From positions 1-33,934 of the forward strand of contig JAQXTH010000015.1 of assembly GCA_029219385.1 (NCBI GenBank): a stretch of DNA of 33,934 nucleotides, written 5' to 3'. The stretch's first letter is position 1, and the number at the start of each line of letters is the position of its first letter. Shown here in pieces: positions 1-33,934 of the stretch. The notes under the pieces were generated by a model. It saw nothing but the letters and a program-made list of their open reading frames with translations. It was not told where the DNA came from and did no database searches. The translations under genes and the position numbers were made by a program. Source of the stretch: Prevotellaceae bacterium. Lineage in GTDB: Bacteria > Bacteroidota > Bacteroidia > Bacteroidales > Bacteroidaceae.

Positions 1-494
1 TATTCCCATTCCGCTTCAGTAGGAAGACGGAAATTCTTTCCCATGAGACTATTCAACTTTGAAATAAATTCCTGACAATCGTTCCAAGAGACACATTCAA
101 CAGGATTATTATCACCTTTAAAATCAGACGGATTATTTCCCTTCACCGCAGTCCACAACGCCTGTGTCACTTCGGTCTCACCGATATAGTAACTGCTCAA
201 TGTGACTTGATGAGTCGGCTTTTCGTTAGAATAGGGATCATTCTGCTGTTCAAAAGTTGCACCCATGGTGAATGTGCCACCCTCAACGGCAATCATATTG
301 AAAGAAACACCATTAACAGTAAACGCTTGAACAGAGGCATTTCCTCCACCCGAAGAACCACCAGAAGCAATGTAATTGTATATTTCAACCACGTCGGATG
401 AGTTTACAACTCCATCACCGTTGACGTCTTGTTTCTGTGCAAAACCCACTGTTGCACATAACGCTGCAACAAACAAAAATAAAAATTTTCTCAT
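1..494 (-). CDS. Secreted FGE-sulfatase-domain protein with dockerin-like EF-hand, 3' end outside window
   Basis: The first 164 residues of a protein that runs off the left edge. It starts with a signal peptide (hydrophobic stretch about residues 4-18, ending FAQ). A single dockerin type I-like calcium loop follows at 23-34 (DVNGDGVVNSSD, with D23, N25, D27, N31 and D34 in EF-hand positions), then a Gly/Ser linker. From about residue 65 an FGE-sulfatase/C-type-lectin-like domain begins, with the family motifs GGTFTMGA, YYIGETEVTQALW, WNDCQEFISKLN and FRLPTEAEWE. It is a close paralogue of the neighbouring gene at 739-1743, including near-identical DNA around the ETEVTQALW segment. The C-terminal part, where a DGR variable region would lie, is off the window. 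Substrate or ligand is unknown. A surface or periplasmic ligand-binding role is inferred from the fold, not shown. Confidence 0.9.
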   Translation of the reverse strand, partial: MRKFLFLFVAALCATVGFAQKQDVNGDGVVNSSDVVEIYNYIASGGSSGGGNASVQAFTVNGVSFNMIAVEGGTFTMGATFEQQNDPYSNEKPTHQVTLSSYYIGETEVTQALWTAVKGNNPSDFKGDNNPVECVSWNDCQEFISKLNSLMGKNFRLPTEAEWE

Positions 495-624
495 AAGAGT
501 ATAAATAGATTAGTTTAAATGATATTCAATTCTTTTCACGCAGACACAAGCAGACAAATACCTGCCCTCCGCATTACACTATTTTTAATTACCACAAAAG
601 ACAAAATAAAAAGAAATACTATAA

Positions 625-662
625 TTAAGTGTTAAGTGTTAGTGATTAGTGATTAAGTGTTA
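625..662. repeat. Short AT-rich direct repeats (TTAAGTGT / AGTGATT)
   Basis: The intergenic DNA between the two FGE-domain genes contains three copies of TAAGTGTT and two of AGTGATTA in tandem and interleaved order. Its role is unknown. It may be slippage-generated intergenic DNA. The rest of 495-738 holds no gene that I can support. Confidence 0.6.
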
Positions 663-738
663 GGCGAAACGGAGGCTCAAAGTGTGGGTGAGGTGGGGGG
701 TATCCTGCGATAGGGGCAAGCCCTTATGAACGAAATTG

Positions 739-1743
739 TTACTCGGAGAGAACCAGACGGAGCCCAAGGCTGCCGCCGCGGTTGCCGGGCGTGTAGTAGT
801 TGCGACTAGCAGAGCGGCAGCGCCTCGCGTGGCTGGCCCAACAGCCGCCGCGACACACGCGGTAAGAGCCTGAGGACGGCCCCTTGGGATTGGTCTGTGA
901 ACTGCTGATATAATCGCCTTTCCAATCATAACACCACTCCAACACATTACCACTCATATCATATATTCCAAGTTCATTGGGTTGTTTGGTCTTGACCGGA
1001 TGTGTTTTAGAATTGTTACTATTTATTTTATCCCAATTCCAATCTGTTCCCGACAAATATCGGTCTCCACTGTTTTTCCAATTCCACGCTACATCATCAA
1101 GATTGTTGCTTCCACTATATTGATAACCCCTGCTCTTCTTTCCACCGCGAGCAGCATACTCCCATTCTGCCTCGGTAGGCAAGCGGAATTTCTGACCTGT
1201 AATACTATTCAACTTTGAGATAAATTCCTGGCAATCATTCCAAGATATATAATACATAGGATAATCATTACCCTCTCCATCAATTGACCAACTTTTATTT
1301 ACCAAATCACGTTGATCTCTAACAGTATTTCCCATCACCGAAGTCCACAACGCCTGTGTCACTTCGGTCTCACCAATATAGTAACTACTCAACGTAACTT
1401 GGTAAGTGGGCTTTTCGTCAAAATCGGGATTTTGCTGCTCAGAAGTCGCACCCATGGTGAAAGTGCCACCCTCAACGGGCTTCATAACAAACTCCACACC
1501 GCCTACAGAGAAAGTCTTATCATTTAACACAACCTCCGGTTTCGGCACAGGCTGTGGTCTCGGTTTCGCCTTCGGTTTTGTTTCTTGCTTCGGTTTCGGC
1601 GCGGGGTGCTTCCCCTTGTATGGACAAAGGGTGATGACCTTTCCGCAGGTCTTGCACTTCTCGCGCTTGATTATTCCCTGTCCCACGACAGACGTTGTCG
1701 CGAGGCAAAACATCAACATAAATAACAACAATCTTGTTTTCAT
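739..1743 (-). CDS. Secreted FGE-sulfatase/CLec-fold protein, candidate DGR target
   Basis: 334 residues. An N-terminal signal peptide (about 1-21, ending VVGQ) is followed by a Cys-rich patch C30-x2-C33-x6-C40 with H46, resembling half of a zinc ribbon. A Pro/Lys linker of PKPK-type repeats spans about 47-70. The FGE-sulfatase domain occupies about 78-332, with GGTFTMGAT, ETEVTQALW, FRLPTEAEWEYAARGG and YDMSGNVLEWCYDW. The domain probably has the C-type-lectin fold rather than formylglycine-generating activity, because I do not see the catalytic cysteine arrangement of true FGE. The last 41 residues look like a DGR variable region. The gene lies 24 bp downstream of the PEGA/TonB-C gene, so the two are probably co-transcribed, and a truncated paralogue follows downstream. 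Ligand and cell location beyond export are unknown. Confidence 0.88.
   Translation of the reverse strand: MKTRLLLFMLMFCLATTSVVGQGIIKREKCKTCGKVITLCPYKGKHPAPKPKQETKPKAKPRPQPVPKPEVVLNDKTFSVGGVEFVMKPVEGGTFTMGATSEQQNPDFDEKPTYQVTLSSYYIGETEVTQALWTSVMGNTVRDQRDLVNKSWSIDGEGNDYPMYYISWNDCQEFISKLNSITGQKFRLPTEAEWEYAARGGKKSRGYQYSGSNNLDDVAWNWKNSGDRYLSGTDWNWDKINSNNSKTHPVKTKQPNELGIYDMSGNVLEWCYDWKGDYISSSQTNPKGPSSGSYRVCRGGCWASHARRCRSASRNYYTPGNRGGSLGLRLVLSE
742..864 (-). other. Putative DGR variable region (VR) at the 3' end of the FGE-domain gene
   Basis: The last about 41 codons of the gene at 739-1743 are markedly GC-richer than the rest of the gene. They encode the pattern R-V-x-R-G-G-x-W-x-x-x-A-R-x-C-R-S-A-x-R-x-x-x-T-P-G-N-R-x-x-x-L-G-L-R-L. 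The x positions (residues 294, 297, 301, 303-305, 308, 313, 315-317, 323-325) are all encoded by codons ending in C or T: TAC, TGT, TGT, GCC, AGC, CAC, CGC, AGT, AAC, TAC, TAC, GGC, GGC, AGC. That is what adenine-directed mutagenesis of AAC/AAT template codons gives. The segment lies at the extreme 3' end of a CLec-fold gene, as in known DGR targets. No template repeat or reverse transcriptase is in the window, so this remains an inference from pattern. Confidence 0.6.
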
Positions 1744-1767
1744 AAATTATAATATTATAAATGTATT

Positions 1768-3186
1768 TTAATGAAGTGTAAACCTTACGGGCAAGCGGTA
1801 TTTCACTTTCACCGCCTTGCCATTTTGCTTGCCCGGAGTGAAGCGCGGCAGAGTGGAGATTACGCGTTCTGCCTCTTTGTCAAGACTACTATCCACACCC
1901 TTGACAGTCTTCACACCGCTCACAGAACCATCTTCGTTCACCACAAACGCCACCATGACAGTGCCTTGAATGCCGTTTTCCATAGCTATTGCCGGATACC
2001 TAACGTGTGAATAAATATAATTCAGCAAAGCAGCCTCACCACCGGGAAACAGTGGCATTTGTTCTACCACATCATAACTGCCCGACGAGGAAGACTGACG
2101 AGAGTTGTTTGTCGGCGTATCAGCCACCTCCTCACCTTTCTCGAGAGAAACAGTAACTGTGTCGATCTTTCCCTCTCTAATCTCCACCATTGACTTGTGG
2201 TCTTTGTAACCCTTTTTGGATATTCTCAACAAGTGGGAGCCTATCAGTTGATTACGAATAAACAGCGGCGTGGTGCCAACCTTGTGATTGTCAATGAAAA
2301 TGTCGGCATCGGCAGGTGTGCAACTAATATCCAAAGAACCGTATATGGGAGAGGGAGTGTCGAGCAAAAAAGTGTCGCCGGCAGACTCTTCATTCACTTC
2401 AACATCTTGTTTTGTCGGTCGGTGGCCGGCTTTTTTTGTCTCCACAAGATAGGTGTCGTAACCCAAATCGCCCGTCCAAGCACCCACGCTTTTTTTCTCA
2501 CCATTAACCCAAATCTCTGCCGCGCTATCAGCCTTTAAGGTAAGATTGGCAAAAGCCGGTCGGAGTTTCACCTCCATAACATGTTTGTTTTCGGGGTCGT
2601 TGACCTCAATCTTGCCCACCTCGGGATAATAGAGCGGAGCCGTCACTCTGAAACCATATTTTCCAAATGCCTTGCGGTCTTGTGCCGTGCCATCGATGGT
2701 TGTCAGTGTCTTGTTGTCGAGTTCCACAACGGCGTTGGGTGGCGACAGGCGAAACACCACATATTGTTGTGTCACGGCGGGTTGCTCCTCTTGTTTCTTC
2801 TCGACAATATTGAGTTCCATGACGTATGTGCACGCTTTTTTTATTGCGACCGGGATAGGATAGTTGATCAGCGAGCCAAATTTGGGGTGAAAAATGCTGA
2901 TGCGCTTCACGCCGAAAGGCACATAGACCCATATCTCGGCGGGGTGTTCCTCTTCCACATCAACAATGCCGAGCGAACCCACGTCAAACGAAAAGCCCTT
3001 TTCTATGGTCTGAATGCGGATTAGGGCGCACACCTCACCATTTTGGTCGCGCTTCATCGTGCCCTGTCTGTTTGCCGTGAGGTCTTTCTCGTTATAATAA
3101 AACTCCCCCACCGAAATCTTGCTTTGGCCAAAGGAGCAAAGCCCCACCGCCAAACATATAATCGCAATTATTATTCTGAGTTGCAT
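1768..3186 (-). CDS. Periplasmic PEGA-domain protein with C-terminal TonB domain
   Basis: 472 residues with a signal peptide (1-20, LGLCSFG-like end). The N-terminal half has beta-rich, PEGA-like repeats of low complexity of function. A clear PEGA domain lies at about 283-350 (GSLDISCTPADADIFID, then GTTPL and GYKDH). A Ser/Asn-rich linker at 358-370 precedes a TonB C-terminal domain at about 385-471, with YP at 397-398, GIQGTVMVAFVVNEDGSV and a terminal LPVRFTL. Such proteins in Bacteroidetes are periplasmic or envelope-associated. This one has no N-terminal cytoplasmic-membrane anchor other than the signal sequence, so it is not a classical energy-transducing TonB. Its position 24 bp upstream of the candidate DGR target suggests a shared envelope role, which is inference. 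A TAATTTTG promoter element lies 32 bp upstream of the start. Confidence 0.85.
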   Translation of the reverse strand: MQLRIIIAIICLAVGLCSFGQSKISVGEFYYNEKDLTANRQGTMKRDQNGEVCALIRIQTIEKGFSFDVGSLGIVDVEEEHPAEIWVYVPFGVKRISIFHPKFGSLINYPIPVAIKKACTYVMELNIVEKKQEEQPAVTQQYVVFRLSPPNAVVELDNKTLTTIDGTAQDRKAFGKYGFRVTAPLYYPEVGKIEVNDPENKHVMEVKLRPAFANLTLKADSAAEIWVNGEKKSVGAWTGDLGYDTYLVETKKAGHRPTKQDVEVNEESAGDTFLLDTPSPIYGSLDISCTPADADIFIDNHKVGTTPLFIRNQLIGSHLLRISKKGYKDHKSMVEIREGKIDTVTVSLEKGEEVADTPTNNSRQSSSSGSYDVVEQMPLFPGGEAALLNYIYSHVRYPAIAMENGIQGTVMVAFVVNEDGSVSGVKTVKGVDSSLDKEAERVISTLPRFTPGKQNGKAVKVKYRLPVRFTLH

Positions 3187-3218
3187 ATCTATATCAATTT
3201 ATGCTTATTATAGTATTG

Positions 3219-3226
3219 CAAAATTA
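3219..3226 (-). promoter_or_regulatory. Bacteroidetes -7 promoter element (TAATTTTG)
   Basis: On the minus strand this reads TAATTTTG, matching the TAnnTTTG consensus, 32 bp before the PEGA/TonB-C start at 3186. No good TTTG -33 element is seen at the expected spacing. Confidence 0.55.
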
Positions 3227-3257
3227 ACAAAGATGTGAAAAAATAAAAAACAGTTCT

Positions 3258-3962
3258 TTATTCTCCCATTTCCACTGCCTCGGTGATGAGTTTTTCGAGT
3301 TGGGGAATGACAATTTTCTTGCGGCTGAGCGAAAGGAAGCCGCGCTGCTCAAAGGCGTTGAGTAGATTTGAGATTTGAAGGCGAGGACGGTCCATCAATC
3401 GGGCGAGCGACACCATTCCTCCCTCTATAGTCTTATAGCCGGCATGGTGGGTGAAATTTCTCTTGCACATGAGCAGGAAATCACCCGTGATATTCTCAGG
3501 AGCCGGCGACCACAACAAACGGTTTGTGCGCTGCAAACGAGCCGAAAGCGTGTTGAGCATATTGAAACGAAACACATCGAAAGAAAACAATTGGTTGACC
3601 AACGCAGCCTTGTCGACCACAAACATTCTGACATCGGTCAACGCACATAGGCTGTGGGTGTGGTTTTGCTGCAAGCCAAAGAGTGTTTCCACACCAAAAG
3701 AATGAGGAGCAGAAAAACGCTCTACAAACAACAAGTCTTTGAGAAACGAACTGCGCGAAGCAACCACGTCTCCGTCCATCAGAAACAAAATCTCACGGCA
3801 AGGATCGTGTTGAGCCACAATTTCATGGCCTGCCTTGAAATTGCGAAAATCAACCTTGATTTTAGTTAGCATAGAGGTGAGATCTTCACGACTGTGCCCT
3901 TGGAAGAGAGGCAGTTCGAGCAATTTCTCATAGATGGAGTAAGGAGCGTTTTGAGCATTCAT
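3258..3962 (-). CDS. Crp/Fnr-family transcriptional regulator
   Basis: 234 residues. Residues about 15-130 form a cyclic-nucleotide-binding-type beta-roll (EILFLMDGDVVASR, FSAPHSFGVETLFG). A central dimerisation helix follows (about 125-150, FNMLNTLSARLQRTNRLLW), then a C-terminal winged helix (about 150-225, with VSLARLMDRPRLQISNLLNAFEQRGFL as the helix-turn-helix region). The effector is not predictable. The roll lacks an obvious cAMP-binding RxS signature and there are no FNR-type N-terminal cysteines. Its start codon overlaps the stop codon of the upstream apbE gene in an ATGA arrangement, so the two are translationally coupled. It may regulate the operon it sits in or a redox/respiratory target, but nothing in the window shows the target. 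Confidence 0.85.
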   Translation of the reverse strand: MNAQNAPYSIYEKLLELPLFQGHSREDLTSMLTKIKVDFRNFKAGHEIVAQHDPCREILFLMDGDVVASRSSFLKDLLFVERFSAPHSFGVETLFGLQQNHTHSLCALTDVRMFVVDKAALVNQLFSFDVFRFNMLNTLSARLQRTNRLLWSPAPENITGDFLLMCKRNFTHHAGYKTIEGGMVSLARLMDRPRLQISNLLNAFEQRGFLSLSRKKIVIPQLEKLITEAVEMGE

Positions 3963-4978
3963 TTTTCGATATATTTAGAAAGAGATTCAGAGTGCCACGT
4001 GCAGTAGTTACCCAAACTGTCGGCATAAACAAGAAAAGCCTCTATGTCTGTGCGCTTTGAAAGAAAAGCAATGGCTTTTTGTGTACCCATCACCATAAAC
4101 GCCGTGGCATAGGCATCGGCCATGGCACAAGTGGGTGCCGATACCGTGGCGGAAAGCAGACTATGCTCTACGGGGCAACCGGTGAAAGGCGAAATGGTGT
4201 GGGCATATTTGTGGCCATCTTTATAATAGAAATTTCTATAGTTGCCACTTGTCGCCACAGCCATGCGGTCTTTTTGAAGCACAGCGAGCAACTCGTGGTG
4301 TTGAGAGAGAGAGTCGTCGATGGGTTTCTCTATGCCGAGTGTCCATTGTTGTTGCCTGGAATTGAGACCACGCGCCCTAATCTCGCCACCAATCTCTATC
4401 ATATAGTCCTCCACCCCATGTCGCTCAAACATCTCTGCCACCACATCGCAACCATATCCCTTGGCAATGGCACTGAAGTCGAGCATGGTCTCGGGGTGTT
4501 GCTTAACCACGCGATTTCCCTCTATGCTCACTCCTCTATAACCCACAAAAGGCATGATGCTGTCTATCATCGAACGAGTGACCGAATCACTGTTTTTAAA
4601 CCCGAAGCCCCACAAGTTTACCAACGGAGCCACAGTGATGTCAAAACTGCCGTTGGTGGTCTCGGAGACCTCGCGCGCAACGGCAAAGACATGGCGAAAC
4701 ATGGCATCGGGGGCGACCCTCTCGTTGCGGTTCACGCGCGACACTATGCTGTTGCCGTTGAAAGCAGACATGGAAGCGTCTACCTTTTCGAGACAATCCA
4801 ACACCTCGGTGTCGAGTATAGCCGACGAGCGATAAGTGATGTGATAGAAAGTGCCAAAGATTTTGCCTTCGGTCTTGCGATAGGGTGCATTGGCATTGTC
4901 GGCCACCACCCACACTCCGAGTGCCGCCAACACCGCCAAAGCCACAAGTCTTACTATCGTTTTGTTTTTCTTTGTCAT
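3959..4978 (-). CDS. apbE: FAD:protein FMN transferase (ApbE family)
   Basis: 339 residues. ApbE proteins attach FMN covalently to Thr/Ser residues of periplasm-exposed flavoproteins such as NqrC and RnfG, using FAD as donor and Mg2+ as cofactor. An N-terminal membrane/signal segment (about 8-25) is followed by the family motifs: FGTFYHITY, VDASMSAFN, FDITVAPLVNLWGFG, LDFSAIAKGYGCDVVAE, YMIEIGGEIRARG, ATSGNYRNFY, YAHTISPFTGCPV and APTCAMADAYATAFMVMG. No lipobox cysteine is present, unlike many ApbE lipoproteins, so this one is probably held by an uncleaved helix or released. It ends in an ATGA overlap with the Crp/Fnr gene and starts 73 bp after the DUF6048 gene. Candidate flavoprotein substrates are not in the window. 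Confidence 0.93.
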   Translation of the reverse strand: MTKKNKTIVRLVALAVLAALGVWVVADNANAPYRKTEGKIFGTFYHITYRSSAILDTEVLDCLEKVDASMSAFNGNSIVSRVNRNERVAPDAMFRHVFAVAREVSETTNGSFDITVAPLVNLWGFGFKNSDSVTRSMIDSIMPFVGYRGVSIEGNRVVKQHPETMLDFSAIAKGYGCDVVAEMFERHGVEDYMIEIGGEIRARGLNSRQQQWTLGIEKPIDDSLSQHHELLAVLQKDRMAVATSGNYRNFYYKDGHKYAHTISPFTGCPVEHSLLSATVSAPTCAMADAYATAFMVMGTQKAIAFLSKRTDIEAFLVYADSLGNYCTWHSESLSKYIEK

Positions 4979-5051
4979 TTTTTACAGAGTAAAATCATTA
5001 TTGAAAGAAATCACGCCCAACCGTTTCGTAAATAGAGCGCGATTACTGTCT

Positions 5052-5738
5052 TCAGAAACTAAACACCACGTTAAACGTGCCGGTAAAGAGATGACCATTG
5101 TTCTCACCATAACCCGGCACATACCATGCCTTGCCCAAATCGGTCGTCTTGTGACTGAGGCGACGCTTGTAGCGTGCTGTCCAACCCAAGCGGAGATGTT
5201 GCCATATCTTTGTTTCGAGTCCAAAAACAAACTCACACCAAGAGGCATTGCCCTTGACCTTCCTGAAATTAAAATCGAGCTGACTGTCGTTCCAATAAGG
5301 GTCGTCGAGGGGAGGTGCGTCCATGTCGTATTTAAAAGATGTGAAACCAAATCTCAGTCCGCCGAAAATGCGATTGGGTGACTTGCGATTTTTCATGAAA
5401 TTATAGTCGCAACCAATTCTCAGGAAAGGAGCCGAAGTCTTATAGTGAATATCGGTCTCGTCGTGGGTCTTGTCGCAAACACCCAAGCCCGCTTCAACGG
5501 TGGGAAAATACTTGCCCTTGATGTTGAGCCTCAATCCACCCTCAATCTCACCATAGTCGCTGAATTGCCACAAAACGATGCCTGCTGCATTGACAAACAC
5601 CTGTTTCTCCATTATGAAATCAACGGTGTCTCCGATAACGGCTTCGCTATGTTTGTGAGACTGCGCGTGGGTTGCCACGATGCCCGCCATTTCAATGATA
5701 CACAGAAAAATATATCTGAAGATTTTCCTTTTCATCAT
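5052..5738 (-). CDS. DUF6048 family outer-membrane beta-barrel protein
   Basis: 228 residues. A signal peptide (about 7-25, ending THAQ) is followed by alternating aromatic/hydrophobic strands ending in a terminal FNVVFSF, typical of an outer-membrane beta-barrel C terminus. I assign it to DUF6048 from its size, the pattern YNFMKNRKSPNRIFGGLRFGFT and its pairing with a DUF6452 lipoprotein. The reading frame overlaps the upstream DUF6452 gene by 47 bp, so the pair is tightly coupled and probably acts together in the envelope. Function is unknown. Confidence 0.8.
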   Translation of the reverse strand: MMKRKIFRYIFLCIIEMAGIVATHAQSHKHSEAVIGDTVDFIMEKQVFVNAAGIVLWQFSDYGEIEGGLRLNIKGKYFPTVEAGLGVCDKTHDETDIHYKTSAPFLRIGCDYNFMKNRKSPNRIFGGLRFGFTSFKYDMDAPPLDDPYWNDSQLDFNFRKVKGNASWCEFVFGLETKIWQHLRLGWTARYKRRLSHKTTDLGKAWYVPGYGENNGHLFTGTFNVVFSF

Positions 5739-6195
5739 AGTTCACTTCGGGATTTATCAGTGCCACACTGTCGATGGCATAGGTATAGGTATCGTTGGGC
5801 GAGCGTCGGCTCCAACTCACAGCCGTGATGGTGTGGAACATGGAGCGGGCACAGTCGAGCGAGACGAAATGGGGAGTGTTGGTCTTGTTGATCACAATGG
5901 TGTCGGTGGCAGGCATGGTTGCTCCGGTGGGAGTGAAGCAAAACACGAGAGTGTCGGCAGGCGCGCTGTAACTCATCGGGAGTCTCACCGAAGTGCCGCC
6001 CGTGAGACGATTGAGTATCACAGAGTCGCTCACCATGACGGTCAGTGTGTCGTCTACCGTGAGCTGCGAGCCATCGAAGTTATAGAACCCCACTTTCTGC
6101 ATCACGGTGTTGGTGAGCGGACAGTCACTCGAACCACACGACATCAACACCGCCACAAAGAGCAGCAATATGGTATTTAATAATGTATGTTTCAA
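5692..6195 (-). CDS. DUF6452 family lipoprotein
   Basis: 167 residues with a lipoprotein signal peptide ending in a lipobox at VLMSC20. The rest is beta-rich, with a mid-section of short strands (LTVDDTLTVMVSDSV, SAPADTLVFCFTP) and no catalytic signature. The family (DUF6452) is conserved across Bacteroidales next to DUF6048, which overlaps its 3' end here by 47 bp. The 32-bp gap to the upstream glycosyltransferase suggests one operon from 7771 downward. Function is unknown. A partnership with the adjacent barrel is inferred from their conserved adjacency. Confidence 0.78.
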   Translation of the reverse strand: MKHTLLNTILLLFVAVLMSCGSSDCPLTNTVMQKVGFYNFDGSQLTVDDTLTVMVSDSVILNRLTGGTSVRLPMSYSAPADTLVFCFTPTGATMPATDTIVINKTNTPHFVSLDCARSMFHTITAVSWSRRSPNDTYTYAIDSVALINPEVNYDEKENLQIYFSVYH

Positions 6196-6227
6196 GACAA
6201 AGATGAATTTAATTTGCCATAAGATTG

Positions 6228-7187
6228 TTAATCAAACAACTGTTCTTCTATTTGATAGGAATTGCGGCTGTTGGCATTGCGGCTGATCAGCTCGCCGATA
6301 AATCCGGCGAGAAACAGTTGAGTGCCAAGCACCATGGTGGTGAGCGCAAGGTAGAAATAGGGAGAGTCGGTCACCAAACGAGCCGGAATGCCACACGCAA
6401 GGGCATACAACTTGCCTGCTCCGACAATCACAATGGCCACGAAACCAATAAAAAACATCAGCGACCCAAGAAATCCGAACACGTGCATTGGTTTGCGACC
6501 AAAATTGCTGATAAACCAAAGGCTCATCAAGTCGAGATAGCCATTGAAAAATCTGTTGAGGCCGCCAAACTTAGTGTGACCAAATTTGCGACGTTGGTGT
6601 TGCACCACCTTTTCACCGATTTTCTCGAAGCCTGCATTTTTGGCGAGATAAGGAATATAGCGGTGCATTTCGCCATAAACCTCAATGTTTTTCACCACCT
6701 CCTTGCGATATGCCTTGAGACCACAGTTGAAGTCGTGGAGGTTCTTAATGCCGCTCACCTTGCGAGCCGTGGCATTAAACAATTTGGTGGGCAGGGTTTT
6801 AGAGAGGGGGTCGTAGCGTTTCTTTTTAAATCCGCTCACGAGGTCGTAGCCCTCTTGGGTTATCATGCGATAAAGTTCGGGAATTTCATCGGGAGAATCC
6901 TGAAGGTCGGCATCCATGGTGATCACCACATCGCCCCCGGCTTTTTCAAAGCCACAAAAGAGGGCGGCCGACTTGCCATAGTTTCGGCGAAACTTGATGC
7001 CTTTCACCTCGGGATGGTCGGCACGCAAAGCCAAGACCACGTCCCACGACTTGTCGGTGCTGCCATCGTTGACGAAAATCACCTCATAACTGAAGCCATT
7101 GACTTTCATCACCCTGTCTATCCACTCATAGAGCTCCACAAGGCTCTCGTCTTCATTATAAAGGGGTATTACTACAGAAATATCCAT
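6228..7187 (-). CDS. GT2 family glycosyltransferase, DPM1/GtrB-like, membrane-anchored
   Basis: 319 residues. The GT-A domain is at the N terminus: VVIPLYNEDESL at 5-16, VNDGSTDKSW at 39-48 and the metal/nucleotide-binding D-x-D at D92-A-D94 (MDADLQDSPDEIPEL). QHQRRKFGHTKF lies near 197-207 in the acceptor-loop region. Two C-terminal transmembrane segments follow (about 236-258 and 277-300). This is the architecture of polyprenyl-phosphate glycosyltransferases such as GtrB/ArnC/DPM1, which move a sugar from a nucleotide donor to undecaprenyl phosphate on the cytoplasmic side. The sugar is not predictable. It lies 11 bp after DUF4199 and 32 bp before the DUF6452 gene. Confidence 0.9.
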   Translation of the reverse strand: MDISVVIPLYNEDESLVELYEWIDRVMKVNGFSYEVIFVNDGSTDKSWDVVLALRADHPEVKGIKFRRNYGKSAALFCGFEKAGGDVVITMDADLQDSPDEIPELYRMITQEGYDLVSGFKKKRYDPLSKTLPTKLFNATARKVSGIKNLHDFNCGLKAYRKEVVKNIEVYGEMHRYIPYLAKNAGFEKIGEKVVQHQRRKFGHTKFGGLNRFFNGYLDLMSLWFISNFGRKPMHVFGFLGSLMFFIGFVAIVIVGAGKLYALACGIPARLVTDSPYFYLALTTMVLGTQLFLAGFIGELISRNANSRNSYQIEEQLFD

Positions 7188-7198
7188 CGCTATTTATT

Positions 7199-7771
7199 TT
7201 AAAACAATTTGCGCCTGCGAGTATAACCAAACGCTGCGGTTGGCAAGGCAAGCAGCAATCCTATCAATATATTCATGTTAAACAAACCGGCGGCCATGTC
7301 GACGGGGGTGATGCTTCTCACAAGTTCTTCGACAGACCCAAAACCGCTTTGAGCCGTTGCAGAACCAAGCATCAAATTAAAACTGTCTTGTTGCAACACC
7401 TCTCTCACCTCCGGGCTGTTGAGTGCCGCAATATAGTTTTGGGCAAACACTCCGTGATCGAACCAATTGAAATAGACAAAGGCAAAGATTGCCAATATCA
7501 GGGAAGCATAAAAATAGAGCAAAAAGCCATAAAGATAGGCCTTGCCAAAACCCACGAGAGCATCTTCTCTAACCTGTCGCTCAAATTTGCGAGCAAAGAA
7601 ACAGCCCAACACCGGCACACTGAGAGTCACCATAGTGCCAAGCGAACCGAGAGTGGAACTGCCCATTCCTTTTATCACGCAAAGAAATCCAAAACAGCAA
7701 TACAGCCCAAACCACAGTCCGTCGAGCATGGCAAAGGCATTGGCTTGTCTGAATGATTGTTGTCGGGTCAT
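7199..7771 (-). CDS. DUF4199 integral membrane protein
   Basis: 190 residues from the ATG at 7771. A longer frame begins at a TTG at 7798, but that TTG is part of a TAATTTTG promoter element, so the ATG is preferred. The protein has about four hydrophobic segments, including GLYCCFGFLCVIKG, MVTLSVPVLGCFFA and AYLYGFLLYFYASLILAIFAF, and a C-terminal one before a basic tail (YTRRRKLF). DUF4199 proteins are Bacteroidetes membrane proteins of unknown function, frequently adjacent to a GT2 glycosyltransferase as here, where the genes are 11 bp apart. A role in lipid-linked sugar metabolism is inference from that neighbour only. Confidence 0.82.
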   Translation of the reverse strand: MTRQQSFRQANAFAMLDGLWFGLYCCFGFLCVIKGMGSSTLGSLGTMVTLSVPVLGCFFARKFERQVREDALVGFGKAYLYGFLLYFYASLILAIFAFVYFNWFDHGVFAQNYIAALNSPEVREVLQQDSFNLMLGSATAQSGFGSVEELVRSITPVDMAAGLFNMNILIGLLLALPTAAFGYTRRRKLF

Positions 7772-7795
7772 ATTGGTCTTAGTGTTAATTCTTTG

Positions 7796-7803
7796 CAAAA
7801 TTA
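7796..7803 (-). promoter_or_regulatory. -7 promoter element for the DUF4199-GT2 operon
   Basis: The minus strand reads TAATTTTG, 24 bp upstream of the DUF4199 ATG. It decides the start codon of that gene, because the longer TTG start would lie within the promoter. Confidence 0.6.
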
Positions 7804-7951
7804 CGCATTATTTTTCTATTCTGTTTGAGTATGAGCACAAAAACACGTTGCCACAAGCCCTTTTTGTTGTTTGACAACAGAGTTTTAGAGAAAAACGGAG
7901 CGTCTATTCATCATCAAAAGAGGCTCAATCCCTAAATTTCGACATAATTTT

Positions 7952-8044
7952 TATAGTTTCCTAATTTAGGGTGCTATAGTTTCTTAATTTAGGGTGTTAT
8001 AGCACCTTAGTTTAGGGTGCTTTAGTTCGCTAAGTTAGCGAACT
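7952..8044. repeat. Three 23-bp tandem repeats followed by a perfect palindrome
   Basis: Three head-to-tail copies begin at 7952, 7975 and 7998, each starting TATAG and ending in TTTAGGGTG plus C or T. They differ from one another at a few positions. Next comes AGTTCGCTAA (8024-8033), a single G, and its exact inverse complement TTAGCGAACT (8035-8044). GGTGTTATAGCACC at the junction of copies two and three is also a dyad. There are no spacers, so this is not a CRISPR array. It could be a cluster of REP-like elements, a protein-binding site array or an RNA terminator structure. Confidence 0.8.
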
Positions 8045-8091
8045 ATCTTTTGCACGTTTTTCGCATAAAAATTATCTGTAAACTTAAAACT

Positions 8092-11052
8092 CTAATCTCG
8101 TTTCAACGATTTATCGGCAGATGGCAATTCTTCTTTCAGAAACGGAGCAGTGAGACTGAGGGGCGAGAGCGCCACCTCCTCGGGAGTGCCTTGCGCCACT
8201 ATGCGTCCGCCCGCCATGCCACCCTCAGGACCCACATCGATGATATGGTCAGCCACCTTGATGATGTCCATGTTGTGCTCAATGACCACCACGGTGTTGC
8301 CCTTGTCACACAAACGGTTGAGCACCTCGATAAGTATGCGTATATCCTCAAAATGAAGACCGGTGGTAGGTTCGTCGAGTATATAGAGAGTGCGCCCCGT
8401 GTCGCGCTTGGCAAGTTCGGTGGCAAGTTTCACTCTCTGGCTCTCTCCGCCCGAAAGCGTTGTGGAAGACTGACCAAGTTTGAGATAGCCCAGACCCACG
8501 TCTTGCAACGTCTTGATTTTGCGCAAGATATTGGGCACAGCCTCAAAAAACTCAACGGCCTGGTCGATCGTCATGTCAAGCACCTCGGCAATAGACTTGC
8601 CCTTAAACTTCACTTCGAGCGTTTCGCGGTCATAGCGTTTGCCACGACACGTCTCACACGGCACAGTGACGGAAGGCAGGAAGTTCATCTCTATCAGTTT
8701 GAAGCCGTTTCCCTTGCAGGTGGGACAACGTCCACCGGCGGTATTGAACGAAAAACGCCCCGGCTTGTAGCCCCTTATGGCAGCCTCGGGCAATTGGGCA
8801 AAAAGATTGCGAATGTCGGAAAAGACACCCGTGTAGGTGGCAGGATTTGAGCGCGGAGTGCGCCCTATGGGACTTTGGTCGACCGAAATCACCTTGTCGA
8901 CAAATTCCACGCCCTCAATAGAGTCGTAGGGCAAAGGCTCCTGCAAACTGTGGTAGAAATGTTTTGACATTATGGGCTGGAGCGTAGAGATGACCAGGCT
9001 TGACTTGCCACTGCCCGAAACACCGGTGACACAGATAAACTTGCCGAGCGGAAAAGAGACATCAACATTTTTGAGATTGTTGCCCCGAGCACCATGCAAA
9101 GTGATGGCATGACCGTTGCCCTCGCGTCGGCAGGCAGGCACGGGAATGATCTGTTTGCCCACAAGATAACGAGCCGTGAGAGTATCGCTCTTGAGCATTT
9201 CGGCAGGGGGGCCGACAAACATGAGGCGACCACCATGGCGACCGGCACGCGGACCTATGTCGACCACACAATCGGCATTGAGCATCATGTCGCGGTCGTG
9301 TTCCACAACGATCACGGTGTTGCCCATGTCACGCAATTCCTTGAGTGAGTTTATAAGTCTGAGATTGTCGCGTTGATGGAGGCCGATCGAGGGTTCGTCG
9401 AGAATATAGACAACATTGACAAGTCCCGACCCTATCTGCGTGGCAAGCCTTATGCGCTGACTCTCACCACCCGACAAGGTAACAGAACTGCGCCCGAGCG
9501 ACAAATAGCCCAATCCCACATCGAGCATAAAGTCAAGCCGGGTGTTTATCTCTTTCACTATTTCGGCGGCAATGACACGCCCGGTATTGTCGAGGCGGTC
9601 GGTCAGGCCGTCGGTCCAAAGACGCAGACTTTTGAGGTCCATTTCGCAGAGGTCGGCAATATTTTTGCCGTCGATGAAGTAGTGTAGAGCAACTTTGTTG
9701 AGTCGTTTGCCATGACAGTGGGGACAAACGATTTGTCTGTTGAACTGCTCAACCCATTTCTCTGCCGAGGCAGAGAGTTCACCGTCAGCCATTTGGCGAA
9801 GATAGCGCACAATGCCTCCGTATGTTACAAACTTGTCGCTCGGCGAGTGGATAAAGGCTGCCGGAATGCGTATGTCGCGCGCACTGCCTTGGAGAATTTC
9901 TATCAAAGCCTCTTCGGACAGTTCGGAGAGAGGCGTGTCGAGGTCGCACTCATAGACCGAGAGCAACGATTGTATCTCAATGAAAATAAGCGAGTTTTTG
10001 AATTTTCCCAAAGGGGCGATACCACCTTGGCGTATCGAGAGTGAGCGGTCGGGCATCACTTTGTCGAGGTCTATGTCGTTTATCATGCCGAGACCATTGC
10101 AATGAGGGCAGGCACCCATGGTCGAGTTGAACGAAAAATCGTGGGGCGAGGGGTCGCGATAAGAAATGCCGGTGACAGGACACATGAGGTGTTTGCTGTA
10201 ATAGCGGTCGGTGTTGCGGTCGGTGTCGAGCACGGAGATTATGCCGCCGCCTTGTTTGAAAGCCGTAAAGACCGTGCGACGCAAACGCTCCTCGTCGGCA
10301 GAGTCAGGCTGGGATTTCAATTTCAGTTTATCAACCACCACCTCGATGGTATGGTTCTTATAGCGGTCTACCTTAAGTCCGGGTCTCAGTTCGACCAGTT
10401 CGCCGTCTACCCTCGCATAGATAAATCCCTTGCGGCGAATGCTTTCAAAAAGTTCCCGATAGTGGCCCTTGCGGTTTCTCACCAACGGTGCCAAGATATA
10501 GATTTTGTGGCCGGCATAGTCTTGGCGCAACATCTTGAGGATTTTCTCTTCGGAATATTTCACCATCTTTTCGCCCGACTCGTATGAATAGGCCTCGCCC
10601 ACGCGAGCATAGAGCAGGCGCAAGAAGTCGTAGATTTCAGTGACGGTGCCTACCGTTGAGCGCGGATTGCGGTTAGTGGTTTTTTGGTCTATTGATATCA
10701 CGGGCGAGAGACCGGTGATTTTGTCAACATCGGGGCGTTGCACATTGTCGAGATAATTGCGGGCATAAGAAGCAAACGTCTCTATATAACGACGTTGGCC
10801 CTCGGCATAAATTGTGTCGAAAGCCAACGAACTCTTGCCGCTGCCACTGAGACCGGTAACAACAGTGAGTTTGTCGTGGGGTATTGAGAGCGATATGTTT
10901 TGAAGATTGTTGGTGCGTGCACCCACAATATCTATGCCCTCACCGGGCGAAAACATCTCATCTTCAACACCAAGAATGTTGTTATCGGGCGACACTGAGA
11001 TGTCGCCCGATAAATGATGTATGGTATTAGCTGCGTTGTCTGTGTTTGTCAT
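8092..11052 (-). CDS. uvrA: Excinuclease ABC subunit A
   Basis: 986 residues. This is the damage-recognition ATPase of nucleotide excision repair, which loads UvrB at bulky lesions. Both ABC modules are intact: Walker [10 protein letters not shown] at 67-75 and a second GVSGSGKSS, with signature motifs [13 protein letters not shown] and [13 protein letters not shown] followed by [12 protein letters not shown] and [12 protein letters not shown]. Zinc-finger Cys pairs are present ([32 protein letters not shown]). The start used gives about 36 extra N-terminal residues before the usual opening [11 protein letters not shown]. An in-frame ATG at 10956 (Met33) would remove most of them. The extension contains a 13-bp inverted repeat in the DNA. 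The gene lies 10 bp after the T9SS-substrate gene and is probably co-transcribed with it. Confidence 0.96.
10982..11013. repeat. Perfect 13-bp inverted repeat in the 5' end of uvrA
   Basis: TTATCGGGCGACA at 10982-10994 and TGTCGCCCGATAA at 11001-11013 are exact inverse complements around a 6-nt loop. In the RNA of either strand this would be a very stable hairpin. It lies inside the nonconserved N-terminal extension of UvrA, or in the leader if Met33 is the real start. No T-tract follows on either strand, so it does not look like a simple intrinsic terminator. Confidence 0.85.
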
Positions 11053-11062
11053 ATTATGAAAA

Positions 11063-11782
11063 TCATTCGGAACCTGCCGCCGAATTATAGGTATAACCCC
11101 TGAGCAGATTTACGGCCTTCTTTATATTATATCTGCGTCCATCGGCTCCCTTTGCATCTATGCGCACATAGTAGACTCCGTCTGCCACATCGGAGCCGTG
11201 GTATTTGCCGTCCCAACCACCGGTTATGTCGGTCCACTCGTAGAGTTTTTTGCCATGGCGCGAGAAAATATAAGCATGGAAATCAACAATACTCTTATAG
11301 TCTTGTTTCACCCTGAACACATCGTTGACACCGTCACCATTGGGCGAAAAAGCATTGGGCACGTTAAGCACCGAAGTAGATACCTCAACCTTGAAATTTT
11401 CGGCCATTTCATAGAGCAGAGTGTCAGTGCCATTTACGAAACTAATCTGCAGAGCAATGCTGCAACTGCCCGACTCCTTGAAAATAAAATCAAAATCGGC
11501 ATCATATCTCACGAGATAGGGGCTTGAAGTGTTGCCGTCCTTGTAAACACGCCACTCATAGAGCGGAGTATATTCCCCGACGTTTTCCACATTAGAAGTG
11601 AAAGAGATTTTGATTGGCGCAGAACCCGAATATTCGGTCACATCGACCATGCCTGTCTCTTCTTCAACCTCCATTTTGGGGTATGCGGTGGGATAGTCAT
11701 CGTCGGCAAAGACAACAGACTTTGCCCCGACTGTCAGAAACAACATTGACAATACAAGAAGCGAAACAAATGTTTTTTTCAT
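11063..11782 (-). CDS. Secreted protein with T9SS type B sorting domain
   Basis: 239 residues. A signal peptide spans about 1-20. Residues about 45-135 form a beta-sandwich, PKD-like region (APIKISFTSNVENVGEYTP, YEWRVYKDG). Residues about 138-230 match the gliding-motility-associated C-terminal (CHU_C, TIGR04131) type B sorting domain: VPNAFSPNGDGVNDVFRV at 141-158, YIFSRHGKKLYEW and GGWDGKYHGSDVADGVYYV. Such domains direct export across the outer membrane by the type IX system and attachment to the cell surface. It is small for the family, so the cargo is little more than one PKD-like domain. It is followed at 10 bp by uvrA and is divergent from the gene at 11968. Confidence 0.88.
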   Translation of the reverse strand: MKKTFVSLLVLSMLFLTVGAKSVVFADDDYPTAYPKMEVEEETGMVDVTEYSGSAPIKISFTSNVENVGEYTPLYEWRVYKDGNTSSPYLVRYDADFDFIFKESGSCSIALQISFVNGTDTLLYEMAENFKVEVSTSVLNVPNAFSPNGDGVNDVFRVKQDYKSIVDFHAYIFSRHGKKLYEWTDITGGWDGKYHGSDVADGVYYVRIDAKGADGRRYNIKKAVNLLRGYTYNSAAGSE

Positions 11783-11887
11783 AGTTTTATTATTGTTAAG
11801 AAATCACTCCGTGAAGCTGCACAAACAAAAGTCCCGTGCCGACACAAGAGTGTTTCGCGAGTATTTACATCATTATCATTATAACGG

Positions 11888-11895
11888 CAAAATTA
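11888..11895 (-). promoter_or_regulatory. -7 promoter element for the T9SS substrate-uvrA unit
   Basis: The minus strand reads TAATTTTG, about 105 bp upstream of the start at 11782, leaving a fairly long untranslated leader. Confidence 0.45.
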
Positions 11896-11937
11896 CCTTT
11901 TTATTCTATAATATCGCCGACTTTAAAGGCTTTTTTG

Positions 11938-11945
11938 TAATTTTG
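11938..11945 (+). promoter_or_regulatory. -7 promoter element for the 11968 gene
   Basis: TAATTTTG matching TAnnTTTG, 22 bp upstream of the ATG at 11968. A clear TTTG -33 box is not seen. Confidence 0.55.
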
Positions 11946-11967
11946 TAGTCTAAATTGACAACAAAAT

Positions 11968-13062
11968 ATGAATTACCGAAAAATGTTGCTTGCAGCAGCA
12001 ACACAACTTGCAGTGTTGATTGCAACAGCCCAAATAAGCGTGGGAGTGTTTCTGCCCTTTAAACAAAAAGGTGCCTTGGCAGATCGCTCCGTAGAGTATT
12101 ACAGAGGATTGCTCATGGCCATAGACTCGCTCAGCCACGACGGCACTTCATTCAAAGTGACGGCAGCCGACTGTGGCACAACGGCAGCCGACATGAAAAC
12201 CCTGCTCGATGAAACAAAAAACGGTGTGTTTGACATTGTGTTTTGCTCCTCCAACCAAGAGCAACTCTCGGTGGTGAACGAATATTCCATCAAGAACGGC
12301 ACAAAATTCACCATACCCTTTGGCGGCAGATATGACGAATGGGTGAGCAACCCAAATTTCTATGCCCTCAAAGTGACACAAACCGACTATACACCCAAAG
12401 CCTATAAACTACTGAGCGATGCTTTCAGAAACAAGACTTTCTACGTGGTGTTTGCCGGCAAGAACAAAGAGATTTGCCCTTTTGCAAAATATCTGACCAA
12501 ATATGTGAAAGGTGTGAAGACCCTCAGTCTGGCCGACAAGGAAAAGAAAGTGGCAGAGGCAGTGGCAGACGAAAAGGCTGTTATCGTGGCAGCCATGTAT
12601 GACACACAGACACAAAACACACTGCTCAATTTCATACAACAGATACCCAACCGACAGGCAGCCCTCGTGGGGTATTCCTCATGGTATGAAAAAGCCCAAG
12701 GAACAGACGAAGTGAAAGCTCTCTCAAATTGTAACACCTATCTGATTTTAAACAATTTTCAACGTCAAAACCTCCCACGCACAAAGAAATTTCTGACACA
12801 GTATGAAGACAACTTCAACATTAAGCCGGTCAACGAATTGTTTTCTTTTCCTATGTGGGGCTTCGACACAGGCTATTATCTGCTCAAAGGACTGACACGC
12901 CACAAGAAGGATTTCTACGACCAACCCCTTTACAGCGCACCGCTGCAGAGCGCACTGCGCTTTGAACCGCGTGCATCAAAACAAGGATTGATAAACACAA
13001 GTTGTCTGTTGCTTCACTTCAAACCCGACAACACACAAGAACTAATTGAAATCAAAGAATAA
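11968..13062 (+). CDS. Periplasmic-binding-protein-like (type 1 PBP fold) secreted protein
   Basis: 364 residues. A signal peptide (about 5-21, ending ATAQ) is followed by ISVGVFLPFKQKG and YYRGLLMAIDSL. These resemble the opening strand and first helix of type 1 periplasmic-binding proteins (Leu/Ile/Val-binding, LppC/LpoA-like). Later segments fit the alternating Rossmann-like lobes (GVFDIVFCSSNQEQ, KFTIPFGGRYDEW, FYVVFAGKNKEICPFAKYL, AVIVAAMYDTQTQ, FSFPMWGFDTGYYLLKGL). No LysM repeat and no lipobox are present. No ABC permease or ATPase genes are nearby, so an uptake role is unlikely. A cell-wall or envelope role like that of LpoA is possible but inferred. The PorT-like gene begins 19 bp downstream. 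Confidence 0.75.
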   Translation: MNYRKMLLAAATQLAVLIATAQISVGVFLPFKQKGALADRSVEYYRGLLMAIDSLSHDGTSFKVTAADCGTTAADMKTLLDETKNGVFDIVFCSSNQEQLSVVNEYSIKNGTKFTIPFGGRYDEWVSNPNFYALKVTQTDYTPKAYKLLSDAFRNKTFYVVFAGKNKEICPFAKYLTKYVKGVKTLSLADKEKKVAEAVADEKAVIVAAMYDTQTQNTLLNFIQQIPNRQAALVGYSSWYEKAQGTDEVKALSNCNTYLILNNFQRQNLPRTKKFLTQYEDNFNIKPVNELFSFPMWGFDTGYYLLKGLTRHKKDFYDQPLYSAPLQSALRFEPRASKQGLINTSCLLLHFKPDNTQELIEIKE

Positions 13063-13081
13063 CGTCCACCCTCTCTACAAT

Positions 13082-13801
13082 ATGATAAAACAAAAACTGC
13101 TCACTCTGCTTGCGACCACAATGATATGCGGTCTGTCTTATGCAGAAATAGGCGAACCACGCAACAATCTCTGCATCGGTGGCAACATCGGCATTGCCAT
13201 GAACACCGTTGACTTTGAGCCGACCATAAAACAGGCACAACACATAGGACCAACTTTCGGTCTTTCGCTTAAATATACAAGCGAGAAATATTTCACTACT
13301 TATTGCGCCCTGTATGGAGAATTGAACTTTTGCCAACTTGGTTGGAAAGAGGAAATTCTCGATGCCACCTCCCAACCACTGCCCGACACCTACAAGCGCA
13401 ATATGAACTATATACAAATGCCCATATTTGCGCGCTTGGCATGGGGAAAGGAAAGCAAGGGACTGCAATTCTTTTTTCAGGCAGGACCTCAATTCGGCCT
13501 GCTCATTAGCGAGAGTTCTGACAAGAGCAACGCATGGACTCTCGGCAACGACGGCAAACCCGCACGACCCAACAACGTCAACATGCAATACGACATGAAA
13601 GTGGAACACAGATTTGACTATGGCATAACCGGTGGCCTCGGACTGGAATATAACTCTCCGATCGGGCATTTTATCTTAGAGGGTCGCTACTGCTACGGAT
13701 TGGGCGACATTTTCTCCAACTCTAAGAAAGACCCGTTTTCGCGTTCTGCCAACTCTACGATTTTCGTGAAAATGGCATACTTGTTTGACATAAAGAAATA
13801 A
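13082..13801 (+). CDS. PorT-family outer-membrane beta-barrel protein
   Basis: 239 residues from the ATG at 13082, the start followed directly by a signal peptide (MIKQKLLTLL to GLSYA). A longer frame from 13046 would overlap the upstream gene and place 12 residues before the signal. The mature part has an 8-stranded-barrel pattern: CIGGNIGIAMN, GPTFGLSLKY, YCALYGELNFCQLGW, NYIQMPIFARLAWG, FFFQAGPQFGLLIS, FDYGITGGLGLEYN, FILEGRYCYGLGDIF and a terminal IFVKMAYLFDI. It fits the PorT/OMP_b-brl_2 family. True PorT is part of type IX secretion, but paralogues are common, so I do not assign the name. It is followed 15 bp later by xseA. Confidence 0.82.
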   Translation: MIKQKLLTLLATTMICGLSYAEIGEPRNNLCIGGNIGIAMNTVDFEPTIKQAQHIGPTFGLSLKYTSEKYFTTYCALYGELNFCQLGWKEEILDATSQPLPDTYKRNMNYIQMPIFARLAWGKESKGLQFFFQAGPQFGLLISESSDKSNAWTLGNDGKPARPNNVNMQYDMKVEHRFDYGITGGLGLEYNSPIGHFILEGRYCYGLGDIFSNSKKDPFSRSANSTIFVKMAYLFDIKK

Positions 13802-13816
13802 CAAGGCGCACCCGAG

Positions 13817-15130
13817 ATGAAGCCGCTGTCGCTATATGAGTTAAACAGTCTGATAAAAGATTTGATTTACACTTCTTTTGTCGACACCTATTGGATTACG
13901 GCCGAGTTGAGCGAAGTGAGGGTTTCGGCAAAAGGTCACTGCTTCATCGAACTGATAGAGAAACAACAACACGGCTCTACCCCAATGGCAAAGGCCCACG
14001 CCGTGATAATGAACAACCTCTACCCACTCTTGAAAATGGATTTTGAAGAGACTACGGGCCAACGCTTTAGCGTGGGGCTTAAAGTGCAACTAAAGGTAGA
14101 GATTAGTTTCAGCGAGATATATGGTTATTCGCTCATAGTGAGAGACATCGACCCCACCTACACAATGGGCAGTCTCGCGCAACTGAGAAAAGAAATCATC
14201 GACAGGCTCACAAGAGACGGAATTGTCGACATGAACAAACAACTATCGTTGCCACGCCCTCTGCAACGCATTGCCGTTGTCTCGTCGGCCACCGCTGCAG
14301 GTTATGGTGACTTCTGCAACCAACTTGACAACAACAGCCGTAATTTTTATTTCAATCACAAACTGTTTGCAGCCACAATGCAGGGAACAGAGACTGCCGC
14401 CTCGATAATTGAAGCTCTCGACACCATTGCATCACAAACGGAACAGTGGGATGCCGTTGTAATAATCAGGGGCGGTGGTGCTGTGAGCGACTTCGCAGGG
14501 TTTGAGAACTATGAACTCGCTGCTTGTTGTGCTCAATTTCCATTGCCCATCATCACCGGCATAGGCCACGAACGCGACACAACAGTGATAGACCTGGTGG
14601 CAAACACTCATCTAAAAACCCCTACCGCCGTGGCAGCCTTTCTCATTGACCACATTACAAAAGAGGCTGACAAGATAGATTTTTTGGAAACTGCCATCAT
14701 AAACTACAGCATCAACACCATAAAAGCCAACAAAAGACAACTCGACCATTATCTGAACATTCTCAATAACACCACCAAGTTTTATTGCAAACGACAAACA
14801 GACAAACTCTCGTTGCTGTATGAAAAAATGCTCCATAGGCTCAACCTTTTTATCAGACTGCAACAACAACATCTGACAGAGACGCAGAAAATCAACGAGG
14901 TCGCCTTGAAACAACTGCAAAACAACAGACTGCATCTCGAAAACATGGAACGGGCCTTGTCACTCTACGACCCAATAAAAATACTCAATCTCGGATATTC
15001 CATCACTCGCTCGGGCAACCGCGTGGTTAAAGATGCCTCACAAATCAAAGAAGGAGAAATCCTTACTACAACTTTTGCAAACGGACAGGCTGCAAGTATC
15101 GTAAAATCAACAAACACCCGAAACATTTAA
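13817..15130 (+). CDS. xseA: Exodeoxyribonuclease VII large subunit
   Basis: 437 residues, close to the usual family length. An N-terminal OB fold (about 1-105, ITAELSEVRVSAKGHCFIEL) precedes the catalytic domain (about 120-310: QRIAVVSSATAAGYGDF, VVIIRGGGAVSDFAGFENYELA, PIITGIGHERDTTVIDLVAN, KTPTAVAAFLI). A long coiled-coil region (about 280-390) and a small C-terminal domain with IGYSIT-like LGYSITRSGNRVV follow. The enzyme degrades single-stranded DNA to oligonucleotides in both directions, with XseB subunits stacked on the coiled coil. xseB follows 14 bp downstream. The upstream gene is 15 bp away, so the PBP-like, PorT-like and xseAB genes may share one transcript. Confidence 0.96.
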   Translation: MKPLSLYELNSLIKDLIYTSFVDTYWITAELSEVRVSAKGHCFIELIEKQQHGSTPMAKAHAVIMNNLYPLLKMDFEETTGQRFSVGLKVQLKVEISFSEIYGYSLIVRDIDPTYTMGSLAQLRKEIIDRLTRDGIVDMNKQLSLPRPLQRIAVVSSATAAGYGDFCNQLDNNSRNFYFNHKLFAATMQGTETAASIIEALDTIASQTEQWDAVVIIRGGGAVSDFAGFENYELAACCAQFPLPIITGIGHERDTTVIDLVANTHLKTPTAVAAFLIDHITKEADKIDFLETAIINYSINTIKANKRQLDHYLNILNNTTKFYCKRQTDKLSLLYEKMLHRLNLFIRLQQQHLTETQKINEVALKQLQNNRLHLENMERALSLYDPIKILNLGYSITRSGNRVVKDASQIKEGEILTTTFANGQAASIVKSTNTRNI

Positions 15131-15144
15131 TTTTTTATCATAAC

Positions 15145-15348
15145 ATGGCAAAACTCACTTATTCAAAAGCAACAGAAAGGCTCGACGAGATAATGCACGA
15201 AATAGAAAACGAGCAGTTGGACGTTGACACCCTGACCGACACTCTCAAAGAAGCAAAGAAGCTCATCGACTTTTGCAAACAGCGGCTCTATGATGTCGAC
15301 AAAAGCATTCGCGAAATGACAGACGAACAAAGCGAAACAACATTTTAG
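15145..15348 (+). CDS. xseB: Exodeoxyribonuclease VII small subunit
   Basis: 67 residues with the typical small helical hairpin: TYSKATERLDEIMHEIENEQ, then LDVDTLTDTLKEAKKLIDFC and KQRLYDVDKSI. It associates in several copies with XseA, encoded 14 bp upstream. The final residues are acidic and Glu/Thr-rich. The tRNA promoter begins only 9 bp after the stop codon. Confidence 0.93.
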   Translation: MAKLTYSKATERLDEIMHEIENEQLDVDTLTDTLKEAKKLIDFCKQRLYDVDKSIREMTDEQSETTF

Positions 15349-15356
15349 CACTAAAA

Positions 15357-15388
15357 TTTGGCTTCGTTACAAAAAATCACTAATTTTG
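15357..15388 (+). promoter_or_regulatory. Consensus -33/-7 promoter for tRNA-Pro
   Basis: TTTG at 15357-15360 and TAATTTTG at 15381-15388 are separated by 20 bp, the best-matched Bacteroidetes sigma-ABfr promoter in this window. It lies directly upstream of the tRNA gene. Confidence 0.75.
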
Positions 15389-15422
15389 CCACGCGTTAAA
15401 GAAAACGCAACACACAATCAAT

Positions 15423-15495
15423 CGGAAAGTAGCGCAGTTGGTAGCGCACTACGTTCGGGACGTAGGGGTCGGGCGTTCGAGTCGCCTCTTTCCGA
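15423..15495 (+). tRNA. tRNA-Pro (anticodon CGG)
   Basis: 73 nt folding into a full cloverleaf: acceptor CGGAAAG with CTTTCCG, D stem GCGC/GCGC, anticodon stem CTACG/CGTAG around the loop TTCGGGA (anticodon CGG, reading CCG), and T stem GGGCG/CGCCT with loop TTCGAGT. The discriminator is A and CCA is not encoded. It has its own promoter and terminator. Confidence 0.96.
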
Positions 15496-15498
15496 CAA

Positions 15499-15533
15499 AA
15501 AAAGAGACAACCATTTCGGTTGTCTCTTTTTTT
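15499..15533. terminator. Bidirectional intrinsic terminator (tRNA-Pro / GH27)
   Basis: A 14-bp perfect stem (15499-15512 with 15518-15531) has a 5-nt loop. It runs into a T-tract on the plus strand and an A-tract on its left that gives U's on the minus strand. It ends the tRNA-Pro transcript and probably also the convergent GH27 gene, whose stop codon overlaps its right edge. Confidence 0.88.
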
Positions 15534-17298
15534 ATTTCTTAATTTTCTCGCGATTTTTTATATATATCGTACCGTCGGGCAAAGCATCGACGTTTTCTAT
15601 AACGCGACCTTGCAAATCAACGGCTCGTTTGCTTGTGGTCACAGCGGAAGGAGTTTCATTTAATGCTGTGAGATCTTCCAACCACTCCACCGTCATGCAA
15701 TCTATATCGGGACAATAGGAAGTAGAATTGCTATATAGTCTTATCTCGTTGTCACCGGGCTGAAGCTCGGTTTCAAAAGTGAGAGCCCGACGGTCAGAGT
15801 CAAAAGAAGTTCCTTGTGTCGTATATGTCTTGGGCAAGCCGCCATTTACCGACACAGTCATCTTGCGACTGCCACTCACATAATAATATATTGTACACTT
15901 GTATTTTCCGCCTTGCTTGGTATAGACATTTTTCCATCTTAGGTCATTGTCGGGCCTGTTGCCCAAATAACATACTTTCATCCCTCCCGACGCATCATCA
16001 CAACCCACAAACGATGCGTTTGTCTTGCCTGACTGATGAAATTGAGACAGATATGCCGTTTCGGCCTCATAGAGAGTGCGTTCCTTACGTTCTTGAGCAT
16101 CAAAGCGAAACACACGCGTGGCATGGGCGGGAAGTGTGAGAGAATAACTTTGTTCATATTCTTTTGTGAGCGTCATGCCATAAGTGAGGGAGCGTATTTT
16201 TACCTTGCCACCGAGATCTATCTTGTCGAAAACTATTTCATATTTCCTCTCCTCATCGGTAGAGTTATAAATGGCAACGGCTCTCATTGTGTCGTTGCGA
16301 TGAAGAATATCCTTAACAAGCATATAAACTCCGTCTTGATTGTCGGCAACATAGGCTTGTTGGAAAAGTGTGTCTTGATTGAGCGAAATCAACTCTGAGT
16401 TTGTCAGCAGTTTCTTTGTTGTGTTGCTGATATTGACCATGTTGCAACCTATCATGAGCGGCGAGTTCATGATACACCACATAGAGAAATGAGTGCGGTC
16501 TTCCTCGGTGGTCAGTCCGCGACCGACTTCGAGCATATCCATATCGTTGTATGAGCCTGGAGCCGAAAATGCCGAAAGATACAAGTTTTGGTTAATAATG
16601 CCTTTCACCGACTCCCACGCACAATATATGTCGCCCGTGGTGCGCCACGAGTTTGCACGTCCTGCCGCCCATGTGCCGGGAAATGACCAACGACAAACAT
16701 TGATGCTCAAATCTCTGTCGACTTTTTGTCTCACTCTGTCGAGAGCATCAAACACAAGGCCATAGAGGTGTTCGTCATTTACATCCTGTCCCGCATTCTC
16801 TAATTGACGGCCACCGCAATAGTCCACCTTGATGAAATCAAAGCCGTTGTCGACAAACCACCAATCCATGTCTTGGTCGTGATGATTATACATTCCGCAA
16901 CCGAGGCTGATTAAATCTCCGCTACCCTCAGACCCACAAGTATTTATGCCCACGTCAGAATAAATGCCGATTTTCAATCCCTTGGAGTGGACATAGTCGC
17001 AAAGCGTTTTCAAACCATTAGGAAAACGCGTGGGGTGAGGCAATAAACAACCGGTCTCTTCATCACGACCTCCAAAATAACCGTCATCAATATTTATATA
17101 TGTATATCCTGCGTCTGAAAATCCATTTGAGACCATCGCATCGGCCTGTGATTTGATGAGACTCTCATTTATGTTGACGCCATAGGTGTTCCACGAACTC
17201 CAACCCATGTGGGGACCATGCTTGACTGTTTGAGACTTGATCGCTAAACTAAGCAACGACAATGCTGCCAAAAAGCAAAATATTCTTATTCTATTCAT
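15532..17298 (-). CDS. Secreted GH27 alpha-galactosidase-like enzyme with C-terminal carbohydrate-binding region
   Basis: 588 residues from the ATG at 17298. A longer frame from 17319 would start inside the -7 promoter element. A signal peptide (about 1-23) precedes a GH27 catalytic domain (about 28-390): MGWSSWNTYG at 31-40, DDGYFGGRDEETG, the nucleophile D159 in IKVDYCGG and acid/base D223 in TTGDIYCAW. GH27 retaining enzymes release terminal alpha-galactose (or N-acetylgalactosamine). After a beta-sandwich domain, residues about 403-545 look like a CBM35-type carbohydrate-binding module (YEAETAYLS onward). The last residues (DLQGRVIENVDALPDGTIYI, then a basic tail) resemble short Bacteroidales T9SS-type C-terminal signals. 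It is convergent with tRNA-Pro and lies alone, with no SusCD pair nearby. Confidence 0.9.
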   Translation of the reverse strand: MNRIRIFCFLAALSLLSLAIKSQTVKHGPHMGWSSWNTYGVNINESLIKSQADAMVSNGFSDAGYTYINIDDGYFGGRDEETGCLLPHPTRFPNGLKTLCDYVHSKGLKIGIYSDVGINTCGSEGSGDLISLGCGMYNHHDQDMDWWFVDNGFDFIKVDYCGGRQLENAGQDVNDEHLYGLVFDALDRVRQKVDRDLSINVCRWSFPGTWAAGRANSWRTTGDIYCAWESVKGIINQNLYLSAFSAPGSYNDMDMLEVGRGLTTEEDRTHFSMWCIMNSPLMIGCNMVNISNTTKKLLTNSELISLNQDTLFQQAYVADNQDGVYMLVKDILHRNDTMRAVAIYNSTDEERKYEIVFDKIDLGGKVKIRSLTYGMTLTKEYEQSYSLTLPAHATRVFRFDAQERKERTLYEAETAYLSQFHQSGKTNASFVGCDDASGGMKVCYLGNRPDNDLRWKNVYTKQGGKYKCTIYYYVSGSRKMTVSVNGGLPKTYTTQGTSFDSDRRALTFETELQPGDNEIRLYSNSTSYCPDIDCMTVEWLEDLTALNETPSAVTTSKRAVDLQGRVIENVDALPDGTIYIKNREKIKK

Positions 17299-17318
17299 TT
17301 GACACGTTTTGTTATGCA

Positions 17319-17348
17319 CAAAATTACAATAAAAATAGCAATATCAAA
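17319..17348 (-). promoter_or_regulatory. -33/-7 promoter for the GH27 gene
   Basis: On the minus strand TTTG (17348-17345) is followed after 18 bp by TAATTTTG (17326-17319), 20 bp upstream of the ATG at 17298. Confidence 0.65.
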
Positions 17349-17394
17349 ACTATTTTTCACTAAAAATACATCTTTCCCACATATCGGCATATTA

Positions 17395-18153
17395 TTACCC
17401 CAAAAGACGCGCGATTGTAGCCTCTACTCTATCGGCCGATGTGACGGAAATAAGATTTTCGTCAATGCCCTGCTTCCCCATATAAACAGCACTGTCGTAA
17501 TTCTTCATAAGCCCCGGTTTTTCAACTCGTGCCGAAAAATGATACTCATGAATATCTGTACGATTATAGATTTCGCGAATATTTTCTTCGCAAACTCCAC
17601 TCCCCGCCATCAAGGCAATACGCCCGGCAGACTGCTTGTTAAGAACGGCGAGCAGGTCAACACCCTCTATTGCCCTTGCCCTGCAGCCCGATGTGAGAAT
17701 GCGATCAAACCCTAAAGAAACAAGTTTTTCCAACGCCTCAACAGGGGTTCGCGTGCGATCGAAGGCACGGTGAAAAGTGACCGACAAGGGGCGGGCTGCC
17801 GACAATAAACGAATATTGGCATCGGTATCAATATCACCCTCGGAAGTGAGACAACCAAAAACAACCCCGTCAACTCCAAGGCGTTTGCACATTGTTATGT
17901 CGCTCTCCATGCGTTCCAACTCCATTTCGCTGTAACAGAAATCGCCCCCACGGGCGCGTATGATGACATGCAAACGACAACAACTGTCGGCCAACAAACG
18001 ACGAGCCTGTACTATCTCACCATAAGACGGAGTAACACCTCCCTCTGACATTCCGGCACACAACTCCACTCTGTCGGCACCACCCTCTCGCGCCGCCAAA
18101 CAACTCTCTACACTGTTGGCACACACCTCAAACTGAAATTCCTCATGCTTCAT
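17395..18153 (-). CDS. cutC: CutC family protein (copper homeostasis)
   Basis: 252 residues with a TIM-barrel CutC fold: FEVCANSVESCLAAREGGAD, RVELCAGMSEGGVTPSYGEI, HVIIRARGGDFCYSEMELE, GVDGVVFGCLTSEGDID, SVTFHRAFDRTRTPVEALE and GFDRILTSGCRARAIEG. The protein is cytoplasmic. Copper binding in CutC is reported for some homologues, but the physiological role is debated. In the window it follows the GH27 promoter region by 47 bp and ends before it. It is a single gene with its own promoter. Confidence 0.93.
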   Translation of the reverse strand: MKHEEFQFEVCANSVESCLAAREGGADRVELCAGMSEGGVTPSYGEIVQARRLLADSCCRLHVIIRARGGDFCYSEMELERMESDITMCKRLGVDGVVFGCLTSEGDIDTDANIRLLSAARPLSVTFHRAFDRTRTPVEALEKLVSLGFDRILTSGCRARAIEGVDLLAVLNKQSAGRIALMAGSGVCEENIREIYNRTDIHEYHFSARVEKPGLMKNYDSAVYMGKQGIDENLISVTSADRVEATIARLLG

Positions 18154-18185
18154 AGATTCTGTTTTTCAATAAACATTTTTCTTTG

Positions 18186-18193
18186 CAAAAATA
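18186..18193 (-). promoter_or_regulatory. -7 promoter element for cutC
   Basis: The minus strand reads TATTTTTG (TAnnTTTG), 32 bp upstream of the cutC start at 18153. Confidence 0.5.
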
Positions 18194-18241
18194 ACAAATT
18201 TATACACCACTCTACATTATAGACGATAGAAATAACGTTTT

Positions 18242-18273
18242 TTTGGCAATTAGATATTTTCTGCATATATTTG
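18242..18273 (+). promoter_or_regulatory. -33/-7 promoter for the transglutaminase-like gene
   Basis: TTTG at 18242-18245 and TATATTTG at 18266-18273 are separated by 20 bp. The open frame extending up to 18243 therefore starts inside the promoter, and the ATG at 18303 is the real start. Confidence 0.65.
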
Positions 18274-18302
18274 TATCGTTAAAACCAAAATGTCATTTAC
18301 AA

Positions 18303-20861
18303 ATGAAAACAATTATCCCAGCAGCACTGTTGTCTGCCTTGTTTGCGATTGTTACAACCGTCACAGCAAATTCCAACCACACCTCAAATCGCAACAACAC
18401 CATAGAAGAGAAAGAAACAAAAGAACTTGTTGATTTCTTATACAAATATATGCCGTTGGCCGACAAGACTGACTATCCGCGCAGTTTCTTTGAGGAAAAC
18501 GTAAACACAAGTCTTCAGGCAAAAGCCACAATGCCCTGGGGAAAATATGTGCCGGAACTGCTGTTCAGACACTTTGTTGTTCCAATCAGAGTGAACAACG
18601 AAAACCTTGACAATTCACGAATGGTTTTTTATAAAGAACTTAAAAAACGAGTGGAAAATTTGAGTATGTATGAGGCTATTCTCGAGATAAACCATTGGTG
18701 TCACGAACACGTGACTTATCAACCGTCAGACGGTCGCACCTCTGCCCCACTCTCAACCATTCGTTCTGCATACGGACGATGTGGCGAAGAAAGTACCCTC
18801 ACAGTGGCAGCCCTCCGCGCAATAGGCATTCCGGCACGCCAAGTCTACACTCCACGCTGGGCTCACACAGATGATAATCACGCATGGGTAGAGGCATGGG
18901 CTGACGGCAAATGGTATTTCCTCGGAGCCTGCGAACCGGAGCCGGTGCTCAACCTTGCATGGTTTAACGCTCCTGTATCGAGAGCAATGCTGACACACAC
19001 CAAAGCATTCGGCGATTATCAAGGACCGGAAGAAGTAATGTTGCGCACATCAAACTATACAGAAATCAACCTTATCGACAACTACGGAGAATCCGCACGA
19101 ATTGACTTTAAAATAGTTGATACACAAAACAGACCCGTAAGCGGTGCAAAAGTGGACTTTAAAATATACAATTATGCAGAATTTTGCACTGTTGTGACCA
19201 AATATACCGACAAAAAGGGAGAAACATTTCTGTCGGCAGGAAAAGGAGACATGATTGTGTGGGCTTTCCACAACGGGAAATATGGCTTCTCTACGGTTTC
19301 GTTTGGAAAAGACAAATCAATCACCATCACTCTTAACAACAGCGTTGGAACTTCTGCCAACATCTTCTTTCACGACTCACTAAATATAATTCCTCCTCCT
19401 GAGAATGCCTTTACACCAAATATTGATGAAACACAAAGATCTATCAATAACCGACGACTAAACTATGAAGACTCTGTAAGAAATGCCTATATCGCCACTT
19501 TCTACAACACGAAAACCGCAGGTGAGGTCTTGGCAAAAAACAACATTGCCGATCCAGATAGTTCTCTTTCGCGTTTATTGACAAAATCAAGAGGCAACCA
19601 TACCGTCATCTTAGATTTTATCATCAAGCATAAAGACAACACTGCACGCGTTGAAAAACTGTTGTCTTCTCTCAGTGATAAAGACTTGAGAGATATGCAA
19701 CCGGACATTCTGGAAGACAATTTCAACGCAAAAAGCGACCAGATTTGTCCGCGCGTGGAAAACGAAATGATTATCAGCCCCTACAAACAATTTTTCGAGA
19801 CGGCTTTCCCCGAAAAACAAAGCAACAGTTTCAAAGAAAACCCTATGTTGCTCGTAGAATGGATTAAGGAAAACATTTCTCTGAATGAAGATAAAAAAGC
19901 TCTGCAAATCGCACAAACACCCATCGGTGTTTGGCAATCAAAAACAACTGACGAGCGTTCGCGAAAAATATTCTTTGTAAGCGTGGCACGCAGCCTTGGT
20001 ATAGAAGCACAAGTTGACCCCATAACCAAAAAGACACAATACAAAAAAGACAACACCTGGATTGATGTTGACTTTGACAATACCACAGAAACTGTTTCAC
20101 CCAAAGGGTTTCTCAAACTTGAATATAACAAAAACAAGTTTGTGGACGACCCAAAATATTACTACCATTTCACACTGTCACACATAAACAGTGAAGGCTC
20201 CACCTCTTTGCTTGAATATCCCGAAGAAGGCATCACTTGGGCAAAATCATTTAAAAACGCCACTCCTCTTGACGAGGGAGATTATATCTTGGTATCCGGC
20301 ACAAGACTGGCAGACGGTGGTGTGTTGTCTGACTATAAATTCTTCCATATATCCAAAGACGACACCACTTCTGTTACTATCAATATGCGCACCTCAGAAA
20401 CAGAAATCAGTGTGATTGGTAACTTCAACTCAGAAACAAAAATACAACTCTTAAGCGGTGAAGAGAAAAGTATTCTGTCGCAAACCGGACGTGGATATTT
20501 CTGCATTGGTCTCATTGGCGTTGACCAAGAACCGAGCAACCACGCACTGAAAGACATTGAAAAAGTCGCCAAAGATTTGGAAAAACTAAAGCGACCTATT
20601 TTACTGTTGTTTGAGAACAAAGACGCTGCCAATAAATTCAAAAAACACGATTTTGATAATCTTCCACAAAACATAATCTTCGGAATTGACAACAATGGTG
20701 TTGTCAGCAAACAAATCTCTGAAAACATGAAATTAAAAGACAGTCATCAACTGCCCATATTCTTTATTGCCGACACATTCAACCGCGTTGTTTTCATTTC
20801 ACAAGGATACACCATTGGGTTGGGCGAACGCCTCAAACAAACCTTTATGAGACTAAAATAA
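18303..20861 (+). CDS. Large secreted transglutaminase-like protein
   Basis: 852 residues from the ATG at 18303. A signal peptide spans about 1-22. Residues about 115-215 form a transglutaminase-core (papain-like) domain with candidate catalytic Cys160 (YGRCGEESTLTVAALR) and His193 (DDNHAWVEAWADGKWYFLGA). An Ig-like/CarboxypepD-reg beta domain follows at about 252-340 (ARIDFKIVDTQNRPVSGAKV). A central helical region then leads to a beta domain near 620-740. A C-terminal thioredoxin-like fold (about 745-852, KRPILLLFENKD and the cis-Pro-like HQLPIFFIADTFNR) lacks a CxxC. It is exported, but the substrate is unknown. Transglutaminase-like cores act as proteases, amidases or crosslinkers. It is monocistronic, ending at a strong terminator. 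Confidence 0.88.
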   Translation: MKTIIPAALLSALFAIVTTVTANSNHTSNRNNTIEEKETKELVDFLYKYMPLADKTDYPRSFFEENVNTSLQAKATMPWGKYVPELLFRHFVVPIRVNNENLDNSRMVFYKELKKRVENLSMYEAILEINHWCHEHVTYQPSDGRTSAPLSTIRSAYGRCGEESTLTVAALRAIGIPARQVYTPRWAHTDDNHAWVEAWADGKWYFLGACEPEPVLNLAWFNAPVSRAMLTHTKAFGDYQGPEEVMLRTSNYTEINLIDNYGESARIDFKIVDTQNRPVSGAKVDFKIYNYAEFCTVVTKYTDKKGETFLSAGKGDMIVWAFHNGKYGFSTVSFGKDKSITITLNNSVGTSANIFFHDSLNIIPPPENAFTPNIDETQRSINNRRLNYEDSVRNAYIATFYNTKTAGEVLAKNNIADPDSSLSRLLTKSRGNHTVILDFIIKHKDNTARVEKLLSSLSDKDLRDMQPDILEDNFNAKSDQICPRVENEMIISPYKQFFETAFPEKQSNSFKENPMLLVEWIKENISLNEDKKALQIAQTPIGVWQSKTTDERSRKIFFVSVARSLGIEAQVDPITKKTQYKKDNTWIDVDFDNTTETVSPKGFLKLEYNKNKFVDDPKYYYHFTLSHINSEGSTSLLEYPEEGITWAKSFKNATPLDEGDYILVSGTRLADGGVLSDYKFFHISKDDTTSVTINMRTSETEISVIGNFNSETKIQLLSGEEKSILSQTGRGYFCIGLIGVDQEPSNHALKDIEKVAKDLEKLKRPILLLFENKDAANKFKKHDFDNLPQNIIFGIDNNGVVSKQISENMKLKDSHQLPIFFIADTFNRVVFISQGYTIGLGERLKQTFMRLK

Positions 20862-20913
20862 CAAAAAACACATCTGCTCTAAACAGAGTTACAAACAAAT
20901 AATACATCAACAA

Positions 20914-20948
20914 AAAATCCTCGCTCGACATAGTCAAGCGAGGATTTT
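20914..20948. terminator. Bidirectional intrinsic terminator
   Basis: AAAATCCTCGCT (20914-20925) pairs with AGCGAGGATTTT (20937-20948), with an inner GAC/GTC extension and a 3-nt loop. T's follow on the plus strand and A's precede it. It ends the transglutaminase-like gene and could also end the rplT operon reading the other way. Confidence 0.82.
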
Positions 20949-21043
20949 CTTTATTTACAAATAATAAAACTTCTTTTCAGTGACCTCTATTTTCCACAAT
21001 ATAACATATAGTCTGCTATATCTATGGTCATTACATACTTTTA

Positions 21044-21388
21044 TTATTTCACCTTGGCAACAATAGCCTTGAATGCCTCAGGATTATTTACAGCGAGGTC
21101 GGCAAGCACCTTACGATTGATTTGGATGTCAGCCTTGTGAAGTGCACCGATAAGTTGAGAATAACTCAAACCCTCGAGACGTGCAGCAGCGTTGATGCGC
21201 TGTATCCAAAGAGCACGGAAGTTACGCTTTTTCTTGCGACGGTCAACATAGGCGTAGGTAAGACCTTTTTCCCATGTGTTTTTTGCAACGGTCCACACGT
21301 TCTTGCGTGCACCATAATAACCGCGAGTTAATTTTAAAATCTTCTTTCTTTTTGCTCTTGAAGCAACATGATTTACTGATCTTGGCAT
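21044..21388 (-). CDS. rplT: 50S ribosomal protein L20
   Basis: 114 residues, standard length. It has the very basic N-terminal extension ([19 protein letters not shown], then [15 protein letters not shown]) and the globular C-terminal part ([36 protein letters not shown]). It binds 23S rRNA early in large-subunit assembly and is the last gene of the thrS-infC-rpmI-rplT operon. The 101-bp gap to rpmI shows no promoter or terminator that I can see. L20 represses its own operon in some bacteria, but no leader pseudoknot could be confirmed by eye. Confidence 0.98.
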
Positions 21389-21489
21389 AGTTTTTCAGTT
21401 TTTTTGAATGTCAGCGCCGTCTGTTCTTTACGGACTTAGTTGCTAATCATTCGGTTAATAGTTTTTGTTTTACTTATTACAATCTGTTA

Positions 21490-21687
21490 TTAGCGAAGGT
21501 TAAGAAGTTCACGAACTTGCTTCATGTTGGTGCGATCAACGATAGCGTCATGTACAAGGTTTCTTTTCTGCTTCTTGGTCTTCTTTGTAAGAATGTGACT
21601 GTGATAAGCATGATTTCTTTTTACTTTTCCTGTTCCGGTAAGAGAAAATCTCTTTTTTGCACCGGAGTTAGTTTTAACTTTTGGCAT
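21490..21687 (-). CDS. rpmI: 50S ribosomal protein L35
   Basis: 65 residues, normal length and strongly basic: [20 protein letters not shown], then [20 protein letters not shown] and ending REL-LNLR. It lies between infC (87 bp upstream) and rplT (101 bp downstream), the conserved order. Confidence 0.98.
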
Positions 21688-21774
21688 TTTAGTTAGTTTG
21701 TTTAAATGTTAATATAGTTTGGCGGCAACGTGAAATCAATACGCTACACGCTCATGTTCTACATACTTTATTTC

Positions 21775-22434
21775 TTAATCATCAAAATCTTCGCCCTCTA
21801 CCTTAGGTCCGGTATATTCCTTGCGGACTTTTTGTTCGGGCTTTCCAACCGACTGATTTTTCTTGACCGGAGTTTCATCTATAACTGTTGGTTTTTTCTG
21901 ACCACTGCCGGGCATTTTCTTTGGAGCGAGAAACATTATCATTCTCTTGCCCAAAAGAGATGGCATTTGCTCTACCTTGCCCACTTCTTCAAGATCGTTG
22001 GCAAATCTCAAGAGCAACACTTCTCCTTGTTCTTTAAAGACAATAGAACGACCGCGAAAGAAAACATAAGCCTTGACTTTATTACCGGCCTCAAGAAACT
22101 CTTTGGCATGTTTCAGTTTAAAATCATAATCGTGATCATCGGTTTGAGGTCCGAAACGAATTTCCTTTACACTAATCTTGACTTGACGAGCTTTCATTTC
22201 TTTCTGCTTTTTCTTCTGCTGATAGAGAAATTTGGAATAGTCTATTACTCTACAAACAGGAGGATTGGCAGTTGCCGAAATCTCCACAAGATCTTGATCC
22301 ATACTGTGCGCCAAACTGATAGCCTTGGCCAATGGCAGCACTTGGGTTTCTATACCCTCACCTACCACACGAACTTCACGAGCCTTTATTTGCTCGTTAA
22401 TACGATAGTTTTGTTTTGCGTTGTCGTTCTTCAT
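21775..22434 (-). CDS. infC: Translation initiation factor IF-3
   Basis: 219 residues. The N-terminal domain ([18 protein letters not shown] to [20 protein letters not shown]) and C-terminal domain ([38 protein letters not shown]) are intact. A lysine/glutamate-rich tail of about 40 residues (from about 180) is typical of Bacteroidetes IF-3 and is absent in E. coli. The start is an ATG, and an in-frame TAG immediately precedes it, so no AUU-type start upstream is possible. IF-3 binds the 30S subunit and checks start-codon selection. A -7 element for a secondary promoter overlaps the end of thrS. Confidence 0.97.
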
Positions 22435-22452
22435 CTATATTTTTTGCGAGTG

Positions 22453-22460
22453 CAAAGTTA
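22453..22460 (-). promoter_or_regulatory. Possible internal promoter for infC-rpmI-rplT
   Basis: The minus strand reads TAACTTTG, matching TAnnTTTG, 18 bp upstream of the infC ATG and overlapping the thrS stop codon. It could give extra expression of the ribosomal-protein part of the operon. Confidence 0.45.
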
Positions 22461-24404
22461 ATCAATTTTTATCAACTCTGCTACTTCTTCGTTGATTTTC
22501 TTCGCAAATTCCTCCATTGTCATCGTTCCGAGGTCTTGTGCTCCTTGTTTGCGCACGGCAACCATGCCTTCTGCCTCTTCTTTTTCTCCCACCACCAGAA
22601 GGTAAGGAATGTGTTTTATCTCATTGTCGCGTATCTTGCGACCAATCTTTTCGTTGCGCATATCTATCACGGCTCTCACATCTTTTTGCTTCAGATAGTC
22701 AGCCACCTTTTGTGCATACGAATTATATTTTTCAGAGATAGGAAGAATAGAAACCTGAGTCGGAGTGAGCCACAAGGGGAAATGACCGGCGGTGTGCTCT
22801 ATAAGCACAGCCACAAATCTCTCCATAGATCCAAAAGGAGCACGGTGTATCATGACCGGACGATGTTTTTCACCATCAGCACCCACATATTCAAGCTCAA
22901 AACGCTCGGGCAGATTATAGTCCACCTGAATTGTGCCCAACTGCCAGCGTCGACCAATGGCATCTTTTACCATAAAATCAAGTTTCGGGCCATAGAATGC
23001 TGCCTCATCATACTCTATCACGGCATTCATTCCTTTTTCCTTGCAAGCATCAATAATCGCGTTTTCTGCTTTTTCCCAATTCTCTTCTGAACCTATATAT
23101 TTAGAATGGTCTGTCTTGTGACGTAAAGAAATCTGTGCCTCATAATTTTCAAACTTCAACATCTTAAATATTATGAGGATTATATCCATCACACGCAAAA
23201 ATTCTTCCTTAACCTGGTCCGGACGACAGAAGATATGAGCATCGTCCTGCGTAAACGAACGAACACGCGTAAGTCCGTGTAATTCGCCACTTTGCTCATA
23301 ACGATATACCGTACCAAACTCGGCAAGTCTGAGAGGGAGATCACGATAGGAACGTGGTTTGTGGGCATATATCTCACAGTGATGAGGACAGTTCATCGGT
23401 TTAAGCATATATTCCTCGCCATCCTCAGGAGTATGTATCGGTTGGAATGAATCTTTTCCATATTTTGCATAGTGACCCGATGTAACATATAGTTGCTTAT
23501 GGCCTATATGAGGAGTGATTACTTGCTGATAGCCGAAATCACTTTGAATTTTCTTCAAGAAAGTTTCAAGACGCAAACGCAAATCTGTGCCTTTTGGCAA
23601 CCAGATAGGCAAACCTTTGCCCACACGCTCGCTAAACATAAAGAGTTCCATCTCTTTGCCAATCTTGCGGTGGTCACGTTTCTTGGCTTCTTCAAGCATC
23701 TGAAGATACTCGTCAAGCATTTTCTTCTTGGGGAAAGAAATTCCATAAATACGGGTCATCTGTTCCCTGTTGGCATCACCACGCCAGAAAGCACCGGCCG
23801 CACTCATTATCTTGACAGCCTTGATCAAACCGGTGGAAACAAGGTGAGGACCTTTACAAAGGTCAGTAAAACTACCTTGAGTATATGTTGTAATCGTTCC
23901 GTCTTCCAAATCCTGGTCTATATGTTCCACTTTATACACTTGACCATCGGCAGAAAATTGAGCAATGGCATCTGCTTTGCTGACTTCCTTGCGCACAACC
24001 AATTCATTCTTGCGAGCCAACTCCATCATCTTGGCCTCTATTTTCGGAAAATCATTCTCAGATATCACTTCGCCATTCTTCGGCATAACATCATAGAAGA
24101 AACCATTTTCCACTGCCGGACCAAAGCCAAACTGAATGCCGGGATACAATTCTTTCAGTGCCTCTGCAAGCAAATGAGCCGATGTGTGCCAAAAAGAATG
24201 TTTTCCCTCTGCGTCTTCAAAACGATATAACGCTATTGTAGAGTCTGTTGTGATAGGACGATTTAATTCCGTTGTCTCATCATTCACACCACAACTCACA
24301 ACATTGCGAGCCAAAGCAGGAGATATGCTCTCTGCTATTTGCAAACCGGTTACACCCGACTCATATTCTCTAACCGATCCGTCAGGAAAAGTTATCTTAA
24401 TCAT
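22458..24404 (-). CDS. thrS: Threonine--tRNA ligase
   Basis: 648 residues, standard length. Domain order is the TGS domain (1-62), editing domain (with H73-x3-H77 in [11 protein letters not shown] and a C-x-G-P-H motif in LCKGPHLV), class II catalytic core ([30 protein letters not shown] with zinc-binding Cys; [20 protein letters not shown]), and anticodon-binding domain ([15 protein letters not shown] to the end). It charges tRNA-Thr and removes mischarged Ser-tRNA-Thr. It is the first gene of the translation operon, with infC 23 bp after its stop. Its promoter faces the divergent yigZ gene. Confidence 0.98.
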
Positions 24405-24463
24405 AAAATTTTCTTTTTATCCCTATTACAGAGAATTATTTTATTGAATTTGCTAATTGGCTG

Positions 24464-24471
24464 CAAAATTA
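24464..24471 (-). promoter_or_regulatory. -7 promoter element for the thrS operon
   Basis: The minus strand reads TAATTTTG, 59 bp upstream of the thrS ATG. A CTTTATG about 19 bp further upstream could serve as a weak -33 box. The roughly 50-nt leader shows no T-box hairpin by eye. Confidence 0.55.
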
Positions 24472-24546
24472 CTTATTTTTCCCAACATGACATAAAGTTT
24501 AGCACGAAAAAGGAAATTCTTTCCTCTGTCATTCGATTGTTTATTG

Positions 24547-24554
24547 TATCTTTG
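24547..24554 (+). promoter_or_regulatory. -7 promoter element for the YigZ-family gene
   Basis: TATCTTTG matches TAnnTTTG and ends only 8 bp before the ATG at 24563, so the transcript would be leaderless or nearly so. Confidence 0.5.
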
Positions 24555-24562
24555 CCTTTGTT

Positions 24563-25153
24563 ATGGACAATTACAAAACCATTGCTGCTCCGGCGGAAAC
24601 CAAGACTGTTATAAAGAAAAGCACGTTTTATGCCTTTTCGTTTTCTATATCCACCGAAGATGAGGCAGAAAAAATACTTAAAGACTTTCGCAAGCGTTTT
24701 TATGATGCTCGCCATATATGCTATGGCTATGTGATAGGTGTAGAAAACCCTATATCAAAGTCAAGCGACAATGGCGAACCGTCAGGCACTGCGGGCCGCC
24801 CTATCATGGGAGCAATCTTGTCTGCCGGTCTCACAAATATCATGATTGTCGTTGTGAGATATTTCGGAGGCATTCTGCTTGGCACTCCGGGTCTGATTGC
24901 CGCCTACAAAGAAGGTGCCGTTTCTGTTATCAACGCTTCTGAAATCATTACAAAGACATGCGAATTGTCAGCCGTCATTTCTTTTGACTATGCGGCAATG
25001 AACTCTGTAATGAAAATCATCAAGCAATTCGGAATAAAAGTAATCAACAATCAAACCGATATGCGCTGCACTCTCACCATAAGTGCACCAAAATCGGTTG
25101 TCGAAAACACCTTGCCGGCTTTTTCTAAGATTCAAGGACTGAAAATACTTTAA
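24563..25153 (+). CDS. YigZ/IMPACT family protein (UPF0029)
   Basis: 196 residues. The N-terminal UPF0029 domain is complete: KKSTFYAFSFSISTEDEAEK, FRKRFYDARHICYGYVIG, SSDNGEPSGTAGRPIMGAIL and IMIVVVRYFGGILLGTPGLI with YKEGA. A C-terminal ferredoxin-like domain of unknown function (about 130-195, DUF1949-like) follows. The family resembles eukaryotic IMPACT and is thought to act in translation control or ribosome-related regulation, but the bacterial role is not established. It is divergent from thrS and ends at its own terminator. Confidence 0.92.
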   Translation: MDNYKTIAAPAETKTVIKKSTFYAFSFSISTEDEAEKILKDFRKRFYDARHICYGYVIGVENPISKSSDNGEPSGTAGRPIMGAILSAGLTNIMIVVVRYFGGILLGTPGLIAAYKEGAVSVINASEIITKTCELSAVISFDYAAMNSVMKIIKQFGIKVINNQTDMRCTLTISAPKSVVENTLPAFSKIQGLKIL

Positions 25154-25243
25154 TCAAAATCGATCAATAGTTCTCCCCTCATCTATTAAATAGACTGATA
25201 AGCGATTTGGCATTATCCCTTTTTCTATCAAATAAATCACAAA

Positions 25244-25288
25244 AAAAAGTGTCGTCTCAACCACAATCCGGTTAAGACGACACTTTTT
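25244..25288. terminator. Bidirectional intrinsic terminator
   Basis: AAAAAGTGTCGTCT (25244-25257) pairs exactly with AGACGACACTTTTT (25275-25288) around a 17-nt loop, with A-tract and T-tract flanks. It serves the YigZ-family gene and the convergent TPR gene. Confidence 0.85.
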
Positions 25289-25319
25289 CTATAAGCTATC
25301 TTTTCAAACAAGATTTGAA

Positions 25320-26588
25320 TTATTTCTTATCACGCTTTGCAATCTCTGAAAGGTTTGTATTTACAACATCAAGCAAACTGTTTATATTGTTCAGTTTTGC
25401 CTCCCACAAATCCGGATTGCCGGGTGCGAGAGTTTGAACCTTGTCAAAATAACCTTTCGTTTCGAGCAATTTTGCCTTGAGTTCCTCTTGCTGAGCCTTA
25501 TACTTAGGATCTTTGTTATCGGTCGTAGCCTTCTGGTTCAATTCACGAACTTCATTGAAATATGTCACACCGATATTAGAAACTGCCTCTGCAAAATTCT
25601 CATCTATTGCAACTGCATCTTGGAAGCACTTACGAGCCTCAAGGTCTTTTCCCTCGTCCATAAGAACTACGCCTTTGATATAATGAGCCATCTTGTTATT
25701 GGGTGCTTTAGCCACAAATTCGTCTGCAATCTTAGAAGCTTCGGCTTGTTCGTGACGATCGTAGTAATATTTAAGAATAATCTGAGGATAGTTCACGTTA
25801 TTGGTGTTTTCCATTGCATCTTTAAGAGTTGCAAGCCATTTGGCAGTATCACCCTTCTGAAGCAAAGCTGTAGATTTCATGTGGTATCCATCTTCGCGTG
25901 TCGTTTCATCCGTACTCTGAATAGCATAGTCTACGGTCTGCAAAACCTTATCATAATCCTTATCTTGGAACACAAGAATTGTTGCATAATAACCTACCAA
26001 CGGATAACGCGAGTCCGACTTATAGATAGAATCTCTCTGAGCAGGAGTAAACAACGGTGATTTTGGCAAAGAGAGGTGTTTCATATAATATTCGTATGCC
26101 CTATGTTTATCACCGTTTTTATAGCAAAACTGTGCAGAAATCAAATAATAGCCGATAATTCTTTTCATCCACACAAGATTTCCGTCGTGTTCACCAATGG
26201 TATATTTGTCACCATAGTCAAATTTAGGTTTAACCCTGCCTTTGGCATCCGGTGTGTGGTCTATCTCATACGACTTGGTGAAATATTCAACGGCTTTATC
26301 CATGCAACTGATGAACAATGCTGTGTCGAGCGGCTGTTCCGCTTGCATTTTGTCTATTTCCTGATTGAGATAACGCAATTCAACCTGACCTGCAACATTA
26401 TATATATATGCAAGTTTGTTGGGTTTTGCGTTTGCGATTGCCTCATTGATTGCCTTTTTGGCTTCAGCCAATTTTGCGTCGTCTGGCGTGGCTGCGATTT
26501 CGTCGAGCAAAGACTTGGCTTTTTCCACTTGACCAAATGCGGTTGTCATTGTCAGAGCGACAACCATCAATAACAATAATTTTTTCAT
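25320..26588 (-). CDS. Secreted tetratricopeptide-repeat protein
   Basis: 422 residues from the ATG at 26588, which is followed directly by a signal peptide (MKKLLLLMVVALTMTTAFGQ). A longer frame from 26633 would overlap gyrA. The mature part is helical, with TPR-like repeats: AKSLLDEIAATPDDAKLAE, ALFISCMDKAVEYFTKSYEI, HYIKGVVLMDEGKDLEARKC and NFAEAVSNIGVTYFNEVRE. The C terminus is helical and lysine-rich. It lies 37 bp after gyrA and is probably read from the gyrA promoter. It is predicted to be periplasmic, function unknown. Confidence 0.88.
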   Translation of the reverse strand: MKKLLLLMVVALTMTTAFGQVEKAKSLLDEIAATPDDAKLAEAKKAINEAIANAKPNKLAYIYNVAGQVELRYLNQEIDKMQAEQPLDTALFISCMDKAVEYFTKSYEIDHTPDAKGRVKPKFDYGDKYTIGEHDGNLVWMKRIIGYYLISAQFCYKNGDKHRAYEYYMKHLSLPKSPLFTPAQRDSIYKSDSRYPLVGYYATILVFQDKDYDKVLQTVDYAIQSTDETTREDGYHMKSTALLQKGDTAKWLATLKDAMENTNNVNYPQIILKYYYDRHEQAEASKIADEFVAKAPNNKMAHYIKGVVLMDEGKDLEARKCFQDAVAIDENFAEAVSNIGVTYFNEVRELNQKATTDNKDPKYKAQQEELKAKLLETKGYFDKVQTLAPGNPDLWEAKLNNINSLLDVVNTNLSEIAKRDKK

Positions 26589-26625
26589 AACTGTTGGGGT
26601 TTTAAAATTTTTAAGGTTATTTATT

Positions 26626-29172
26626 CTATTCACTTATATTTTCATTATTATCCTCTTGGATATCTACATCAGGAACTTGTTCGGTTTCTTCGGCGATCTC
26701 TTCTTCCGGCTCTGCCTCTACATGACAAACTGAAGATATTGTATCATTGCGTTTTGCAAGTTCAATTACCTTCACACCTTGCGTGGCTCTGCCCATCACT
26801 CTGAGGTCTTTCACCGGAATACGAATAGCCGTACCACTCTTGTTGACTATCACAAGATCGTTTTGGTCGTCAACCATGAGAATAGCAACCAATTTACCGG
26901 TCTTCTCTGTTATGTTGATAGTTTTAACACCCTTACCACCACGTCCGGTAAGTCTGTAGTCTTCAATCGGTGAACGCTTGCCAAAACCTTTTTCGCTCAC
27001 CACGAGTATGGTCTTGTCAATATCTTTCTGCCATACGCATATCATACCAACCACTTCATCATCATCACCGCTCAAAGTGACACCTTTCACTCCCGTGGCA
27101 GTACGTCCCATTGCTCTGACATTTTCTTCATTAAATCTAATTGCACGGCCATTGCGTGTGGCAATAACTATCTCGCTATTTCCTTCTGTTAGCGAAACAC
27201 TGACAATAGAATCATCCTCGCGTATGTTTATGGCATTCACTCCGTTTGCTCTTGGGCGCGAATAGTCTGCCAAAAGAGTCTTTTTGATTACACCTTGACG
27301 AGTGCAGAAAGTAACATAATGCGAATTGCAGAAATCTTCATCTTTAAGGTTTTGCACATGAATCATCGTATTCAGCGAGTCGTCACCCGGAATATTCAGA
27401 AGATTTTGAATGGCACGCCCTTTTGAATTCTTCATTCCCTCGGGCACCTCATACACTTTCAACCAATAGCAGCGTCCCTTTTGCGTAAAGAACAAGATTG
27501 TGTCGTGCATATTAGCCCGATAAACTTTATCTATGAAATCCTCATCGCGTGTAGACGACAATTTGCTGCCTATGCCGCCACGGCCTTGAGCACGAAATTC
27601 ACTCAGCGGAGTGCGCTTGATATATCCCAAGTGGCTGGTGGTAATCATCATCGGATCATTTGCAAAGAAGTCTTCCGGATTAAAATCATCTGCCTCTTGA
27701 TATTGTATGATACTCTTGCGTGGTTCAGACCATTTTTCTTTTACTTCTACAAGTTCATCTTTTATCACCTGCTTACACAACTCTTCGTCACTAAGCACAC
27801 GATTATAATAATCAATCTTTTTCAACAAGTCATCATATTCTCCACGCAACTGTTCCTGACGAAGTCCGGTAAGTTGGCCAAGGCGCATTTCCACAATTGC
27901 CTTAGCCTGCAACTCGTCAAGTTCAAATCGTTTCATCAATCCATCCATTGCGTCTTGCGGTGAACGCGAAGCACGAATAATGCGCACTACCTCGTCAATA
28001 TTGTCACTTGCAATAATCAAGCCCTCAAGTATATGTGCACGTTCCTGAGCCTTGCGCAAATCGTAACGAGTGCGTCTTATCACCACATCATGACGATGAG
28101 CCACAAACTCCGAAATACAATCCTTCAGACTCAGCAAACGTGGGCGGCCGTTGACCAACGCAATGTTATTCACACTGAAAGCACACTGCAAATCTGTCAT
28201 CTTCAACAATTTGTTGAGCACCACATTCGCATTGGCATCGCGCTTGATGTCTATCACAATGCGCATACCTTCGCGACCCGTCTCATCATTCACATTGCTG
28301 ATACCCATAATTTTCTTTTCATTGCTGAGCATCGCAATCTTCTTGATAAGATCTGATTTATTCACGCCAAACGGAATCTCGGTCACAACAATGGAAGAAT
28401 GCGTTCCCTCGTCTTCAATTTCATATTTGGCACGCATCACAACACGACCACGCCCCGTTTCATAAGCGTCTCTCACACCACGCAAACCACATATATAGCC
28501 ACCGGTCGGAAAGTCCGGTGCAGGAATTTTTTTCATCAACTCATCAACGGTTATTTCCGGATTGTCTATATATGCAACACAACCGTCAATCACCTCACCA
28601 AGATTATGAGTAGGAACATTCGTAGCCATACCCACAGCGATACCCGTGGCACCATTCACAAGATAGTTGGGTATGCGAGTCGGCATTACGGTAGGCTCCT
28701 GAAGGGTATCGTCAAAATTATTGCGCATATCCACCGTCTCCTTCTCCAAATCCATCATCATGGCTTCACCCAATTGTGTAAGACGAGCCTCCGTGTAACG
28801 CATGGCCGCAGGCGAATCTCCATCAACACTACCAAAGTTTCCCTGACCATCTACAAGCACCTCACGCATATTCCAATCCTGAGCCATACGCGCCAAAGCC
28901 CCATAGACCGAAGAGTCACCATGAGGATGATATTTACCAAGAACCTCACCGACAATACGGGCACATTTCTTATATGGCTTATCATGAGTATTATTCAGCC
29001 CAAGCATACCATAGAGAATACGGCGATGCACCGGCTTAAAACCATCCCTCACATCAGGCAACGCACGAGCCACAATCACAGACATGGAATAGTCTATGTA
29101 ACTGCTCTGCATCTCCCTGTTAAGATCAACCTTGATTATTCTGTCACTGTCGAAAACTTGATTTTCTTCCAT
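26626..29172 (-). CDS. gyrA: DNA gyrase subunit A
   Basis: 848 residues. The breakage-reunion domain carries the catalytic Tyr126 (AAMRYTEARL). The quinolone-determining region is GKYHPHGDSSVYGALARMAQ (79-98), with S87 at the E. coli S83 position and G91 at the E. coli D87 position. The C-terminal domain has six beta-pinwheel blades, and the GyrA-box QGRGGIGSK is seen at the domain start region. The tail is very acidic (EPEEEIAEETEQV onward), which in other gyrases modulates wrapping. Gyrase introduces negative supercoils with GyrB, which is not in the window. Confidence 0.97.
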   Translation of the reverse strand: MEENQVFDSDRIIKVDLNREMQSSYIDYSMSVIVARALPDVRDGFKPVHRRILYGMLGLNNTHDKPYKKCARIVGEVLGKYHPHGDSSVYGALARMAQDWNMREVLVDGQGNFGSVDGDSPAAMRYTEARLTQLGEAMMMDLEKETVDMRNNFDDTLQEPTVMPTRIPNYLVNGATGIAVGMATNVPTHNLGEVIDGCVAYIDNPEITVDELMKKIPAPDFPTGGYICGLRGVRDAYETGRGRVVMRAKYEIEDEGTHSSIVVTEIPFGVNKSDLIKKIAMLSNEKKIMGISNVNDETGREGMRIVIDIKRDANANVVLNKLLKMTDLQCAFSVNNIALVNGRPRLLSLKDCISEFVAHRHDVVIRRTRYDLRKAQERAHILEGLIIASDNIDEVVRIIRASRSPQDAMDGLMKRFELDELQAKAIVEMRLGQLTGLRQEQLRGEYDDLLKKIDYYNRVLSDEELCKQVIKDELVEVKEKWSEPRKSIIQYQEADDFNPEDFFANDPMMITTSHLGYIKRTPLSEFRAQGRGGIGSKLSSTRDEDFIDKVYRANMHDTILFFTQKGRCYWLKVYEVPEGMKNSKGRAIQNLLNIPGDDSLNTMIHVQNLKDEDFCNSHYVTFCTRQGVIKKTLLADYSRPRANGVNAINIREDDSIVSVSLTEGNSEIVIATRNGRAIRFNEENVRAMGRTATGVKGVTLSGDDDEVVGMICVWQKDIDKTILVVSEKGFGKRSPIEDYRLTGRGGKGVKTINITEKTGKLVAILMVDDQNDLVIVNKSGTAIRIPVKDLRVMGRATQGVKVIELAKRNDTISSVCHVEAEPEEEIAEETEQVPDVDIQEDNNENISE

Positions 29173-29210
29173 TATTGATTTGTTTATTTATACATTCATT
29201 AAATCAAGTT

Positions 29211-29218
29211 CAAAATTA
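29211..29218 (-). promoter_or_regulatory. -7 promoter element for gyrA
   Basis: The minus strand reads TAATTTTG, 38 bp upstream of the gyrA ATG. A TTTG lies 24 bp further upstream (29246-29243), a slightly long spacing. Confidence 0.55.
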
Positions 29219-29267
29219 CCACTTTTTCACGAAACAGCCCCACAAACAAACCCACAAAAAACATACC

Positions 29268-29288
29268 AAAACGCGATTTTCGCGTTTT
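29268..29288 (+). other. Hairpin with T-tract, orientation unexplained
   Basis: AAAACGCGA (29268-29276) pairs with TCGCGTTTT (29280-29288) around TTT, followed by two more T's on the plus strand. No plus-strand gene is known to end here. Confidence 0.55.
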
Positions 29289-29395
29289 TTAGCATTTCTA
29301 AGCCAATCTGCGTTTCATTTCGACACCCTTTCTACACACCACACACACCGCCTTAAAAGCCTCGAAACGGCCTTAAACCCAAATCGACTGTTTGA

Positions 29396-29436
29396 TAAAA
29401 AAAAGCGGCTCCTTGACAAAAAGCCAAGAAAACCGC
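29396..29436 (-). terminator. Terminator of the panC-panD operon
   Basis: On the minus strand an imperfect stem (GCGG with CCGC outside; CTTGGC with GTCAAG inside) is followed by at least eight T's. It lies 43 bp after the panD stop codon. Confidence 0.6.
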
Positions 29437-29478
29437 ATCGCATTATGAAAATAGAAAAAAATGTTTTATCCGTTCTTG

Positions 29479-29823
29479 TCAAATTCTATTTCCCTCTCTC
29501 GGAAATATAATCTTCGGTTCAAACGTCTTTGCCTCCTCTATGGTCATACGACCATACGACATCACTATCACAACATCGTCAACCTGCACCTTGCGTGCCG
29601 CTGCACCATTCAGACACAGACAGCCACTGCCACGTTCACCCTTAATGACGTATGTCTCAAAACGTTCACCATTATTGTTGTCTACAATATATACATGCTC
29701 GCCGGCTATCAATCCGGCCGCGTCCATCAAATCCTCGTCTATGGTGACACTGCCTACATAATTCAAGTTTGCATCTGTCACCCTTGCACAATGAATCTTG
29801 GATTTTAAAACCTCAATAGTCAT
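29479..29823 (-). CDS. panD: Aspartate 1-decarboxylase
   Basis: 114 residues. It is made as a proenzyme that cleaves itself between Gly24 and Ser25 (YVGSVTID), giving the pyruvoyl group used to decarboxylate aspartate to beta-alanine. The flanking motifs [34 protein letters not shown] and [17 protein letters not shown] are intact. It lies 12 bp after panC, with which it supplies the two halves of pantothenate (beta-alanine, and its condensation with pantoate). Confidence 0.97.
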
Positions 29824-29835
29824 AAGACAAACAGT

Positions 29836-30684
29836 TTATTTATATCTCACATTGTCTATCAGTCTCACGGGACGTTTTCCACAAAACACCGTAATGCAGC
29901 CCACCACAGACTCACTGTCTTCCCAATTTTCAAGGCTCACAAGACTATCGCCATCGACAATCTCATAATACTGCACTTCAAGACCTTCAACTTTATTTAT
30001 ATTATCTATCACAAAAGCTTTTGTCTCAGCCAAACTATGCGTCTTCATATAGTCACGGCTCTCAAACAGATATTTGGATATGCCAAGCGCAGCAACCCTC
30101 TCTTCAGGCGCGAGAAGAGCGTTTCGACTGCTCAAAGCCAACCCGTCTGCCTCTCTCACAATACTGCAGGGACAAATCTCAACATCAAGCTTCAAATCCT
30201 TCACCATGGCTTTGATTACAGCCACTTGTTGAAAATCCTTCTCCCCAAAATAAGCGCGATTTGGTTCTACGGCATAAAACAATTTACTCACAATCTGACA
30301 CACGCCGTTAAAATGACCCGGTCGGAAACTCCCCTCCATCACTTCGTCGGTAGGAGGATAACTAAACACACGTTCATCTACTGTCGGATACATCTCTTCA
30401 ACAGTCGGGGCAAAAACCACATCCGCGCCCAGCGACTCCAACAAACGACAATCCGCCTCAAGAGAACGAGGATAGTCTGCCAAATCCTTTTTATCGTTAA
30501 ACTGAGTAGGATTAACAAAATCACTCACCACAGTGAAATCGTTCTCCGCCACACATCGCCTCACAAGCGAAGCATGACCCTCATGAAGGGCACCCATCGT
30601 AGGCACAAGTCCTACCGACTTGCCCATGCTACGAGCCGTTGCCAACAAATCGCTCAAAGCTTTCTTCGTATTTACAACCTGCAT
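29836..30684 (-). CDS. panC: Pantothenate synthetase
   Basis: 282 residues from the ATG at 30684. The longer frame from 30738 adds a hydrophobic, non-conserved 18 residues that other PanC proteins lack. The class I HIGH-type motif is H34-E-G-H37 in [15 protein letters not shown]. Other motifs are [55 protein letters not shown] and [13 protein letters not shown]. It joins pantoate and beta-alanine using ATP. panD follows 12 bp downstream. The gene is divergent from the GT5-like gene. Confidence 0.97.
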
Positions 30685-30851
30685 ATCAAAATATGTTATA
30701 CAAATTTTCGGGGTGCAAAATAACACAAATAATTTCATATAAGAAAATTTTTAACCCTTAAATCAATCTTCCGCGCGCTAAATCAATGCCAAACAGCGAC
30801 TTTTTTGCATTCTTTATGAAAACAGAACAAAGTTATTTTCAGAAAAATCAC

Positions 30852-30859
30852 TAAATTTG
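30852..30859 (+). promoter_or_regulatory. -7 promoter element for the GT5-like / DUF4270 pair
   Basis: TAAATTTG matches TAnnTTTG, 22 bp upstream of the ATG at 30882. No clear -33 TTTG is seen. Confidence 0.55.
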
Positions 30860-30881
30860 CACCATAAAAACCACAAAACAC

Positions 30882-31694
30882 ATGGCAAAGAAAGTACTGT
30901 TTATCTCGCAAGAAATTACTCCGTTCGTACCGGAAAGTTATATGTCAAAACTCGGCAGAAACATTCCCCACCTTATTCAAGAAGCCGGAAATGAAATCAG
31001 GGCATTCCACCCAAAATGGGGAAACATCAACGAAAGGAGAAACCAACTCCACGAAGTAATAAGACTTTCCGGAATGAATATCATAATAGACGAAACAGAC
31101 CACCCACTACTTATCAAAGTAGCCTCACTGCCATCTACAAAAATACAGGTTTATTTTATAGATAACGAAGACTTCTTCTTAAAACGACTCGCAGCATGCG
31201 ACAAAGACGGAGTGGAATACAACGACAACTACGAGAGAGCCGTCTTTTATGGTCGCAGCGTGATTGAAACTGTCAAGAAACTAAGATGGTATCCCGATAT
31301 TATAGTATGTGAGGGCTGGATTTCTGCTGTTACTCCGTTTCTCATCAAGACTATCTACAAAGACGAGCCTGCTTTTGCCACCACAAAAATCATCAGTTCT
31401 CTCCACCCCCTCGACATCACCAAGCCGATGCCCGATAAATTCCCCGCATTTCTTGCGTTCCGCAATGTTGATATAGAGGAAATAAACAGTTATCCTTTGC
31501 AATACAAACAACCCACCGACATCCAGAAATTATCCTTATATTTTTCTGACGCGGCAATTATCGCAAGCAACGAGGTAGACCCCTCGGTTGTCGATTTTGC
31601 AAAGAAACAAAACCTTCCGCTGATTGCCTATAACGAAAGCGATGATTATGCCACCAACGCGGCAAAACTTGACCAACTCATACAGCAACTCTAA
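30882..31694 (+). CDS. Half-length glycogen/starch synthase-like (GT5 N-terminal) protein
   Basis: 270 residues, roughly the N-terminal catalytic lobe of GT5 starch synthases, whose full length is about 480. The opening KKVLFISQEITPFVPESYMS and the region WYPDIIVCEGWISAVTPFLI follow the GT5 pattern, but the ADP-glucose K-x-G-G motif is replaced (MSKLGRNIP) and no C-terminal lobe is present. It is probably not a working glycogen synthase by itself. The same short form beside panC is something I recall from other Bacteroidales. It is 3 bp from the DUF4270 gene and surely in the same operon. Function unknown. Confidence 0.85.
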   Translation: MAKKVLFISQEITPFVPESYMSKLGRNIPHLIQEAGNEIRAFHPKWGNINERRNQLHEVIRLSGMNIIIDETDHPLLIKVASLPSTKIQVYFIDNEDFFLKRLAACDKDGVEYNDNYERAVFYGRSVIETVKKLRWYPDIIVCEGWISAVTPFLIKTIYKDEPAFATTKIISSLHPLDITKPMPDKFPAFLAFRNVDIEEINSYPLQYKQPTDIQKLSLYFSDAAIIASNEVDPSVVDFAKKQNLPLIAYNESDDYATNAAKLDQLIQQL

Positions 31695-31697
31695 AAT

Positions 31698-33155
31698 ATG
31701 CAATATCTATATCACCATATCGGGACACTGCTTCTCGCCTTCGCCACACTGTTTGTTTCCACTGGCCTTATATCGTGTGATGACCAAACCGGCACAATCG
31801 GCTCAGGCATTATGCCCGATGAAGACCTCACAACCACCTCACAAGCGATCCACAATTTCACAACATCATCTCTTGGTGTCGATTCGCTGATTGCCTTCAC
31901 TTCCGATTGCTATCTTGGCAGAATTACCGACCCCGAGACAAACTCCACCACCACCTCCGACTTTATCGCACAATTTGCCACTCTCGAAAACGACAAACTG
32001 CCCGACATCTCTGCCATGATAAAAGAAAACGGACAAGTAGTGGCCGACTCCGTAATAATAAACCTATATATAAAATCATATTACGGTGACTCTGTCAACC
32101 CAATGAAAATAGGAGTCTACGAACTTGATCGCAACAACATCTTGCCGGAAGACAAGAACTACTATACCAACATCGAGCCCGAAGAATATGTCAACAAAAG
32201 CAATGACGCACTAAAGAAAGAAATCTCTTTCACCGTCACCAATCTTGCCATCGACGACACAATACGCTCTGCCACGACCTACTCGAAAAACATACGGATC
32301 TCCCTCCCAAGCGACTATGGCACCGCTATCCTTCAAAAATACTACCAACACCCCGAATATTTCAAAAACTCATACACATTCATTCGCAATGTTGTGCCGG
32401 GATTTTATTTCAAGACACTTGCCGGCAACGGCACAATGGTCAACATTGATGTCTCCACACTCACCATATTCTTCAAATACCAAATTGAGCAAGACACTAT
32501 TGTTGGCATCAAACGCATCGCGTCCACAAAGGAAGTCATACAATGCAACAACTTCCAAAACCGCAACCTCCAACCAATGCTCACGGAAAACAATTGCACA
32601 TATATCAAATCACCCGCAGCAATATTCACCGAAGCAACACTCCCCATCAACGAGATATACAAAAACCACGAGAATGACACAATCAACAGTGCCAAAATAG
32701 TCTTCAAAAGAGTAAACAGTCTCACAAACTCACAATTCATTCTTCAGACACCCCAACAACTGCTTATGGTGCGCAAAAGCGAACTTGAAACATTCTTCAA
32801 AGACAAAGACACGCCCGACAATACCACGTCCTACACGACCAAATTCTCACAGTCATATAATTCATACACATTCTCCAACATTGCCGGAATGGTTTCATAC
32901 CTTCACAGACTTAGAAACAAAGAAGCCGGAATAAAACCTACCGACGACTACAATACCATTCTTGCCAAAACAAAACAATGGGAAGCCAACAACCCGGATT
33001 GGAACAAAGTCGTATTGGTGCCAATCACCACAAATACCGACTCATATAGCAACATCATAAATGTTTTCCACGATTTCTCCCTATCGTCTACAAAACTGTT
33101 GGGCGGAATCAACAATCCCCAGCAAATCACCGTTGTCTACAGTCGATTTAAATAA
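31698..33155 (+). CDS. DUF4270 family lipoprotein
   Basis: 485 residues. A lipoprotein signal peptide has its lipobox at TGLISC27. The mature part is beta-rich with DUF4270 hallmarks near the start (GSGIMPDED, then a Ser/Thr-rich stretch, and YLGRITDPETNSTTTSDFIA) and a late segment NPQQITVVYSRFK. It is predicted to be exported and anchored, possibly at the outer membrane or surface. Function is unknown. It starts 3 bp after the GT5-like gene. The 75-bp repeats begin 5 bp after the stop. Confidence 0.88.
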   Translation: MQYLYHHIGTLLLAFATLFVSTGLISCDDQTGTIGSGIMPDEDLTTTSQAIHNFTTSSLGVDSLIAFTSDCYLGRITDPETNSTTTSDFIAQFATLENDKLPDISAMIKENGQVVADSVIINLYIKSYYGDSVNPMKIGVYELDRNNILPEDKNYYTNIEPEEYVNKSNDALKKEISFTVTNLAIDDTIRSATTYSKNIRISLPSDYGTAILQKYYQHPEYFKNSYTFIRNVVPGFYFKTLAGNGTMVNIDVSTLTIFFKYQIEQDTIVGIKRIASTKEVIQCNNFQNRNLQPMLTENNCTYIKSPAAIFTEATLPINEIYKNHENDTINSAKIVFKRVNSLTNSQFILQTPQQLLMVRKSELETFFKDKDTPDNTTSYTTKFSQSYNSYTFSNIAGMVSYLHRLRNKEAGIKPTDDYNTILAKTKQWEANNPDWNKVVLVPITTNTDSYSNIINVFHDFSLSSTKLLGGINNPQQITVVYSRFK

Positions 33156-33159
33156 CCCC

Positions 33160-33309
33160 ACGTTTTCGATAAGCCAAATAAGCAGAGCCAAGCTTGCTTG
33201 CGCTATGCCATGGCGAGAAAACGCAACTGAAAGAACGTTTTCGTTAAGCCAAATGAGCAGAGCCAAGCTTGCTTGTGCTCTGCCATGGCGAGAAAACGCA
33301 ACTGAAAGA
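33160..33309. repeat. Two tandem 75-bp repeats with internal dyad symmetry
   Basis: Units 33160-33234 and 33235-33309 differ at only four positions. In the second unit CGTTTTC (33236-33242) pairs with GAAAACG (33292-33298), GCAGAGC (33257-33263) with GCTCTGC (33277-33283), and CAAGC (33264-33268) with GCTTG (33271-33275), giving a nested stem-loop. The period is a multiple of three, and long frames on both strands stay open across both copies. It could be a mobile REP/MITE-like element or a structured RNA. I cannot tell which. Confidence 0.85.
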
Positions 33310-33323
33310 ACCATTATTGCAAT

Positions 33324-33665
33324 ATGAGATTTGTACAAACCCTTCAACTCAAAGACAATCCCCAACTCATTGAAGCATATATTGCCCAACACTCACCACA
33401 ACAAATGTGGCCGGAAATAATCAAAGGCATTCGACAAGTAGGCATCGAAGAAATGGAACTATATATCTGTGGCAACCAACTCGTCATGATTGTAGACGCA
33501 CCCGAAGACTTCAATTGGGACAAAGCCATGGAAAAACTTGCCACTCTACCACGCCAACAAGAATGGGAGACATGGAACTCACAATACCAGCAATGCTCAC
33601 CCAACGACACATCCGACCAAAAATGGCACATGATGCGCCGCTTCTTCCATTTATACGACAAATAA
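33324..33665 (+). CDS. rhaM: L-rhamnose mutarotase
   Basis: 113 residues. The family interconverts alpha and beta anomers of L-rhamnose. The residues matching the E. coli active-site Tyr and His are Y19 and H23 (EAYIAQHSPQQMWPEI), with Trp residues at W81 and W84 and a terminal MMRRFFHLYD typical of the family. No other rhamnose genes (rhaA, rhaB, rhaT) are in the window, so it stands alone here. It ends at a strong terminator. Confidence 0.9.
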   Translation: MRFVQTLQLKDNPQLIEAYIAQHSPQQMWPEIIKGIRQVGIEEMELYICGNQLVMIVDAPEDFNWDKAMEKLATLPRQQEWETWNSQYQQCSPNDTSDQKWHMMRRFFHLYDK

Positions 33666-33667
33666 GA

Positions 33668-33708
33668 AAAAGCCCAAACCGATTTGATTAGTCGGTTTGG
33701 GCTTTTTT
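33668..33708 (+). terminator. Intrinsic terminator of rhaM
   Basis: AAAAGCCCAAACCGA (33668-33682) pairs exactly with TCGGTTTGGGCTTTT (33692-33706) around a 9-nt loop, followed by a T-tract. It begins 3 bp after the rhaM stop. Confidence 0.92.
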
Positions 33709-33797
33709 ATTTTATCACAGACAATCATTCTTTCATAATCCTGCCAACCACCGTACCTCTGTAATAGTATAACAAAAAAGAAATAGCGGAGTCACAC

Positions 33798-33835
33798 AAA
33801 AAAAGAGTCCCAAGGACATAAAGCCTTAGGACTCT
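33798..33835 (-). terminator. Terminator of the rRNA operon
   Basis: AGAGTCC (33804-33810) with GGACTCT (33829-33835) and AAGG with CCTT form a stem around an 8-nt loop with one C/A mismatch. On the minus strand it is followed by at least seven T's, so it ends the 5S transcript. Confidence 0.8.
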
Positions 33836-33848
33836 GAAGAAAACTAAA

Positions 33849-33934
<86 letters not shown>

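Follow-up and report, generated by a model that had tools for sequence, protein, structure and literature searches.

The tail of an FGE-sulfatase gene in a Bacteroidaceae draft genome is very probably the variable region of an apparently remote DGR target

The window analyzed here is a 33,934-nucleotide stretch of DNA from a Prevotellaceae bacterium, contig C15 of a draft genome (G000; 2.18 Mb, 62 contigs, 87.6% complete). Near its start, the minus-strand open reading frame 739–1743 encodes an FGE-sulfatase protein (PF03781, 1.7e-52) whose N-terminus is hydrophobic and was judged by eye to be a signal peptide for secretion. The best match of this protein among solved structures is TvpA of Treponema denticola (2y3c, 2e-36), in line with the likeness to Treponema TvpA seen in the first-pass annotation of this DNA. 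A second FGE gene is truncated by the contig start (Table 1) and, its tail missing, is perhaps another DGR target; DNA repeats of 77–87% identity occur between stretches of 1–297 and 1157–1486. An adjoining protein, encoded at 1768–3186, has PEGA and TonB C-terminal domains.

Table 1. Positions of features in the window, in the same-genus cassette and in the phage-like DGR
Feature	Sequence	Position	Strand	Basis or remark
FGE-sulfatase / C-type-lectin-fold protein, target gene	Window	739..1743	(-)	PF03781 and structure-relative match
Very probable DGR variable region (VR): gene 3′ end, stop codon and four bases beyond	Window	735..870	(-)	Conserved GC-rich backbone, 15 NNC/NNT variable codons
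Near-invariant VR 3′ end (LGLRLVLSE)	Window	742..768	(-)	Alignment of tails
Second FGE gene: dockerin and first part of FGE domain, truncated by contig start	Window	3..494	(-)	Tail outside contig
RVT_1 (reverse transcriptase) gene	G001:C122	3404-4417	(-)	9.2e-17
HRDC gene, precedes and overlaps RT ORF	G001:C122	4362-4874	(-)	PF00570, 1.6e-10
Phage-like DGR target gene	L029	149-1462		VR from ~1323; no Pfam match at 0.1
Phage-like DGR template	L029	from ~1540
Phage-like DGR RT	L029	1804-2901

The first-pass annotation placed a likely DGR variable region at 742–864. As it stated, these bases are the last 41 codons of the gene and are GC-rich, with a GC content of 0.699 compared with 0.443 in the remainder. 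The motifs RVxRGGxW, CRSAxR, TPGNR and LGLRL are all found there, and C or T closes each of the 15 codons that we count as variable (TAC, TGT, TGT, GCC, AGC, CAC, CGC, AGT, AAC, TAC, TAC, AAC, GGC, GGC and AGC), again as described. Two more codons, AGG (codon 15) and ACG (codon 26), vary at the first base within the tail family. The proposed borders fit the variable tail but not the homologous tract, which is wider, extending from ~870 (GGC TCT NNC) and finishing at 735, shortly after the stop codon. By family and sequence match, rather than by structure, the VR is located near the 3′ end of an FGE (C-type-lectin-fold) gene. By comparison with known DGRs, the segment at 742–768 (-) is possibly an initiation-of-mutagenic-homing segment.

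Bases 735–900, searched against the genome, match at 12 places, for 11 of which E is ≤ 2.8e-11. The 11 tail copies lie on C15, C21, C40, C59, C34 (two copies), C10, C1, C23, C49 and C38, the matches on C49 and C38 spanning only part of the query. When aligned, they have a common backbone with intervening codons of the form NNC or NNT. The genome contains 15 PF03781 stretches; in two of them (C15:3–299 and one on C19), the contig stops before the tail is reached. In our judgement, 10 of the 11 copies carry the DGR signature. C38 is probably not a current target: it has the most non-A mismatches of all rows to the outside template L096 described below (27/80), and its third positions deviate too. 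C49 (21/80) and C34b (20/80, with just 11/31 A sites changed) fit less well, and the C23 tail lacks two codons. At L037 (G000:C49, 729–2204) there is a 15-codon insertion within the variable region, which adenine mutagenesis does not explain. The 57 bases after each of the 11 tails fold as DNA at −1.1 to −7.7 kcal/mol with no common stem (C15, 4-bp stem, −2.6 kcal/mol), and 80 bases from the VR end in the same-genus genome G001 fold at −7.4 kcal/mol.

The proteins bearing these tails have varied N-terminal modules. A Ser/Thr kinase domain lies upstream of the tail in C1 and C34a (PF00069, 6.3e-41 and 7.2e-44), a dockerin is present in the C10 protein as in the truncated gene at 3–494, the C23 protein has a PEGA domain, and C38, the copy that is probably not a target, has a BspA-type LRR. 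No further Pfam match was found for C15 at 0.1 (one below-cut-off match excepted) or for C40, C34b and C49 at 0.001; by eye, C15, C40 and C34b have a Lys/Pro-rich linker. The C21 and C59 genes are truncated by contig ends. Ser/Thr kinases with a C-terminal FGE domain and the same hypervariable tail are encoded at 2316–4226 of L035 and 2156–4057 of L033, and the tail-bearing kinases show, by eye, a membrane segment. The tails likely serve variable ligand binding at the cell surface, a binding that would be their purpose and that is likely coupled to kinase signaling in two cases.

We inferred a template from the tails by writing AAC or AAT in place of the variable codons. Of 61 genomes searched with it, seven gave matches at E ≤ 0.001: G000 itself, five of the same genus (G001, G007, G011, G013 and G018) and one of the same order (G053). 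The match in G001 (C122; L062) is 81% identical over 126 bases (E = 1e-25, 3411–3289 (-)) and starts within an RVT_1 gene, five bases ahead of its stop codon; this RVT_1 gene is itself preceded by an HRDC gene (Table 1). This template has AAC or AAT at codons 2, 5, 11, 12, 16, 21, 23–25, 29 and 31–33, which covers 13 of the 15 variable codons of the window; codon 9 is AGC and codon 13 is GCA. At its end, the contig has a short VR-like tail with 21 bases identical to the end of the template. The G001 RT has a 100% match in JAFZXF010000050.1 (L107), from Bacteroidaceae bacterium RGIG8180 of the water buffalo rumen. An empty-site test with a protein flanking the G001 cassette gave one match of 18% identity and was uninformative. 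The presence of a matching template at the end of an RT gene in a same-genus genome supports the reading of the tail as a DGR variable region.

A pattern made from the template identified 73 loci in genome_contigs, from many phyla by record title. A tblastn search (1e-5) with two RTs as queries found an RT match in the examined piece at 59 of these loci, no more than 1 kb away at 58 of the 59 and both upstream and same-strand at 48, and none within the examined piece at the remaining 14. This type of template is therefore widespread. The strict own-template pattern had no matches in viral_contigs. Two template-like loci, L112 and L135, depart from the family in their 5′ part and retain the AAC pattern in their 3′ part; neither has an RT match within the examined piece. 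Within the genus, the G001 RT matched, at 1e-10, only G001 itself and a phage-like RT of G000 among 19 genomes (including G000), and it matched none of the six other genomes with completeness of 90% or more and contamination of 5% or less. The inferred-template matches in G018, G007, G011 and G013 (L044–L047, L049, L051 and L053), each of which may be a VR or a template, occur in genomes with no G001-RT match at 1e-10. For the RVT_1 genes of G003, G011 and G012, the inferred template had no match at 0.01 in the fetched pieces, and the G001 RT had none at 1e-10 in these genomes.

We compared variation in the tails with the positions of adenine in templates taken from other genomes, namely L096, chosen by eye as near in letters, and L107, from the same genus. 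In 10 rows (without C38), diversity was 0.65 at template-A columns versus 0.11 in the rest for L096 (p = 6e-17) and 0.59 versus 0.12 for L107 (p = 1.3e-13); over all 11 rows, with C38 included, the values were 0.655 versus 0.143 and 0.604 versus 0.152. The bases found at the L096 A columns over the ten tails were A (128), G (101), T (61) and C (16). Because the outside templates came from a tail-guided pattern, the test was rerun without the pattern columns, giving p < 1e-3 for all 58 RT-bearing templates and for all 12 templates with no RT in the locus (three of the 73 loci, L095, L115 and L134, were skipped as not placeable in full); the inferred template and the pattern both stem from the tails, which thereby had some influence on the outside templates chosen, and this control covers the pattern columns only. 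When the register of L096 or L107 was shifted by 1–6 bases, p was 9.5e-4 or higher. The codon pattern of the tail is thus far beyond chance, and the paralogous tails vary chiefly where the template repeats of other genomes have A, as the DGR reading of the first-pass annotation implied. Mean pairwise diversity at codon positions 1, 2 and 3 (11 rows) was 0.125, 0.117 and 0.362 over 89 upstream codons and 0.33, 0.265 and 0.208 over 42 tail codons. Third bases in the tail are nearly constant where the residue is free; protein-level selection does not explain this. Copying from one template does.

The first-pass annotation had placed the RT and the template outside the window and looked to the genome for a near-identical repeat beside a DGR-type RT. 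Both are indeed absent from the window, and no matching one was found in the whole assembly (87.6% complete): searches with the tail and the inferred template gave no matching template, and searches with the RVT_1 family and the G001 protein gave no matching RT, that of the phage-like DGR aside. Taken at face value, this agrees with one of the two results that the first-pass annotation would count against a DGR, but the assembly is incomplete. The G001:C122 cassette is of the same genus and has a template that matches the window tails, but it belongs to a different species and no counterpart of it was found in the window's assembly. The target is therefore apparently remote, with its cassette unassembled (likelier) or lost. 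Because the window starts at a contig end inside the other FGE gene, the cassette might also be located left of position 1, and 739–1743 would then be a near target rather than a remote one. In G001, the stretch from VR to template is short (~1.65 kb) and flanked by repeats, and the contig breaks in the VR-like tail; a cassette of this kind may therefore go unassembled. The unassembled part of the genome is its most likely location, and we consider it fairly probable that this strain still has the cassette because the alike synonymous sites of the tails favor recent copying.

The sole RVT_1 gene found in the assembly is at the start of C40, in a stretch that is prophage-like by eye, and its product is 36% identical to the G001 RT. 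It is part of a complete phage-like DGR (L029, G000:C40, 149–2901) whose sequence shows no relationship to that of the FGE tails. The template and target VR of this element differ at 12 positions in 115 bases, 10 of them at template A.

Given the A-specific variation, the homogenized backbone and the same-genus cassette, we regard 735–870 as very probably the VR of an FGE-type DGR target. The cassette would be arranged as in G001, in the order HRDC gene, reverse transcriptase and template. Reverse transcription of an RNA copy of the template repeat, with its AAC and AAT codons, would introduce errors at A. The resulting cDNA would take the place of the homologous 3′ ends in some ten FGE-domain genes across the genome, so that the backbone is restored and residues of the C-type-lectin fold are randomized. 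Such retrohoming, from what may be one template for all tails, would mean that a single small cassette that escaped assembly or binning continues to rewrite some ten dispersed genes as a shared-source, genome-wide receptor repertoire, an account that we favor by a modest balance of probability. A less probable, though possible, variant of the DGR reading takes the VRs for remnants of a DGR that the genome used to have: its tails were diversified, after which the cassette was lost and the tails were frozen. This variant disputes only the present existence of the cassette. It agrees with the lack of a matching RT or template in the assembly and with the four same-genus genomes besides G001 that match the inferred template without having this RT, G018 among them at 99% completeness; T. 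denticola isolates that have targets and lack both the RT and the template are read in this way in PMC4891356. However, the synonymous sites of the tails are unusually alike, as copying from one template would predict. Diversity at fourfold-degenerate sites was 0.445 upstream (23 sites) and 0.140 in the tail (16 sites; p = 3.7e-4, 10 rows), and at all invariant-residue codons 0.341 (52) and 0.132 (17), respectively (p = 2.1e-3, 10 rows), which points to recent copying, and a short VR-template stretch between repeats may break in assembly, as at the G001 contig end.

That the tails belong to ordinary FGE paralogs, with diversifying selection on their binding loops and no retroelement, is very improbable. 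FGE proteins not known as DGR targets do have a similar C-terminal stretch, and the first-pass annotation had named such a non-DGR motif as its main alternative. This alternative fails on the near-constant third positions of the tails, which extend to codons with freely varying amino acids, on variation that follows template A, and on the RT-adjoining same-genus template with AAC or AAT at 13/15 variable codons. Barring another process that copies the backbone, the third-position and A-column results lead us to reject ordinary paralog divergence. Least probable of all is diversification of the FGE tails in trans by the phage-like DGR on C40, which has the one RVT_1 gene that the assembly yielded but has its own unrelated template and target alongside (L029, from 1540 and from 1323) and, by blastn with the FGE tail, no template for it (best match 28 bases, E = 0.17), and we reject it as the source.

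DGRs with remote FGE targets and HRDC genes, and CLec modules fused to kinases, are already known. The TvpA DGR of T. denticola (2y3c; PMC4891356), the closest of the known systems, also has FGE-sulfatase targets that are remote over the chromosome, an HRDC accessory gene that overlaps the RT, as in G001, and isolates that have targets without a cassette. It differs in that an accessory gene lies between template and RT, whereas in G001 the template and the 3′ end of the RT gene overlap, and in having 2–7 targets per isolate compared with about ten tails and several N-terminal architectures here. Cyanobacterial CLec DGRs (PMC7517822) similarly have dispersed C-terminal CLec modules on remote variable proteins, in many cases joined to putative Ser/Thr kinases, and 76 such targets are known from 21 genomes; the present system is from another phylum and includes dockerin, PEGA and Lys/Pro-rich-linker proteins besides kinases. 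In Thiohalocapsa PB-PSB1 (PMC10907252), DGR targets also have CLec/FGE sensor domains, with a kinase domain among those listed, and 15 target proteins in one genome are served by nine DGRs, whereas one template could account for the tails here. Multi-VR DGRs are reported in PMC6642488, and the survey in PMC8144416 would, by its own statement, miss remote targets. Among the literature matches listed, which did not extend to preprints, no title concerned this system in this bacterial group. What is notable in the present case is the number of targets and their varied N-terminal modules.

These results indicate that VRs alone suffice to recognize DGR targets in a draft genome without the cassette, and that the template can be predicted from the VRs and then found in a relative. 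Because the module is fused to kinases and to other proteins, the role of its diversity can be tested. If the one-cassette account is true, the same hypervariable lectin module is carried by Ser/Thr kinases, one protein with a dockerin, one with a PEGA domain and simple secreted proteins, all of one Bacteroidaceae-type cell.
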